Part shown: one piece after another, positions 1 through 64,000 of the stretch
Numbering within the stretch: position 1 is the first letter of the stretch
Layout of the letters: the number at the start of each line of letters is the position of its first letter
DNA from: Methanolobus zinderi
GTDB taxonomy: Archaea; Halobacteriota; Methanosarcinia; Methanosarcinales; Methanosarcinaceae
Reading direction: 5' to 3'
Length of the DNA: 64,000 bases
NCBI RefSeq assembly: GCF_013388255.1
Contig: NZ_CP058215.1
Location: 248,001 to 312,000, forward strand
The notes under the pieces: generated by a model
Seen by the model: the letters and a program-made list of their open reading frames with translations, nothing else
Databases searched by the model: none
What the model was told of the DNA's origin: nothing
Translations under genes and position numbers: made by a program

Positions 1-1
1 G

Positions 2-442
2 ATCAGGGTTATAGTTTCTGCGAAAGTAAACCCCACGGAAGAAGGGGTTAAGGTTTCCGGGGCAATTAATAATATCTTCCCGAATATCGAACTTGAGGAA
101 GAGAAGCTGTCGGAGAACAGCTCAAGATTCTCAGGAGAAGGCGATAAATTCTCACTCACACAGATGCATTATCTGATCAGGGAAGAAGAGATCATCGATA
201 CAGCCCGCACCGCACTGAGAATAGGACTGTCAGAGGATGACACATACACTTCATTTATTATCAGCAAACAGGTAGCCACCGTCGGGCATCTGAACTACCC
301 TGCACAGGAAGAGGCTCTGGGTTCGATAAACATAGAGATCTTCGCAGATTCCGGAAGAGAGATGCAACGACTGTTTGACTGGCTTACCCCACCCACGGAA
401 AACGGTATCCCCGATTTTGAGATCAATATCGATAGCGTTTAA
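2..442 (+). CDS. UPF0201 family protein, 3' part
   Basis: The gene enters from the left edge, so its start codon is outside the window; the frame is open from base 2. The visible 146 residues begin IRVIVSAKVNPTEEGVKV and continue through a segment ending in a NIFPN motif, a pattern I recognise from the archaeal UPF0201 family. Members are about 140 residues, so only a few residues are probably missing. The fold is said to be RNA-binding-like (related to the L5/ribosome-associated superfamily), but no function is established. It ends 12 bp before the next gene on the same strand, which suggests cotranscription. Family assignment is by eye and moderately sure. Confidence 0.7.
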   Translation: MRVIVSAKVNPTEEGVKVSGAINNIFPNIELEEEKLSENSSRFSGEGDKFSLTQMHYLIREEEIIDTARTALRIGLSEDDTYTSFIISKQVATVGHLNYPAQEEALGSINIEIFADSGREMQRLFDWLTPPTENGIPDFEINIDSV

Positions 443-454
443 GGAGCTTTATTT

Positions 455-1228
455 ATGAGGATCAGAAACCTGAGTTTTTCGTCACGTGAGGTAATAGAGG
501 CATCTTTCGAGTGGGCATATGAACTTGAGGATATGGGATATTCAGGATGGGAGATCGTACAGGAAGGTTCCCAGTGCCTGACCGAGAAAAATCTCCCGAA
601 GGTGCAGGAGATAAAGGAGACCACAAACCTCAAGCTGAGTATTCACCTTCCCTTTTCTGACATGAATCTGGCAGGCCTTAATGAAGGCATACATAACGAG
701 GTCATGCGCCAGATGAAATATTACTTGCAAATGGCCTCAGGTCTTGCGGATGTGGCGGTACTGCATCCGGGTTATCTGTCCCCCTACGGTGCGAAACTGC
801 CGGAGAGATCCTGGGAAACAAGCGTGACCTCGGCTCAGACATTATGTGATTTCGCAGAGGATCTGGGTATCACCATAGCGATTGAGAACATGCCGAATTT
901 CCCCAAGATATTCGGTCAGCGTCCTGATGAGATGCTTGACATGCTCGATCAGGTTGACAGGAAGAATGCAGGTATGACCTTTGATGTGGGACATGCAAAC
1001 ACCATGGGTCTGGTGGATGAGTTTGTGGAGAAGTGCAAAGACAAACTCTCACACATGCATATCCATGACAACCATGGCAAGTACGACGAGCACCTGCCTC
1101 TGGGACAGGGCAATATCGACTGGAAAAAACTCATGGACAATCTTTCAGGCTACAAGGGGCTCATGGTCACTGAGATGGGTAACCTTGAGGAAGGCAGGCA
1201 GTGTATTGAGTATCTGAAGAGCCTTTGA
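455..1228 (+). CDS. Sugar phosphate isomerase/epimerase-like TIM-barrel protein
   Basis: A 257-residue single-domain protein of the xylose isomerase-like / AP endonuclease family 2 TIM-barrel superfamily. The usual metal-ligand positions are visible: Glu in AIENMPNF, Asp and His in TFDVGHAN, His in HMHIHDNHG and a late Glu in VTEMGN. These normally hold one to three divalent metals. Most archaeal members have no proven substrate, and the sequence does not separate a sugar epimerase from an endonuclease IV-like enzyme, although the short length and lack of DNA-binding loops favour a small-molecule substrate. ATG start is preceded by AAGGAGC at good spacing. It follows the UPF0201 gene by 12 bp and is probably in the same transcript. 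Confidence 0.8.
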   Translation: MRIRNLSFSSREVIEASFEWAYELEDMGYSGWEIVQEGSQCLTEKNLPKVQEIKETTNLKLSIHLPFSDMNLAGLNEGIHNEVMRQMKYYLQMASGLADVAVLHPGYLSPYGAKLPERSWETSVTSAQTLCDFAEDLGITIAIENMPNFPKIFGQRPDEMLDMLDQVDRKNAGMTFDVGHANTMGLVDEFVEKCKDKLSHMHIHDNHGKYDEHLPLGQGNIDWKKLMDNLSGYKGLMVTEMGNLEEGRQCIEYLKSL

Positions 1229-1656
1229 TGCGCAAAAAAGTGATCTTGTTTTCGTCTGTAGAAATCCTTTTAATTCCAATTTTAAAGTCTGTAGTCCGAT
1301 CCTGTCAGGTAGTTAGTAGTTTGCCGATTGATCTACCGGATTCATGAATAACTAAAACCATCCCGAAGGGTCCGGCAAAGCCGGCGTTTCTCGTCAATAA
1401 GAACGAAAATGATTCGCAAATACCCTTTTACAATATTTTTCGCATGACTTCTGTATAAGTTGCTATATAAAGCCCTCACTAATTGAAACTTTAAGTTCTA
1501 CAGTCTGAATATCAAAATAAATTCAATATTTTTCGGTACAATTGCGACGGATTGCGCCGCCTGCGGCGGGTGGTAGCGCTGTTCTTTGTGTACCGATCGA
1601 TCTTGCCAAGATCTTTGACAGAGCCTGTGAAAGATGTATTTGATAGAACCCCTGTT
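1229..1656. repeat. Long non-coding element, copy A (core about 1247-1590)
   Basis: A 428-bp gene-free stretch. From about 1253 to 1587 it matches, block by block and in inverted orientation, the gap at 62737-63095. Shared blocks include TGTAGAAAT..CTT near 1257, CAATTTT.AAGTC near 1277, a short CCGGC.A.GCCG.C hairpin near 1372-1385, CCTTTTA.AATATTTTTC near 1424-1441 followed by GCA.GACTT, and a GC-rich block GCCGCCTGCGGCGG.TGGTAG near 1555-1576 ending GTTCTTT. Only non-coding sequence is shared, and I see no convincing ORF in either copy. It could be a structured RNA, a non-autonomous mobile element or a relic. Stretches between blocks have drifted strongly. Confidence 0.65.
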
Positions 1657-1827
1657 TTACTCTTCAATCCGCCCATGCCTGCGGTCTATGCTATCCATCT
1701 GGTCCAGCAGCTTGCGGATAGCTGTTCTTATGGCATCGGCCTGTGTTACGAATTTCTTATTGTCTCCGACGTGCTCGTTAAGATCGTTGAGGAGTTCCTG
1801 TGGTATATCAACACTCACTTTTGGCAT
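1657..1827 (-). CDS. Small ribbon-helix-helix (CopG/Arc-type) DNA-binding protein
   Basis: A 56-residue protein starting MPKVSVDIPQELLNDLNEHV and ending in a charged tail, encoded on the minus strand. The beta-strand KVSVDIP followed by two helices with a T.ADAIRTAIRKLLD second helix is the standard ribbon-helix-helix layout, which dimerises and reads DNA with the beta ribbon. ATG is preceded by AGGTGAGACC, a good Shine-Dalgarno with GGTGA, which supports real translation. It lies alone between the non-coding repeat and tRNA-Lys, without an adjacent toxin gene, so an antitoxin role is not evident and a stand-alone regulator is more likely. Target unknown. Confidence 0.8.
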   Translation of the reverse strand: MPKVSVDIPQELLNDLNEHVGDNKKFVTQADAIRTAIRKLLDQMDSIDRRHGRIEE

Positions 1828-1935
1828 GGTCTCACCTGCTAATGTGGTTTAGGTGGATTAACTAAAGTATAGATAAAACTAATGGCCTGAACTTTGAAAC
1901 TAAAACTAGGGTCAAAACAGTGATTAAAGTTTATG

Positions 1936-2009
1936 CGAGCCGGAAGGGATTTGAACCCCTGGCCTACGGATTAAGAGTCCGTCGCTCTTCCTGGCTAAGC
2001 TACCGGCCC
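1936..2009 (-). tRNA. tRNA-Lys(CTT)
   Basis: Read on the minus strand, the 74-nt sequence folds as a complete cloverleaf. The acceptor stem GGGCCGG pairs with CCGGCTC, the anticodon loop is CTCTTAA (anticodon CUU), and the T arm carries AGGGGTTCAAATCCCTT. No intron is present and CCA is not encoded. It sits between the small RHH gene and the 3' end of herA. Confidence 0.95.
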
Positions 2010-2091
2010 GCGTTGAGTAATTAACTGAGCGAGACTCCCATACGTAATTGCTTCATATATACATTTCGGTAAAAAGTATCTGAAAGGGTAT

Positions 2092-3951
2092 TCAGATATG
2101 TTTCACCACACATTTTGACAACCCGATTATCTCCACCATATCACTGTTATCCGGGCTCTGGATTATCATCTGTCCCTTCTTCAGGTATGGAATACGCTTC
2201 TCGAACTCCTTTTTGACCTTCATGGCACTGATGGCCGCATCGTTGCTGAGATTGAGGATTACTCGTGTATTGATCTGCTTGAACACTGTCTCATCAATAT
2301 CCTGGGGGTCCTGGGTTATAAGGAAAAGCCCCAGCCCTTCTTTTCTGCCCTGGCGCGCGGCATCTGCGAATTTGGAAATGAGCATCCTTGAGTGCTCCCC
2401 TCCGGCCTTTGCAAGATAGCGGTGGGCTTCGTCCAGACCCAGGATTATAGGTGTTTCCTTTACAGCCGCCTCTCCGGATGTGCTGAGTTTGTTGTCCACG
2501 ATCATGCTCATCAGAGTGAGGGTTATCAGGTCCCGTATGCGGGAACTTGTGATGTACTCCGTGGGGAAGACACTGACCTGCCCGGATTTGAATATCTGTC
2601 CGAGGATCTCGGTGATTGGTCTTGCAGGTTGGTCGAACACCCTTGCAAGGGCACGGTTCTTTACTCTGCGTACGATACCGTCGTAGGATGATTCGTGTAT
2701 CTTGCCGCTCTCCACATAGTGGTCCCTTGCGGCATCGTCGTCGATGAAATCAACAAAACCACTGTATGTATGCTGTCCGCTCCTCTTGAAATAATCATCA
2801 AGCAGCAGGTCCACGCCCACATACTGCAGCTCGGTCATGCCAACAGGGGCGATCAGCCAGGAATTGTTACGCACCATCTCGAAAGGTATGGTAAATTCTA
2901 CCTGTTCGGCCCTTGATCTTCCATTATAGGTTTCTCCGTTCACCTTTGCAACAAAGGTCTTTGTGTTTTTGCATGCTCCGAAATTGACCTGCTCGGCCCC
3001 GAATATGAAATCATCATCGGATGTGAGATCTGGATTGTCCTCATATAGCTGGGAGTATTCATCCTGCGGATCCATTATCACAAGGCAGGGATTCTTCTTT
3101 TCCGGTGAGCCGCGCAGGTTGTACCTGTTATCCTCACTCATGAACTGGCGCAGGATATTCTTGGTCAGGAAGGTCTTTCCGGTACCCGTACTTCCGCAGA
3201 CCAACATGTGCCTGAAGATCAGGGGATCACCCATTGAGTAGTCATTTCTCAGGTAATAGGGAACTGTGGGAGGTACAGCATGTGTTTTTACAAGCTCTCC
3301 GCCGACACTCAGGTGTCCCAGGAAGATGCCCTCTTCAGGTATGTTGAGTCCTGTCTGTATCTTCAGTTTCTCGGTAACAGGGAGAATGGGTGTGTTCGGG
3401 CGGGGTATCCTGTCCCCCATCCTTCTGGCAAGGAAGCTGCCATCGGATGTGTTCTGTTCATAGAGGATGCAGATAGGGTCAAGGTATGCCAGGAACTTGT
3501 AGTCCACCTCGTCGGTGTGATTGAAGCGCAGCATCCTGCGGGAGTGGATCTCAGTTGCATCATCCACGGCGTACTCCTGAAGGTATTGCAGTTTCCATAT
3601 CCTCGCAAACAGGTCTTCATCCCCGTATGGAACTATCACATAAGTACCCAGGCGAATATCACTGCGCCGGGATGTGCTTATGTATCCTGTGATCCTTGCC
3701 CCGGCCTCGGTGATCTCCAGCGGATCGATACCTGTCGTGATTATCCCGAAAGCGTTCTCAAATCCGTTCTCTATTACCGGAGCATCAATCTCCATTTCCG
3801 GCTCATAGTCCTCGAAGTCGCTTTCTTCCTGCTGGTATTCCTGTGCGGATTCATCCTTCAGGGAAAGGTGTCTTTCTTTTTCCTTTTTGCTGCCTTTTGA
3901 TCCGTTTTCCTCATTTTTCGGAACAAAAGCAAGTATGTCCTCATCTCTCAT
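2092..3951 (-). CDS. herA: HerA-type bipolar DNA helicase/translocase
   Basis: 619 residues. After a charged, probably disordered tail of about 60 residues comes a HAS-barrel-like beta domain (roughly 65-200). A RecA/FtsK-type motor follows, with Walker A GSTGTGKT at about 253-260, Walker B IILGLDEAH at about 502-510 and a downstream ARQGRKEGLG segment typical of HerA. HerA hexamers pump DNA into the NurA nuclease ring to resect double-strand ends for recombination. Its start overlaps the 3' end of nurA by 11 nt, so the two are translationally coupled. mre11 and rad50, which accompany this pair in some archaea, are not in this neighbourhood. Family call is firm; the acidic N-terminal tail is longer than usual. 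Confidence 0.92.
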   Translation of the reverse strand: MRDEDILAFVPKNEENGSKGSKKEKERHLSLKDESAQEYQQEESDFEDYEPEMEIDAPVIENGFENAFGIITTGIDPLEITEAGARITGYISTSRRSDIRLGTYVIVPYGDEDLFARIWKLQYLQEYAVDDATEIHSRRMLRFNHTDEVDYKFLAYLDPICILYEQNTSDGSFLARRMGDRIPRPNTPILPVTEKLKIQTGLNIPEEGIFLGHLSVGGELVKTHAVPPTVPYYLRNDYSMGDPLIFRHMLVCGSTGTGKTFLTKNILRQFMSEDNRYNLRGSPEKKNPCLVIMDPQDEYSQLYEDNPDLTSDDDFIFGAEQVNFGACKNTKTFVAKVNGETYNGRSRAEQVEFTIPFEMVRNNSWLIAPVGMTELQYVGVDLLLDDYFKRSGQHTYSGFVDFIDDDAARDHYVESGKIHESSYDGIVRRVKNRALARVFDQPARPITEILGQIFKSGQVSVFPTEYITSSRIRDLITLTLMSMIVDNKLSTSGEAAVKETPIILGLDEAHRYLAKAGGEHSRMLISKFADAARQGRKEGLGLFLITQDPQDIDETVFKQINTRVILNLSNDAAISAMKVKKEFEKRIPYLKKGQMIIQSPDNSDMVEIIGLSKCVVKHI

Positions 3952-5224
3952 CCATTTCGCCCCATCTGATATCGTTATAGCTGGTGTCTATCCTTGAATT
4001 CCTGAACCTGTCAATTATCTGGCGCCTTTCGGAAAGCTGGATCTTTGCAACAGAGTCAGCCTTTGCCAGTGTCTTTGGTATGCCGCTTAGTGCAATGTCA
4101 TAGAGCACTTTTCTTGTGATCAGGTTTCGCATATCCTCATTTTTTACGAGGCCATAAGGTGATTCTATTTTGAAAATTGTGTTCATGGAAGGCACGAATA
4201 CCATGAAAAAGGCAAGTGCATAATCCTCGGCCGGAAATTCGTGCGTGAGCCTGTCCCTGACCAGGGGTGATGTGGTGCTGATCATCTTCTCATAGAACTG
4301 GTTTGGCTGCAGGAACCAGTTTGTATATGTAATGTATTTTCTGGCAGTCTTCCCCCTGATGCCTGCCTTCTCGGGAGACAGGGCATTCTTGAAGAACTGG
4401 GCATCCAGTATCCAAGGCAGGTCCATTTCCTTTTCCTGCTTTTTCAGGGCCTGCATTATCTGCATATCCTCGGGATTCTTCACAAAACCCACCAGAGGCT
4501 TCTGCTTGTTTATATGGTGGTCCATGATATCGATATAGTTCTGGAGCACCTTCTCACTATGAGAATCGGTACGTATGCGGATATCCTCGGAAGCCACCAC
4601 CATCCAGTACATCAGGCGTTTGGGATAGATCGGACCATCCATGATAAGGAAACTCTTGTCCTGCATCCTCTCAAGCATCCACAGAAGGTGCTCAGATTCA
4701 CAGAGATAGAGTGCTATATCATGTAGCATATCATTTGTCTTCTTATTCAGGATACCCGGCTGGATGCGTATTATACGCTTGCGTCCGGCACCTTCGTCAA
4801 AGAACTCCCAGTGGCTGCTTGTATCTATGGTCACCCTTCTGCTTGCGGTATAGGTGGCAGCAACGATCGTGCGCATATTGTGAATCTCCAGGTCCGTGGG
4901 ACTGGATGCCAGGGCACAATGGCAGAAATCAACATAAAGTCCATTATCGAATGTCCTTGCTGTAGTGCTTCCGCTGTCACATGCATAACTGATACTAAAT
5001 GGGTCACTCGATCCGAGCATTCTTTCAATGCTCACCTTGCCGCGTTTCACCTTTCCGATGGCTTTGAGAACGGTCTTTCCCTCATGTTTTAGTTCTCTTA
5101 GCAGTTTCAGGATATCGGCTACACTGTCCGTGTCATCGTTCTCAGGGTCATCCTTGCTGAGGCATGAATCGATGCGTGTCACAAGATCGTGTATCTCTTT
5201 TATGTGAACCGGTTCAAGGGTCAT
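3941..5224 (-). CDS. nurA: NurA 5'-3' nuclease domain protein
   Basis: 427 residues, immediately upstream of and overlapping herA. The NurA signature is present: a hydrophobic strand ending in ACDSGS (Asp at about 83) supplies a metal-binding acidic residue, and the C-terminal half has IFKIESPYG, matching the conserved late motif. NurA forms a ring that degrades 5' strands in concert with HerA during end resection. The first ~70 residues are a helical, charged extension. It is the promoter-proximal gene of a two-gene operon, with the promoter presumably in 5225-5300. Assignment rests on the DSGS motif, the ESP motif and the overlap with herA. Confidence 0.88.
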   Translation of the reverse strand: MTLEPVHIKEIHDLVTRIDSCLSKDDPENDDTDSVADILKLLRELKHEGKTVLKAIGKVKRGKVSIERMLGSSDPFSISYACDSGSTTARTFDNGLYVDFCHCALASSPTDLEIHNMRTIVAATYTASRRVTIDTSSHWEFFDEGAGRKRIIRIQPGILNKKTNDMLHDIALYLCESEHLLWMLERMQDKSFLIMDGPIYPKRLMYWMVVASEDIRIRTDSHSEKVLQNYIDIMDHHINKQKPLVGFVKNPEDMQIMQALKKQEKEMDLPWILDAQFFKNALSPEKAGIRGKTARKYITYTNWFLQPNQFYEKMISTTSPLVRDRLTHEFPAEDYALAFFMVFVPSMNTIFKIESPYGLVKNEDMRNLITRKVLYDIALSGIPKTLAKADSVAKIQLSERRQIIDRFRNSRIDTSYNDIRWGEMDER

Positions 5225-5578
5225 GTATCAGGGAAAGTTGTTTTATGCTAATATCGTTTTGCTTTCAAGGTCAAAAATAAACTTCTTATGAGCTCTTAAA
5301 ACCATTTGACAAACAATAGCCAATAATATTTCACATTGTATATATAAATCTACTTCTAAAAAATCATAATCAACTTAATTTTGGCAACATAGTTCAAAGA
5401 CAGATTATCCTATAGCCACTCTTCCGGGAAGGAGCTCAAATAAACTTGTCCGGCTTTAAACTTCTTTTTCTGAAAACCCTTATATAGTTCCCTATATAAG
5501 GAATATATCAATAATATCCAAAGCTTCGGCCCGCTTTACACAAAAAACGGGTTGACAAAAATAAGAGAGGTTGTAGTT
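5225..5578. promoter_or_regulatory. Divergent promoter region with palindromic TATA site (5478-5501)
   Basis: An AT-rich gap between divergent nurA and the symporter gene. At 5478-5501 there is a perfect inverted repeat with arms CCTTATATAG and CTATATAAGG around TTCC. Both arms are TATA-like, so the palindrome may be promoter and operator at once. The symporter start codon lies about 80 bp downstream. No ORF was found in the gap. Confidence 0.55.
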
Positions 5579-7546
5579 ATGGAAAATTATATGATCTTTA
5601 TAATACTGATGGCAGTCTATTTGCTTGGACTGATAGCCATAGGAGTGTATTTTTCAAAGAAACAAAAGTCTGTGACCGACTTCTGGCTTGCAGGACGTAA
5701 GGTAAGTTCGCTGGCCATTGGTTTCTCAGCAGCATCATCGTGGATGACGGCGGGAGGTATCCTTGCGGTCATCGGTCTGTACATGTTGCTTGGTATGGGC
5801 TCTGTCTGGGAGTTCGTTGCCCCGAACATCCTGGCTTTATTACTCATTGCCGTGCTCGTGGGTAAGATCAAACACCTGCCGGCCATCACACAGCCGGAAT
5901 TGCTTGAACAGCGATACAGCAGCGCCATTCGCGCACCTGTTGCAATCATCATCGCTATTGTCATGGTTCTTTTTGCAGTGGCCGATATCACAGGTTTCTC
6001 ACTTGTGCTCAGCATATTCTTCGGTCTCGATCCGATATATGCCGCAGCCATAGTTGCTATCGCTATTTCCCTGTATGTCACCCTTGGAGGTTTTTCCGCT
6101 GTAATCTGGACCGATATGGTACAGTTTTTACTGCTGGCCACATTCTCTATCATAACCGCTGTGGTAGTTGTGAACGCAGCTACATCAGGCGTTGGAGATA
6201 CAGCCGCCATAAGCACATCCGAGCTCTTTGGCAGTGTCCCGGCTGACTGGTGGGATGTATTCAACTTCGGTCTGCCTGCAGGTGACCCTGCAATATTCGG
6301 AATATTTGCTGCAATAGTCTTCCTGATCGCCATAATACCTGGATGGGTCACCGAACAGGATCCCTGGCAGAGGGTATGGGCGGCAAAGGACCAGAAATCC
6401 GCAAGAATTGGTATGGTACTTGGTTCTTTCTTTATCTTCCTGATATTCGGTGTGGTATGTACGGTAATTGCCGTTTCCCTGAATCACATCTACCCTGAAA
6501 TTCCCGCTTCCATGGCTGAGATCGGTATGGGAGCCATGGCGCAGGCAGAACCGGCACTGCTGGTCTTCATAGCAGAGACCCTGACACCTCTTGGAATCGG
6601 TCTTGCAGGTGTGGGTCTGGCCGCTGCTGCAATGTCATCTGCTGACACATTTGCAACATCAGGTGGTTCATGTCTTTCACGTGACATCTACCAGAGGTAC
6701 ATAAAACCCGATGCAACCATGAAGGAAATGATGGCAGTCAACAGGATCAGCGTACTGATAATCATCGCCGCTGCAACTGTCCTGTCATTCTACATCCAGG
6801 GTATCATCGAGGCAATACACATCGCGACCTTCATTGCAAGTGCATCATACTTCTTCCCTCTGATGGGAGGCCTGTACTGGAAGCGTGCGACAAAGGAAGG
6901 CGCTCTTGCAGGACTTGTTGTGGGTGCACTGGCACAGATATCCTTCACCGTGATCGACTACTCCAGCACACCCCTGCTGGCAATGGGCTCACTTTCAGCA
7001 ATCAGTCCGCTGCTTGCAAACCACGGTGTCATCATCGGAATGTTTTTGAGCGGAATTGCCTTCTTCGGAGTTTCCCTTGCAACCCAGCCATCTGACACGG
7101 TCCACCTGGCACCGTTCTTTAACGATGAGGCTGAGAAGCTTGCAGAGGAAGAATTCACCATCGAAGAATCCGACCCACAGTACAGGAAGCTTATAGGCAG
7201 TCTGGAACGGGAAGTTACCGGTGACCGTGCGATCTTCAAGCTGAACCTTGAAGCATCTGCAACCGTTAACTGGGACAGGTTTGTGGACGAACTCAAGACA
7301 CTGCATCCTTCCTGGGTAACACCAACGGGTGTCAACTCGGTTTACAGGCTGACCAAGGGTGACATGCTTGCCTGTGTTTCCCTGAGCCGTGGAAATACTG
7401 AAAAGGAGATATGGTTTGCCTCCGAGCCAATGGCAGAGGATGTAGAAACACATGTCAAGGAGTTCTTCAGTGCCTTCAAACAGGTCTCACAGGCTCTTGA
7501 GAATATTGGTGTTCTCCTGACCCTGCCAACACCTGAAGAAGCCTGA
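5579..7546 (+). CDS. Sodium:solute symporter (SSS/PutP-like family)
   Basis: 655 residues from the ATG at 5579, which has GAGAGG eight bases upstream; a TTG nine codons earlier has no such site and is unlikely. About 13 hydrophobic segments span residues 1 to ~520. SSS features include an early FSKKQKSVTDFWLAGRK loop, the TM segment SAASSWMTAGG, and a TWP-like WVTEQDPWQR loop typical of PutP/OpuE-type carriers. After the last segment there is a soluble C-terminal domain of about 130 residues, rarer in the family and possibly regulatory. Substrates of relatives include proline, glycine betaine, pantothenate and acetate; the sequence alone does not decide. In a halotolerant methanogen a compatible solute or methylotrophic substrate is plausible. 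A terminator hairpin follows the stop. Confidence 0.88.
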   Translation: MENYMIFIILMAVYLLGLIAIGVYFSKKQKSVTDFWLAGRKVSSLAIGFSAASSWMTAGGILAVIGLYMLLGMGSVWEFVAPNILALLLIAVLVGKIKHLPAITQPELLEQRYSSAIRAPVAIIIAIVMVLFAVADITGFSLVLSIFFGLDPIYAAAIVAIAISLYVTLGGFSAVIWTDMVQFLLLATFSIITAVVVVNAATSGVGDTAAISTSELFGSVPADWWDVFNFGLPAGDPAIFGIFAAIVFLIAIIPGWVTEQDPWQRVWAAKDQKSARIGMVLGSFFIFLIFGVVCTVIAVSLNHIYPEIPASMAEIGMGAMAQAEPALLVFIAETLTPLGIGLAGVGLAAAAMSSADTFATSGGSCLSRDIYQRYIKPDATMKEMMAVNRISVLIIIAAATVLSFYIQGIIEAIHIATFIASASYFFPLMGGLYWKRATKEGALAGLVVGALAQISFTVIDYSSTPLLAMGSLSAISPLLANHGVIIGMFLSGIAFFGVSLATQPSDTVHLAPFFNDEAEKLAEEEFTIEESDPQYRKLIGSLEREVTGDRAIFKLNLEASATVNWDRFVDELKTLHPSWVTPTGVNSVYRLTKGDMLACVSLSRGNTEKEIWFASEPMAEDVETHVKEFFSAFKQVSQALENIGVLLTLPTPEEA

Positions 7547-7557
7547 AATATTTTTAC

Positions 7558-7590
7558 TCGGGCACTTGCCCGATATCTTTTCTTTTTATT
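7558..7590 (+). terminator. Hairpin plus T-rich tract after the symporter gene
   Basis: A perfect 7-bp stem TCGGGCA / TGCCCGA (7558-7573, loop CT) is followed by a T-rich tail (TATCTTTTCTTTTTATT). It starts 11 bp after the symporter stop codon and fits an intrinsic-type terminator. Confidence 0.7.
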
Positions 7591-7672
7591 GATACATTTC
7601 TGCTCTTTTTATTTTATCTGGTTTTTGAGAACATATATTTGCTAATAGATGTGTAGTTTTACATGTGGTTAA

Positions 7673-8059
7673 ATGGAAGCAAGGGTAGATCTGATAACAA
7701 TATGGACCGATGATATGGAACCGATGAAGGAGTTCTACAATAGAGTCCTGGGATTTAAGCTAGAAAACGATCTGGGAAGATATGTGGAATTCAAAAATGA
7801 GGGAACAAGGTTCGCTATTTGCACCAGGGAAGTCATGTATGAATATAGCAATGAATACAAAAAACAAAGTACAGCTCAGTCCTTTGAACTGGCGTTCAGG
7901 TGTAAGGATGCAAGTGATCTGAACAGGTCCTACGAGCATATAATTTCAAACGGAGGAACTCCTGTCCAAAAACCCAGAGACATGCCATGGAATCAGAGAA
8001 CGGCCCTGTTCTCGGACCCTGACGGGAACATACACGAGATATTCACGGAAATCCAATGA
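7673..8059 (+). CDS. VOC family (glyoxalase/bleomycin-resistance fold) protein
   Basis: 128 residues, the usual length of a single VOC subunit with two beta-alpha-beta-beta-beta modules. Typical sequence features are an opening DLITIWTDDMEPMKEFYN, where the first strand and helix form, and a closing FSDPDGNIHEIFTE, where the last strand carries a metal-ligand Glu. Members bind a divalent metal and act on small molecules (isomerases, dioxygenases, antibiotic-binding proteins). No substrate can be inferred from context. It stands as a single gene behind a T-rich leader, with the next gene starting about 80 bp later and probably having its own TATA box. Confidence 0.85.
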   Translation: MEARVDLITIWTDDMEPMKEFYNRVLGFKLENDLGRYVEFKNEGTRFAICTREVMYEYSNEYKKQSTAQSFELAFRCKDASDLNRSYEHIISNGGTPVQKPRDMPWNQRTALFSDPDGNIHEIFTEIQ

Positions 8060-8138
8060 TGCTCGTAGTCACGAATAGAAGGACGAGTTTTCTCATAACT
8101 CAAAACTTATAAGTGAAATACAGTATAACTATGCTGGC

Positions 8139-9173
8139 ATGACAGAGATAATCTTTGATGATATAGGCAGTTTTCCTCTTCCTGAAGGCAGAACCAAAGA
8201 CTGGATGGCAGGTAAGTTCTCTCAAAACAAAAATGATGAAGAGCTGTTCAGTACAATAAACGATGCTTTCATGAAGAAAGTAGAGGCCGGTGTGGAAGTG
8301 CCAACATATCCTCAATACCAGGATATGAACGAGCAATTCCTGTCCATCATCAGAGATCCCGATTGCAGCGAAGAACCTTTCAAGGTAAAACTTAACGATG
8401 CCCGTATCATCGAGCTCGAAGCAATCGAGTTCGTTGCTAAAGCATACAAGGAAGAACATGGAGAAAAGCTTGATGTACGTGTCTGCGTAACCGGTCCCCT
8501 TGAACTCTATCTCAAGGATTTCGGAGGCACGGAGTATGCTGATATACTTAACCTGCTTGCGGAAAGTGTTGACCGTTTTGTGAAGAATTCACTCTCCAGT
8601 GCAAAGAATTTCAATATAAAAACCGTTTCCATTGATGAGCCGAGCATAGGCATAAACCCGCAGGTAATGTTTTCGGACAGCGACCTTATAAAAGGCATGG
8701 ACACCGCATGCAGCTCTGCGAAAAAGGCAGGTTGTGATGTTGAGGTTCATCTGCACTCTCCCCTGCATTACAAACTTGCATGCCAGGCTGACAATATCAA
8801 TGTCATAGGCGTGGAATCAGCAGCAACTCCCTCATATCTTGATCTGATAGACAAAAAAGAACTCGAAGACAGTGATTCCTACATGAGGGTCGGTATTGCA
8901 AGGACCGATGTCTTCAATCTTGTTGCGGTACTCAACGAGAAGTACAATACCAATGTCTGGAAGGACCGGACCCATATGGAAGAGATCGTAACAGAGATGG
9001 AAACTTCTCAGGTCATAAAACAAAGACTTGAAAAGGCATATTCGATGTTTGATGACAGGATCAAATATGCGGGTCCGGATTGTGGTCTTGGTTCATGGCC
9101 ATCCCAGGATATGGCTGCACAGCTGCTGAAAAATGTTGCATCTGCAATGGCAGATTTCAGGGAAAATAAGTAA
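8139..9173 (+). CDS. MetE-like (core) methyltransferase, probable cobamide-dependent methionine synthase
   Basis: 344 residues covering only the C-terminal catalytic barrel of cobalamin-independent methionine synthase, which makes it a 'core MetE' protein. It opens with DDIGSFPLP, the usual start of these barrels. Predicted zinc ligands are His204, His206, Glu226 (VIGVESA) and Cys315 (PDCGLGSWP). The classical MetE pattern is His-x-Cys, so position 206 is unusual. In methanogens, core MetE proteins have been proposed or shown to transfer methyl groups from methylcobamides to homocysteine (Mes-type methionine synthases). Related UroD-type methyltransferases use other thiols. A TATA-like CTTATAAG about 30 bp before the ATG suggests a leaderless transcript. 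Confidence 0.75.
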   Translation: MTEIIFDDIGSFPLPEGRTKDWMAGKFSQNKNDEELFSTINDAFMKKVEAGVEVPTYPQYQDMNEQFLSIIRDPDCSEEPFKVKLNDARIIELEAIEFVAKAYKEEHGEKLDVRVCVTGPLELYLKDFGGTEYADILNLLAESVDRFVKNSLSSAKNFNIKTVSIDEPSIGINPQVMFSDSDLIKGMDTACSSAKKAGCDVEVHLHSPLHYKLACQADNINVIGVESAATPSYLDLIDKKELEDSDSYMRVGIARTDVFNLVAVLNEKYNTNVWKDRTHMEEIVTEMETSQVIKQRLEKAYSMFDDRIKYAGPDCGLGSWPSQDMAAQLLKNVASAMADFRENK

Positions 9174-9189
9174 AAAAGTAAGTGTGATA

Positions 9190-10200
9190 TCAGAGGAACA
9201 CCTTTTCCACAAAATCATCAAGCACTGACATAACCCTTTCAATGATCTCAAGGGTTACATAGGTCTCGATATATGCCGCAATCAACAGCATAACTACCAT
9301 TAGCCCAAACATCTTCCACAGGTATCGGGAATTCAAATATTCCCTGACTGTTCCAATCACCCTTGATACGTCTTTTTTCAGGCTTTCGATGCTGTCTCCT
9401 AGAAAGAGTCCTTTGTTCATGATCTCATGAGACTGGATATATGCGAACCTGCGCCCAACTGCCGCGGCAAGCAGGATGGCGGGAATCTCTATAACTCCGT
9501 GTGGTATGATGGAGATCACAAAATATGCGACATTGTACAGCATTCCGACTATGATTCCCTCCTCTCCGAATAACTGGAAACCTGTCAGTGCTCCGTTGAA
9601 AACAAAGAAGGCAAGCAGTATACCCATGAGAAAACCGTTCACAACAAGTATCATTACAGGGACGATGTACGGGAGCATATAGGCCAGCATGCGATAGTCA
9701 TCCTTTCCGTAACCGCAGTACTGCCATATAGTTCCCTCTTCTTTTTGGCCTGTTTTATGCATGGAAGCAAAATCAGGGTCCCTGGATGATACGACCTTTT
9801 GCAGTAGTCTGTTTAGCGGCATCAGCAGTCTTTCGAAACTTATGGAAATAAATGTGTATACTTTGCTACCTTTCCTCATTTCTATATCCCTGACAAGTAA
9901 CGGATGTATCAGCAGGAACAGACCTGCTCCAACCGAAGCGCTGAACACGGCCAGGCTGTTGAAGATGAAGATAGCCCACATGGGACTGATATACTCGGCA
10001 GTGACCACTACCTTGGCAGTTGCAGCAGAGGCCGTGGAAGTGATGGCATCATTAACAGGTGCTGGCTCTGATAATGTCATTGTGAAAGAGTACAGGATCA
10101 TGCTGAACACAAGTGCTATCATCAGCGATGCAGCAAAGGTCTTTGCAGACCAGAGTAGGTCTTTTTTATTTATCTGAAATCTTGTTGTGGATTCTGACAT
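9190..10200 (-). CDS. SpoIIM-like (DUF95 / stage II sporulation M) integral membrane protein
   Basis: 336 residues with five or six hydrophobic segments. The conserved family signature is present in the second half: a segment ending ISIIPHGVIEIPAILLAA followed by GRRF. The N-terminal part has one TM helix at about 15-35, a loop, and another at about 80-100. The bacterial namesake acts in sporulation membrane remodelling, but archaeal members are uncharacterised. It is convergent with the methyltransferase gene (16 bp between the stops) and divergent from the KaiC-like gene, sharing a 117-bp AT-rich promoter region. Family call firm, function unknown. Confidence 0.8.
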   Translation of the reverse strand: MSESTTRFQINKKDLLWSAKTFAASLMIALVFSMILYSFTMTLSEPAPVNDAITSTASAATAKVVVTAEYISPMWAIFIFNSLAVFSASVGAGLFLLIHPLLVRDIEMRKGSKVYTFISISFERLLMPLNRLLQKVVSSRDPDFASMHKTGQKEEGTIWQYCGYGKDDYRMLAYMLPYIVPVMILVVNGFLMGILLAFFVFNGALTGFQLFGEEGIIVGMLYNVAYFVISIIPHGVIEIPAILLAAAVGRRFAYIQSHEIMNKGLFLGDSIESLKKDVSRVIGTVREYLNSRYLWKMFGLMVVMLLIAAYIETYVTLEIIERVMSVLDDFVEKVFL

Positions 10201-10317
10201 TTGTATAGGTGTTTATTTATACTATATTTTATAAAAAATATCCGATACATTAAAATATATAGCAACATTATAATACACATAAAACTATATTAGTCTAGTT
10301 ATTCACGAGGAAGTATT

Positions 10318-11061
10318 ATGAGGATACCTACAGGAATTGAGGGATTTGATGAGCTGGTACAGGGAGGCCTTCTTTCAGAGAGGGTCTATGTGTTAAGCGG
10401 TCCTCCGGGCAGCGGGAAAACGACATTTGGTGTTCAGTTCCTTGCAAGCGGGGCAGCAGAGGGTGAGGTAGGCCTGTATTGCACCCTGCTTGAGTGTCCG
10501 CAGAACATCATCGATGATATGTCCAATTTTTCAATGAATATCCCTGCACTCATAAAGGCTCAGAAACTTCTCTTTGCAGACCTTGGTCCGAGGATGGAGT
10601 ACGGATACATGGATGAGGTGAACGAGTTCATCACTCCTGATTATAATGTAGGCAGGACATCCATTGAAAGTGAGGCACCGTCTCCTTCAATGGTATTCAA
10701 GGAAATTGCAGCATATGTTTCCGAATATGATGTTAAGCGCCTTGTAATTGACTCGGTTTCAGCTATCAGATTCACCACAAACGACTTCTCTCTCCAGGAA
10801 AAAGAGATGAGCAGGTTTGTCAGAAACCTTAAAAAACTGGGCTGTACCACAGTCCTCCTGTCTGAAATGACCGATCCCACAGCCTATTCCACCGAACAGT
10901 TTGCCGCACATGGTGTTATATTCATGCACAACTTCCTGTATGACAAGACAATGACACGTGCCATCCAGCTTATCAAGATGCGCGGCACAAGGCATGACTG
11001 TAATATGCGTTCGGTAAGCTTTTCGGAAAACGGGCTCAAGGTCGAAGGATATCTGGAATAA
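10318..11061 (+). CDS. KaiC-like RecA-superfamily ATPase
   Basis: 247 residues with a single KaiC/RAD55-type ATPase domain. It begins IPTGIEGFDELVQGGL, the usual entry helix, with Walker A GPPGSGKT near residues 25-33 and Walker B RLVIDSVSAIRF near 140. Archaeal single-domain KaiC homologues are often tied to signal transduction, motility or gas-vesicle control, but most are unassigned. The ATG has GAGGAAG upstream. The next gene begins 12 bp after the stop and is probably its partner. Confidence 0.85.
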   Translation: MRIPTGIEGFDELVQGGLLSERVYVLSGPPGSGKTTFGVQFLASGAAEGEVGLYCTLLECPQNIIDDMSNFSMNIPALIKAQKLLFADLGPRMEYGYMDEVNEFITPDYNVGRTSIESEAPSPSMVFKEIAAYVSEYDVKRLVIDSVSAIRFTTNDFSLQEKEMSRFVRNLKKLGCTTVLLSEMTDPTAYSTEQFAAHGVIFMHNFLYDKTMTRAIQLIKMRGTRHDCNMRSVSFSENGLKVEGYLE

Positions 11062-11073
11062 TGGTAGTTAGCA

Positions 11074-11589
11074 ATGGTAGGACTATTCAAGCGAGATAAA
11101 GAAAGCAAGAAGATATCTGAAGAAGACAAGGATCATCTTGCAGAAGTTTCCTATAAGCTCGGATACGAGGTAGGTTACCACAGGCACTCGGAAATAGGCT
11201 GGGTTCAGGAGCAATTAAATAAGCTCTACGGATTTGCCGAGGAGTATGACCTTCGGGACTTTGCCCGCGAGAATTACATACACGGTAAAGATGAAGGTGC
11301 CAAGGCAAAGGAAAGGGACACAAAATCAGGTCTTTTCAGGGGTGCAGGTAAAGAAAGCACAGCAGAACCCGACAAAGCTTCCGGTTTTACTCCGGAGAGC
11401 ACTGCTAAAGCGTCCTTCACAAAGAGTGACTCCGGCTTTACAGTTGAGAGAACATCGATTGAAAGCTCCTCAACTGCAATACAGCAGCCAACCCTCACGG
11501 ACCTGCCTGAAAATGTGCAGCTTACAAAAGCAGTTGAGAGACCCTCAATACTTGAGGGTTCAAAACACCTGCTTCCCAAAAAGAAATAA
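11074..11589 (+). CDS. Unknown protein with ordered N-terminus and disordered tail; partner of KaiC-like ATPase
   Basis: 171 residues that I do not recognise. The first ~90 are charged and helical, with GYEVGYHRHSEIGWVQEQL as the most conserved-looking segment. The rest is rich in Ser, Thr, Pro, Lys and Glu with low complexity, as in an unstructured tail. It follows the KaiC-like gene by 12 bp, so the products probably act together. It is convergent with the aSelBL gene with one base between the stops. Not membrane-associated by sequence. Confidence 0.65.
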   Translation: MVGLFKRDKESKKISEEDKDHLAEVSYKLGYEVGYHRHSEIGWVQEQLNKLYGFAEEYDLRDFARENYIHGKDEGAKAKERDTKSGLFRGAGKESTAEPDKASGFTPESTAKASFTKSDSGFTVERTSIESSSTAIQQPTLTDLPENVQLTKAVERPSILEGSKHLLPKKK

Positions 11590-11590
11590 T

Positions 11591-12628
11591 TTACTGGCTG
11601 TACCCGGAAGCGACAAACCTCTGTTTCTCATCAAGGTTTGCAAGTAAGAACCTGTCATCCTTACTGTAGGCTATTTCCTTTGAGCCTTCAAGCTTCAGGT
11701 TATATGTTTTTCCAGGTACTGCTTTTTCCACGCTCTCTCCGTTTTCAAGAATATCCGTCACTTTTACAGGAGAGGACTGCAGCCCGACATAAAGATGTAG
11801 CATGTCCCCTGCCTCGAATTCCCTGGCTAGCTGTGAAAGTGTACACTCAAGTGCAAAATCTGTTGTCACGATCTCATCGTTTGAGATCACAAACCCTCTT
11901 TCTATGTCCTTGGACTGCACGCTTTTTAACGCCAATCCGACCCTCGCACCTGTCGGGGCGCTCTTTACGTCTTCATCGTGCATCTGTATGGAGCGGATCT
12001 CGAGATTCTTCTTTGCCGGATATGCGACCATCTTATCCTTTGCGTTGATGGTTCCCTGATCCACTACACCGAGAACAACACATCCTATACCTGTAACATT
12101 AAAAGACTGGTCGATGATCACACGGGGAGGAAGATCGTTCTTCTGCTCCTGCTCAGCCGTGACCTTCTCATCGACATCGTATATCTTCTCTTTGAGCTCT
12201 TCCATGCCTTCAAAGGAAGTGGTGGAGATTGTATGGTAATCCCAGCTCTCAAGGGCGGTCCCTATTGTAATCTTCTGTAGTTTCTCTTTTAGTTCCTCAA
12301 GGGCCAGGGGGTAGGAGAGGTCTGATTTTGTCAGGACCACTATTCCGTGTTTATATCCCAGCAGATCCAGTGCGATAATACATTCTGCTGCCACGGGGTC
12401 AAGTCCTTCCGGGGGCACACAGAGAAGAGCGATATCAGAAAGGTTCAGGGCGGTGACGAGTGACTTTGGTGATGTCGGGTATCCGGTTGCATCGATTGTT
12501 GTGAGCACCTGTTCGTTCTTGGAAAAATCATACATCGTGATGTCGGAGACACTGCCCTTTTTACCAAGTTTTCCCGCAAGGGTGGTCTTTCCGCTTTTTT
12601 CACTACCGATTATAGTTATCTTTGTCAT
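11591..12628 (-). CDS. SelB/EF-Tu-like translation GTPase (aSelBL type)
   Basis: 345 residues: a reduced GTPase domain followed by two beta-barrel domains like EF-Tu domains II and III. G1 GSEKSGKT is at 8-15, G3 DATG at 46-49 and G4 TKSD at 100-103. Only 30 residues separate G1 from G3, against over 50 in EF-Tu, so switch I is largely missing and normal GTP hydrolysis is doubtful. This matches the SelB-like factor aSelBL described from Methanosarcina mazei, reported to bind Cys-tRNA(Cys) in the GTP form rather than Sec-tRNA. Family match is from memory of that protein. A tRNA-Cys gene lies in the rRNA operon of this window. ATG start; convergent with the gene to its left. Confidence 0.75.
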   Translation of the reverse strand: MTKITIIGSEKSGKTTLAGKLGKKGSVSDITMYDFSKNEQVLTTIDATGYPTSPKSLVTALNLSDIALLCVPPEGLDPVAAECIIALDLLGYKHGIVVLTKSDLSYPLALEELKEKLQKITIGTALESWDYHTISTTSFEGMEELKEKIYDVDEKVTAEQEQKNDLPPRVIIDQSFNVTGIGCVVLGVVDQGTINAKDKMVAYPAKKNLEIRSIQMHDEDVKSAPTGARVGLALKSVQSKDIERGFVISNDEIVTTDFALECTLSQLAREFEAGDMLHLYVGLQSSPVKVTDILENGESVEKAVPGKTYNLKLEGSKEIAYSKDDRFLLANLDEKQRFVASGYSQ

Positions 12629-12682
12629 GTGAGCTTCCTCGATTATGGTCTTACGATAAGTCTTTTTAGATATATTTCTTTT

Positions 12683-13843
12683 TCATGACCATAGCTGACC
12701 TTCGAGTATACTCTTTGTTTTATCGGTTGTACTTTGATTTACTTTATTGATCCTTACCAGGTATTCATCACCAACTCTTTCAGGCTCGCTGAAGACTACA
12801 TCAACACCAAGTCTCTCAAGATAGGACCTGAACCTGTCTATGGTGTCCCTGTCTTTCACACGTATGCGGACATCCTCGGAAATACGCTCATTGTTTTCCA
12901 CTTCCCTGATGGACTGTATCATGGGTCGGAGTATACTTTCCCCGAGTCTGAGACAACGCTGTTTAAGTTCTTCCTCACTCTCATTCCATTCAAAGGACTG
13001 GAATCCCTCTCTTACGACCCTTGGGAACATATAGTCTCTTCCGCTGTCGTTATAGAAGCGAAATGCATGTCTCAGGTCAGCATTGTTACCTTCCGAACAC
13101 GTGTATTTAATTGGTTGCAATACCATTTCGGGATCCTTGATAACAACTCCTTCATGCTCTGTTTTACCAAGTTCCCTGATTATTTCAGTGATCTCTGCAG
13201 ATGCTTGCTGAATATCGAATTCTCCGAAAAGCTTCACCTGGGTGAAACCGTAATTCCCGGCAAGTTCCCGTCGCTTCATAACAGGAAGCGGTTTGCCATC
13301 TGTTTTGTGCCTTATGTCAAAAACAAAGAAATCAAGGGATTCCAGACCATAGATATCCTTTGGAACGTATGGATTATCCGGTCCCACCATCTCCCCGTAG
13401 ATCACAAGTTCCGGGTGTTGCTCGAAGAAATCATGATTTAACAGATGACGTGCGCGTTCTGTGGAATACGGGCAGACATGACCGCTGCGTGTCAGGGCGA
13501 TCAGCTCTCCCATGTACTCGGTAACACGTACATTGTAACCATTCATCTTCTCTTCAACAATTACAGACCCTGCCTCGCTGAAATTCCTCTCGATGGAAGG
13601 AACAAGCGTCATAGCCCTTTTTATCTTGGGAAAGCCCCTGATAAGCTCGAAGCCATCATCTTTTACGATGAGCACACTGCCTTCCTCTATGCCGGAAACA
13701 TGACTATCGAACCTGAAAAGATTCTGATATTCGTCCCAGTTGTGGATTATGGTCCTTTTTTCGAGAAGTCCGGAAAATCTTGACGGCGGCAGATCAAGAA
13801 ACTCCGCCGCCTTTTCAATGTCTATTCCATTTTTATCTGTCAT
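12683..13843 (-). CDS. Archaeal ATP-dependent RNA ligase (Rnl3 family)
   Basis: 386 residues, the usual size for Pab1020/MthRnl-type archaeal RNA ligases. Nucleotidyltransferase motif I is VEEKMNGYNVRV, with the Lys before MNG as the AMP-accepting residue. Motif III lies around DFFVFDIR, motif IV is EGVVIKDP, and motif V near residues 245-255 contains IKYTC. The C-terminal ~120 residues form the family's dimerisation/helical domain. These enzymes join or circularise RNA 5'-phosphate and 3'-OH ends via adenylate. It lies directly downstream (14 bp) of a CBS gene on the same strand. KptA and RtcA, two other RNA-end enzymes, lie 5-7 kb away. Confidence 0.85.
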   Translation of the reverse strand: MTDKNGIDIEKAAEFLDLPPSRFSGLLEKRTIIHNWDEYQNLFRFDSHVSGIEEGSVLIVKDDGFELIRGFPKIKRAMTLVPSIERNFSEAGSVIVEEKMNGYNVRVTEYMGELIALTRSGHVCPYSTERARHLLNHDFFEQHPELVIYGEMVGPDNPYVPKDIYGLESLDFFVFDIRHKTDGKPLPVMKRRELAGNYGFTQVKLFGEFDIQQASAEITEIIRELGKTEHEGVVIKDPEMVLQPIKYTCSEGNNADLRHAFRFYNDSGRDYMFPRVVREGFQSFEWNESEEELKQRCLRLGESILRPMIQSIREVENNERISEDVRIRVKDRDTIDRFRSYLERLGVDVVFSEPERVGDEYLVRINKVNQSTTDKTKSILEGQLWS

Positions 13844-13857
13844 GGTTTTACTACACT

Positions 13858-14634
13858 TTACTGGGCAAGGCCATTGACAATACTTCTCCGTGTGACAAGT
13901 CCCACCATCTGGTCCTCAAGGTTTACAACCGGGACTCCGCCGATATTGTTGTCAAGCATGAGTTTGGCAACATCGCTTGTAGGAGTGTTGGTGTAAACTG
14001 TCTTGACACCTATTCTCATAATGTCTTCGACAATGAGGTTCTTGATACGTGAATCCTGCTTGCTGCCTTCGACCACATCACGGAAGGAACGCATTGCCTT
14101 TGCGATGTCCTTTTCCGTGACTATACCTACCAGTTTATCACCCTCCACAACAGGCACCCTTCCGATATTATTGTCAAGCATCAGGTGTCTGACATGGCTG
14201 ACGCGATCTGCGGGTCCGGCAACAATGGGGTTTTTATGCATGACCTCCGCAACATAGCCATCTAGATTGTTGTTCTGCAGAAGTTCTGTCGGAGTGACCC
14301 ATCCGAGTATCTCATCGTTCTCAAAGACAACTATCACCCCGCCGTTCTTTACCATGAGGGTGACAGCATCGTCAAGCTTTGTGTCCGGAAGCACCTTTAC
14401 ATAGTTCTCTGATACCGCTGTTGCCACATGAAGGGATGAAGCCGGCTTGTTCCCCTTCTTACGGGTTCCAAGCTCTTTTGTGATATTCCTCATTGTAAGG
14501 ACTCCAAGGAGTTTATCGTTATGAGTGACAAGAAGCCTTCTTGTCCCCTTCTTTTCCATTACGTCAAGTGCATGGGAAAGCGTGTCTGCCTTGTCAATGT
14601 ACATAGGTTCTGTCATTACTTCTCTTACTTCCAT
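13858..14634 (-). CDS. Four-CBS-motif protein (CBS cluster gene 3)
   Basis: 258 residues made almost entirely of four CBS motifs (about 1-60, 70-125, 130-185 and 200-258). Repeated signatures such as [18 protein letters not shown] and GGVPVVN mark the strand-turn-helix ends. Two CBS pairs form Bateman modules that typically bind AMP, ATP or SAM and sense energy or methyl status. No catalytic domain is attached, so it should act on a partner. GGAGGG precedes the ATG at good spacing. It is transcribed with RNA ligase downstream and CBS genes upstream. Confidence 0.88.
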
Positions 14635-14689
14635 TGTTTTCCCTCCGTGTTATAATCAAATTCAATCAACTGGTGCATTCTCTGTCTCT

Positions 14690-15529
14690 TCACTGTACGG
14701 CTTTGAGGATATCTCTTCTGCTGATCATTCCCACCAGATTATCATTATTGACTACCGGAAGGCCGATCACATGTTCCTCTATCATGGTCTTTGCAGCCTG
14801 CACAACCGTATCATCAATATTGACACTTGATGGCAGCTCAGACATTATGTCTTCGGCCACCAGTGGTACTTCCTTGACGTATCTGTAGGTCTTCTCCCCT
14901 GCAGGGGTAGATTTTCTTGCCATCTTTATGCTCTTTGAAGAGAGCTTTCCTTCATTATCGGTTATGCCGTTGAGGGCTACATTGCTTGTAGTGATTATTC
15001 CCACGGCCTCTTCGGCATTGTCTACCACGATCACCCTGTTAACCTCGTTCTTTTCCATTTCCTGCATCACATGGTTAATTGTATGGTGACGGTGCACGAA
15101 TATGGGATCATCACCCATTACATCTTCAACTTTTGTATCCATCTCCTGTTGAGACACGTACTTCATTATGTCAGTACCTGTGATTATTCCGACAACATTG
15201 TCCTTTACAACTGCAAGTGAATTAATTCCGTTTTCAAGCATCAGGTCGCTTGCCTGACTGATCGAAGCTTCAGGATAGATCGATATCGGAGCATCGTTCA
15301 TCACCATGTTTACCGGGACCTTGTCAATAGGCCTCCTGCGCCACATGGGCTCGGCCTGTGCAAGCCTTTTACTCAGGTCTGTCTTGGTCACAATGCCGAC
15401 CATCTCTCCATCGTTGATAACCACAAGAGTGCTTATCTTGTGTTTCAGCATTAGTCGTCTTGCATGTGCCACATTTTCTTCCGGTTCTATGGTATAGACC
15501 GGTGAACTCATAATGTCTCCAACATTCAT
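14690..15529 (-). CDS. Four-CBS-motif protein (CBS cluster gene 2)
   Basis: 279 residues with four CBS motifs. The first pair covers about 1-125 and the second about 130-279. An insert of about 30 residues (near 205-235, containing [15 protein letters not shown]) lies between motifs three and four. Ends such as [20 protein letters not shown] and GMISRRDIL are typical ribose-binding turn motifs with a T/S-x-x-D pattern, so adenosyl-ligand binding is likely in each pair. GGAGG precedes the ATG. It sits 38 bp downstream of the 333-residue CBS gene and 55 bp upstream of the 258-residue one. Confidence 0.88.
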
Positions 15530-15567
15530 GTTGTTCCTCCATTTCTAAAATTAATTATCTTCCCGAA

Positions 15568-16569
15568 TCATTCGGATATCGCATTCAGGATATCCCTTGA
15601 GGTAACGATTCCACAAAAAACACCATTCTCCATGACCGGCAGGGAGTTGACTCCGCTACTGATCATTATCTGTGCCGCTCTTCCCAGATCAACATCCGGG
15701 GTAACGAATATGGTCTCTCTTTTTGTCAGGGAACCCACAGTTTCTTTCATGACCTCATGGAAATTGCCCGTGACCATTTTTTCAAATGCATGGCCTGTGG
15801 CTATATATTCAAGTATGTCAGATGCTGTTACAATACCAAGCAGCATCCCGCCCTCCATGACAGGTATCTGTGAATATCCTTTTTCCACCATTATCCTGGC
15901 AGCATCCTCTATAGTATAATCAGATGGTGTTTCCTCTACTGTTTTGCTCATATACTGACTTATGGACTTGTTTGCAGGAATCCCTGCGATCAGTTCCAGA
16001 AAATCCCTGTCAGTACAGATTCCGCATACAACTTTTGCTTCGTTTACAACTGGAATTCCTCCGATGTTTTTCTCTATCATGATCTTGATGACGTCTGCAA
16101 TCTTTGCCTCTCTGTTCACATATATTACTTCATCACACATGATCGAACGGATTTCCGCGTTCATTGCTATGAGGAAGTTATCTTGATAATGTTTCTCTAT
16201 CAGCAGCTTCTTGCTTCCGCCTCCAAGAAAATCTATAATATCGATTGATGTGATCATACCTTCCAGACGATTTGTTCCCGCATTTGTTACGGGTATTCTT
16301 CTGATGCCTGCAACGCTCATTAACCTGACAGCATTGATGATAGTAGCAGTAGGCTGCAGAGTTACCGGTTCCACGGTTGCAACCATCATGATATCGCCTC
16401 TGTGCCTGGATATATGGGCCATGAAGTCAACCGGACCAAAATCCATGGTTGCTGCAATGCTCATCATCTTCGGGTCCTTCCGGTTGACCTTACCTTTCAA
16501 TATGTTCATTTTCCGGTTGATCAGCTTTTTTTCCTGACCGGGAATGCTTTTTTTTCTTTGTATTTTCAA
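15568..16569 (-). CDS. Four-CBS-motif protein with basic N-terminal extension (CBS cluster gene 1)
   Basis: 333 residues: a basic N-terminal extension of about 65 residues, then four CBS motifs up to the end (GIVTSRDILNAISE). The extension contains many Lys/Arg (for example KKLINRKMNILKGKVNRK) and could contact nucleic acid or an acidic partner. The start is a TTG at 16569 with GGTGG just upstream; an internal ATG 20 codons later has no ribosome binding site. Turn motifs such as ICTDRDFLEL and IVTASDILEY suggest adenosine ligands. It is the first gene of the three CBS genes plus RNA ligase unit. Its 330-bp upstream gap holds a perfect 12-bp inverted repeat. Confidence 0.85.
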   Translation of the reverse strand: MKIQRKKSIPGQEKKLINRKMNILKGKVNRKDPKMMSIAATMDFGPVDFMAHISRHRGDIMMVATVEPVTLQPTATIINAVRLMSVAGIRRIPVTNAGTNRLEGMITSIDIIDFLGGGSKKLLIEKHYQDNFLIAMNAEIRSIMCDEVIYVNREAKIADVIKIMIEKNIGGIPVVNEAKVVCGICTDRDFLELIAGIPANKSISQYMSKTVEETPSDYTIEDAARIMVEKGYSQIPVMEGGMLLGIVTASDILEYIATGHAFEKMVTGNFHEVMKETVGSLTKRETIFVTPDVDLGRAAQIMISSGVNSLPVMENGVFCGIVTSRDILNAISE

Positions 16570-16898
16570 GTAACCACCAACCCCTCGGGAGTTGAGGTTT
16601 ATCCGTAAATCGCGTAAGCTACTCCACTACATATCTTCAAAAATCCAGACCTTTAGTTGTCCTTCAAGTCTTTCTATCAGGAAGATATGTAGCAGATAAG
16701 ACTTTCAAAACACAGATAAACCATCGTGTCTGCCGCCAATGCATGTGTTTTTTGTAAACACCGCTTTTTTTGTAAGATCGCTAAAAATAGTTTTGATTGC
16801 TTTATAGGCCGATACACTGTATCTTTCATAATATATCGAGGCAGACATCTGTTTCACCAGCTTTCACGTGTCCTTTGATCTAAACCGACCAGCAATAA
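16570..16898. promoter_or_regulatory. Gap with 12-bp inverted repeat (16627-16638 / 16681-16692)
   Basis: A 329-bp gene-free stretch between CBS genes. CTACATATCTTC (16627-16638) is perfectly complementary to GAAGATATGTAG (16681-16692), with 42 bases between. A weaker 8-bp pair TGTCTGCC / GGCAGACA lies near 16729 and 16842. As both flanking genes are on the minus strand, this would be the 5' leader of CBS gene 1 and could form a hairpin RNA or bind a dimeric regulator. No ORF or RNA gene recognised. Confidence 0.5.
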
Positions 16899-17513
16899 CT
16901 AGTCGTAGTAACCTTCTTCCTCTCTGCAGTCCTCACACATGGGTACTCCGTCAACTTCTGTCAGGTTGTCGGTAAGAGCACCACAACGCTGGCAGATCCC
17001 ACGTTCAACATCTGTTTCCTGCAGGAAATCCCTTTCGCGATTCATTTCGATAAGGTTCACAAGAATGGTATTCAGTCCGGGAGATATGGATAATATATCT
17101 CTATCCGTGATCATACCCAGTATTACATTCCCTTCCATTACAGCGAGCCTGCGTATATCGGACTTGATCATAAGTTCGGCTGCTTCTATGATACCGGTAG
17201 AAGGTTTTATGGATATGATAGGAGACGACATTATGTCCCTGGCAAGCATCTCCGCGGGAAGTATGTTCCTGACCACTGTTTTGGAAACAATATCATTTTC
17301 CGTGATAATGCCCACACTGTCACCGTCTTCAAGAACGATTATATTGTTGGCATTATGGTCGGCCATCTCCCTTGCAACTTCAAGAACACTTGCATCGGCG
17401 TTCATGACAAAGATCTCCTTTGTCATCGCCTCTTTAACCGTCATCTCGTTTTGTATCTCTCTTATCGAAACGTCGGTTTCCAGATCCCTCTGAGTATTCA
17501 AGACCATCCACAT
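16899..17513 (-). CDS. CBS-domain protein with C-terminal zinc ribbon (CBS cluster gene 0)
   Basis: Up to 204 residues. Two CBS motifs (about 25-85 and 90-150; turn motifs GIITENDIVSK and GMITDRDIL) form one Bateman module. A C-terminal zinc knuckle with CQRCGAL and CEDCREEE, two CxxC pairs about 18 residues apart, follows. Such ribbons often mediate protein or nucleic-acid contact. The ATG at 17507 has GAGG six bases upstream and is more likely than the ATG at 17513, which directly abuts it. It is separated from the other three CBS genes by 329 bp and so may have its own promoter. Confidence 0.85.
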   Translation of the reverse strand: MWMVLNTQRDLETDVSIREIQNEMTVKEAMTKEIFVMNADASVLEVAREMADHNANNIIVLEDGDSVGIITENDIVSKTVVRNILPAEMLARDIMSSPIISIKPSTGIIEAAELMIKSDIRRLAVMEGNVILGMITDRDILSISPGLNTILVNLIEMNRERDFLQETDVERGICQRCGALTDNLTEVDGVPMCEDCREEEGYYD

Positions 17514-17771
17514 CCTCTAAGATCGAAAGTAAGGAGCAGGTCACTAATAGTCCACAATTAAAATGTTGCCTTAATGGTATTTATAGATGTTTGTATACAA
17601 TACGTGTCTTCAGCTTGCTTTAGCTCAGCGCAAGGAAATTTGAGTACACGTCATATAAGAAAAAGTCTGATAGTTGTAAGACAGGAGATATTGAATTAAG
17701 GTCTACACTATAATATAAGAAAAATAAAGTTTGAACATCCTTTCAGACGGATGTTCCTGAAATATCTGTTT
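17514..17771. promoter_or_regulatory. AT-rich gap upstream of CBS/zinc-ribbon gene
   Basis: 258 bp without a gene, between the CBS/zinc-ribbon gene and the 3' end of the RPA gene, both on the minus strand. The part near 17575-17600 is AT-rich and could hold the promoter for the CBS gene. A short CAGACGGATGTTCCTG stretch near 17745 does not form a convincing terminator. Nothing else recognised. Confidence 0.3.
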
Positions 17772-18896
17772 TCACAGTACGACGATCCTTGTCCTGTTTC
17801 CGGCACTGAGTTCTATCTCGTCGTTGAACCCTGATTTTGAGAATGCGTCGATGATCTCAATCTCTGTGTCGATATCAAGCTCATCCACAAGTAATGCATG
17901 ATCACCCCATAGTGCAACCCTTATCCTGCCGGTGTCATCTGATACATAGATGTTGGACACCATGTTCACAGTACCGTCGTCACGGGAAAATTCCCTGAGT
18001 TCGCCAAGACCTGAAACAGATCCCTTGACAGAGTATGGCTCACCTGGGATTATGTCGGATATGGGTGTGAAGTTCTCGGAGTAGTTCACATCCTCGTCAA
18101 TCGCTTTCAGGACAGTACGGCTTCCTACCTGGACTTCCACCTGCTGGGTGAAGTTATTCTCCCTGGCATATGCATTGATTATCTCCACGGACTCGCCTGT
18201 GTTCATTCCGGTTGCCAGTTCGGTCTTCTCATCCCAGAGGGTAACCCTTATTTTACCGGTATCGTCACCGATGGTGATGTTTGATACCCTTCCTGTGGAC
18301 CCGTCCTTGCGGTTGAACGTCCTGACCTCGGAGATATCAAGTACCTTTCCCTTGAGGTTCAGATCCCCCATGCCATTCTTGACATCCTCGATCTTCGTGC
18401 AGTCGACACAGGCCTCTATCTTCTCTTCACTCTCGCAGAGTATTCCGTTGTTCCCTATGTTGACCTCGATTCCCGAGTATCCTTCCTTTACATAACCGCT
18501 TATCTGGAAGTTCTGCCCGATCTCAATATCACCTGTCTTGACGAGGTCCGCCTTGTCATCCCAGAGTGTCAGGCGTATGGATCCCGTATCATCTGCAACA
18601 ATAAGGTTTGCAACCCTTCCGATGGTGCCGTCATTGCGGTTGAATTCCTTTGCAGGAAAGACTGACATGACCTTTGCGATGAGCCTTACATTTCCGCTTT
18701 CAGGTGTGATGTCGGCTATTTTCTGTACGGAGGTTTCCGTTTCATTGACTCCCAGATCGTGTGCTACCAGCATTGCTGCGGTCCGCATATCACACAATCC
18801 GCTCATCTGGTCAACCTTCTCGTCGACCTTTTTGCGGAACTCCTCCTGACTTATGATGTCTCCAAGTTTATCGTATATCTCAGTAACTTCGTCCAT
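17772..18896 (-). CDS. rpa: Replication protein A-like single-stranded DNA-binding protein, three OB folds
   Basis: 374 residues with three clear OB-fold repeats after an N-terminal helical part of about 60 residues. Each repeat has the same core: a strand ending in V, a loop F.R.DG(S/T), a strand, DDTG.IR(L/V).LWD (for example near residues 75-125, 175-225 and 285-335). These are the RPA-type OB folds that coat single-stranded DNA during replication and repair. Methanosarcina species carry several RPA subunits of different architecture; this one has neither the zinc finger of the RPA2/3 type nor the fourth fold of the long type. AGGT precedes the ATG. It stands alone. Confidence 0.9.
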   Translation of the reverse strand: MDEVTEIYDKLGDIISQEEFRKKVDEKVDQMSGLCDMRTAAMLVAHDLGVNETETSVQKIADITPESGNVRLIAKVMSVFPAKEFNRNDGTIGRVANLIVADDTGSIRLTLWDDKADLVKTGDIEIGQNFQISGYVKEGYSGIEVNIGNNGILCESEEKIEACVDCTKIEDVKNGMGDLNLKGKVLDISEVRTFNRKDGSTGRVSNITIGDDTGKIRVTLWDEKTELATGMNTGESVEIINAYARENNFTQQVEVQVGSRTVLKAIDEDVNYSENFTPISDIIPGEPYSVKGSVSGLGELREFSRDDGTVNMVSNIYVSDDTGRIRVALWGDHALLVDELDIDTEIEIIDAFSKSGFNDEIELSAGNRTRIVVL

Positions 18897-19039
18897 ATTA
18901 ATACCTGAGAGACTAAGATGTACGATCCATTTTAAAACCTTTGTTCTTTACAGAGGGTAATAGTTTATCAAACTTTTATTACGAGACCGACTCTTTTTGA
19001 CAACTTATATTAATTATAAGATATATCTGGAAAGATATC

Positions 19040-19669
19040 ATGATCCGTAAATGTGAACAGCATGGGTATTTCAGGGGCGAGCAATGCCCGGACTGTGCTA
19101 ATGAAGGACGTTATGTGCTGGATGATGAAAGGGAAGAAAGACTTGGCAGGTTCGTTTCCGGTGCATTGAGACACTTCCCTGAGGACGTTGGTCTTGAAAT
19201 TGATCCCCAGGGCTGGGTGGATATGGATATCCTCTGCAAGATCATGAAAAAGCGTTACAAGTGGGGTACCACCGAACGCCTGATCTCCCTTGTGGAATCT
19301 GACAGGAAAGGACGCTATGAGATTGACGGATCTTTTATCAGGGCCCGATACGGTCATTCCGTTGAAGTTGATCTTGTACCCGACTATCCTGAGAATGAAC
19401 TTCCCTATCTTTACTACGGGGTCAGCCAGGAAGAGGCAGATATGCTGCTTGAGAACGGGATAATCCCTGTCAGGCAGTGTTACGTACATCTCAGTACGTC
19501 ATTTGACAAGGCAATGAGGGCAGCTTCCATACATACCGAGAATCCGGTGATCTTTGAGATAGATGCAGAAGCAGCCCAGGAAGATGGCATCGATATAGTT
19601 GTTGTCAATGACGATATCGTTCTGGCAAAGAACATACCTGCTGATTATATCAGCATTAGGGAATCCTGA
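19040..19669 (+). CDS. kptA: tRNA/RNA 2'-phosphotransferase (Tpt1/KptA)
   Basis: 209 residues. A short N-terminal zinc-like segment with CEQHG and CPDC precedes the Tpt1 domain. The domain has an entry helix with SGALRHFPEDVGLEID, an active-site region with RARYGHSVEVD (Arg and His of the N-terminal lobe), and YYGVSQEEADMLLENGI and HLSTSFDKA in the ADP-ribosyl-transferring lobe. The enzyme removes a 2'-phosphate from RNA by transfer to NAD+. In archaea the physiological role is unclear since splicing does not leave that phosphate. It is convergent with rtcA, seven bases apart. A TATA-like TATTAATTATAAG lies close to the start, suggesting a short leader. Confidence 0.9.
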   Translation: MIRKCEQHGYFRGEQCPDCANEGRYVLDDEREERLGRFVSGALRHFPEDVGLEIDPQGWVDMDILCKIMKKRYKWGTTERLISLVESDRKGRYEIDGSFIRARYGHSVEVDLVPDYPENELPYLYYGVSQEEADMLLENGIIPVRQCYVHLSTSFDKAMRAASIHTENPVIFEIDAEAAQEDGIDIVVVNDDIVLAKNIPADYISIRES

Positions 19670-19675
19670 ATAAAC

Positions 19676-20671
19676 TTATCTGACACGGACACCTATCAGT
19701 CCGTCTGTTTCTTTTACTTCGAATTTTACATCAAGGAACTGTTCTGTCACCCATATATTGGTTTTCAGATGTCCGCTGAGCTCCGTAGTCGTAAACGAGC
19801 CGCCACCCGCAAGTCCCATAAATGGTATGAGCTGATCGGCAAGATGAATGTCAACAGCAGCACCCGATTGCAGGCTTGCAGCCATCTGCTTTGCAGCCCG
19901 GCTTCCTACTTTTTCAGCAGGTAACCCCCTTTTTCCGGTTGACACGGAACCAATAAAACCTGACCAGAGGTTCACTCCGCTTCCTGTGGAAAGGTAGTTG
20001 TTGTCCTCCACAAGGATATCACATTCAAATCCATGCTCTCTCAGAAGGCTTTTCGCGGATTCGGCCTGCCTTCGGGCTACATGTTCCGGCAGATTCGATG
20101 CATGGGATATGCCGGAAATGTTCTCTTCTTCCCGGAAATAATGATATTCCTTAAGACCTGCAGGCTCTATCACTACTTCAACAAGTCCTCCGCCCTTTGG
20201 ATAATATCCTCTGGCAATGGTCCTGATGCTGGCCCTGTATCCCATTTCTGACAGTGCATTCAGGGTTACATGCTTCAGGTAGTCAACGGACGGTGACCAG
20301 TCAACATCTGTCCCTCCCCGTATCCTGAGGCTGATATTTCCGTCAGAGGCACAGGCTGCCGGCATAATACATTGTAAAAGCAGAGGGATGCTTCCGGCAG
20401 TGCCGATGTCTATTGTCGTATCAATCCCCTTTATTTCCACTGGAGAGAAGCAGATCTCAGTGGAACCCGGATGAAGTCCCCTGACTCCTGCTCCGGATAT
20501 AAGGGCAGCAAGCTCGATGGATTTCATATGCTGGGGCTTTAGTCCGGGGTTCGGGCGGTTCTTACGGATGTTTTTAATAGTTATGTCTTTCCCGATCACC
20601 GCTGCAAGGGATACTGCGGTTCTGAGTATCTGGCCGCCTCCCTCTCCGAAGGATCCGTCTATCTCTATCAC
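19676..20671 (-). CDS. rtcA: RNA 3'-terminal phosphate cyclase
   Basis: 331 residues, a full-length RtcA. It begins IEIDGSFGEGGGQILRTAV, the diagnostic N-terminal motif, and has KGGG near residue 165 and the HLADQLIPFMGLAGGG region carrying the adenylated His. The enzyme converts RNA 3'-phosphates to 2',3'-cyclic phosphates with ATP, preparing ends for RtcB-type ligation. The start is GTG at 20671, overlapping the stop of the upstream flavoprotein gene by 4 nt (GTGA). Coupling to a redox enzyme has no obvious functional logic. Together with KptA next door and the RNA ligase nearby it forms a loose RNA-end-processing neighbourhood. Confidence 0.95.
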   Translation of the reverse strand: MIEIDGSFGEGGGQILRTAVSLAAVIGKDITIKNIRKNRPNPGLKPQHMKSIELAALISGAGVRGLHPGSTEICFSPVEIKGIDTTIDIGTAGSIPLLLQCIMPAACASDGNISLRIRGGTDVDWSPSVDYLKHVTLNALSEMGYRASIRTIARGYYPKGGGLVEVVIEPAGLKEYHYFREEENISGISHASNLPEHVARRQAESAKSLLREHGFECDILVEDNNYLSTGSGVNLWSGFIGSVSTGKRGLPAEKVGSRAAKQMAASLQSGAAVDIHLADQLIPFMGLAGGGSFTTTELSGHLKTNIWVTEQFLDVKFEVKETDGLIGVRVR

Positions 20672-22041
20672 TTCTTACTCCCGGGTATCTTCTTAAGAGC
20701 TCCCCGGACTGCAAATATCATTGGGTCCTCCAGGGTGGAAAGTGGTGGGGTGTAACATGTTTCGAGTTCAAGGAGCTCATCAACTGTGGTTTTCTTTTTT
20801 ATGGCAAGGGAGAGCCCGTCGATTCTCTCTTTTACTCCCTCTCCACCGATCACCTGCGCACCTACCAGTACCCTGTTACTGAACAGTAATTTGACAAAGA
20901 TCCTTGTTGAACCGGGATAATAGCCTGCCCTGGTGCTGCCTGTGGCAAGCCCGCTCGCAATATCAATGCCATGTTCCCTTGCTATCCTGGTGTTGATACC
21001 CACTGTTCCAACCTGCAGCTCTGCGACAGCAGCTACCCAGGGGTTGACAATGGATCCGAAACCTGAGGGTTTTGATACAAGATTGTCGCGTATGGTGCCG
21101 GCCATCCTTCTTGCTGTGCTTGCAAGCTGGCTGAGCATTGGAGAACCGGTAACGAAATCATACAACTGGACACATTCTCCACCTGCATAGACATCAGGGT
21201 CAAAACCTTGCTTTGTTTTCACCTGAAGATGATCGTTCACGATTATTCCTCCGGTACTGCCGATCTCTATCCCGGCATCAGATGCAAGTTCTGTCTCAGG
21301 CCAGACGCCTGTGGATATTACTACCATATCGGCAGGGAAATCCTCTCCTCCGATGGTGACAGACTCTATTTTATTTTGGCCGTTGATCGATTGTGGTGTC
21401 TCTCCGGTCAGGACACTTACCCCCAGGGACTCTATGTGCTCCTGAACGATCTCCGCCATATCCGGATCTATATTATGTGATAGAAGGGAAGTTCCGCGGT
21501 TGACCAGAAACGTTCTGAGGCCTCTCTTTGCAGCAGCAATGGCAATTTCGACACCTATCCCCCCGCCTCCTATAACAACGATGCTCTCTGCCTTTTCCAT
21601 GGCCCGGTCAATTTCCATTCCATCGCTGAGTGTCCTGAGAGTGAAAACGTTATCCAGTTCTGCTCCGGATCTCAGGTTCCCGGGCACTTCTGGCCTGCTG
21701 CCTGTGGCAATGAGCAGTTTGTCAAAGGTATATGTTTTCTTGCCTGTGGAAACAGTGCGGGCTTCCAGGTCAATGGAATCCACTGTGGTATTGAGTCGCA
21801 GGTCTATATCCATATCCTCAAAGAATTCCTTTTTCCTCAGTACAAGTGAGTTGAAATCCTCTATTTCCCTGGCAAGTACAAAGGGCATGCCACACTGGCT
21901 GTAGGCTGTATGGGAATCGGATGAGAATACGGTGATATCATAGTTTCCATGGCGTCTTACACTTGTCGCCACAGCCATGCCGGCAGCTCCTCCTCCCACT
22001 ATGATCAGTTTTTTTCTGTCTGCAGTTTCTTTTTCGTACAT
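20668..22041 (-). CDS. FAD-dependent NADH oxidase / CoA-disulfide reductase family protein
   Basis: 457 residues, the normal length for the Nox/CoADR family. An N-terminal FAD Rossmann motif VGGGAAGMAVATSVRR, an active-site Cys in AYSQCGMPF (near residue 48), an NAD-binding VIGGGGIGVEIA motif near 155, a second FAD motif ending DVYAGGE, and a C-terminal dimerisation domain are visible. Relatives reduce O2, peroxide, CoA disulfide, polysulfide or elemental sulfur, so the substrate is open. In a strict anaerobe a role in oxidative defence or disulfide/polysulfide reduction is plausible. First gene of a two-gene unit with rtcA. Confidence 0.88.
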   Translation of the reverse strand: MYEKETADRKKLIIVGGGAAGMAVATSVRRHGNYDITVFSSDSHTAYSQCGMPFVLAREIEDFNSLVLRKKEFFEDMDIDLRLNTTVDSIDLEARTVSTGKKTYTFDKLLIATGSRPEVPGNLRSGAELDNVFTLRTLSDGMEIDRAMEKAESIVVIGGGGIGVEIAIAAAKRGLRTFLVNRGTSLLSHNIDPDMAEIVQEHIESLGVSVLTGETPQSINGQNKIESVTIGGEDFPADMVVISTGVWPETELASDAGIEIGSTGGIIVNDHLQVKTKQGFDPDVYAGGECVQLYDFVTGSPMLSQLASTARRMAGTIRDNLVSKPSGFGSIVNPWVAAVAELQVGTVGINTRIAREHGIDIASGLATGSTRAGYYPGSTRIFVKLLFSNRVLVGAQVIGGEGVKERIDGLSLAIKKKTTVDELLELETCYTPPLSTLEDPMIFAVRGALKKIPGSKK

Positions 22042-22711
22042 GTCTGAACTTTATCTGTAACTACTTCACTTATATTGATTGTTCTTTGCTCTCCGATGTA
22101 TTCAGAGCGCGTACAGGTCAAGATAACTTGTGTTCTATGTTTTAAATGTGCGTTTGCTACGCACCCATAAGTTTATAAGACTTTGCATTATAGTATCTTA
22201 TGTAACAACATTTGTTTAGTTACATTCAATGCTTGATACGACATCAAGATCACAGAAATGCCCCGTGCTATGGGTGTTTCCAAATAATGCAAATATAGTT
22301 TAATCATAATCATTATTCATTACGTGTAAAACCATATCATAAACTCAGGGAGAGCAGGAAAATACAAAGTGCAAGGTAAGGTTATATCTATCGGGATTTG
22401 ATGAGGGATTTGGAAAACTGCTAAGTATGTCTGTACAGGATGTTTGAGTGGTTAACTTAGATACCACGGCACATGTTAAACTAATGGTTTAAAAGGGCAT
22501 ATAGTAGAAGTAGTTTAGCAATGGTGTCTTATATTTCAATTTAATAAGTCCTGACTTATATTTTAAAAGATGGGAAATCCCTTTCCTGGTGTTAATACAT
22601 TCTTCGTGCTGCCTGTCTCACATGTCTACATGTAGTGTTAACGGATTTTACTATTTTTGCATTGAACGAAGACCTGAGATGTCTTCACATAAGAATTCAA
22701 GGAGAATCTAA
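22042..22711. promoter_or_regulatory. 670-bp divergent promoter gap
   Basis: Gene-free region between the divergent flavoprotein and dnaG genes. Seen are a 6-bp hairpin GTGCGT TTGCT ACGCAC (22148-22164), an inverted repeat ATGTAAC / GTTACAT (22200-22206 and 22219-22225) and a 10-bp palindrome CTACATGTAG (22626-22635). These may be operators or simply leader structures. The only ORFs noticed are very short (about 24 codons, without support). A non-coding RNA in this span cannot be excluded. Confidence 0.4.
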
Positions 22712-24052
22712 ATGCAAAATGCAGATACTACAAAATATATCATTCATTCCAAGATCAATGCTGACGGGATAATTGAGCGTCCTGATATAGTAGGAGCTAT
22801 TTTCGGCCAGACCGAAGGATTGCTGGGGTCAGATCTTGACCTGCGTGACCTCCAGAAGACCGGCAGGATCGGGAGGATCGAGGTTGTTGTAAATGCCAAG
22901 GGTGGCAAGACAAGAGGTACTATCCTTATCCCTTCAAGCCTGGACAGGGTCGAAACCTCAATTCTGGCAGCTTCTCTGGAAACAATTGACAGAGTCGGTC
23001 CATGCAGCGCGAAGATCGAGATCACCCAGATGGAAGATGTAAGGGCGACCAAAAGGCACCAGATAATAGAAAGGGCGAAATTCATTCTCACCGGGATGTT
23101 CGATGAGAACCTGCCCGAATCACAGGAGATAGCAGACCAGGTCCGCCAGTCCGTAAGGGTCGAGGAGATGCAGTTCTTCGGAAAGAACAAGGTTCCATGC
23201 GGACCTGCGGTGTTTGATTCAGATGCTATCATCGTTGTCGAGGGTCGTGCCGATGTCCTGAACCTTCTCCGCTACGGTATAAAGAACACTGTATGTGTCG
23301 GAGGCACCAATGTTCCTCCCGAGGTTGCGGACCTTACCAAGAAGAAGGATACTGTGACCGTGTTTACAGATGGTGACCGTGGAGGCGAACTCATTGTCAA
23401 GGAAATGGTTCAGGTAGCAAATGTGGACTACATTGCCCGTGCCCCTGACGGCAAGAGTGTCGAAGACCTTGTGCAGAAAGAGATCATCAGATCCCTCAGG
23501 CAGAAAGTTCCTGTTGAACAGGTAATTGATAAGTACAGCATCAAGGATTCTGAAGATAATTCCGGAAAAACATCACGTATCTCCAAGAGAAAGGACAGAA
23601 GATCCGATATCAAGAGGGTAGGCCCTCCGAAGGTCAAGAAGGTTGGTGTTAAGGAGATACCTCCTTCAGCCGAGGGCAAAGGCCCCAAGAGAAACTCACG
23701 TGAAAGGTCAAAACCAAAGTCTGTAGAAGCAAAGAAAGCAGATATAAGCGTAAAAGTCTCTCCTGCAGGAAAGAAGTTCAAGACACATGCCAATGACCTG
23801 CTTGGAACTTTCAGTGCCCGCTTCCTGGATTCAAAGGATAAGGTTGTCAATGAGACTGCTGTAAGGGATCTTGTAAGCACCCTCAAGGATTATGACAGCG
23901 AAGTGAAGAGTGTGGTCTTTGACGGAGTTGTCACGCAAAGGATACTTGACATTGCAGCAGACAAAGGAATTGAGAACCTGATTGGTGCAAAGGTGGGAAG
24001 TGTTACAAAAAGGCCTGCATCCGTGAAGGTCTTTACCGCTGATGCACTGTGA
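22712..24052 (+). CDS. dnaG: Archaeal DnaG-like primase
   Basis: 446 residues. The N-terminal ~165 residues carry the archaeal DnaG domain ([20 protein letters not shown] and [18 protein letters not shown]). A TOPRIM domain follows, with the catalytic Glu in [14 protein letters not shown] and the Asp-x-Asp in [12 protein letters not shown]. Residues about 280-370 are highly basic and probably disordered, and a C-terminal domain closes the protein. Archaeal DnaG makes oligonucleotide primers in vitro and also associates with the exosome, where it helps bind poly(A) RNA. AAGGAGA lies just before the ATG. A strong terminator hairpin follows the stop. Confidence 0.95.
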
Positions 24053-24063
24053 TTTTTCTGTAA

Positions 24064-24110
24064 GGTGCCTGCGCGCAGGCACCACAAGATTTATTTTATA
24101 TGACTGTTAT
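24064..24110 (+). terminator. Terminator after dnaG (perfect 20-bp hairpin)
   Basis: The self-complementary GGTGCCTGCGCGCAGGCACC (24064-24083) is followed by an AT-rich stretch with T runs. It starts 12 bp after the dnaG stop codon and can fold in either orientation. Confidence 0.75.
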
Positions 24111-24317
24111 TTTTTATAATGTGCGCAAACTTTTCTCTATTTCTAAATGATTAATCATTGAGATATATTCGAAACTCTTATATATCAAAACTTAAGCCCC
24201 ATTTCCGGGGGAAATACCTTTATTTCGATATAAGAAAATTAAAACTCGGTACAAAATTTGGACTGTGCCCAAAAACATAGTTCAGGTTTATCATAGCTTA
24301 TTATAAGGTTGGTTGGT
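24111..24317 (+). promoter_or_regulatory. Upstream region of the UPF0058 gene
   Basis: Contains the perfect 14-bp palindrome AATGATTAATCATT (24146-24159), a TATA-like CTTATATATC about 20 bp further on and a CCCC-ATTTCC-GGGG hairpin. The TATA element lies about 130 bp before the start codon, implying a long leader. Palindrome plus TATA suggests a regulated promoter. No ORF. Confidence 0.45.
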
Positions 24318-24605
24318 ATGCATAAAGATGAACTTATACAGTTGCATGCTCTGATGGCTCAGATTAAAAAGCATTTCGAGCATATGGGAATAGAAGATGA
24401 GTTTAGCGAGTACAATTCGCTGTCCATAAGTCCGCTGCATGTTCACCGGAGTAAGGCCGAACACAAACATGCTATATTCGTGCTTGGAAATGATCTGGCA
24501 TCCGCTATTTCAAGAAATAACAACGTATCGGACTTTGGTGGTACTTCTTCCAGAATGCAGGAACTTGCTCATAAAGCAAGTGCCCGGCTTGTTAAAAGCT
24601 CTTAA
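24318..24605 (+). CDS. UPF0058 family small protein
   Basis: 95 residues from the ATG at 24318; an in-frame TTG three codons earlier is less likely because the family starts MHKDEL. It opens MHKDELIQLHALMAQIKKHF, the recognisable UPF0058 signature, and has HVHRSKAEHKHA with several His residues that may bind metal or ligand. The family is found across Euryarchaeota and has no established function. Its stop codon overlaps the stop of the convergent GNAT gene. Confidence 0.8.
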   Translation: MHKDELIQLHALMAQIKKHFEHMGIEDEFSEYNSLSISPLHVHRSKAEHKHAIFVLGNDLASAISRNNNVSDFGGTSSRMQELAHKASARLVKSS

Positions 24606-25123
24606 ATCTTATTCCTGATCTTTAAGGCAGGCCATTCTCTCTGATGTGCTGGCTTGCCCAGGACCCTTCTTACTCCTGTTCTTATATGTGGAGACAGGAC
24701 CTTTTTCATTATTATGCCGTCTTCGCCATCGGAATAGTAGCCATGCTCGATCCAGCAGGGGATAAAGTCCATTTTCCGGTATAAGCTCTGTGCCCTGACA
24801 TTACTGAGCCGAACTTCCAGATTTGCGTATCTGAGTGCTTTTCGCCTGAAAACCCTCATTATAGCTTCCAGAAGCCGGGTGCCGATTCCATAGCCCCGGT
24901 AATCCTGTTTTACTGCAAGTGAAAAGATCCTTCCTTCGGTTTCAGACATCTGGTAGCCGGCCACAAATCCCACCACATAACCATTGTAGTCAGCGACAAG
25001 GAAATATTCATTGTTCATCTCATAAAAGTTCATGTAGATGAAGGGGTTGTGCTCTTCAAAGGCCTCAGATTCGATTTCCATTACCTTCTCAAAATCCTGC
25101 GGCCGGAAGTATCGAACTCTCAT
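24602..25123 (-). CDS. GNAT family N-acetyltransferase (RimI-like)
   Basis: 173 residues. The acetyl-CoA-binding motif A is FSLAVKQDYRGYGIGTRLLEAIM (Q/R-x-x-G-x-G/A form in DYRGYGIG), followed by motif B with NVRAQSLYRKMDF. This layout is close to RimI/Ard1-type protein N-terminal acetyltransferases, widespread in archaea, but small-molecule substrates are possible. A C-terminal tail of about 30 residues is basic. Transcribed from the same strand as arcS, 28 bp downstream of it. Confidence 0.85.
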   Translation of the reverse strand: MRVRYFRPQDFEKVMEIESEAFEEHNPFIYMNFYEMNNEYFLVADYNGYVVGFVAGYQMSETEGRIFSLAVKQDYRGYGIGTRLLEAIMRVFRRKALRYANLEVRLSNVRAQSLYRKMDFIPCWIEHGYYSDGEDGIIMKKVLSPHIRTGVRRVLGKPAHQREWPALKIRNKI

Positions 25124-25151
25124 GTCTTCGGTATCACCTATTACTACTCTG

Positions 25152-26993
25152 TCATTTTACCTTTTTAACATGACGCAGGTCGACTGCCACGCCACGGCCT
25201 GACTCCTGCATCTCGGTCCCGCTCATGGCGGTCCTGCCAACACATATTGCTTTCTTTCCGCTTACAAATACTTCATCACCGGGTCTGATCTGCGGATCCG
25301 CTTTTATAACTCCGGGTGCAAGCAGGGATCCCCTGGGTACGAAATCGTCAATTTCCACAATGTATTTTCCGGATTCTATCATACGCTCGGCGCCCTCGAT
25401 GGTGACAGCAAGCGTGCCGTACTGGGGTATCAGGGTGACAAGTTGCTTTTTTCCCTCAAATATCTGATACTTGGGGAATGGTCCTTTTACTATTGAACTC
25501 TCAGGCACAAGTATCTCCGCAGAGCCTTTGCCAAACTGGTAATCTGCAAGGCAGCGCATCATGTCCTTCTTACGCTCTTCCACGTTACGTGCCCGACCTT
25601 CGGTGTGTTTTGACAGCTCTTCCCTCAGTCTTTTGAGTGAATCAGGGGATGTCACACTGCCTGAAGCTGTGAATAGCATCTCTATCCCGAGTCTTTCAGA
25701 AACCGTTTCGCATATCTGTCTGTAGGCACCCTCCACATGGGCAACAATGACACCGTACTTATTTTTCCTGAGATATTTTTCCAGGCAGCCTGCGACCCAT
25801 TCACGCTCTTCGGCATCCCAGTAGCCAGTCACTGCGGTATCATAGTGTGCTGCAGGGTAGGTAAGCTCCAGTTCCCTGGGGACTATCCCCATGGGTGATG
25901 TTATTATGATCTCATGCACAAAACGGCGCTTATCTCCTATGGCTTTGATGAACTTCCAGTGGGAGTTGGATATGGAATATGGCTTTTTTGCGGAGCATGG
26001 CAGCAGTACCAGTACGTCTGCTTCAGGAGGGGTGTAGCGTTGTTGAATCCTTTGTGCAAATCTTACGACCTCAACCCTGCTGAGTGATTCACTGCTGTTT
26101 GCCAGCATCTCGTTGGATCTGGCAAGGGGACTTTTCTCTTCCAGATACTCATATTCACTGTCTGCGAGCCTCAAAAGTGCTGTCAGCCAGGGTCGTGTCC
26201 TGCACTGTCCCTCCACATATTCGCGTAGCATGCCGGCACGTATCTTTTCTCTTACAAGTACAAGTTCTGATTCCAGAGCATTGAGGTTATGCTTTTCAAG
26301 GACCTTCGCTCTCTCTCTCTTTTCCATTTCCCTGAGCTCGGTTGCACTTGTTCCCGCGCATGCTTCACACCTGCAGGGCAGCTCGGTAAGTGAATCAAGA
26401 TAGAATCTGCCCGCTGTTGTGAGGAATATGTCACTGTGGGCTGCGACAAGGGCCTTTGTATTATCAACGATATCTACTCCCAGATATATCAGCATGGCAA
26501 GGTTTTCGGGCAGGCAGATATTGGGTGTATAGACCGCGGTATCAGCTGCAATACCTTTCTTCATCTCAATCAGTTCATTGAAGAACTGCCTTGCATTGTT
26601 CTCAAAACAGCCGGCACCTTCCAGGATATACATATCCCTGGCATCTGAGCTGCAGCCGGGTCTGTATATTTCTCCGGTGGGGCCCTCGCTGTCAGGATCA
26701 TACCGGCATGTTGCAGAGTCTTTTATTTCCTCAGGGACCTCAGGAGGGTATGACTGGTGAGGCAGAATCACCAGTGAGTTATCTTTAACAGCTTCACGTA
26801 TTTTTTTAAAATTCCTTTCTGCCTCTTCGAAAGACCCTGATCCCCAGACTGACCCTGCATCCGTTATCAGGCTGTCCTCTGAGCTTAAGGTCCTGGTATC
26901 TATTATATAAGGGGTCTGCGCGGTCTCACCGAAAATCAGCTTACCGATACGGGCGGCTCCGTCCCGTTGCAGTACCTCAAAGTATCGTGTCAT
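25152..26993 (-). CDS. arcS: Archaeosine synthase ArcS
   Basis: 613 residues. The N-terminal half is TGT-like but lacks the TGT active-site Asp. The middle region, diagnostic for ArcS (DUF5591), has the LVLLPCSAKKPYSISNSHW motif, with the Cys-Ser-Ala-Lys-Lys core. The C-terminal ~80 residues are a PUA domain (VEIDDFVPRGSLLAPGVIKA) that binds tRNA. ArcS modifies preQ0 at position 15 of tRNA towards archaeosine (G+), stabilising the tRNA core. The TgtA that inserts preQ0 is also in this window, at 50.6-52.1 kb. A zinc-like cluster CRCEAC is visible near residue 210. No strong ribosome binding site, so the mRNA may be leaderless. Confidence 0.92.
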   Translation of the reverse strand: MTRYFEVLQRDGAARIGKLIFGETAQTPYIIDTRTLSSEDSLITDAGSVWGSGSFEEAERNFKKIREAVKDNSLVILPHQSYPPEVPEEIKDSATCRYDPDSEGPTGEIYRPGCSSDARDMYILEGAGCFENNARQFFNELIEMKKGIAADTAVYTPNICLPENLAMLIYLGVDIVDNTKALVAAHSDIFLTTAGRFYLDSLTELPCRCEACAGTSATELREMEKRERAKVLEKHNLNALESELVLVREKIRAGMLREYVEGQCRTRPWLTALLRLADSEYEYLEEKSPLARSNEMLANSSESLSRVEVVRFAQRIQQRYTPPEADVLVLLPCSAKKPYSISNSHWKFIKAIGDKRRFVHEIIITSPMGIVPRELELTYPAAHYDTAVTGYWDAEEREWVAGCLEKYLRKNKYGVIVAHVEGAYRQICETVSERLGIEMLFTASGSVTSPDSLKRLREELSKHTEGRARNVEERKKDMMRCLADYQFGKGSAEILVPESSIVKGPFPKYQIFEGKKQLVTLIPQYGTLAVTIEGAERMIESGKYIVEIDDFVPRGSLLAPGVIKADPQIRPGDEVFVSGKKAICVGRTAMSGTEMQESGRGVAVDLRHVKKVK

Positions 26994-27078
26994 CGCTGGC
27001 TAAATGTTGCAGGTAGATGTAAAGCTTTGCCATCACCAACAAGTATAAATGTTATATTCTTAGTTAAAAACTGATTCC

Positions 27079-28461
27079 ATGCAAAATACCGTTCTACTTG
27101 AAAAGTTGCAGGAGATCGCTGGTAAAAAAAGGGTTTCCACCTCAACTGCAGATCTTTATTGTTATTCTTGTGATGCTTCCCAGATAAGGGGAATGCCTGA
27201 TTTTGTGATCAGGCCGGATACCACCGAACAGGTATCAGAGATAGTGAAACTTGCATATGATAATGATATTTCCATAACAGCCAGGGGTGCCGGTACGGGA
27301 CTTGCCGGAGGAGCAGTACCCGTGGAAGGTGGCATTGTGCTTGATATGTCGGCTATGAACCATCTGGTCGAGATGGACCTTGATAACCTGCAGGTTGTGG
27401 TCGAGCCGGGGATCGTCCAGGAGAAGCTGAATGCAGAACTTGAACCCTATGGTTTTTTCTTTCCGCCGGATCCCGGAAGCTCTGCCATGTGCACACTGGG
27501 CGGACTCATTGCCAATAACGGAAGCGGAATGCGCTCTGTGAAGTATGGTACCACCCGCAACTATGTGCTTGGCCTTGAAGTTGTACTGGCTGACGGGACA
27601 ATTATAAACACAGGCTCAAAAACCATGAAATCCGTGGCAGGTTATTCTCTTACAGATCTTTTCGTGGGTTCTGAAGGAACACTCGGGATAATAACCAGGG
27701 CCACACTGAAGGTGAGGGCACTGCCACAGGAGCGCTCGGTATTGCTTGCTTCCTTTGAGGATCCGGAACTTGCCGGAAAGGCAGTTGTAAAGGTACTGTC
27801 CTCGGGAATAATCCCTTCTGCATGTGAGATACTTGACAGTAATATCATTCAGGCCATCAATGCCTATGACCCCCATATAGGAATTCCCGAAGTGGGAGCC
27901 ATCCTGCTCTTTGAGGTGGATGGTACCGAGAACTCCGTGCATGAAGGAATCGAGATGATAGAGCAAGTCTGCAAGTCCCTGGCCATAGATATCAAGACGG
28001 CAGCCAACAAGGAAGAGCGTGATGAGATATGGGCTGCCAGAAGGCTTGTGGGGGCAGCGGTCTCACGCCTTGATCCTCTGCGTACCCGTGTATACGTGGG
28101 CGAGGATATCGGCGTACCCATAAAGGAAATCCCACAGATGCTGCACAAGGTACGTGAGATATCCGATGAGTTCGACCTGCCGATCATGACATACGGACAC
28201 ATCGGTGACGGGAACCTGCACACAGGAATGTGTATCGATGTGCTAGAAGATGGTGACTGGGAGAAACTCAACAGTGCAGCCGATAAGATACACCATACTG
28301 CCATCAGGATGGGTGGTACTGTGACCGCCGAGCACGGTGTCGGTGGTGCAAGAAGCGAGTACCTTGAACTTGAACTTGGGAATGCCCTGGATGTAATGAT
28401 GACGATCAAGAAGGCTCTCGACCCGAAGGGAATACTCAATCCGGGTAAGATGGGGGTCTGA
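27079..28461 (+). CDS. FAD-linked oxidase subunit, GlcD/D-lactate dehydrogenase type
   Basis: 460 residues. The PCMH-type FAD-binding motif ITARGAGTGLAGGAVPV and GGLIANNGSGMRSVKYG are typical of GlcD and D-lactate dehydrogenase subunits. The C-terminal half carries the substrate cap, with MTYGHIGDGNLHTGM and TAEHGVGG (conserved His/Glu around FAD and substrate). The next gene encodes an iron-sulfur CCG protein, so together they form a GlcDF-like oxidoreductase for a 2-hydroxyacid. D-lactate is the common suggestion in Methanosarcina, but the substrate cannot be read from sequence. A TATA-like GTATAAATG lies 30 bp before the ATG. Confidence 0.9.
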   Translation: MQNTVLLEKLQEIAGKKRVSTSTADLYCYSCDASQIRGMPDFVIRPDTTEQVSEIVKLAYDNDISITARGAGTGLAGGAVPVEGGIVLDMSAMNHLVEMDLDNLQVVVEPGIVQEKLNAELEPYGFFFPPDPGSSAMCTLGGLIANNGSGMRSVKYGTTRNYVLGLEVVLADGTIINTGSKTMKSVAGYSLTDLFVGSEGTLGIITRATLKVRALPQERSVLLASFEDPELAGKAVVKVLSSGIIPSACEILDSNIIQAINAYDPHIGIPEVGAILLFEVDGTENSVHEGIEMIEQVCKSLAIDIKTAANKEERDEIWAARRLVGAAVSRLDPLRTRVYVGEDIGVPIKEIPQMLHKVREISDEFDLPIMTYGHIGDGNLHTGMCIDVLEDGDWEKLNSAADKIHHTAIRMGGTVTAEHGVGGARSEYLELELGNALDVMMTIKKALDPKGILNPGKMGV

Positions 28462-28463
28462 GC

Positions 28464-29519
28464 ATGGATCATGATATGCGTTCAATACTGAAATGTGTCA
28501 GGTGTGGAACGTGTCGTTCGGTCTGTCCGGTCTTTGATGTTGTGGGCTGGGAATCCGCCAGTGCCAGGGGACGTATGCTTGTGGCACATGGTGTCTCCAT
28601 GGGTCTTGAGGCGGATAAGGATGTGCTCGACAGCCTGAACATGTGCACTACCTGCGGACTCTGTGAGCAACTGTGTCCTTCCGGTGCAGCACCTCCCGAG
28701 GTTGTGGAGAATACCCGACATCAGCTCGTACTCCACGGTAAGATGACCGATGCCCAGAGGGATATTGCAGGCAGGGCAAATGAGCTTGGCAATGCTCTGG
28801 GTGAGGAAAAGGAAAGGATGGACTGGCTTGGTGAATCTGCAAAGGATGTCACGGAAAAGGCGGACTACGTCTTCTTTGCGGGATGTCTGGGTTCATACAG
28901 GTATCCTGAACTTACAAAGAGGACCTTCGATATACTGAAGAAGTTCGGTGTGACAGTACTAAAGGAAGAGGTATGCTGTGGCTCCCCGCTTCTGAGAACC
29001 GGGTCTGATCCGTCAGAGCTTATATCAAAGAACCTGGATCAGATCAAAAAGACGGGTGCACATACGGTAATCACCGGTTGTGCAGGATGTTTTACAGCTC
29101 TTAGGAACGATTATCCGGAAGACCTCAAGGTTGTCCATGTAACCGAATTCCTGGCTGAGCGTCTGGCCGAGATGGACCTGAAGAAACTTGACCTGAAGGT
29201 CAGCTATCACGACCCGTGTCATCTGGGAAGGTGCAACGGTGTCTTTGATGCACCAAGAGAACTTATTAAGGCGGTATCCAATCTTGAGGAAATGGAGAGC
29301 AACCGTGAAAAAGCAAGATGTTGCGGTGCAGGCGGCGGTGTGCTCAAAGGTTATCCCGAACTGTCCCTGGAGCTCTCAAAGAGAAGACTTGAGGAGATGC
29401 CAGAAGATGTGGATTATCTTATAACCGCATGTCCTTTGTGCAGGACGAACCTCAAACGTGGGGAACCGAAGGTCGAGATACTGGATATCATCGATCTGCT
29501 TGAGATGGCTATGGAATAG
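28464..29519 (+). CDS. Iron-sulfur CCG-domain subunit, GlcF/HdrD-like
   Basis: 351 residues. Two [4Fe-4S] motifs open the protein (CVRCGTCRSVCPVF and CTTCGLCEQLCPSG). Two CCG domains follow, each ending in a CCG motif (VCCGSPLL and CCGAGGGV), as in GlcF, LutA and HdrB/D. It is the electron-accepting partner of the preceding FAD subunit, two bases away. Electrons from 2-hydroxyacid oxidation could pass to methanophenazine, a quinone-like carrier or a heterodisulfide-like site; this is inference. No membrane helix, so peripheral or soluble. Confidence 0.9.
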   Translation: MDHDMRSILKCVRCGTCRSVCPVFDVVGWESASARGRMLVAHGVSMGLEADKDVLDSLNMCTTCGLCEQLCPSGAAPPEVVENTRHQLVLHGKMTDAQRDIAGRANELGNALGEEKERMDWLGESAKDVTEKADYVFFAGCLGSYRYPELTKRTFDILKKFGVTVLKEEVCCGSPLLRTGSDPSELISKNLDQIKKTGAHTVITGCAGCFTALRNDYPEDLKVVHVTEFLAERLAEMDLKKLDLKVSYHDPCHLGRCNGVFDAPRELIKAVSNLEEMESNREKARCCGAGGGVLKGYPELSLELSKRRLEEMPEDVDYLITACPLCRTNLKRGEPKVEILDIIDLLEMAME

Positions 29520-29549
29520 TCATTCAAGCTTTTTTGGTTTAAACTGAAA

Positions 29550-30371
29550 TTAAGTCTTAAGGGGCTCACTTGCCAGATCAGGTTTGATATGTTCTGATAT
29601 AGGTCTTGATTTCTGTTCATAGTACTCGAACAGTTCGTTTGCCCAATATATCGCTTCTTCGTTTTCGCAAAGAATATATTTATTATCAAATTTTTCCTTT
29701 TTGTCGAGCATATGCATCATCAGATGATTATCATGGAACATGAAGGACATAACATTCAGTTTTCCGGGATAGACGGAAAAACTGAACAAGTTGTTTTTGA
29801 GGAGTTTGTTAAAATCACCATAATTTTCACTATGTAATTTATCTGCCAGATCTTCAGAAAGGATAAAGTGAACTTTAAGACCTTTTTCTGCCATTTTAGA
29901 GAAAAGGCCAGGGAAGTTAGGATGAAAATAATTGGTTACACCGTAAAGGGATTCGGACTGCTCTGCAGCTCTGGAGAACTCCTTATCCATCTCATGCAGT
30001 TCTGTAACAGTGGGATTCACTATCCTGCAGTTGCCAAGTTCTTTTATTCTACTCAAAAGTATGGAGGGAATGAAATCCAGGTTACGGGTTCCCCAGTAAT
30101 CGATGTTTGTGTCAAGGAATTCCATTAATTCTATTGAAGGGGCGGTTTCATCAATAACCAATTTACCCATGGTCGTCAGCTCATAGGTATCATCGTAGTG
30201 ATCGATAAGGTGGTGCTCTTCAAGTATCCGGAGTTGTGGAAGCAGAGACTGTCTGTTCGTATCCACTGCATTCAGTAGAGTATCCATCTTTTTGGGACCG
30301 TCCTGCAGTAGCAGCAGGACATTTTTTCTTTTTTCAGATGCAAAGACAACATCCTGGAGAGCTCTTTTCAT
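29550..30371 (-). CDS. FilR1-type (Msr-like) winged-helix transcriptional regulator
   Basis: 273 residues. The N-terminal ~85 residues form an ArsR-like winged helix (VLLLLQDGPKKMDTLLNAVD; LPQLRILEEHHLI). The remaining part is the FilR1/DUF1724 domain, found almost exclusively in methanogens, including Msr proteins that regulate methyltransferase genes in Methanosarcina. It has a close relative 4.6 kb away (34218-35006) and a truncated relative between them. The gene is convergent with the glcF-like gene and its promoter faces the 374-bp AT-rich gap. Signal and target unknown. Confidence 0.88.
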   Translation of the reverse strand: MKRALQDVVFASEKRKNVLLLLQDGPKKMDTLLNAVDTNRQSLLPQLRILEEHHLIDHYDDTYELTTMGKLVIDETAPSIELMEFLDTNIDYWGTRNLDFIPSILLSRIKELGNCRIVNPTVTELHEMDKEFSRAAEQSESLYGVTNYFHPNFPGLFSKMAEKGLKVHFILSEDLADKLHSENYGDFNKLLKNNLFSFSVYPGKLNVMSFMFHDNHLMMHMLDKKEKFDNKYILCENEEAIYWANELFEYYEQKSRPISEHIKPDLASEPLKT

Positions 30372-30745
30372 TTTCTATCAGATCCTCTTTTTGTTTGACC
30401 TTTTTTATTTAACGCGACCTATAATGCAAAGCATTCTGTAATATAAAATCTTATCCATGTAAAGATTACCAATACCAAGTGAACGATAGTGATTCATAAT
30501 ACACTTGATTTGAATTTCCATTTTGGATCTGATGAATTTATCAGGTTAATTGCTTACTGATCCTATCATGCATTAACGGTTTAAAATCATAGATATCATT
30601 TGATAATAGTTATCTGCTAAAATTAAACATTCAATACTAAATTATGCGCGGATATTTTTATCTAACAGACTAAATATTCCTATCTTATTGCAGTAATCTG
30701 TACAGGTGATAATTTCCAGAATGCCTGTGTTCAGAAGGGGATAAT
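30372..30745. promoter_or_regulatory. AT-rich divergent promoter gap between two regulators
   Basis: 374 bp, strongly AT-rich, between the divergent FilR1 gene and the truncated wHTH gene. Contains several TATA-like strings and the near-palindrome TGATGAATTTATCA near 30528. No ORF with support. Probably holds promoters in both directions and may bind the regulators themselves. Confidence 0.4.
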
Positions 30746-31021
30746 TTGGAAAAGAAAAGCTTGATCGACGTACTGTTCAGATCGGAATTCAGGGTCAATA
30801 TATTACTTTTGTTGTATGAAGGAGGAAAAAGTCTGCATACTCTTGGTGAGAAACTCGATATAGAAAAACGTATAATTATTTCGCACCTTCAAATAATGGA
30901 AGACCATTATCTAATAAAAAGTGATTTGCACACATATGAATTGACTGCAATCGGTCTGGTTCTTACAAACAAAATCCTGCCTCTGCTGGACTGCCTTGGG
31001 GATATTGAATATATGCTTTGA
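30746..31021 (+). CDS. Truncated FilR1-family regulator: winged-helix domain only
   Basis: 91 residues from a TTG start with AAGGGG just upstream. The sequence closely follows the N-terminal winged helix of the two full FilR1 proteins nearby (LLLLYEGGKSLHTLGEKLD; SHLQIMEDHYLI; YELTAIGLVLTNKILP) but stops where the FilR1 sensory domain would begin. It may be a functional stand-alone DNA-binding protein, for instance a competitor of its paralogues, or the remains of a longer gene. A good ribosome binding site and intact frame favour expression. It precedes the broken chemotaxis-type gene by 164 bp. Confidence 0.65.
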   Translation: MEKKSLIDVLFRSEFRVNILLLLYEGGKSLHTLGEKLDIEKRIIISHLQIMEDHYLIKSDLHTYELTAIGLVLTNKILPLLDCLGDIEYML

Positions 31022-31185
31022 TCAGAAAATATCGGGGATTTTCAAAAGGCTGACCTTTAATTTGATTTTACTTAGTTCACTCTAATAAAAAGGAGAATTG
31101 TTAATATAGAACCTTGCTTGAATATAGTTATATCAGGTCACACTGGTAAATGTTCTAATATCCATCTCTTTGTGAAGGAAAAAAT

Positions 31186-34100
31186 ATGGCTGAAAATGGG
31201 AGCAGTATAAATACTACTAATGGCAATCAGGAAGTATCGGGTAGAAATAAATCCTCTAATAGTTTACCAAATAATAACAATAAATTAAATGGTAGTTTTC
31301 CTGTTGTTGGTATAGGTGCATCAGCTGGCGGACTGGATGCCCTCGAAAAATTTTTTTCTGCTGTTCCTACCGATACAGATATAGGTATGGCTTTTGCGGT
31401 AGTGCAACATCTGGCTCCTGATCATAAAAGTCTGCTTTCTGAGATTATCGAGCGGTATACAAGTATGGAAGTTTCTCAGGTCAAGGATGGGATGGCTGTT
31501 GAGTCAAATCATGTGTACATCATACCCCCAAACAGAGATATGATCATCACAAATGGCATATTGCATTTGATGGAGCCTGCCCAGCCACGTGGTTATCGCT
31601 CACCCATCGATATCTTCTTCCGGTCTCTGGCTTCGGATCAGAAGGAAATGGCAATTGGCATCGTGCTCTCAGGTACAGGAAGTGATGGTGAACAGGGAGT
31701 AAGGGCCATCAAAGGTGAGGGTGGTCTTGTGATGGTGCAAAACCCCGAACCAGCGAATACACCGGTATGCCCATGGGTGCTCTTAAAACAGGTCTTGTGG
31801 ACTATTCTATAGAACCTTCCGAGATGCCGGAATATCTCAAGGACTATGTGGACAATCTATTTAAGAAAATTGGTGATCTTCCTGCAATAGACGAAGATTC
31901 AATGGAGAAGATATTTGACGAATTACTGAACCAGACAGGCCATGATTTCTCTTTATATAAGCGGACAACGATTAACCGCCGTATAAAGCGCAGAATGGCG
32001 GTTCACCAGCTAAAGACACTTGACGGGTATGCAACCTATCTGGAACAGAATCATGATGAGGCAGAAGCTCTTTTCCGTGATCTGCTGATCAGTGTCACGA
32101 ACTTTTTCCGCAATCCTAAAACCTTTGATCAGGTTCAGAATAAGATAATTCCGAAATTGTTCAGACACAGGTCACCGGACGACACTATTCGTGTATGGGT
32201 GATAGGATGTTCTACTGGTGAGGAGGCATATTCCCTTGGGATCTTGCTTCAGGAACACATACAGGAACTGAAAAAAATTTCAAGGTACAGATATTTGCCA
32301 CGGACATTGATAAGTATAATATCGAAGAAGCTCGCAGGGGCGTCTATCCTGCCAGCATTTCAACCGACATTTCTTCTGAAAGACTGAAACGCTTTTTCAC
32401 TTATAACGCTGAAAATGACACTTACCGGATCAATAAAAATATCCGTGATATGATTATCTTTTCAGAACAGGACGTCATCAGGGATCCTCCCTTCTCTAAA
32501 ATAGATCTGCTTTCATGCAGGAACCTGCTGATCTATATGGATAAGGAAATACAAAAACATCTTATCCATCTGTTCCACTATTCATTGAAATCCGGTGGAT
32601 ACCTTTTGCTGGGCTCCTCTGAAAGTATCAAAGATTATTCCAATCTTTTCGATACAATAGATCGTCACTCAAAGATCTATAAGAGTAGGACGATCAGCAC
32701 TGAATATGGTACAATTATAGGGAAATATCTGCCGCCCAATGTAAAGAAGGACATTGATCGAAAAGCACCAGAAAAAGCTGTGAAAGAAAACAAAATGCAT
32801 ATGCGTGAGCTGACTGAGAGAAAACTCCTTCAGCGGCATACTCCTGCAGGAGCCCTCGTTGATGAGTATGGTGATATTCTCTACCTTCATGGAAGTGTAA
32901 ATCTTTATCTTGAAGTACTTCCGGGTGAACCGGGCTATAACATTCTTCAGATGTCCAGGCAGGGATTAAAGAATCCATTGATTGCAGCTCTTCGTAAAGC
33001 AAATGTTCATAAAACAGAAATAACGCGCCCGGATATAAGAGTAAAGGTCAATGGTGGTTTCAGGACTATAGACCTTATGGTCAGCCCGGTGGAAGATTCA
33101 TTTGATCGAAAATTATTCCTGGTTACTTTTTATCTTCACAGACATGCTCATGAAGGGGAAGTCACTCCAAGAAGCAAGTTTGAGTCTCCTGAAAGTACAG
33201 CAGATGAAGATAATGAGAGTATTGAAGTGCTTAAAGAGGAACTCAGAACCAAGGAAGAGTACCTTGAGGCATCAAACCAGGAACTTGAGGTCAAGAACGA
33301 AGAGCTCAAATCCTCCAATGAAGAGATGCAATCCATTAATGAAGAACTCCAGTCAACCAACGAGGAGCTGGAAACCTCCAGGGAAGAATTACATTCACTC
33401 AATGAAGAACTCGAGACCGTAAATGCCGAACTGCAGGCTAAAGTGAGCGAACTATCCCAGGCAAATGACGATATCAATAATATTCTGGATAATACAGGAA
33501 TGGGTATTGTTTTTGTAGATAATGACCTGCGTATACAGCGCTTCACTCCCGCAGCTACCAAGCTTATCAATCTGATACCCTCGGATGTGGGAAGACCTCT
33601 CAAACATACTGTTTCTAACTTCTCTAACTATGATGATCTCCTGCTAGATGTAGAAAAAGTACTCAATAGTGAAACAGCTGAGGATTTTGAAATCAAAACA
33701 GATGATGATGAATGGTTCATAGTAAATATTCGGCCTTACCTCACTATAGAAGGCAATACTGAAGGGGCAGTTATTACTTTTACTGACATCACCGCGCTAA
33801 AGAAGCTCAAGGAAAGACAGACAGAGATCGTAGAACTTATGCAACAGGTAATGCGTGAATCGGGAGATGCACTGGTTGTACAGGATATGGAAGGAAATAT
33901 CCTCTCCTGGAACCCAATGGCACAGAACATGTACGGATGGAGTGAAGAAGAAGCACTCCGGATGAATGTGATGGATATGATACCTGAGAATTCGGATGGG
34001 GAATTCTTATCCATATTAAAGAAGCTTTCAAAAGATGATATCCTGGAATCCTATAAACTGAAAAAACTAAGGAAAGATGAAAGATCTCTGGATGTATTGT

Positions 34101-34201
34101 TGACAGCAACTCCGTTGATCAATGAAAAAGGCAAGGTCCATTCGGTTATAACAGTAGAGAGGGAAATAAAGAAACGCGACTCACGGCACAAGCAGGAATA
34201 A
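31186..34201 (+). pseudogene. CheB-CheR-PAS fusion protein, broken by two frameshifts
   Basis: Three overlapping segments in different frames make one protein of about 1,005 residues. First is a Gln/Asn-rich leader of 40 residues and a CheB methylesterase domain (GIGASAGG, QHLAPDH and GTGSDGEQG give the Ser-His-Asp triad). Next is a CheR methyltransferase (NFFRNPKTF; GCSTGEEAYSL) whose SAM domain runs across the second break to FSEQDVIRDPPFSKIDLLSCRN. Then come a Glu-rich coiled coil (about 33225-33460) and two PAS domains. One base is missing near 31760-31767 (GCGAATACACC) and one near 32275-32281, inside an A7 run. The intact parts elsewhere are well conserved, so decay is recent or the breaks are sequencing errors. 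No histidine kinase domain follows. Confidence 0.85.
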
Positions 34202-34217
34202 AATCTTCTTTGGCCAT

Positions 34218-35006
34218 TTATCCTATTTCTATTATGGGTGTGGAGTTCTTTTTGTAATGTTCAAAAAGCTCTTTTCCCCATCCAAATACGTTTGGCCCGG
34301 AGAATATCAGTTTTTGGTTATCAGGTTTACCTTCTTTTGTCAATAGTTTGAACTTAATTGATTCTGAGCTCAGTGTGAATGAAATAAAACCAAGTTCTTC
34401 AGGATAGAGATAAAATGAAACAAGTTTCAGATCAATCAATTCTTTGAATTCTTCATAATAGTCTTTTTTAAGTTTCTCATATACTTCCCTGTTAATAACT
34501 ATCTCAACTTCTGTTATGTAGTCCGTCATCTCCACATAGAAATCATGGAATGTCGGATGCAGGGTAGATGTGATCTCGAACCAATAGTGAGAGTTTACTG
34601 CTTTTTCAAAAAATTCTTCATCAGTATCAAAGAATTCGTTTATGGATATGTCCTCTACTTGATAACTCCCAAGTCCGGGAATTTTCTTCAAAAGATCCTC
34701 AGGTATGAAGTCTATGTAATGAGTACCAAGATAGGCATGGTCTCCGCCGAATATATTTGCAGTACGCAGGAACTTTTCCATTTCATCGGTAATGAGCTTA
34801 CCTGTGGTTGTTAATTCATAGCTGTCATCTGATTTGGCTATCAGGTGGTTTTCCCTGAGTATCTTGAGCTGGGGAAGCAGTGCTGTCCTGCTGGTATCCA
34901 GCTCTTCGAGCAGTGTTTCCATTTCCTGCGAGCCTTCCTGTAACAATAAAAGTACGTTTTTCCTTTTTTCAGATGCAAGCAATACATCAGTAATTTGCTT
35001 TTTCAT
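34218..35006 (-). CDS. FilR1-type (Msr-like) winged-helix transcriptional regulator
   Basis: 262 residues from the ATG at 35006, whose start MKKQITDVLLASEKRKNVL aligns with the paralogue at 29550; a TTG seven codons earlier is less likely. The winged helix (LLLLQEGSQEMETLLEELD; LPQLKILRENHLI) and the FilR1 domain are both complete. It shares most of its layout with the upstream paralogue, but with clear divergence in the sensory half. The gene is convergent with the CheB-CheR-PAS gene, 16 bp between the ends, so the signalling protein is flanked by three members of this regulator family. Confidence 0.88.
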   Translation of the reverse strand: MKKQITDVLLASEKRKNVLLLLQEGSQEMETLLEELDTSRTALLPQLKILRENHLIAKSDDSYELTTTGKLITDEMEKFLRTANIFGGDHAYLGTHYIDFIPEDLLKKIPGLGSYQVEDISINEFFDTDEEFFEKAVNSHYWFEITSTLHPTFHDFYVEMTDYITEVEIVINREVYEKLKKDYYEEFKELIDLKLVSFYLYPEELGFISFTLSSESIKFKLLTKEGKPDNQKLIFSGPNVFGWGKELFEHYKKNSTPIIEIG

Positions 35007-35252
35007 CAGGTAACACCCACAGTTCAAGCTAACAAATAAGACCTGCTAGCTGGTTAAAAGTATTCTTGAACACAGTTATATACTTTACAGGCAGAAGTTT
35101 AATTTCCTTATTCTGGAAGGTCTTTACATTAATGTTTATTCCGCCACAGCTTTTACTGAAGCCGTACCATTTACCAGACCAAGCTACATTCTTTTTATCC
35201 TTTAGGACAAATTTATTTATTAGGCCATCGGTTGGAAGATCGGGTCCCGTTA

Positions 35253-36161
35253 TCAGCGGGACCTTCTTCTCAAACTTCTTCCGACAATAAGTATTGCCAT
35301 GGCCACAAATGCAGGTAATATGCCAAACCCAGGTGCTGCAACAGCCTCGTTCTCATCAGCGGATGTATCCTCTTCCTGCTGTTCTTGCGGTGCATAGTAC
35401 ATTGGTGGCTCTTCCGAATTATTGGCCTCCTGAGCAAATTCAGCCGTTGGCTCAACGTATCCGTTCATCTCACGGAGTTCTGTGTAGTTGACATTGAGCC
35501 TGTTTGTGACCAGTGTGGTCGGGTAAGTGCCACCATCGATGTCAGCTCCGAGGATGTCGTAGACAATGGATGAGCCGTCCTCAGACCAGTATATCTCGTA
35601 GACAGACGAGCGGTCCCATTCCATTGGTGTATACTTTGTATCTTCCTTATAATAGGGAATCAGCTCCCTGTGCAGCAGTTCATTGGTTTCTGCCGAGGAG
35701 ATATCAATAACATACTGGCAGTTCCTGCCATCATCACAGGAAATTATCTTGGGTGCCGCATACATCTTGCTGTCAGGAGAAAAGGCGACTGCATAATATC
35801 CCATGGTAGCAACGCCGTGTATCACTGTCTCGCGGCCGGTCTGGGTATTGTTTATAACATATTCCTCAATTCCCATATCCGATCCTGTGGAGACTGCTTT
35901 CATATGTACTGAAAAGTTACCGTCAGGGCTGACAGTTTCCCTTGGTTTGAATTCGTCGTTGATCTTTACCTGTGACAGATTACTATCACTGGCAGTTGTG
36001 GCAATTCTGTGCGCTTCCAGACTGTCAGGATTCGTATAATTGTCCGAATAGAACTCATCTTCGCTTATGTTCTCATCTACTTCGAGCACAGGGCTTCCCA
36101 TGGCGCAACTGACATGGAAAAGGATAAGAAGCAAGCTAAATAACCCCAATTTAAATATCAT
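35253..36161 (-). CDS. Secreted PGF-CTERM protein (archaeosortase substrate)
   Basis: 302 residues from the ATG at 36161, preceded by GGAGGT; an upstream GTG is not needed. A signal peptide (FKLGLFSLLLILFHVSCAMG) starts the protein. A beta-rich middle follows with PDGNFSVHMKAVS and DGSSIVYDILGAD segments resembling WD/TolB-like repeats. A Glu/Gln-rich linker then leads to the C-terminal tripartite sorting tail: PGFG motif, TM stretch (ILPAFVAMAILIVG) and basic RSLRRRSR. PGF-CTERM proteins are processed by archaeosortase A and anchored through a lipid. Surface role unknown. GTAC-containing repeats sit upstream of the start. Confidence 0.85.
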   Translation of the reverse strand: MIFKLGLFSLLLILFHVSCAMGSPVLEVDENISEDEFYSDNYTNPDSLEAHRIATTASDSNLSQVKINDEFKPRETVSPDGNFSVHMKAVSTGSDMGIEEYVINNTQTGRETVIHGVATMGYYAVAFSPDSKMYAAPKIISCDDGRNCQYVIDISSAETNELLHRELIPYYKEDTKYTPMEWDRSSVYEIYWSEDGSSIVYDILGADIDGGTYPTTLVTNRLNVNYTELREMNGYVEPTAEFAQEANNSEEPPMYYAPQEQQEEDTSADENEAVAAPGFGILPAFVAMAILIVGRSLRRRSR

Positions 36162-36230
36162 ATGTGTACCTCCCACATGTACGTAACTAAGTGTACATTA
36201 ACAATGTACTTATTAGTACTTAAAAACTTA
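36162..36230 (-). promoter_or_regulatory. GTAC-rich inverted repeat upstream of PGF-CTERM gene
   Basis: GTACATT AAC AATGTAC (36193-36209) is a perfect 7-bp inverted repeat. Further GTAC tetranucleotides occur near 36166, 36179 and 36216, roughly one helical turn and a bit apart. This is the likely leader and promoter of the secreted-protein gene and may bind a dimeric regulator. Confidence 0.4.
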
Positions 36231-36318
36231 ACGATTTTATTCCCTGCAGGAAAATATTCTGATGGGGAATATAATATAATTCAATTCCATTCATCAGAAT
36301 AAATAGATTGATTGCTGC

Positions 36319-38163
36319 TTACCAGCCGCTCTTTCTTCTCTTTTTGCGACTTATCAGACAGTTCCATGTGTTTCCCACAAGGTCAAGCCTGTTGGCGCGC
36401 TTCAATCCTTCGTAGACCATGTTGTAGTTACCGGGCTCCCTGTAGTGCAGCATGGCTCTCTGTATCTTCTTCTCTTTCTGGGAAGTGGCCACGTATATCT
36501 TCTTTCCCGTGAAGGGGTCAATCCCCGTGTGGAACATACAGGTAGCAGATGTCATGGGGGTTGGTGTGAAGTCCTGAACCTGTTTTGTATATCTTCCTGT
36601 GTCTCTTATGTACTCCGCGGTCTCGATCATGTCTTCGAGTGTGCATCCCGGGTGTCCTGACATGAGGAAAGCCACAAGGTACTGGTCCTTGCCGAGTCTT
36701 TTGTTTATTTCCTTATACTTCTGCTCGAATCTCTCGAACACTTCCCTGTCGGGTTTTTTCATGACATCGGTCACCCTGTCGCAATAATGCTCCGGTGCGA
36801 CCTTCAGTTGTCCGCTGACATGGTGGGCGCAGAGCTCTTCCATATATTCCTCATCCAGCAGGGCAAGGTCATAGCGCACACCGTAGCCAACAAAGACCTT
36901 TGAGATGCCGGGAATCTCCCTGAGCCTCCGCATAAGTTCGATTAGTTTCCTGTGGCTGGTATCAAGTGAGGGACAGGCCTTGGGATAGATGCATGTCTTG
37001 TCCTTGCAGACTCCCTTCTCATCCCAGTTCTTGCAGTCCATGCCATACATGTTGGCAGACGGCCCTCCAAGTCCGTTGATGATGCCCTTGAATCCTTTCA
37101 TGTCCCTGAAGCCTTCGGCTTCCCTGATTATGGATTCCATGCTGCGGCTGCGTATCATCCGTCCCTGGTGCAGGGCGATGGCACAGAATGAACATGCTCC
37201 GAAGCAGCCCCTGTGGGTATTGATGGAGAACTTCACCATGTCAAGGGCGGGAACCGGTTCCCTGTAGGATGGGTGGGCCTCACGTGTGAAGGGAAGCTCA
37301 TAGACATGGTCCATCTCTTCGGTTGTCAGGGGACGCATGGGCTTTTTCTGGACTATCACGGTTTTCGGATGTACCTGTATAATATCATGACCGCGGATGT
37401 GGTCCTGCTCCTGGTACACGGTTTTAAAAGTTTCTGCATAGAGTTCTTTGTTCTTTGAGATTTCCGTATATGGTGCGATCTCTACACGATTCCTGAGGTA
37501 ATCATCATGTTTTTCTTTCCAGCTCTTGATATCGATCTTCCAGACAGTCCCGTCAATATCGGTGATATCCGATACGGGAGTTCCTTTGTCCAGCCTTTCC
37601 GCGATCTCTCGTATCTGGAGCTCTCCCATGCCGTAAACCAGTATATCCGCAGGAGCATCCGCAAGTATGGACTGGCGGACCTTGTCAGACCAGTAGTCGT
37701 ACTGTGCAAAGCGGCGCAGGGATGCCTCGATACCTCCTATCACCTGCGGTACGTCAGGAAAAGCTTCCTTCAGGCGGTTTGAATAGACAATAGTTGCCCT
37801 GTTAGGCCTGAGTCCTGCTTTATTGCCGGGTGAATATGCATCCTCGTGGCGTAGTCTCTTTGATGGTGTATAGTTGCTGACCATGGAGTCGGTATTGCCT
37901 GCACTGATTGCAAAGAAAAGGCGTGGCTTCCCGAGCTTTTTGAAGTCCCCTGCATCCTCCCAGTTAGGCTGTGCAATGACTCCTACCCGATAGCCTGCAT
38001 CCTCCAGTACCCTTCCTATGATGCTTGTCCCAAAGCCGGGGTGGTCTACATAGGCATCTCCGGTAACGATAATAATATCTAGCTCATCCCATCCCTTTGC
38101 CTCCTCAGGGCTCATGGGAAGAAACTTTGATTGATCACTTTTTTTCTTTCTCTTATCTTTCAT
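36319..38163 (-). CDS. ygiQ: YgiQ-family (UPF0313) radical SAM protein
   Basis: 614 residues, the usual length. An N-terminal B12-binding-like fold (DIIIVTGDAYVDHPGFG) precedes the radical SAM barrel with the cluster motif GCFGACSFCAIALHQGR (Cys-x3-Cys-x2-Cys). A later Cys-rich segment (CKNWDEKGVCKDKTCIYPKAC) is typical of the family. The function is not established; members occur in many anaerobes. The gene is last of a co-directional set with an MBL hydrolase (9 bp upstream) and tatD, which may be one operon. An AGGATG precedes the ATG. Confidence 0.9.
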   Translation of the reverse strand: MKDKRKKKSDQSKFLPMSPEEAKGWDELDIIIVTGDAYVDHPGFGTSIIGRVLEDAGYRVGVIAQPNWEDAGDFKKLGKPRLFFAISAGNTDSMVSNYTPSKRLRHEDAYSPGNKAGLRPNRATIVYSNRLKEAFPDVPQVIGGIEASLRRFAQYDYWSDKVRQSILADAPADILVYGMGELQIREIAERLDKGTPVSDITDIDGTVWKIDIKSWKEKHDDYLRNRVEIAPYTEISKNKELYAETFKTVYQEQDHIRGHDIIQVHPKTVIVQKKPMRPLTTEEMDHVYELPFTREAHPSYREPVPALDMVKFSINTHRGCFGACSFCAIALHQGRMIRSRSMESIIREAEGFRDMKGFKGIINGLGGPSANMYGMDCKNWDEKGVCKDKTCIYPKACPSLDTSHRKLIELMRRLREIPGISKVFVGYGVRYDLALLDEEYMEELCAHHVSGQLKVAPEHYCDRVTDVMKKPDREVFERFEQKYKEINKRLGKDQYLVAFLMSGHPGCTLEDMIETAEYIRDTGRYTKQVQDFTPTPMTSATCMFHTGIDPFTGKKIYVATSQKEKKIQRAMLHYREPGNYNMVYEGLKRANRLDLVGNTWNCLISRKKRRKSGW

Positions 38164-38172
38164 GATGCATCC

Positions 38173-38808
38173 TTATAGTATGCTTTTTGACATGCGCAGA
38201 GAGAATTCTATCTGCCTGTTGACATCGTTCGAGGTAACTTCTCCGTGTCCGGGATAGAGTGTTTCGACATCAAGCTTCATGATTTTGTTAATGGATTCTG
38301 TAAGTTGTGAGCGACTGCCGCCCTGAAAATCCGTGCGGCCTATGCTTCCGTTGGGAAAAACAGTGTCCCCTGAAAAGAGGCTCTTTGTACTTGCTTCATA
38401 CAGGCAGATGCCACCGGGTGTGTGTCCCGGGGTGTGGATCACCTCAAGCTCTTCATCTTCTCCCACGGGTATTCTGTCGCCTTCTTCCAGTAGCATGTCC
38501 GCATCAATTGACGGTGCGCTGTATCCGAACATGGCGGCAGCACTTATGTTATCGTTTTTAAGAAGGGGCGCATCATCTTTGTGAATTGCCACTTTCGCAC
38601 CGCTCATTTGTGCTATTTCCTGTGCCGATGCAGTGTGGTCGTAATGACAGTGTGTGAGTATGATCAGTTCAAGATCCTTCATATCCGTATTTCTGTTTAT
38701 CTCTTCGACCAGTCCCTTTGTGTTCATTCCCGTATCTACGAGCACTTTTTTGTTGATCAGGTATGAGTTGGCATCGTAGAGTCCGGTGATAATATGTTTG
38801 ACATGCAT
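38173..38808 (-). CDS. MBL-fold metallohydrolase (glyoxalase II-like)
   Basis: 211 residues from the ATG at 38808, preceded by AGGAGAATCAAC; a longer reading would overlap tatD. The metal-binding THCHYDH motif, a later HTPGHTPGGI (His), SGDTVFPNG (Asp) and YPGHGEVT (His) make a complete dinuclear zinc site. Family members hydrolyse thioesters, phosphodiesters or act as persulfide dioxygenases; the extra residues that would assign one are not evident. Lies between tatD and ygiQ on the same strand and may be cotranscribed. Confidence 0.88.
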   Translation of the reverse strand: MHVKHIITGLYDANSYLINKKVLVDTGMNTKGLVEEINRNTDMKDLELIILTHCHYDHTASAQEIAQMSGAKVAIHKDDAPLLKNDNISAAAMFGYSAPSIDADMLLEEGDRIPVGEDEELEVIHTPGHTPGGICLYEASTKSLFSGDTVFPNGSIGRTDFQGGSRSQLTESINKIMKLDVETLYPGHGEVTSNDVNRQIEFSLRMSKSIL

Positions 38809-38833
38809 GTTGATTCTCCTGTAAAAAATGATT

Positions 38834-39592
38834 TTAGAGCTCAAATGCCCTGCGGGTATTTTGTACTGTTGCCATTGCTATGTCCGTCTCTTCAGCTTCT
38901 TTTAATTGGGCTATGACCGGTACGGAGTCACGTACGAATAGGGGTTCGTTCCTGCCTTTCCTTGGTGAAAGGTACGGGCTGTCCGTCTCAATGAGCATGT
39001 TCTCAAGGGGAAGGTTCCGGGCTATTTCCCTATGCTGGTCCGAGAAACATACAAGGGTGGGTACTGACACATAATGCCCGGCATCAACGATCTTCCGCAT
39101 GGTCTCAAGGGAGCCGCCATAGCAGTGGAAGACGACCCTGTCAAGGTCCCTGCACATTTCAAGTGCCAGCTCCTCGCCGTCCCTGCCATGTATAACCAGG
39201 GTCTTGTTGTATCTGTCCGCAAGCTCGATGACCTGACTGAATACCTCTTCCTGTTTTTTTCTTCCCGCATTGTCCTTGCAGTAGTAAAAGTCAAGTCCAG
39301 CTTCCCCGATACCAGCAGCTTTGCCTATATTGCGCTCTATCTGCGATAGGATCTGATCTATTCTTTCGTTATTTGCATCGGGTACCATCTGGGGGCTGAG
39401 CCCGAGGGTGGCATATATGAAATCATATTTTCTGGCAAGATCAAGGGAATTTTTATTCGTTTTATAATCTATTCCGGAGTTGATCATCTCTGCCACGCCA
39501 TGTGCCCTTGCTCTCTCGATGGTCTCTTCCCGGTCCTTATTGAATTTCGGGAAATCCAGATGACAATGGGAGTCTATAACTTCGTAGGTCAT
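38834..39592 (-). CDS. tatD: TatD-family metal-dependent deoxyribonuclease/hydrolase
   Basis: 252 residues. The opening DSHCHLDFPKF carries the His-x-His metal ligands; GIGEAGLDFYY (Glu), VIHGRDGEEL (His), VVFHCYGGS (His) and ETDSPYLSPRKG (Asp) complete the amidohydrolase-type site. TatD proteins are 3'-5' DNases with roles in DNA repair and quality control. Start ATG without a strong ribosome binding site. First gene of a possible tatD-MBL-ygiQ unit. Confidence 0.9.
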   Translation of the reverse strand: MTYEVIDSHCHLDFPKFNKDREETIERARAHGVAEMINSGIDYKTNKNSLDLARKYDFIYATLGLSPQMVPDANNERIDQILSQIERNIGKAAGIGEAGLDFYYCKDNAGRKKQEEVFSQVIELADRYNKTLVIHGRDGEELALEMCRDLDRVVFHCYGGSLETMRKIVDAGHYVSVPTLVCFSDQHREIARNLPLENMLIETDSPYLSPRKGRNEPLFVRDSVPVIAQLKEAEETDIAMATVQNTRRAFEL

Positions 39593-39659
39593 GTGTAGTC
39601 AGTTAATGTCTTATTATATAGATATGAACCTGTTTATTTCGGGTCCATGGAATTTATTT

Positions 39660-39711
39660 TAAAAAAAAAAGCTAATGGGAAAAGGCCAGGAGCCGCAGCT
39701 TGCGGTCCTGA
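39660..39711 (-). terminator. Terminator of leuA
   Basis: On the minus strand, a hairpin with arms AGGACCGCA and TGCGGCTCCT is followed about 15 bases later by a run of ten T (seen as A10 at 39661-39670 on the plus strand). It lies just after the leuA stop codon. Confidence 0.75.
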
Positions 39712-39723
39712 TTATCTGGATTC

Positions 39724-41246
39724 TTACTGCATGGTCCAGAGTTTTTTCTTTTCCAGAAGTATATTGATGGCAGTGATGAGCGCATCCACGGAAGCCGTGG
39801 CAATATCAGCACTTGCTGACTGTGCACTGACAACACGTCCGTCCTCATCCTCTACAGATATGGTGACTTCCGCAAGGGCGTCACTTCCGCCGGTTATGGC
39901 TTCGAGGCTGAAATCACGTACTTTTATCTTTGTATATCCTCCCATCATCTCTTCCACTGCTTTAAGTGCAGCGTCTATGGGTCCTACTCCGAAGTTCGAG
40001 GCAACTGCTTCCTCGTCACCCACGGTTGCTCTTACAACAGCTGTTGGTGTTGTGAGGTTTCCTGTCATTACGGAGAACTCCTTGAGTATGATGGTTTCCT
40101 GGCCAAGGTTTCTGCCAAGCACGGCTGATGCGACTGCGTGAAGGTCGGCGTCACATATGCGCTTGCCTTTGTTAGCAATGTCCTTTATTCTGACAAGTAT
40201 CTCATCGAGTTGTTCCTCTGTGGTTTCGATACCCATGTCATCAAGTGATTTCTTAACGGCATGTTTTCCGGCGTGTTTGCCAACGACGATGCGGCGCTTG
40301 TGGCCTACCATCTCCGGTGTCATGATGCCCGGTTCGAAGGTGTCCGATTGTTCAAGAACTCCGTGTGTGTGGATGCCTGATTCGTGGGCAAATGCGTTAT
40401 CACCTACGATAGGAGTGTTTGGCGGTGAGCGTATGCCGGTGAAGTTCTCAACCATCTTTGAGGTTTCAAGCAGGTATTCTGTGTTTATATTGGTCTTTGC
40501 GCCGTAGATGGAATGAAGGCTCATGACCACCTGGGCAAGGTTTGCATTACCTGCACGCTCTCCTATGCCGTTAACAGTACATTGTACCTGACTGGCACCT
40601 GCCTCCACGGCCATAAGGCTGTTGGCAACCGCAATTCCGAAGTCGTTGTGGCAGTGTACATCAATTGGGATGTTCACTTCCTTATAGATACTATTGACAA
40701 GGTTGTACATTCTGGACGGTGACATCACCCCTACGGTGTCGGGTACGTTGATTATGTCACATCCTGCTCCTTCAACGGCCCTGAAGATCTCTGTCAGGTA
40801 GTCGAGGTCCGTTCTTGTCGCATCCATTGCAGAGAACATGCATTTTACGCCATGTTCCTTGATACGTTCAACAGCGTCTACTGCCATTGTGACGACTTCT
40901 TCTCTGCTCTTCTTGATGGTGTGTATTCTCTGGATATCGGATGTTGATACAAAGGTGTGTACCATATCCACTCCACAATCTATGCAGGCGTCCAGATCCT
41001 TTGGAAGGACGCGGGCAAGACCACAGACATCAAGGGTGAGACCTTCGCTGGCAATGGCTCTTACATTCTGCTTCTCTCCCTGAGAAGATATGGGAAAACC
41101 GGCTTCGAGAACGTCTACGCCGAGTTTATCAAGCTGCCGTGCAATTTTGAGTTTTTGCTCGTTTGTAAGAGATACGCCAGGTGTTTGTTCACCGTCGCGC
41201 AGTGTAGTGTCAAAAATAGTCTTGCGTTTGTTTATTAGCGGTTCAT
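39724..41246 (-). CDS. leuA: 2-isopropylmalate synthase, without an in-frame canonical start codon
   Basis: The frame is open from 41265 to 39724 and encodes the whole enzyme. The catalytic motif [16 protein letters not shown] is near 41190-41210, GFPISSQGE and VHTFVSTSD follow, then [17 protein letters not shown] and the C-terminal regulatory domain (near [20 protein letters not shown]). GFPI, HTF and [10 protein letters not shown] fit LeuA better than CimA or AksA. It condenses acetyl-CoA with 2-oxoisovalerate, the first step of leucine synthesis. Between the in-frame stop at 41268 and the internal GTG at 40971 there is no ATG, GTG or TTG. An ATG at 41246, with GAGGGA upstream, is one base out of frame. 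A missing base just after it, or an unusual start codon, would explain this. Confidence 0.85.
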
Positions 41247-41266
41247 CGCTGTAAAAAGCGATCCCT

Positions 41267-41785
41267 CAGTTCGACAGTTGAATTCATATTGATCAGTTCC
41301 GATTATGAGTTATTATATAAAAAATCACCGCTAACATAGTTATAATTTTTGATAGAAAATTGTTGTATCTTTTGCTGTGGATCTGACTCCAGTATCGACG
41401 ATGCAAAGTCTTATATATCAGTGTGTTGTTGTAGGGCTGCTTCCATCTGAGCCATGTGGCGCTTACATGCGCGAAAATGACTCAAAAAAGAAGTCGGTCA
41501 AAGTCTTCGACCACGATGGTCGGAAGGTTTATATATGATCGAGGTCTTTTAGGGGTCCTCGCGTAATGCGCGAGAATCAATTACAATCACCGCCTTATAA
41601 CAAGTGGAGGCAGGAGCTATTTCCTGTCTGACGTTGGATTTGGCAGTTCGGTTAATTCTGACCGGTAGTGTATAATATACTACAAATAAGGAATTAACCA
41701 AACATGTGCAAAGGAAATTCTCTCAAAATAGAATTCTCCAATCGATTCCTTAAAATGACTTCCATTAATTTGTGTGTGATCAACA
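41267..41785 (+). promoter_or_regulatory. rRNA operon promoters and leader
   Basis: Two TATA boxes in the orientation of the operon: TTATATATC (41411-41419) and TTTATATATG (41528-41537), so two tandem promoters are likely. The leader has hairpins CGACC/GGTCG (41508-41522) and CTCGCG/CGCGAG (41558-41574). It then enters the 16S processing stem. The leuA start region shares the left part of this gap in divergent orientation. No ORF seen. Confidence 0.65.
41634..41667 (+). other. 16S processing stem, 5' half (bulge-helix-bulge)
   Basis: TTGGATTTGGCAGTT (41634-41648) pairs with AACTGCCAGATCCAA (43310-43324), and CTGACCGGTA (41658-41667) with TACCGGTCAG (43291-43300). Between them a 5-bp helix CGGTT/AATCG is flanked by three-base bulges AAT (41654-41656) and ATA (43307-43309), with a T-A pair at 41657/43301. 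This is the substrate of the tRNA splicing endonuclease in archaeal rRNA maturation. Confidence 0.85.
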
Positions 41786-43260
<1,475 letters not shown>

Positions 43261-43290
43261 AAGCAGATCGGCACAAAGCCGATCACCACT

Positions 43291-43324
43291 TACCGGTCAG
43301 AAATCGATAAACTGCCAGATCCAA
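43291..43324 (+). other. 16S processing stem, 3' half
   Basis: Complementary to 41634-41667; see that entry for pairing. Lies between the 16S 3' end and tRNA-Ala. Confidence 0.85.
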
Positions 43325-43344
43325 TACACAAGCGGGACGCTCAA

Positions 43345-43417
43345 GGGCTTGTAGATCAGTTGGAAGATCGTCGCCTTTGCAAGGCGAAGGCCCTGGGTTC
43401 GAATCCCAGCAAGTCCA
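43345..43417 (+). tRNA. tRNA-Ala(TGC)
   Basis: A 73-nt cloverleaf in the 16S-23S spacer. Acceptor GGGCTTG pairs with CAAGTCC, giving the G3-U70 alanine identity pair. The anticodon loop is TTTGCAA (anticodon UGC) and the T arm has CTGGGTTCGAATCCCAG. Discriminator A; CCA not encoded. Cotranscribed with rRNA, as in most euryarchaea. Confidence 0.97.
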
Positions 43418-43509
43418 TTTAATTATTAGTGCACCAGGCAAGTAATTTTGCCAGGGAAGGATGAAGTGTTCACATCCCCAATGTCGAACACAATGAGATC
43501 ATTATAAGC

Positions 43510-43540
43510 ATGCATATATCAGACGCTCACTGGATAAAGT
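43510..43540 (+). other. 23S processing stem, 5' half (bulge-helix-bulge)
   Basis: ATGCATATATCAGA (43510-43523) pairs with TCTGATATGTGTAT (46495-46508), and TGGATAAAGT (43531-43540) with ACTTTGTCCA (46478-46487), allowing G-U pairs. The central 4-bp helix CGCT/GGCG is flanked by three-base bulges CAC (43528-43530) and AAA (46492-46494), a textbook bulge-helix-bulge. Confidence 0.85.
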
Positions 43541-46477
<2,937 letters not shown>

Positions 46478-46508
46478 ACTTTGTCCAGGCGAAATCTGAT
46501 ATGTGTAT
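46478..46508 (+). other. 23S processing stem, 3' half
   Basis: Complementary to 43510-43540; see that entry. Lies between 23S and tRNA-Cys. Confidence 0.85.
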
Positions 46509-46574
46509 GTGATTATCTTGATCTAAAAGGTAAAGTATTTAAGATACTGGCTACAATGAATTATCGCTCTTAAC

Positions 46575-46646
46575 GCCAAGGTGGCGGAGCGGCTACGCAA
46601 TCGCCTGCAGAGCGATTTCATTCCGGTTCGAATCCGGACCTTGGCT
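46575..46646 (+). tRNA. tRNA-Cys(GCA)
   Basis: 72-nt cloverleaf with acceptor GCCAAGG/CCTTGGC, anticodon loop CTGCAGA (anticodon GCA) and T arm CCGGTTCGAATCCGG, discriminator T (U73, the cysteine identity base). It lies between 23S and 5S, so it is transcribed with the rRNA operon. The window also encodes an aSelBL-like factor whose relative binds Cys-tRNA. Confidence 0.97.
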
Positions 46647-46660
46647 TTACCTTCATCATA

Positions 46661-46800
46661 TGTAAGTGAGTCTGGCGGCCATAGCGGCAGGGCAACTCCT
46701 GTACCCATCCCGAACACAGAAGATAAGCCTGCCAGCGTTTCGTACTGTACTGAAGTACGAGAGTCTTTGGGAACTACGAATCGCTGCTGGCTCACTTACA
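46661..46800 (+). rRNA. 5S ribosomal RNA with flanking stem
   Basis: Recognised by GGCGGCCATAGCGGCAGGGC near 46674 and CCCATCCCGAACACAGAAGA near 46705, both conserved 5S blocks. TGTAAGTGAG (46661-46670) and CTCACTTACA (46791-46800) are fully complementary and contain helix I plus part of the precursor, so the mature ends lie a few bases inside. An extra hairpin CGTACTGTACTGAAGTACG near 46741-46759 makes it longer than a bacterial 5S. Confidence 0.93.
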
Positions 46801-46850
46801 TTTACTCTAACTTAAACCTACTTTTTCTACTGACTTTTACAATGCTGAGA
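46801..46850 (+). terminator. T-rich end of rRNA operon
   Basis: Immediately after the 5S stem is a pyrimidine-rich stretch with CTACTTTTTCTACTGACTTTTAC (T5 and T4 runs), which fits archaeal oligo-T termination. No strong hairpin other than the 5S stem itself. Confidence 0.5.
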
Positions 46851-46977
46851 TTAATCTCTGCTATTGAGATGATACTCTGGTTCTTGAATGAACTTCTTCT
46901 TTTTGTAAGACATCATTCTTAGTTTATACAACAGTATTTTATTCCAGAATGACTCACTATTAATGGGGGTTCATGTG

Positions 46978-48117
46978 ATGAAGTATACTTTTCAGGATTC
47001 AACGGAGTTGCCATATCAGCGAGATTTCATAAATGATCTTCATGAGTTCATAAAAATATCAAAAGAACTAATCCTTCTTGAAGCAGAAGCAAAAGATCTC
47101 AATGAAACTAATAAAAAGAACACAGTATTGCTAGAAAGACAGGTCCAGGAAATAGAAGAATTAGAAAAAAACCTGAATGTCTTTTTAATGGACGTATCCA
47201 GTAGCAATGAGTCTTTAAGTCCCACAGGAATTGTTGATGAAATAATCTCATCCATCGGGTCGATAGCTTCGAAGAAGAAAATGGAATTGGAAAAGCAGCA
47301 TGAAGAAAACTTGAAAACTGCTGCTTATCGCATAGGAGAATTGAACTCCAGGATGCTCTCAATTATGAATCCCTTCTTTGAGGATAGTATATATGGCTCA
47401 AGAGATACCTATTCCATGTCGCAGGATAATCAAAAGTTAAGTGGAAAACAGATTTCTTTTGCTGGAAAAATGGAGTACTGGTTTGAACTTGAGTTCAATA
47501 TCAATGAGCTTAAAGTAGATGATCTGTATAAGGATTTCTCATTACCTGTTTGGACACCTAGTGGTTTGCTGCATCGTGAGAATAAAGTGAAGGATATGGG
47601 TCTCTCCGATTATTTGATTACATCAGTTGAATACGATGGGGACGAACACCTTGAAGCGGTTCTAAGGGATGGTAAATCAGAACATATTTTCAAGATCGTT
47701 GCAGATGATAATACTTTTATTATATTCTATAATGACCAGGATGTAACTACTGATGAGGATCTGGTAAAATCAATTGATGAAGAAGCAGTTAAAGCACTAA
47801 TAAGGAATATGGAACAGTACTTTTCTGTGGCTGTTCAGTCTCGCGTTCTCACACATGTGTTCATAGATGGAAATGATGCCATCTCGGAGAACCTGGTGAT
47901 AGATTGTCTTAAATTGATCGCTGCAAACTATGGCATTTTGGTTGATGAATGTATTGCTAAAGGATACAATAAGGATGAGATCACTATTAAAATTGAGCGT
48001 CCTGATGATACGAGAACCGAGAAGTACATCTCTAAAGCGGATGCATTCAAGCAGCTATCTGAAATTGGCAGCGAAGGACTTGAACTTGCAGGTCTGTTGA
48101 ATGTTTCTGGGAACTGA
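46978..48117 (+). CDS. Unknown protein with N-terminal coiled coil
   Basis: 379 residues from the ATG at 46978 with GGGGGTT upstream; an ATG five codons earlier is possible. Residues about 20-120 are Glu/Lys/Leu-rich and predicted coiled coil. The remaining ~250 residues are mixed alpha/beta with acidic surfaces (EYDGDEHLEAVLRDG) and a final region with RPDDTRTEKYISKADAF. I do not recognise a family. No signal peptide or membrane helix. It lies directly after the rRNA operon and convergent with the CNNM-type gene. Base composition is more AT-rich than the housekeeping genes, as for accessory genes. Confidence 0.6.
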   Translation: MKYTFQDSTELPYQRDFINDLHEFIKISKELILLEAEAKDLNETNKKNTVLLERQVQEIEELEKNLNVFLMDVSSSNESLSPTGIVDEIISSIGSIASKKKMELEKQHEENLKTAAYRIGELNSRMLSIMNPFFEDSIYGSRDTYSMSQDNQKLSGKQISFAGKMEYWFELEFNINELKVDDLYKDFSLPVWTPSGLLHRENKVKDMGLSDYLITSVEYDGDEHLEAVLRDGKSEHIFKIVADDNTFIIFYNDQDVTTDEDLVKSIDEEAVKALIRNMEQYFSVAVQSRVLTHVFIDGNDAISENLVIDCLKLIAANYGILVDECIAKGYNKDEITIKIERPDDTRTEKYISKADAFKQLSEIGSEGLELAGLLNVSGN

Positions 48118-48150
48118 TGTAACAAAGATTCATTTAAGCACAAACCCATT

Positions 48151-49173
48151 TCATTCAACTCTTATGACCAGTCCTCTGAGCAATCTTCCGAGGATATCCG
48201 ATCCGGTAATGATCTTTTTTTCCGGATCGTCCCTGTTCCAGTAGAGTATCAGGTCCTCGTCAATAACATCATCTTCCAGGTCCATAGGATAGACCTTGAG
48301 GCGATTGATGACACTACCTATCTTCTCATTAGGATCTGACACGACAATCGGATGGTGGCAGTATCTGTAAGGATCAAAGCCCTTATCGATCCTGAGCGCA
48401 CCCCTCAGGAAGCCATCCGAGTCAATGGCCGTCTTTGGCTCATCATTCTCATTCACTACGATGATCCATTTCTTTCCGGATGCCGCGATATTTTTGAGTA
48501 GCTCGTCCCCGGGGTCCCTTGTGATTTCAGGGAATACAGGGCGGTTGTTCTCAAAAGGCAATTGAATTATACTCTGCGGATGGATCAGTGAACCTTCTTT
48601 CTTGATGGCAAGATCATCGATGGAAAGGAAATTCAGGGCTCCTCTACCCTCAAACCGGTCAATGTCCGAAAGGGATGTTGCCACGTGTTTTGATATCATC
48701 GTACGGAATGCCTTTTCCTTAAAGTACTCAACCTTTTCTTTTCCCAGCAAAAGGTCAAGAGCAATAGCCGAGGGCTTTGCTACAGGATAAAGTATTATTC
48801 CGTAGAATCTTACCAGGGGTGAAAGAAAGGCTCCCATTTTCAGTGCATTGCGTGAGAAGTAAGCCTGAGGCAACAGCTCTCCGAATGTTGCAATTCCCAC
48901 TGTTGAAAAGAAGAAAGCTGCAACACCTGTCATCACAGTGTCGGTCAGCAGTGCAAGTAAAGTGTTTACCGCAACATTTCCCCATAGCAGTGTGGCAAGC
49001 AGGTAATTCGCATCCTTGCGAAGACCCATGACCTTCAAAGCATAGGGATTTTTCAACTCCGATTCGATCTCAAGCCTCAGGGGACTCAGACCGAAAAGGC
49101 CGATGGTCAGCCCTGAAAAGATAGCTGATTGCGCCAGACATAAAAAAATGAAGATCCATGTGATTTGAACCAT
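48151..49173 (-). CDS. CNNM/CorC-type (DUF21 plus CBS) membrane protein
   Basis: 340 residues from the ATG at 49173 (two TTG codons just upstream are alternative starts). The DUF21 region (about 1-140) has three or four TM segments, with GLTIGLFGLSPLRLEIE and the GELLPQAYFSRNAL motif typical of CNNM transporters. Two CBS motifs follow (SLIHPQSIIQLPFENNRP; HPIVVSDPNEKIGSV), where Mg-ATP normally binds. CNNM/CorC proteins move Mg2+ or Co2+, usually exporting Mg2+ with Na+ coupling. This archaeal member lacks a CorC_HlyC tail. Confidence 0.85.
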   Translation of the reverse strand: MVQITWIFIFLCLAQSAIFSGLTIGLFGLSPLRLEIESELKNPYALKVMGLRKDANYLLATLLWGNVAVNTLLALLTDTVMTGVAAFFFSTVGIATFGELLPQAYFSRNALKMGAFLSPLVRFYGIILYPVAKPSAIALDLLLGKEKVEYFKEKAFRTMISKHVATSLSDIDRFEGRGALNFLSIDDLAIKKEGSLIHPQSIIQLPFENNRPVFPEITRDPGDELLKNIAASGKKWIIVVNENDEPKTAIDSDGFLRGALRIDKGFDPYRYCHHPIVVSDPNEKIGSVINRLKVYPMDLEDDVIDEDLILYWNRDDPEKKIITGSDILGRLLRGLVIRVE

Positions 49174-49263
49174 GATGCTCAACAATATTAGATATTATTT
49201 GTTTTGGGTTTTACAGAAAATTATCTTTGTATGCTATTTAATCTGTTATGCTTGTGTGACTAC

Positions 49264-49290
49264 TCCCTCCACTGAAGTAGAGGGCATCTA
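49264..49290 (-). ncRNA. Right-end hairpin, probable 3' end of TnpB guide RNA (reRNA/omegaRNA)
   Basis: On the minus strand, CCCTCTAC TTCA GTGGAGGG pairs over eight bases and lies just after the tnpB stop codon. In characterised IS605-type systems the guide RNA overlaps the 3' end of tnpB and ends at the right end, its guide being the adjacent flanking sequence. Here that guide would be read from about 49255 leftwards. Inferred by analogy; expression unknown. Confidence 0.6.
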
Positions 49291-50391
49291 AGCTTTTTGT
49301 GCTACAGACTGTAGCCCCAGTCTGTGTATATTAATGGCAGCATTGTGGTCTCTGCTCAGAACAAGACTGCAGAAAGGACAACTGTGTGTTCTTTCAGAAA
49401 GGTTTTTTCGGACTATCTGACCACAACCAGAACACATTTGCGAAGTGTTGCTTGGTTCGACAAGCTCTACATCCTTACCGGCCCATTCTGCCTTGTAAGT
49501 AGTGATACTTATCAGTTTATTCCATGAAACATCTGCAATGTGCTTTGCAAGGCAATGGTTTTTGATCATTGCCTTGACGTTTAAATCTTCAAAAACTATC
49601 AGGTCATATGCTCTGACAAGTTCCAGACTTACTTTTTGAACAAAATCCTGTCGTTTATTGGCAATCCTTTCATGAATATGTCCGACTATTTTGAGTGCTT
49701 TCTTCCATTCAGGTGAACCTTTGACGGCCTTTGACAATCTTCGTTGTGCTTTTGCCAGGTGCTTTTCTTCGCTTACAAAGAATCTGGGATTTGGGATATC
49801 CTGACCATTTGATAATGTCAGAAAACTTTTAATTCCTACGTCCACTCCCACAGATTGTCCTGTTAGTGGTATTGTTTCTTGATTATCAATATCGACAAGG
49901 AAAGATACAAACCATTTTCCTGTAGAATTTTTTCGAATAGTAAGTCTCTTGATACTTCCGACAATAGGCCTATGCAGTTTTACCTTGATCTCGCCTATCT
50001 TTGACAACCATAGTTTGTTATCCTGCAGTTCAAAACCAGACTGAGTATAAGTGATACTGTCATATCTGTTCTTACCCTTGAACCTGGGATAACCCGGGTT
50101 CTCTCCGTTCTTACATCGTCTGAAGAATGCCTGAAAAGCAAGGTCCACTCGCTGCACTACATCCTGTAAGACCTGAGAGTGTACATTCCTGAGTTCAGGT
50201 TTGATCACTTTCCAGCCAGGGAGCATCTTCTTGGACTCAAAGTACCCGATGTTCTCCTGTTCGAACTCCCATGCATTCTTCCGTAGTGCCAGCGTTTCAT
50301 TATATGCCCATCTGCAAAGCTCAAGTGTGTCAGCAAGAGTTGATTTCTGAGCTTTTGTAGGATAGATACGGTAACGAAACACTTTATTCAA
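49288..50391 (-). CDS. tnpB: TnpB (RNA-guided nuclease of IS605 group)
   Basis: 367 residues from the TTG at 50391 with GGAGATAAT upstream; a TTG four codons earlier reads MEIILNKVF and is the alternative. It has the classic opening VFRYRIYPTKAQ. RuvC-I is at VGVDVGIKSFLTL (Asp), RuvC-II at VFEDLNVKAM (Glu), a zinc ribbon at CSGCG...CPFC, and RuvC-III at SRDHNAAINI (Asp). All three catalytic acids and four zinc cysteines are present, so the protein looks active. TnpB cuts target DNA under guidance of the RNA from the element's right end and helps keep it in place. Confidence 0.9.
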   Translation of the reverse strand: MNKVFRYRIYPTKAQKSTLADTLELCRWAYNETLALRKNAWEFEQENIGYFESKKMLPGWKVIKPELRNVHSQVLQDVVQRVDLAFQAFFRRCKNGENPGYPRFKGKNRYDSITYTQSGFELQDNKLWLSKIGEIKVKLHRPIVGSIKRLTIRKNSTGKWFVSFLVDIDNQETIPLTGQSVGVDVGIKSFLTLSNGQDIPNPRFFVSEEKHLAKAQRRLSKAVKGSPEWKKALKIVGHIHERIANKRQDFVQKVSLELVRAYDLIVFEDLNVKAMIKNHCLAKHIADVSWNKLISITTYKAEWAGKDVELVEPSNTSQMCSGCGQIVRKNLSERTHSCPFCSLVLSRDHNAAINIHRLGLQSVAQKA

Positions 50392-50403
50392 AATTATCTC
50401 CAA

Positions 50404-50626
50404 TTTTCAAATGTGTTGCATATATTTTAATGCTTCTATGCAAAGTTGACGGGCTGTATCCCACCTTTGAAAAGGCGGGGATTAGCCCTTCCTTATTCCT
50501 AAAGCTTTTCTTTGTATTAAGTTTATGTAGTAGTGATTCATAATCGTTTCTTTCCATTCTCATATGAGCTTAATTGTTTTTGTTTAAAGGAAGTTACATA
50601 TATCTTCACCATTATCTACCCCCTAC
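50404..50626. promoter_or_regulatory. IS left end and tgtA promoter
   Basis: 50404-50490 belongs to the mobile element (cruciform at 50451-50487). 50491-50626 contains an ACATATATC TATA-like element about 30 bp before the tgtA ATG, suggesting a leaderless message. Nothing else seen. Confidence 0.5.
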
Positions 50627-52099
50627 ATGTCATCACGATTCGATATTATTCATAAAGATGCCGCAGGTCGTATCGGCAGGCTGAAAACACCGCATGGTGT
50701 AGTGGAAACGCCCACTGTTATGCCTGTCATCAATCCCAATCTCCAGACCATAAAACCGTCAGAGATGAAGGATTTCGGAGCAGAGATACTCATTACTAAC
50801 TCATACATCATCTATCGTAAGGACGAGCTGCGTGAAAAAGCACTCAAGGACGGGTTGCATGCCCTTCTGGACTATGACGGTCCCATCATGACCGATTCTG
50901 GTTCTTTTCAGCTGTCAGTCTACGGCGAGGTCGAGGTCACGAATGAGATGATCATCGACTTCCAGCAGAAGATAGGTACGGATATCGGCGTTCCTCTTGA
51001 TATTCCTACACCTCCTGATGTACATTTCAGGCGTGCAGAAGAAGAGCTTGAGATTACGATCGATCGTCTCAAGGAAGCGCGTGAGATGGTGAAAGGTGAT
51101 GGCATGCTTCTTGCAGGTCCGGTGCAGGGCTCCCGGTATGCTGAACTCAGGGAAAGAAGTGCAAGAACCCTCTCAGAAATAGGCTTCGATGTGTATCCGT
51201 TCGGAGCTGTTGTTCCTCTTATGGAATCCTATCGCTACGCTGATCTGGTAGATGTAATAGCAGCTTCCAAGAAGGGACTTGATCCTACAGCCCCTGTACA
51301 CTTATTTGGCGCAGGTCATCCCATGATGTTCGCACTGGCAGTTGCTATGGGTTGCGATCTATTTGACTCGGCAGCATATGCACTGTATGCAAAGGACAGG
51401 CGCTACATCACTTCAAGGGGCACATATCACGTTGACGGTCTGAAGTACCTGCCCTGTTCATGTCCGGTATGCATGAGCCATTCGGCAGATGAGTTGAAAA
51501 AGGCCCCTAACTGTACAGAACTGCTGGCAAGGCATAATCTCTATGTCACTTTCGAGGAAGTTCGTGAGGTCAGGCAGGCTATCTGGGAAGGCAATCTGCT
51601 GGAACTTGTGGAGCAGCGCTGCCGCTCCCACCCGCGTATGCTCGAAGCCCTAAAACAACTTTACAAATACTCCTCTTGGCTCGAGGAAGTGGATCCGGCA
51701 TCCAAGTCCACCTTCTTCTACTGTGGTCCGGAGTCTGCAAAACGTCCTGAACTGCTGCGTTTTGGAAAACAGCTGGACAGGTTCACAATAAAAGGCTCTG
51801 CTCTTATAAGGGCAAATTCCGGTAAAACTGATAACCAGTATGATAATGTGCTGATGTTCAAACCACCTTTCGGTGCCTATCCGCAGGAACTTGCGGAAAT
51901 CTATCCTCTGAATGCTGAAGTACTAAGGACACCTGACTATGAGTCTCTTGAGCAGGCTTATATGAACACCATCAGACTTGCCGAACTGAATCCCGAAGCA
52001 GAGTTTACTTTTATTATGCAGGAGAGGTTCGAACATCCCCTTGTAAAAGAACTGGAGGAAATGGATAACTTCACAGTGGTTCGTCTGGAAAGTGAGTAA
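50627..52099 (+). CDS. tgtA: Archaeal tRNA-guanine(15) transglycosylase
   Basis: 490 residues. The TGT barrel opens with FDIIHKDAAGRIGRL and PTVMPVINPNLQTI. The active-site Asp is in MTDSGSFQLS and the second catalytic Asp in the GCDLFDSAAYALYAKD region. The zinc site is LPCSCPVC followed by a later His. The enzyme replaces G15 in the tRNA D loop with preQ0, the first step of archaeosine formation; ArcS in this window carries out the next. There is a C-terminal domain (about 350-490) but no PUA domain, which ArcS has instead. A decayed copy of this gene's last 115 bp lies at 57430-57545. Confidence 0.93.
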   Translation: MSSRFDIIHKDAAGRIGRLKTPHGVVETPTVMPVINPNLQTIKPSEMKDFGAEILITNSYIIYRKDELREKALKDGLHALLDYDGPIMTDSGSFQLSVYGEVEVTNEMIIDFQQKIGTDIGVPLDIPTPPDVHFRRAEEELEITIDRLKEAREMVKGDGMLLAGPVQGSRYAELRERSARTLSEIGFDVYPFGAVVPLMESYRYADLVDVIAASKKGLDPTAPVHLFGAGHPMMFALAVAMGCDLFDSAAYALYAKDRRYITSRGTYHVDGLKYLPCSCPVCMSHSADELKKAPNCTELLARHNLYVTFEEVREVRQAIWEGNLLELVEQRCRSHPRMLEALKQLYKYSSWLEEVDPASKSTFFYCGPESAKRPELLRFGKQLDRFTIKGSALIRANSGKTDNQYDNVLMFKPPFGAYPQELAEIYPLNAEVLRTPDYESLEQAYMNTIRLAELNPEAEFTFIMQERFEHPLVKELEEMDNFTVVRLESE

Positions 52100-52314
52100 T
52101 TAATTTCCAATTCTTATTTTTTTAATCAGATGCTACAAGTCATATACGTCATAATCGATTAGGTGCAGCCTTGATCTTTCAGTTCTTATTCCGCTTCTAC
52201 TTTCAATGGATGCTTTCCAACAGTTGTGTCGAGGAAAATATACTATTCTAATTATGATTTCAGTGTCATTAAACACTGAATAGCATATATAGCAATAGAC
52301 CAAAGTAGTAGTGT
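52100..52314 (+). promoter_or_regulatory. Promoter of the sulfur operon with operator-like palindrome
   Basis: TTCAGTGT CATTAA ACACTGAA (52259-52280) is a perfect 8-bp inverted repeat. It ends four bases before a TATA box CATATATAG (52284-52292), so it overlaps the place where TFB would bind. The ATG lies at 52315, about 25-30 bp from the TATA box, suggesting a leaderless message or very short leader. A regulator bound to the repeat would block transcription initiation. Confidence 0.65.
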
Positions 52315-53577
52315 ATGAAAGAAATTACTACTGATGAATTATCTGATAACTTGCATAGATATAAGGTAATAGATATCAGGTCCGTTGACGCCTACAACGG
52401 ATGGAAAGAGAGTGGAGAAGCAAACGGGGGACACATTAAGGGTGCAAAATCACTTCCATACAAATGGTCACACTATATTGACTGGATAGAGATCGTCAGA
52501 AACAAGGGGATAATACCGGAAGATTCCCTGCTGATCTATGGTTATAACAGGGATAACATCGAGGAAGTGGCAGAACTATTTGAAAAAGCTGGATATCCTG
52601 ATGTAACTGTCTACAATTCATTTTTCGAATGGGCGGAAGAGGATCTGCCCATGGAGCAGCTTGAAAGGTACAGGCAACTGGTCTCTGCTGACTGGCTTAA
52701 TGATCTTATCAGTGAGAATAAGGCTCCTGAGTATGACAACGATAAGTTCGTGATCTGCCATGTGCACTACAGGAACCCTTCTGATTATGATGAAGGGCAT
52801 ATTCCGGGAGCCATACCCATTGATACTAATTCCCTCGAATCCACGGAAACATGGAACCGTCGCTCTCCTGAAGAATTAAAGGAAGCACTGGAGAATGCAG
52901 GTATATCCCATGACACCACGGTTATTGTCTACGGAAGATTTTCGTATCCTAAGAACGAGGACCCTTTCCCGGGAAGCAGTGCAGGCCATCTGGGTGCGAT
53001 GAGAGCTGCGTTCATCATGCTCTATGCTGGTGTAAATGATGTGCGTATACTCAATGGAGGTCTTCAGTCCTGGCTCGATGCAGGTTATGAGATATCAAAG
53101 GAGCCTGCGAAGAAAAGCAAAGTATCCTTTGGTATACACATTCCTCAAAAACCGGAACTTGCAGTCGATCTGGAGGAGGCCAGGGAGATTCTCGAAGCCT
53201 CTGACAAGAACCTTGTTTGCGTCAGAAGTTGGAGAGAGTACATAGGAGAGGTGAGCGGTTACAATTATATCGAGAAAAAAGGCCGCATCCCCGGAGCGCT
53301 TTTCGGAGACTGCGGTTCGGATGCCTATCACATGGAAAACTACAGGAGCCTGGACCATACCATGCGCGAGTATGGGGAGGTTGCGCAAAATTGGAAAAAG
53401 ATCGGAATCACACCTGATAAGCGCAATGCGTTCTACTGCGGAACCGGCTGGAGAGGTAGTGAAGCCTTCTTTAACGCATGGCTTATGGGCTGGGATAGAT
53501 CCGCAGTATTTGATGGCGGATGGTTTGAGTGGAGCAATAATGATCTTCCATTTGAAACGGGTGAGCCGGAAGAATGA
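52315..53577 (+). CDS. eanB: Triple-rhodanese sulfurtransferase, probable EanB (hercynine sulfurtransferase)
   Basis: 420 residues with three rhodanese domains (about 1-115, 125-262 and 280-415). In the first two the catalytic Cys is absent (LLIYGYNRDN; VIVYGRFSYP); only the third keeps it, Cys375 in AFYCGTGWRGSEAF, preceded by Tyr374. In Chlorobium EanB the active site is Tyr411-Cys412 with a helper Tyr353; here Tyr316 lies exactly the same 59 residues before the Cys (numbers recalled, not checked). EanB replaces a C-H bond of hercynine by C-S using persulfide or polysulfide, giving ergothioneine without oxygen. The gene directly downstream encodes the histidine methyltransferase, supporting this over a generic thiosulfate sulfurtransferase. 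First gene of four joined by ATGA overlaps. Confidence 0.75.
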   Translation: MKEITTDELSDNLHRYKVIDIRSVDAYNGWKESGEANGGHIKGAKSLPYKWSHYIDWIEIVRNKGIIPEDSLLIYGYNRDNIEEVAELFEKAGYPDVTVYNSFFEWAEEDLPMEQLERYRQLVSADWLNDLISENKAPEYDNDKFVICHVHYRNPSDYDEGHIPGAIPIDTNSLESTETWNRRSPEELKEALENAGISHDTTVIVYGRFSYPKNEDPFPGSSAGHLGAMRAAFIMLYAGVNDVRILNGGLQSWLDAGYEISKEPAKKSKVSFGIHIPQKPELAVDLEEAREILEASDKNLVCVRSWREYIGEVSGYNYIEKKGRIPGALFGDCGSDAYHMENYRSLDHTMREYGEVAQNWKKIGITPDKRNAFYCGTGWRGSEAFFNAWLMGWDRSAVFDGGWFEWSNNDLPFETGEPEE

Positions 53578-54536
53578 TTATAGAAGATTTCATGCCGGAG
53601 GTCGGAGAAACTTCGATCAGAGAAAAACTGGTATCCTGTCTGAAATCAAATCCAAAGACCCTTCCCAGTATGTTCTTCTACGACCATAAAGGGTCGGAGT
53701 TGTTTGAGAAGATAACACAACTTGAGGAATATTATCCTCCGAAGATCGAAATCCCTCTGCTCAGATCAACGGCAAGGACATTGAACGGAGAGCTTAATGA
53801 ATGTGATATTGTAGAGCTTGGAAGCGGGGACTGTTCAAAGATCTCGGTGTTTTTGGATGAGGTTCCGGAAGAAACTCGCCGAAATGTCGTTTATTATCCT
53901 GTTGATGTTTCCCGCGAGGCTATAGAGAAATCTGCCGGTATCCTCCAAAAAAGATATCCTGAGATGGATGTCCACGGGATTCATGCTGATTTTCTCGAGC
54001 ATATTGAAAAGATTCCTGGAAAGAGGAAGAGATTTTTCTGTTTTTTCGGAAGCACAATAGGCAATCTGACAGAAGATAAGGCCATGGAGTTTATGAGAAA
54101 CCTGAACAGGATCATGAATAAGAATGACAGGCTTCTCCTTGGAATGGATATGGTGAAAGACGTCGATGTAATCGAGAAAGCCTACAACGACAGTCAGGGA
54201 ATCACCGCAGAGTTCAACAGGAACATACTGAGAGTCACAAACAGTCATCTAGGAACGGATTTCGATCCTGATGACTTCGAGCATGTTGCGTTTTTTAATA
54301 AGGAACTGTCCAGGATCGAGATGCACCTGAGAGCAAAAAGGGATCTGGAAGTTAGAAGTCCCCTGCTGAATGAGAGATTCATCTTCAAGAAAGGTGAGAC
54401 CATCCACACGGAAAACTCTCATAAGTATACTGTGGGCCATATCAGGAAGATGGCAAACGCCGCAGGGCTTTCCCTGGAAAATGTGTATACTGATGATAGG
54501 AAATGGTTCTCTCTTGCGGAGATGGTGAAACGATGA
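53574..54536 (+). CDS. eanA: Histidine N-alpha-methyltransferase, EgtD/EanA type
   Basis: 320 residues. Family signatures are unmistakable: MFFYDHKGSELFEKIT followed by EEYYPP, FFGSTIGNLTED (Asn164, the imidazole contact), GMDMVKD, RIEMHLRAKRD and GETIHTENSHKY (Glu280 and Ser282, the amine-binding pair). This enzyme trimethylates histidine to hercynine with three SAM. EgtD is best known from aerobes with EgtB; here no EgtB is present but a rhodanese of EanB type is, so the anaerobic route applies. The ATG overlaps the preceding stop (ATGA). An ATG six codons later is an alternative start. Confidence 0.9.
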   Translation: MIIEDFMPEVGETSIREKLVSCLKSNPKTLPSMFFYDHKGSELFEKITQLEEYYPPKIEIPLLRSTARTLNGELNECDIVELGSGDCSKISVFLDEVPEETRRNVVYYPVDVSREAIEKSAGILQKRYPEMDVHGIHADFLEHIEKIPGKRKRFFCFFGSTIGNLTEDKAMEFMRNLNRIMNKNDRLLLGMDMVKDVDVIEKAYNDSQGITAEFNRNILRVTNSHLGTDFDPDDFEHVAFFNKELSRIEMHLRAKRDLEVRSPLLNERFIFKKGETIHTENSHKYTVGHIRKMANAAGLSLENVYTDDRKWFSLAEMVKR

Positions 54537-55714
54537 GTGATTTCAGGAAAGATTTCCCGATACTTGAAAAGGAGGTTTACGGGAAACGGCTGGTATATCT
54601 CGACAACGCAGCAACCAGCCAGAAACCGAATTCTGTGATAGATACCATATCCGACTATTACAGCTCAGATAACAGCAATATCCACAGGGGAGTTCATTAC
54701 CTGAGCGAAATTTCAAGTGAAAAATACGAGAAATCGAGGGAAGAGGTAAGCAATTTCATCGGAGCCGGTGAGCCGGGAGAGGTGACATTCACCGCCGGGA
54801 CGACCGATTCGATAAACCAGGTTGCATGCTCGCTTAAATCTATCTTGAAGGGTAACGAGGTATTGGTATCAGGTGTGGAGCATCACTCGAATATCGTGCC
54901 GTGGCAGCTTGCAGGAGCAACACTCAGGGAGATCCCAATGGATGAAGGTTGCAATCTGTTGCCGGATTCCATAGAGATTACGGATAAAACCAAACTGATA
55001 GCCATATCCCATGCATCGAATGTTCTTGGCTCTGTCAATCCGATCAAAGAGGTAGTCGAGATCGCAAAGGAACACGATATCCCTGTCCTTGTGGATGCGG
55101 CCCAGTCCATCCAGCATATGCCGATAGATGTGCAGGATATCGGCTGTGACTTCCTTGCAGCTTCGGGTCACAAGATGTATGCAGCTACCGGGGTAGGCGT
55201 GCTTTACACGAGCGAGCGCTTCGGTGATATCCTGCCTGCAAGAGGCGGTGGGGGCATGGTCGACAGGGTGACACTTGAAGAGACAACCTACCTGAAACCT
55301 CCATTAAGGTACGAGGCAGGCACGCCGCACATTGCAGGGGCAATAAGTATCGCTGCAGCAATCGATTACATGCAGGACATCGGCATGGATAAGATCAGAG
55401 AGCACGAGCATGAGGTGTATTCCTACGCAAGGAATAAGCTGCTGGAAACCGACGGTGTGACGGTTTACGGGAACACCAAAGAGATGTGCGGTTCAATCTC
55501 GTTCAACCTTGACGGAATCCATCACTACGACACGGGACTGATACTGGACAAAATGGGAATTGCCGTGAGGACCGGACACCACTGCGCCCAGCCGTTGATG
55601 AGAACCCTCGGAACTGAAGGCACGGTGAGAGCCAGTTTTGCGTTGTATAACACGAAAGAGGATGCCGACAGGCTGCTAGAAGGCATAGAAAAAGTAAGGA
55701 TGATGTACGCATGA
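54533..55714 (+). CDS. SufS-family cysteine desulfurase in ergothioneine-like operon
   Basis: 393 residues from the ATG at 54533, which overlaps the methyltransferase stop (ATGA); a longer reading from 54503 is unlikely. Fold-type I PLP enzyme of SufS group: DNAATSQKP near 24, EHHSN near 116, PLP Lys214 in ASGHKMYAATG, and catalytic Cys351 in RTGHHCAQPLM. It would take sulfur from cysteine as persulfide. No sufB, sufC or sufD genes accompany it, so Fe-S assembly is not the obvious role; supplying persulfide to the EanB-like protein through the SufE-like gene is more likely. Also resembles EgtE-like proteins in fold, but that C-S lyase is not needed in the anaerobic pathway. Confidence 0.88.
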   Translation: MSDFRKDFPILEKEVYGKRLVYLDNAATSQKPNSVIDTISDYYSSDNSNIHRGVHYLSEISSEKYEKSREEVSNFIGAGEPGEVTFTAGTTDSINQVACSLKSILKGNEVLVSGVEHHSNIVPWQLAGATLREIPMDEGCNLLPDSIEITDKTKLIAISHASNVLGSVNPIKEVVEIAKEHDIPVLVDAAQSIQHMPIDVQDIGCDFLAASGHKMYAATGVGVLYTSERFGDILPARGGGGMVDRVTLEETTYLKPPLRYEAGTPHIAGAISIAAAIDYMQDIGMDKIREHEHEVYSYARNKLLETDGVTVYGNTKEMCGSISFNLDGIHHYDTGLILDKMGIAVRTGHHCAQPLMRTLGTEGTVRASFALYNTKEDADRLLEGIEKVRMMYA

Positions 55715-56118
55715 GAGATGCTGTTCAGGATGAGATCATAGGACAGTTCGACGGCCTCGAATGGCTTGACAAATACGGCCTGCTGATCTCATATGCAAAA
55801 GAGCTTGAGCCCATGGATAAAGAGTTCAGGACCGAGGAGAACTCCATAAGCGGATGCCAGTCCAAGGTCTGGATCAGGACTTACAGGGAGAACGGCAGGC
55901 TTATAATCGATCTCGATAGCGAGGCCATGATAACAAAAGGCATCATCTCACTTTTACTCAAGGTTGTGAACAACCGCCCTCCCCAGGAGATCCTGGATCT
56001 TGATTTGTATTTCATAGACGAGATAGGCCTGAAGTCCAATCTTTCGCCTGCAAGGGCTGATGGGCTGGCTTCGATCATCAGGAGGATCAGGGAGGTTGCT
56101 GAGCGGGAAATGAACTAG
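55711..56118 (+). CDS. SufE-like sulfur acceptor protein
   Basis: 135 residues, typical SufE length. The persulfide-accepting Cys49 is in NSISGCQSKVW, and the segment MDKEFRTEENSISGC marks the family. SufE takes the persulfide from SufS and passes it on, here presumably to the rhodanese. ATGA overlap with the desulfurase gene shows translational coupling. Last gene of the four-gene unit; no clear terminator follows within 100 bp. Confidence 0.88.
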   Translation: MRDAVQDEIIGQFDGLEWLDKYGLLISYAKELEPMDKEFRTEENSISGCQSKVWIRTYRENGRLIIDLDSEAMITKGIISLLLKVVNNRPPQEILDLDLYFIDEIGLKSNLSPARADGLASIIRRIREVAEREMN

Positions 56119-56252
56119 ATACATTGCTCTGTTACCGGATATACGGTGAACAAAGATAATTAAAATACCCTTCAGGGATGCCAGTTACTCCATAAGTTGC
56201 CAAAAGGATTTTGAGTACCGGTTCCATACCTACCTTCAACGGTTGTGAAAAC

Positions 56253-56492
56253 GTGAAAACTGAGAAAAAAGAGTACCTGGTACATAAGCAACTTTATGAT
56301 GAAACCGTGAAAAGGAATAAAAAGATAACCATGGTGAACCTGCTGGTCTTCGGTATAGGCCTGACCCTGAAATATCTGGATAGGCCTGAAATCGGAGAGC
56401 ATTTCATCTGGCTGGGTTTTGTCATCCTTGTATACACGTTCGGCTCCAACATGATGGCAAAACGTGAGATGCTGAAGCATAAGTCAAAATGA
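56253..56492 (+). CDS. Small two-helix membrane protein
   Basis: 79 residues if it starts at the GTG at 56253; a TTG at 56211 would add 14, and neither has a strong ribosome binding site. Charged N-terminus (KTEKKEYLVHKQLYDE), two hydrophobic segments (MVNLLVFGIGLTLKYL; HFIWLGFVILVYTFG) and a basic tail. I do not recognise the family. It follows the sulfur operon by about 130 bp and could be a separate gene. Confidence 0.5.
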   Translation: MKTEKKEYLVHKQLYDETVKRNKKITMVNLLVFGIGLTLKYLDRPEIGEHFIWLGFVILVYTFGSNMMAKREMLKHKSK

Positions 56493-56620
56493 GAAGTTAT
56501 TGATATTTTTTTATTCTGATGTCTGGTTCCATGAAGAGGCATATCTTAATGCTTTCAGGTTCGTAGAACTGAATTCTTAAGTGTGGTTTATTTTTGTTTA
56601 TGTTGAATTGAGACCGGCGA

Positions 56621-57001
56621 CTATGCAACTACAGCCAGAGACCCGGACCCCACAGGCAAATGCATGGAATTAAGTGCAGACGCTTCCACTACATGTGGTG
56701 TTGGCGCATTTCTTTTTAAAATGCTGAATGTAATCTCTACCTCGATGACATTTTCGGAAATATCAACAACCATGTCCAGTGACTTGTAGTTTCTCACGTC
56801 GTACCTGGAGACGCCGAGTCTGCTGGAAATATCGAGAATTTCAACACCCATGATTGAATCATCTTCAGCGATATCCAGAATGATCCCATCTAAATCAATT
56901 GATGCCTTGTACTTCATTTTACTGGAATATGCAAAGAAACTATCGTTTTCCATATCATAGTCTGTAGCATCGCCTTTTATACATATGGTTTTCAGACTCA
57001 T
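56621..57001 (-). CDS. DUF2283-like protein (possible antitoxin)
   Basis: 126 residues. The central part KASIDLDGIILDIAEDDSIM followed by GVEILDISSRLG is DUF2283-like (a short beta-strand unit found in many archaeal and bacterial proteins, often next to DUF4258). A C-terminal extension of about 50 residues has no match I know. It starts one base after the stop of the upstream gene, so they are coupled. DUF2283/DUF4258 pairs are predicted toxin-antitoxin-like modules; that link is inference here. Confidence 0.6.
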   Translation of the reverse strand: MSLKTICIKGDATDYDMENDSFFAYSSKMKYKASIDLDGIILDIAEDDSIMGVEILDISSRLGVSRYDVRNYKSLDMVVDISENVIEVEITFSILKRNAPTPHVVEASALNSMHLPVGSGSLAVVA

Positions 57002-57002
57002 T

Positions 57003-57314
57003 TTATCTCATCCGATTTCTGGAAAACTCTTTTAGACACGTTACCAACACAAGTTTTACTGGGTTCTTCTGCCTCAGGCTAAAGATGATACTAAGGTCGT
57101 ATTCTTTACTATACTCGTACATGACTTTAAACTTTCCCGCAGACTGCTTTAAAATTCCAACCGGGGTATTTCCGTTTATGAACACATATATGTTCTCAAG
57201 ACCCATGCGTAGACGAACCCGATCTCTTTCAATGAAATGCTCGGATTGCTCAATGTCTTCTATTTTGATCTCCGATAGAATCTTTCCAAAAGTATAGATG
57301 TCCATTTCATTCAT
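57003..57314 (-). CDS. Small protein with DUF4258/RelE-like features (possible toxin)
   Basis: 103 residues. The segment EQSEHFIERDRVRLRMGLENIY followed by a beta-rich part (KVMYEYSKEYDLSIIF; KLVLVTCL) resembles DUF4258 or RelE/BrnT-type small toxins, although the match is weak. It is followed one base later by the DUF2283-like gene. Ends with basic EFSRNRMR. Start choice between MNEMD and MDIYT is open. Expressed from an AT-rich upstream gap. Confidence 0.5.
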   Translation of the reverse strand: MNEMDIYTFGKILSEIKIEDIEQSEHFIERDRVRLRMGLENIYVFINGNTPVGILKQSAGKFKVMYEYSKEYDLSIIFSLRQKNPVKLVLVTCLKEFSRNRMR

Positions 57315-57720
57315 GTCTGACGCAGTTCTCTTCCTTTAAGGTAATATTGTATCATGTATGCTTGTATGGACTATATAAAAAAGTTGTTATCCCCCGTTTT
57401 CTATGATTTTCTTTTAATCCTCTCTCGTGGAATTGAATCCTGAAGTGGAGTTTACTTTTGTTGTACAGGAGAGCTCGGGGAAAGGCTGGTTGAGAAGCTG
57501 GGAAGGTTGGGGAATTTGAGGGTTGAGGGAGATGGGGAGGATTAAGAAAGAAGATTCTTGCCATCAGCTATACAAAATGGAAGGAGATAGTATTCTCTAA
57601 AGGTACACTACACGAAGAAAAATGCTGAAGCACAAAAACCATTTAGTCTGGATACACATGTACAAGAAAGATTAGAAATATGGAGAGAATATTAAAATTG
57701 AAATAAGTCAGGAATCAAAT
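57315..57720. other. Gap with tgtA relic and AT-rich sequence
   Basis: 406 bp. 57430-57545 is a decayed copy of the end of tgtA (own entry). The remainder is AT-rich with no ORF; the region after 57600 probably holds the promoter of the AT-rich gene that follows. Confidence 0.5.
57430..57545 (+). pseudogene. tgtA 3' remnant
   Basis: Reads ELNPEVEFTFVVQE, against ELNPEAEFTFIMQE in the intact tgtA, with about 80% identity in the DNA over the first ~40 bases. After one frameshift it continues LGERLVEKLGRLGNLRV and reaches a stop at the homologous place. Only the last ~38 codons remain. It marks a former duplication or recombination next to the AT-rich gene. Confidence 0.7.
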
Positions 57721-59103
57721 ATGTCATACAAAATCAAAAACGAGATATTGGTTGACTGTGATGAGTGTATACATTACATTAAAAACAAGATTAAGCAAAA
57801 AGAACATTTTTTTATAACTGAGTTTGCAGACACTTTTGAACAAAGTAGAGGAGAAATATTGGAATTTATTGTTAAATCTCTTTACGATTTGAAGGATAAT
57901 TACAATTATCCAGATTTTAGTAGGCATACTGTAACTCAGGAATTAGTAGACCATGGTCAATTCAAAAAAGAAGAAATTGATGTAGTGTTTGAAAAATATT
58001 CTTATGATACTGATGACTATTCAGAAGAATTTATGTCTTTGAATGAAATCGATTTTGAAGATTATCTAAAAGCCACAGCGAATACTTCTGCTGATCCGTT
58101 TGGCGAATGGCCTTTTCCTAAAGAAACAAAATACAACTTTCCTTTTTCAGATTGTGATTATATAATGTATTTGGGTCTATGCAAAATGGATGTTGAATAT
58201 TTAGAGTGTCCTGATTGTGGAAACAAAATTAGTAATTCTCCAATCAATGTCACATTAGGATATGATAAAAGTCTAGTATGTCCTTTTTGTATTAACCGTA
58301 GAGATAATGAATTTGATATTAAAGGGCTTTTAAAGCCCGGTTATCCCGTACACCACGGCACATGGCAAAGCCAAAATCCAGAGTTTTTGTTTAGTGGCAC
58401 TGATTATTTTGCATTTGCACATCCAAAATGCAAAAAAAGCGAACGTGATGATGGCAAAGGTCCAATGTTTGTTAGTGGTCTTTGGATAGATTCTTGTGGT
58501 CGTGTTGTACTGAGCTTAGAATGCGTATATTGTGGTGCACGAAATGCTTTGAAACCTTTTACTAAGGAAAAACATGTTCCTATATTTGATGCATCTGGTG
58601 CAATATGGAAACGTATTGAATCTCCTATAAAAGAAGCAATTGAAAAAGGTGAAGGGAAAAGAATTGAATTTAAATCTTTTTTAGAATACAACCCATTTAC
58701 ACAAAAGACTGACTCCAAACAAATCGATAAAGTTATGCAGGGAATATGTGGTTTTCTTAATGCCGAGGGTGGAATTTTATTACTTGGAATTACTAACGAT
58801 AAAAAGATTATCGGAATTGAGGATGAGTATCAAACCTATGGTCGAGATAAGAAAAATACTGATGGATTTCAGTTGAAGTTAGGTGATGTTATTTCAAATT
58901 GTATCGACAAAAATGTAATTAAATTTATTGAGATCGAGTTCAGCAAAATTGATGAGCATGATGTTTGTGGTATCATTATTAAAAAGTCGGATATTCCTCG
59001 TTATTTCAAAGAGAGATTTTTTGTTAGAGAAGCAGGAAGGACAGTAGAAAAAACAATGTCACAAGCTCACGAGTATATTAGGTCACATTGGCCAGACTAC
59101 TAA
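57721..59103 (+). CDS. Zinc-cysteine plus AlbA_2/Schlafen-like domain protein
   Basis: 460 residues. A unique N-terminal part of about 150 residues is followed by a zinc-like segment with CPDCG and CPFC near residues 162-190, then a CVYCG motif near 260. The C-terminal ~150 residues are an AlbA_2 (Schlafen AAA_4-type) domain: RIEFKSFLEYNP, ICGFLNAEGGILLLGI, and the closing FFVREAGRTVE. This domain binds nucleic acid and appears in defence and transcription-linked proteins. Base composition is clearly lower in GC than the flanking genes, with many AAA, GAA and TTT codons, suggesting recent acquisition. Single gene; a defence role is a guess. Confidence 0.7.
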   Translation: MSYKIKNEILVDCDECIHYIKNKIKQKEHFFITEFADTFEQSRGEILEFIVKSLYDLKDNYNYPDFSRHTVTQELVDHGQFKKEEIDVVFEKYSYDTDDYSEEFMSLNEIDFEDYLKATANTSADPFGEWPFPKETKYNFPFSDCDYIMYLGLCKMDVEYLECPDCGNKISNSPINVTLGYDKSLVCPFCINRRDNEFDIKGLLKPGYPVHHGTWQSQNPEFLFSGTDYFAFAHPKCKKSERDDGKGPMFVSGLWIDSCGRVVLSLECVYCGARNALKPFTKEKHVPIFDASGAIWKRIESPIKEAIEKGEGKRIEFKSFLEYNPFTQKTDSKQIDKVMQGICGFLNAEGGILLLGITNDKKIIGIEDEYQTYGRDKKNTDGFQLKLGDVISNCIDKNVIKFIEIEFSKIDEHDVCGIIIKKSDIPRYFKERFFVREAGRTVEKTMSQAHEYIRSHWPDY

Positions 59104-59297
59104 AGAATTATATTCCTTTTTTTAATTTAGCTTTAATCAAATTAAAGTAATTTTTTATTAGAAGTTCTGTTTTTTTTTTTTAGTTGTATATATCCCCACA
59201 CTTACTTGCGAAGGGTAAGATTTGAGCCATTGTCAATTCGTCCACTTACTTATTATAAAAAATAACCAATCCTCATACATGCAGGAGAGATGAGTGC

Positions 59298-59363
59298 ATG
59301 ACAAGTACACAAACTCTCGCCAAAATTTCCCGCCTCTCTCCAAAAGTAAATATACGATACTGA
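59298..59363 (+). CDS. Possible 21-codon leader peptide upstream of the prenyltransferase gene
   Basis: ATG with AGGAGAG about ten bases upstream, encoding MTSTQTLAKISRLSPKVNIR plus one residue, before a stop at 59361. The same ribosome binding site could instead serve a GTG at 59294 that extends the prenyltransferase by 34 residues. It lies downstream of a TATA-like TATTATAAAAAA near 59250. Weak evidence; listed because a strong ribosome binding site must serve something. Confidence 0.3.
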   Translation: MTSTQTLAKISRLSPKVNIRY

Positions 59364-59395
59364 AAATTAGGAGGCTAGAACTTACTGGTGATAAC

Positions 59396-60361
59396 GTGGT
59401 TTCCACTTCTGAATCAAAAACTAGGAATCCTTATGTCGAGCTTCTCAGGCCGGAGATTGCCGACATGGATCTTGCCCTTCCTGCTGCCAGTGCTTTGCTG
59501 GCGGCCTATCTTGCCACTGGAGGCTTCCCTCCGTTGATACCTTTCATAATCGCGGTGATCGGCGGTTACGCAGCGATCACGAGTTCCTATGTGTACAACG
59601 ACTGCTGCGATATGGATATCGATAAGATCAACCTTCCCAACCGCCCGCTGGTATCCAATCGGCTCACGCGGGATCAGGCGCTCAAGTACGCGCTCTTCCT
59701 GTTCGTGGTTGCCGGTGCGGCTGCGCTTATACTCAACCCTGAGTCCTTTGTGGTGCTCCTGATAGCTGTCGGAACGATCAGCATCTATTCGGCCATAGCC
59801 AAAAGAGCCACATTCCTGAGCTTTGTGCCCGTGGGTATTGCATACGGTCTTGTTCCCATAGGTATCTGGCTTGCATTCGACTCTGCCGGAGTGCTCAACA
59901 TACCCGGACTTTTCGGCGTAGTTCCTCACTATGGTGACATACTTCCTCTGCCTGCGGTCTTCCTGGGTCTGATGATGTGTTTCACCGACTGGGGATTCAC
60001 ACTCTCGGGCGTTGCCAGGGACGTTGAAGGGGACCGTGCACGCGGTGCTCCAACATTCCCGGTAACATTCGGAATTGAGGCAACCTCGAAGTTCGTAACC
60101 CTGATGTGGGTTGTAGGAGTCATCGCCTCCATTGCAATCGGACTAACAGCAGAGCTGGGTCCCATATATTTTGCAGGTGCACTGCTCGCAGGTGGCTGGA
60201 TGCTCACACAATCATTTGATTTCATAAAGAACCCGCTACCTGAGCGCGGAGGAAAACTCTTCCTCCAGGGTTCAAGATACAGAGGTATCATGTTCGGTTC
60301 ACTCATACTTGACGTAATACTCCTGGTACTTGTCCCGGCATATTCCGGCATACTCTGGTAA
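59396..60361 (+). CDS. UbiA-family prenyltransferase
   Basis: 321 residues from the GTG at 59396 with GGTGAT upstream; a GTG at 59294 gives 355. Eight or nine TM helices. The first Asp-rich motif YNDCCDMDIDKINLPNRPL and the second, DWGFTLSGVARDVEGDRARG, bind the Mg-pyrophosphate of the prenyl donor. UbiA enzymes add isoprenoid chains to aromatic or glycerol acceptors; in archaea the best known is DGGGP synthase of membrane lipids. The next gene encodes a divergent geranylgeranyl reductase and the third a radical SAM protein, so a tail-modified lipid or a prenylated cofactor such as methanophenazine is possible. Which of these cannot be told. Confidence 0.88.
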   Translation: MVSTSESKTRNPYVELLRPEIADMDLALPAASALLAAYLATGGFPPLIPFIIAVIGGYAAITSSYVYNDCCDMDIDKINLPNRPLVSNRLTRDQALKYALFLFVVAGAAALILNPESFVVLLIAVGTISIYSAIAKRATFLSFVPVGIAYGLVPIGIWLAFDSAGVLNIPGLFGVVPHYGDILPLPAVFLGLMMCFTDWGFTLSGVARDVEGDRARGAPTFPVTFGIEATSKFVTLMWVVGVIASIAIGLTAELGPIYFAGALLAGGWMLTQSFDFIKNPLPERGGKLFLQGSRYRGIMFGSLILDVILLVLVPAYSGILW

Positions 60362-60414
60362 ACGATAGCGATAATGGTTAAATTAAAAGAGGAAACCAGT
60401 CAAAGAGACTCAAC

Positions 60415-61572
60415 ATGGACGCGGATATCATTGTAATAGGGGCTTCCCCTGCGGGAGTCATGGCAGCAAGGAATGCTTCGAGCAAAGGCTGCAAGGTCAT
60501 GCTCCTCGACAGGAAGGAAGCTGCAGGTGTACCAACCCACCCTGCGAACACCTTCTTCAAGGGAATGTTCGACCGTACAGGCGAGGAGGTCGACCAGAGC
60601 TATGTCATCAAGAACCTCAAGGGCGCCTACATAATAGCGCCCGGTGGCAGGAACGTTCTCTTCGAAGGAGAAGCCTATTTCCTCGACCGCAGAAAATTCG
60701 ATGAATTCTACATCAAGCAGGCAGAAGATGCAGGCGCAGACGTTCGCTTCGGAATCGAGGTCCTCAACGTTCTCAGGTCCGAAGGCGGCTTTCTGCTAAG
60801 CACCTCCAAGGGTAAGATGAGATGCAAGCTGGTGATAGTCTCTGACGGCATCAACTCAAGGATTGGCGGCCTTCTCGGCATGAAGCCCATAAAGTACCCG
60901 GACGATATCGCCTGGTCCCTGGAAGCCGAGATCGAGGCAGACAGCATCGGTGAGCCTGATTATTTCGAATACTATGTGGGCAATCACGCACCCGGCTGGA
61001 AATCCACCTATTCCCCGTGTGGTGGCAACAGGGCTACCCTCGGGATGTACGTCCGCAGGCACGGCATGGATGTTTCCGATTTCTTTGATGACTGGCTTGA
61101 AAGGTTCAAGAGACTCAAGGGACTTGATGAAGTGAAGATCATCAGCAAGTCCACAGGTGGCGACCCCATAGCTGCAATTCCCGGTGATATCGTTGACGAT
61201 GGTGTCATGATCGTGGGTGGTTCTGCTGCCCAGTCAGGTATCGGATACGGCATGCATGCAGGACAGATGTGCGGTGATGTTGCAGCCGATGCAATCGCAA
61301 AAGGCGATACCTCAAAGGGATTCCTCTCAGAATACAGGAAACGCTGGAATGATGAATACAGGACCGAGTACTATCTCGGAAGATTTGCCCTCGAGACTCT
61401 AAGAAAGATGTCCGATAATGAGATCAATGAGATGATGAAGGTCTTTGAAGGCGAGGACCTGAAGGTGCTTGGCGGAAGTCCTTTTAGCCAGGCAGTGCAG
61501 ATATCGAAGATGATACTGAAAAATAATCCCTCTTCAATACTCTCTTACAGGGCTATCTTCAGGAACAAGTGA
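60415..61572 (+). CDS. Divergent geranylgeranyl reductase-family flavoprotein
   Basis: 385 residues. FAD Rossmann motif VIGASPAGVMAARNASSKG opens the protein, VIVSDGINSRIGGLLG sits near 140, and the second FAD motif GVMIVGGSAAQSGIGYGMHAG near 270 is typical of the GGR group. The usual Cys-containing loop after the first strand (PxRCAEG in classical GGR) is replaced by AAGVPTHPANTFFKG without Cys, so it probably reduces a different prenyl substrate or uses another donor. Ends with a helical tail. Downstream of the prenyltransferase by 53 bp and two bases before... the radical SAM gene, so clearly one operon. Confidence 0.85.
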   Translation: MDADIIVIGASPAGVMAARNASSKGCKVMLLDRKEAAGVPTHPANTFFKGMFDRTGEEVDQSYVIKNLKGAYIIAPGGRNVLFEGEAYFLDRRKFDEFYIKQAEDAGADVRFGIEVLNVLRSEGGFLLSTSKGKMRCKLVIVSDGINSRIGGLLGMKPIKYPDDIAWSLEAEIEADSIGEPDYFEYYVGNHAPGWKSTYSPCGGNRATLGMYVRRHGMDVSDFFDDWLERFKRLKGLDEVKIISKSTGGDPIAAIPGDIVDDGVMIVGGSAAQSGIGYGMHAGQMCGDVAADAIAKGDTSKGFLSEYRKRWNDEYRTEYYLGRFALETLRKMSDNEINEMMKVFEGEDLKVLGGSPFSQAVQISKMILKNNPSSILSYRAIFRNK

Positions 61573-61573
61573 G

Positions 61574-62719
61574 ATGAAGAACAAATATTACTTTTACAAA
61601 AATCCGTTTTTCAAAGTATATGCCCAGATCGAGAACGGCCTGGTAAAAATGAAGACATCAGGCATTGCATCTTCTGTCATGGGCTCATTTGTCTCCGATA
61701 TGATGGAAATATTCGAAGGCACAAAGCCTTCAAAAGTCGAGAATGACCAACTGATCTACTCTACATGGATGCCTCCCATACCAAGCAAGGCCTTTGACAG
61801 GCTCGTATCAAGCCAGATGAGTGCAATGCGGGGCAAGTACATCCCGGAGCAGATCACGATATCAATCACCGAGGAGTGTCCCAACAGGTGCATTCACTGC
61901 GCACTCCCGGACACAAAGAACAAGGCAAAGCTCAGTCCCGATATTGTAAAGAGCATCATAGACCAGACACAGGATATGGGCACGACCCTAATTATCTTCG
62001 ATGGCGGTGAACCCTTGCTCTATGATGGTCTTGAGAATCTTATTAGTTATGTGGACCAATCAAAGGCGATTCCCGGCCTTTTCACATCAGGTGTGGGTCT
62101 GACGCCCGAGCGTGCATCAAGCCTGAAAGCGTCGGGTCTTTCCATGCTCAGCATCAGCCTTGACAGTGCGAACGAAGCGGGTCATGATTTCATGCGCGGC
62201 AGGCCGGGCGTGTTCAATGAGGCCACAGCCGCAATAAAGAACGGTCTTGATGCCGGACTGCTGGTTGGCATTTACGTTGTCCTCTCTCCGCGCAATATCA
62301 ATGAGCTGGATGATTTCTATGAACTTGCAAAAGACCTGGGCGTACATGAGCTGTCCTTTTACGAGATAGTTCCCACCGGCAGGTGGCAGGGTCACGAAAA
62401 GGAAGTCCTGTTTGCTGAAGACCTGAAAAAGTTCGATGATTTCGTGGAACGTACATCCTGTGCCGAGGGACCGCGTGTGTTCCCGATACCCCAGATCATC
62501 AGGAAAATGGGATGCTTTGCAGGCCGCAAATGGCTCCATGTGACTCCCGAAGGAGATGTCCTTCCCTGTGCATGCATGCCAAAACCCTATGGCAACATCC
62601 ATGGTGAAACTCTGGAATCCATCTGGAAGAAGATATACAAGGATCCTGTTTTCAACTCAGGTCCGTGTCTTATGCGTGACAGCGAGTTCAGAAAGGTCCA
62701 TCTCGGACTTGAAAAGTGA
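61574..62719 (+). CDS. Radical SAM/SPASM domain protein
   Basis: 381 residues. A 95-residue N-terminal extension is followed by a radical SAM core with the cluster motif ECPNRCIHC (Cys-x3-Cys-x2-Cys), IIFDGGEPLLYDGL (the GGEP motif) and LSISLDSANEAGHDFMRG. The C-terminal SPASM-like region has CFAGRKWLHVTPEGDVLPC followed by a Cys-x-Cys and later Cys for auxiliary Fe-S. SPASM proteins usually modify peptides or cofactors. Its start is one base after the reductase gene stop, so it belongs to the same pathway. Target unknown. Confidence 0.9.
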   Translation: MKNKYYFYKNPFFKVYAQIENGLVKMKTSGIASSVMGSFVSDMMEIFEGTKPSKVENDQLIYSTWMPPIPSKAFDRLVSSQMSAMRGKYIPEQITISITEECPNRCIHCALPDTKNKAKLSPDIVKSIIDQTQDMGTTLIIFDGGEPLLYDGLENLISYVDQSKAIPGLFTSGVGLTPERASSLKASGLSMLSISLDSANEAGHDFMRGRPGVFNEATAAIKNGLDAGLLVGIYVVLSPRNINELDDFYELAKDLGVHELSFYEIVPTGRWQGHEKEVLFAEDLKKFDDFVERTSCAEGPRVFPIPQIIRKMGCFAGRKWLHVTPEGDVLPCACMPKPYGNIHGETLESIWKKIYKDPVFNSGPCLMRDSEFRKVHLGLEK

Positions 62720-63100
62720 TCCTTGCTGTGAATATTAAAGAACAACACTACCATCCGCCGCAGGCGGCACATTCCCTCGTTGCCGTACCAGTGACTATCG
62801 CAGGATTTCAATAATAAACTGCCGACCTTGACTTTGCAGTTGATAGATTTTTACTAAGCAGTGTTTCTACAAAGAGACCTCTACATAAGTCCTGCGGAAA
62901 AATATTCTAAAAGGCTGTCAGCGATTTCTTTCATCTTTTCGGGCTGTGTCGGCCTCGCCGGAATCCTCCGGATAATGTAAGTTATACATAATTTCTGACT
63001 ATGCAAGCTGACAGAAAGAACAACAGAAAAAATCCAGTAATCAAAAATCCTGACTTCAAAATTGAAATCCGAAGTATTTCTACAAAGTCGGTAAAATAGT
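62720..63100. repeat. Long non-coding element, copy B (core about 62737-63095, minus orientation)
   Basis: Gene-free stretch that aligns, reverse complemented, with 1253-1587. Matching blocks in order are TGTAGAAAT (63077-63085), CAATTTT and AAGTC (near 63054-63064), CCGGCGAGGCCG (near 62950-62961), CCTTTTAGAATATTTTTC (near 62896-62913) with GCAGGACTT following, and GCCGCCTGCGGCGGATGGTAG (near 62749-62769). Copies are about 75-85% identical within blocks and unalignable between them. The GC-rich block forms a hairpin at the end facing the radical SAM gene and might also end that transcript. Confidence 0.65.
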
Positions 63101-63114
63101 AATTAATAAAAAAC

Positions 63115-63142
63115 AGTTGAAAAAAGGGTGAATAAATCACCC
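63115..63142 (-). terminator. Terminator of the coiled-coil gene
   Basis: On the minus strand GGGTGA TTTAT TCACCC (63126-63142) is followed by TTTTTTC. It begins about 12 bases after the stop codon. Clear hairpin plus oligo-T. Confidence 0.75.
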
Positions 63143-63154
63143 GATCTATTTTGA

Positions 63155-64000
63155 TTATTTAAGGAAACCTGATCTCTGGAGAGCCATAAGGTTCTCTGTT
63201 GTAAGTTTGCCACCGGACTTGAACTTGTCGAAAATGTCCTCGGCATCCTTGCGAGCATCAGCTTTTGCAGCCTCTTTCCTGCCATCGACATCGCCTTTCT
63301 TGATCTTGCGGATCTCCTTATCGATGTCACGGATCTCCTTCTGAGCTGAAATGAAAAGCTTGTGCTGCTCGTCGGCGCTTTCCTGGAATTTTACAAATTC
63401 CTTGTGGGCAGCGTCGGAATCGGCACGGACTTTGTCCGCTTCCTTGAAAGTTGTGATCATCTTATCGTGATATTCCTGTGCCTGCTGGGCATACTCGGAA
63501 AGTACTTTGTGATGTTCTGAAGCCTCATCCCTTACCTTCTGGGCTTCGTTCAAAAGGTCCTTGAGTTCCTGATTGCTTTCAAGCTGTTCTTTCTTTGCAA
63601 CATAGAGTTTCTGAAGTTCAGTGATCTTGTTGACAAGTTCTCTTTCCTTGTTTGTCGTAAGAACTTCGGTCTGCTGTGTGAATTCCAGTCTGTCGATCTC
63701 TTTGCGTATGTCCTTGATAGAAGGGCCACCAAGATTGTTCACATTGCGGATCTGGTCTATCTGTGCAAAGATCTCGTTTGCCTTTGAGTTGACCTCATCA
63801 CGGAGTGTCTTGTATTCCTGTACCTTATCGTTGTTCTCGTCACGGAGCTTCTTGTAATCCTGTGCTTCGTTGATAAGGTCTTTGGTCTTCTTATTAAGTT
63901 CGTTACGCTTTGCAGCCAGAGAGCTTGCTTCTGCGTTGAGTTCGTTTCTCTTAGTCTTGTATTCTTCAGACTGCTTTTTAAGTTCAGTCTTCTTTTCGTT
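63155..64000 (-). CDS. Long coiled-coil protein, C-terminal part
   Basis: The frame is open from 64000 to the stop at 63155, so the start is outside. The 281 visible residues are almost wholly Lys/Glu/Gln/Asp-rich heptads (for example RNELNKKTKDLINEAQDYKK). They end in a short non-coiled tail, GGKLTTENLMALQRSGFLK. Such proteins are common in euryarchaea and are often labelled 'coiled-coil protein' or, misleadingly, phosphoserine phosphatase; the role is unknown. An internal GTG at 63742 is not the start. A clear terminator follows. Confidence 0.8.
   Translation of the reverse strand, partial: NEKKTELKKQSEEYKTKRNELNAEASSLAAKRNELNKKTKDLINEAQDYKKLRDENNDKVQEYKTLRDEVNSKANEIFAQIDQIRNVNNLGGPSIKDIRKEIDRLEFTQQTEVLTTNKERELVNKITELQKLYVAKKEQLESNQELKDLLNEAQKVRDEASEHHKVLSEYAQQAQEYHDKMITTFKEADKVRADSDAAHKEFVKFQESADEQHKLFISAQKEIRDIDKEIRKIKKGDVDGRKEAAKADARKDAEDIFDKFKSGGKLTTENLMALQRSGFLK

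Follow-up and report, generated by a model that had tools for sequence, protein, structure and literature searches.

What would a methanogen do with a rhodanese, a methyltransferase, a cysteine desulfurase and a SufE-like protein encoded in one compact run of genes, and from where would the sulfur come? The locus in question lies in a window of 64,000 nucleotides, the whole stretch of DNA that was analysed (Table 1). Ergothioneine, its suggested product, is familiar chiefly as an antioxidant made by aerobic organisms, and there is no accepted explanation of what it does for strict anaerobes. Likewise debated is where the synthase EanB obtains its sulfur in the cell: polysulfide serves in vitro, whereas the active site appears closed to IscS. 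An operon that constantly carries its own desulfurase and SufE offers a testable answer for one branch of EanB enzymes. Sequence and structure prediction document the order of the genes, the families to which they belong, their conserved residues and a strict co-inheritance of SufE and EanB; on these grounds we are fairly confident that the operon serves to make ergothioneine anaerobically and provides the sulfur itself.

Table 1 Features of the predicted ergothioneine operon, in window coordinates
Feature	Position	Strand	Assignment and basis
CATATATAG	52284..52292	+	Archaeal TATA-box-like, centre ~27 nt upstream of the eanB start codon (ATG); candidate promoter, picked out by eye
eanB	52315..53577	+	Three-domain rhodanese, predicted ergothioneine synthase; residue roles from PMC10903977 and PMC9103826
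eanA/egtD	53574..54536	+	Predicted SAM-dependent L-histidine N-alpha-trimethyltransferase; TIGR03438, PF10017
sufS	54533..55714	+	SufS-family PLP cysteine desulfurase; TIGR01979, alignment to E. coli SufS
sufE	55711..56118	+	Sulfur-acceptor protein, Cys49; PF02657; proposed sulfur carrier to EanB

All four reading frames lie on the plus strand where the initial annotation had placed them, and successive genes share the three 4-nt overlaps that it reported, each ATGA (53574-53577, 54533-54536 and 55711-55714). The second overlap requires the SufS start adopted here, which gives 393 aa; the longest open reading frame begins at 54503. Gene order and strand, and mostly also the 4-nt overlaps, are kept in all Methanosarcinaceae loci that were followed to their end, a recurrence that puts the four-gene arrangement far beyond chance. 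SufE lies downstream of EanB at a distance of 2164-2190 nt in all 26 genomes compared that carry both on one contig (26/26). Apparent exceptions are contig ends, with one locus (L030) stopping after EanA and another (L038) within SufS; an operon split across two overlapping contigs (L025/G018) is not a true exception either. A scan for sigma-70-type promoters and terminators, a type of scan not apt for archaea, gave results near chance level. The host is a methanogen with a Methanolobus-like genome: McrA (mcrA) is present in the same 2.70-Mb contig as the operon, and the nearest named EanB is that of Methanolobus halotolerans (88%).

The rhodanese is an EanB orthologue, predicted from its sequence to sulfurize hercynine at C2 of the imidazole ring. 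It shares 60% identity with the EanB of Chlorobium limicola, and it scores 589 bits with EanB, compared with 285 for YnjE and 72 for the best thiosulfate sulfurtransferase. Its predicted fold matches C. limicola EanB structures with a TM of 0.95, YnjE with 0.87 and thiosulfate sulfurtransferases with ≤0.6, and all 14 best matches in a structure search were EanB. The protein thus groups with characterised EanB, as the initial annotation had supposed, and not with thiosulfate sulfurtransferases. The Tyr374-Cys375 site singled out earlier aligns with Y411-C412 of C. limicola EanB; Cys375 alone of the four cysteines (148, 302, 333 and 375) occupies the rhodanese loop, and all four match cysteines in the C. 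limicola enzyme. The catalytic residues Cys375, Tyr316, Thr377 and Arg380, which correspond to C. limicola Cys412, Tyr353, Thr414 and Arg417, are invariant in our alignment. A YnjE-like enzyme that acts generally in thiosulfate or molybdopterin sulfur transfer, next to the methyltransferase by coincidence, would share the three-domain architecture, equivalents of the active-site Tyr353 and Glu345, and much of the fold, as the TM for YnjE attests. Yet the EanB bit score is twice as high, 39 alignment columns are invariant among EanBs but different in YnjE, and pairing with EgtD is conserved, even as a fusion. We regard this reading as exceedingly improbable, and the scores, the EanB-specific columns and the fold search rule out a YnjE-like or thiosulfate sulfurtransferase identity.

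The adjoining gene encodes an EgtD/EanA-type histidine N-alpha-trimethyltransferase, the predicted producer of hercynine. It scores 356.6 bits with TIGR03438, above the curated EgtD equivalog cut-off of 290.9, and 363.8 bits with PF10017. The substrate motifs noted at the outset, GSTIGN and IHTENS, are present and hold the equivalents of EgtD N166, E282 and S284. Indeed, all ten checked positions (Y39, F47, Y56, G161, N166, Y206, T213, M252, E282 and S284), which we take to be the histidine-binding residues of M. smegmatis EgtD, are kept, so that histidine rather than another substrate is indicated. A natural EanB-EanA fusion of 749 aa in a Bacteroidales genome, together with an EgtD-family gene in 23 of the 25 EanB genomes where this gene is mostly non-adjacent to EanB (both misses are MAGs), places the two proteins in one pathway; the same count speaks against another function for EanBs that lack a nearby EanA. 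Few residues govern the substrate range of EgtD, so the predicted product could instead be some other thiol or selenol made from histidine, such as under-methylated 2-thiohistidine or selenoneine. We consider this highly improbable, as the M252 and E282 equivalents are among the residues kept, the catalytic residues and fold of EanB are common to hercynine complexes, and attempted selenoneine synthesis with EanB failed (PMC9103826).

The last two genes would supply the sulfur for ergothioneine. SufS reaches 503.7 bits with TIGR01979 (cut-off 475.1), and with the start adopted here its Lys214 and Cys351, numbered correctly from the beginning, align with K226 and C364 of E. coli SufS. SufE reaches 133.5 bits with PF02657 (cut-off 27), and its Cys49 aligns, as proposed, with E. 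coli SufE C51; it does not reach the NCBIfam equivalog cut-offs for SufE or CsdE and is therefore a family-level SufE, not assigned as the E. coli Fe-S orthologue. Elsewhere in the genome, IscU occurs with its own desulfurases, and further SufS homologues adjoin FdhD and YcaO. In a survey of the phylum that covered 393 genomes, intact SufE was found in exactly the EanB carriers (24/24) and in none of the sampled genomes that lack EanB; a 31-codon SufE remnant alone is left in one further genome. The same exclusive association holds among 60 relatives (19/19 carriers). Because intact SufE is missing from every sampled EanB-lacking genome, it does not appear to be a general Fe-S factor in this phylum, and a housekeeping role is disfavoured. 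This strict co-occurrence backs the built-in sulfur relay of the initial annotation, in which SufE would pass sulfur to EanB.

The four-gene order recurs across seven phylum-level groups, with occurrences in Thermoplasmata, Aminicenantes, Omnitrophota, Planctomycetes, Elusimicrobia and Fibrobacterota. In the EanB tree, the SufE-linked enzymes all fall to the same side of a single branch and are thereby separated from the EanBs of the Chlorobium/Bacteroidota type, which have no SufE nearby. This branch has a UFBoot value of 91, appears in 92% of bootstrap trees and requires one label change compared with 21.6 in shuffles; its SH-aLRT value is 36 in the careful tree, and that of the matching branch in the quick tree is 86. 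EanAs of SufE-linked loci also group (19/20). Trees of SufE do not resolve the ean-linked SufEs as one family. We infer that the SufE-linked branch draws cysteine sulfur via SufS and SufE rather than free polysulfide. Alternatively, ergothioneine could be made while SufS and SufE merely raise general polysulfide or sulfide or serve Fe-S assembly, with EanB using free polysulfide as proposed for Chlorobium. Polysulfide is the best donor in vitro, the IscS effect has been re-interpreted as polysulfide formation (PMC9103826), and the catalytic residues of EanB are identical in both branches. This alternative seems unlikely, though well short of negligible, given the confinement of intact SufE to EanB carriers and the separate desulfurase-IscU pairs in the genome. 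On balance, we lean towards two donor lineages of EanB: the Chlorobium/Bacteroidota enzymes, which have no linked relay and would use polysulfide, and those of methanogens and several other phyla, which would be loaded by their own SufS-SufE, with persulfide passed directly from SufE into the active site. These methanogens would then be ergothioneine-making archaea.

In the proposed pathway, whose product, sulfur route and SufE-to-EanB transfer we infer, EanA would methylate histidine three times with SAM to give hercynine. Meanwhile, SufS could remove sulfur from cysteine using Lys214-bound PLP, forming a persulfide on Cys351 that is handed to Cys49 of SufE. SufE would next load EanB, directly or via a short polysulfide, to yield a persulfide on Cys375. 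Finally, Tyr316 of EanB could protonate the imidazole ring and sulfur would be placed onto C2, giving ergothioneine without oxygen. C. limicola EanB yields ergothioneine with polysulfide and also with a cysteine desulfurase, and its Cys412 is reached through a 13-angstrom tunnel that IscS is considered unable to enter because of its narrowness (PMC9103826). With so narrow a tunnel, SufE may have difficulty passing sulfur straight to Cys375, in which case the actual intermediate may be polysulfide. According to a 2020 review, detection of ergothioneine in archaea had yet to be reported (PMC7278568). Methanolobus, Methanohalophilus, Methanosalsum and Methanococcoides are culturable genera in which to look for it, and sister species in which the operon is naturally missing would serve as controls.

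Several known systems share parts of this design. The catalytic residues of E. coli SufS-SufE and CsdA-CsdE align with those of the methanogen pair. These E. coli systems are known for Fe-S assembly, whereas the methanogen sufSE has no adjoining suf scaffold gene and its SufE tracks EanB. In Mycobacterium tuberculosis, the gene for a SufE-like protein adjoins that of the rhodanese SseA, which the protein binds and activates, but the pair has neither an EgtD partner nor a desulfurase and was assayed with thiosulfate and cyanide (PMC12375888). Caldithrix abyssi MES is likewise an anaerobic ergothioneine synthase that takes cysteine sulfur from a dedicated desulfurase module; however, this metallopterin enzyme is unrelated and has a NifS/IscS-like domain fused to it, where the methanogen has a rhodanese and, as proteins of their own, SufS and SufE (Beliaeva & Seebeck 2022, PMC9516567). 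A further relative is the C. limicola pathway (Burn 2017, Leisinger 2019 and Cheng 2020, as cited in PMC7278568 and PMC9103826), in which EanB has the same catalytic residues and an EgtD-family methyltransferase adjoins. There, a Chlorobium-like locus (L162; EanB 92% to C. limicola) is an eanB-eanA pair with neither SufS nor SufE in the 14 kb read, in contrast to the methanogen operon. The presence of predicted ergothioneine genes in methanogens is less new than first implied: eanA and eanB in methanogens have been known since 2020, when the review described the same gene pair in the same methanogen family, in Methanococcoides vulcani, and proposed ergothioneine (Rawat & Maupin-Furlow 2020, PMC7278568). 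Its available text does not mention SufS-SufE, and earlier papers may mention desulfurase genes beside eanB; the relay is the less expected part. The methanogen operon is a variant of the known ean pathway, found also in several bacterial phyla and other archaea.

The four genes joined by three ATGA overlaps proposed in the initial annotation were recovered as an ean operon in the window (see table), whose genome is a single contig of 2.70 Mb with McrA present. In phmmer searches of the PDB, the rhodanese scores 589 bits against EanB of Chlorobium limicola, 285 bits against Escherichia coli YnjE and 72 bits against the best thiosulfate sulfurtransferase (TST). Likewise, the best 14 structural matches to its AlphaFold model (pLDDT 89.4, pTM 0.90) are all EanB entries (60% identity, TM 0.95), followed by YnjE (37% identity, TM 0.87) and then by TSTs. 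By both measures the protein groups with EanB and not with TSTs, as originally suggested. The closest named EanB is that of Methanolobus halotolerans (88% identity).

Features of the ean operon in window coordinates
Feature	Position	Strand	Description
ean operon	52315-56118	+	four genes; consecutive genes overlap as ATGA, three times
eanB product	first gene of operon	+	rhodanese, three domains, 420 aa
eanA product	second gene of operon	+	methyltransferase, 320 aa
sufS product	start 54533	+	SufS, 393 aa
sufE product	fourth gene of operon	+	SufE, 135 aa

The four cysteines of the window EanB (C148, C302, C333 and C375) correspond to C184, C339, C370 and C412 of the C. limicola enzyme. C. limicola Tyr353, Thr414 and Arg417, to which functional roles have been assigned (PMC10903977, PMC9103826), are Y316, T377 and R380 in the window protein and invariant in the EanB alignment. 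Tyr353 and Glu345 alone are not diagnostic, because YnjE has both; 39 other alignment columns are conserved in EanBs and different in YnjE. A Gemmatimonadetes EanB (L037:5152-7254) carries ~280 additional N-terminal residues with no Pfam match.

The window EanA exceeds the EgtD equivalog cut-off, also matches EgtD structures and retains Y39, F47, Y56, G161, N166, Y206, T213, M252, E282 and S284 (Mycobacterium smegmatis numbering), ten residues of the M. smegmatis EgtD structures. Its assignment as an EgtD-type histidine methyltransferase is thus supported. Independent evidence that EanB and EanA act in one pathway comes from a Bacteroidales MAG, where a natural fusion joins them in a single 749-aa protein (L077:5992-8241 and L198). 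Elsewhere, a group of divergent EanAs (~31% identity; loci L042, L058, L087, L090 and L096), paired with EanB in Bacteroidota/Chlorobiota, have Ser at the M252 position and GSN for GST, and may differ in methylation specificity. In G028, a genome from the host's family, codon 127 of EanA (L177:5599-6561) is an in-frame TAG, the only interruption in an otherwise intact gene and operon; this codon may be read through, the family using pyrrolysine, or may be a nonsense mutation.

SufS K214 and C351 align with E. coli K226 and C364, and SufE C49 with E. coli C51, in agreement with the residues named for these two proteins in the initial annotation. Other desulfurases in this genome include two NifS/IscS-type genes, each followed by a NifU/IscU-type scaffold gene, and two SufS homologues, one adjoining a YcaO gene (L173, G000:C1:2222000-2232000) and one adjoining FdhD and a ThiF-family gene (L172, G000:C1:655000-665000). 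Every desulfurase apparently serves a client of its own encoded nearby. Unlike the desulfurases, SufE has only the copy in the ean operon.

SufE and EanB occur in an identical set of 19 of 60 relatives. Across the phylum, the 24 of 393 genomes with SufE above cut-off are the same 24 that carry EanB (counting an EanB fragment at a contig edge in G017), although these genomes are relatives and the counts do not represent independent events. In the 26 genomes compared that have the two genes on one contig, they lie 2164-2190 nt apart. Within the window's genus, both are present in 16 of 27 genomes and absent from 11 (one only 70% complete), always together. In one further genome (L206:293-385, G134:C7), SufE is reduced to its last 31 codons after an apparent tRNA 3' end, likely a relic of operon loss. 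EanB was found in four of the 136 genera sampled in the phylum, most likely, from the named loci, Methanolobus, Methanococcoides, Methanosalsum and Methanohalophilus. All four genera are methylotrophs, for the most part from marine or saline habitats or halophilic. The simplest reading would be that the operon was acquired once and then lost repeatedly.

Upstream of eanB, after a 215-nt gap, lies tgtA, encoding tRNA-guanine transglycosylase; TgtA adjoins the operon in some but not all Methanolobus loci, which argues for a four-gene unit. The TATA-like sequence CATATATAG, ~27 nt 5' of the eanB ATG, may be a promoter element. Directly upstream of tgtA is an apparent TnpB-type transposon protein ORF, identified by eye (49288-50403, - strand), and a full archaeal rRNA operon (SSU-tRNA-LSU-tRNA-5S) occupies 41786-46792. 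Three adjacent genes at 59294-62719 encode a UbiA prenyltransferase, a geranylgeranyl-reductase-like flavoprotein and a radical SAM/SPASM protein, none meeting an NCBIfam equivalog cut-off.

More broadly, the order eanB-eanA-sufS-sufE recurs in Aminicenantes, Omnitrophota, Thermoplasmatales, Phycisphaerae, Elusimicrobia and Fibrobacter, with eanB-sufS-sufE in Chitinivibrionales and eanB-sufE in Caldithrix, Gemmatimonadetes and Ignavibacteriales. No SufE lies near eanB in a Chlorobium-like locus (EanB 92% identity) or in nearly all Bacteroidota loci, which have eanB-eanA or eanB by itself. In a careful EanB tree of 69 rows, SufE-linked proteins fill one side of a branch (UFBoot 91, 92% of bootstrap trees, but SH-aLRT only 36; SH-aLRT 86 for the matching branch in a quick tree), and linkage requires a single label change, compared with 21.6 on average when labels are shuffled. 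The EanA tree clusters 19 of 20 SufE-linked EanAs; the SufE tree does not resolve relations among SufEs. Genomes searched from the SufE-linked EanB branch have one SufE each, the ean-linked copy, except Caldithrix, with an additional weak second match. Many are MAGs, but binning error is an unlikely cause of the linkage because the pattern recurs across several phyla. In the alignment, no catalytic residue differs between the two EanB branches; five non-catalytic columns (137, 208, 222, 226 and 371) separate them and could belong to a donor interface.

Identities, residues, gene order and co-inheritance are established here at the level of sequence and structural model. Homologues of EanA and EanB had already been described from anaerobic methanogens by Rawat & Maupin-Furlow (PMC7278568), who named Methanococcoides vulcani and gave ergothioneine as undetected in archaea at that time. 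The literature searched yielded no paper linking ergothioneine to SufE as a sulfur relay, and the four papers that mention both terms are, judging by their titles, about something else; Burn 2017 and Leisinger 2019 lie outside that search and may hold an earlier mention.

We propose that EanA would convert histidine to hercynine, and that cysteine sulfur would pass through SufS Cys351 to SufE Cys49. This sulfur would then load EanB Cys375, delivered by SufE either directly or via a short polysulfide, and EanB would insert it at C2 of the imidazole ring. The C. limicola enzyme is active with polysulfide; it was first run with IscS, whose effect was re-read as polysulfide formation because a 13-angstrom tunnel ends at Cys412 (PMC9103826). 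Precedents for the proposed hand-over from SufE to EanB include known fusions and pairs of desulfurase with rhodanese (PMC8931425) and the SseA pair of Mycobacterium tuberculosis, in which a SufE-like protein adjoins the rhodanese and has been demonstrated to bind and activate it (PMC12375888).
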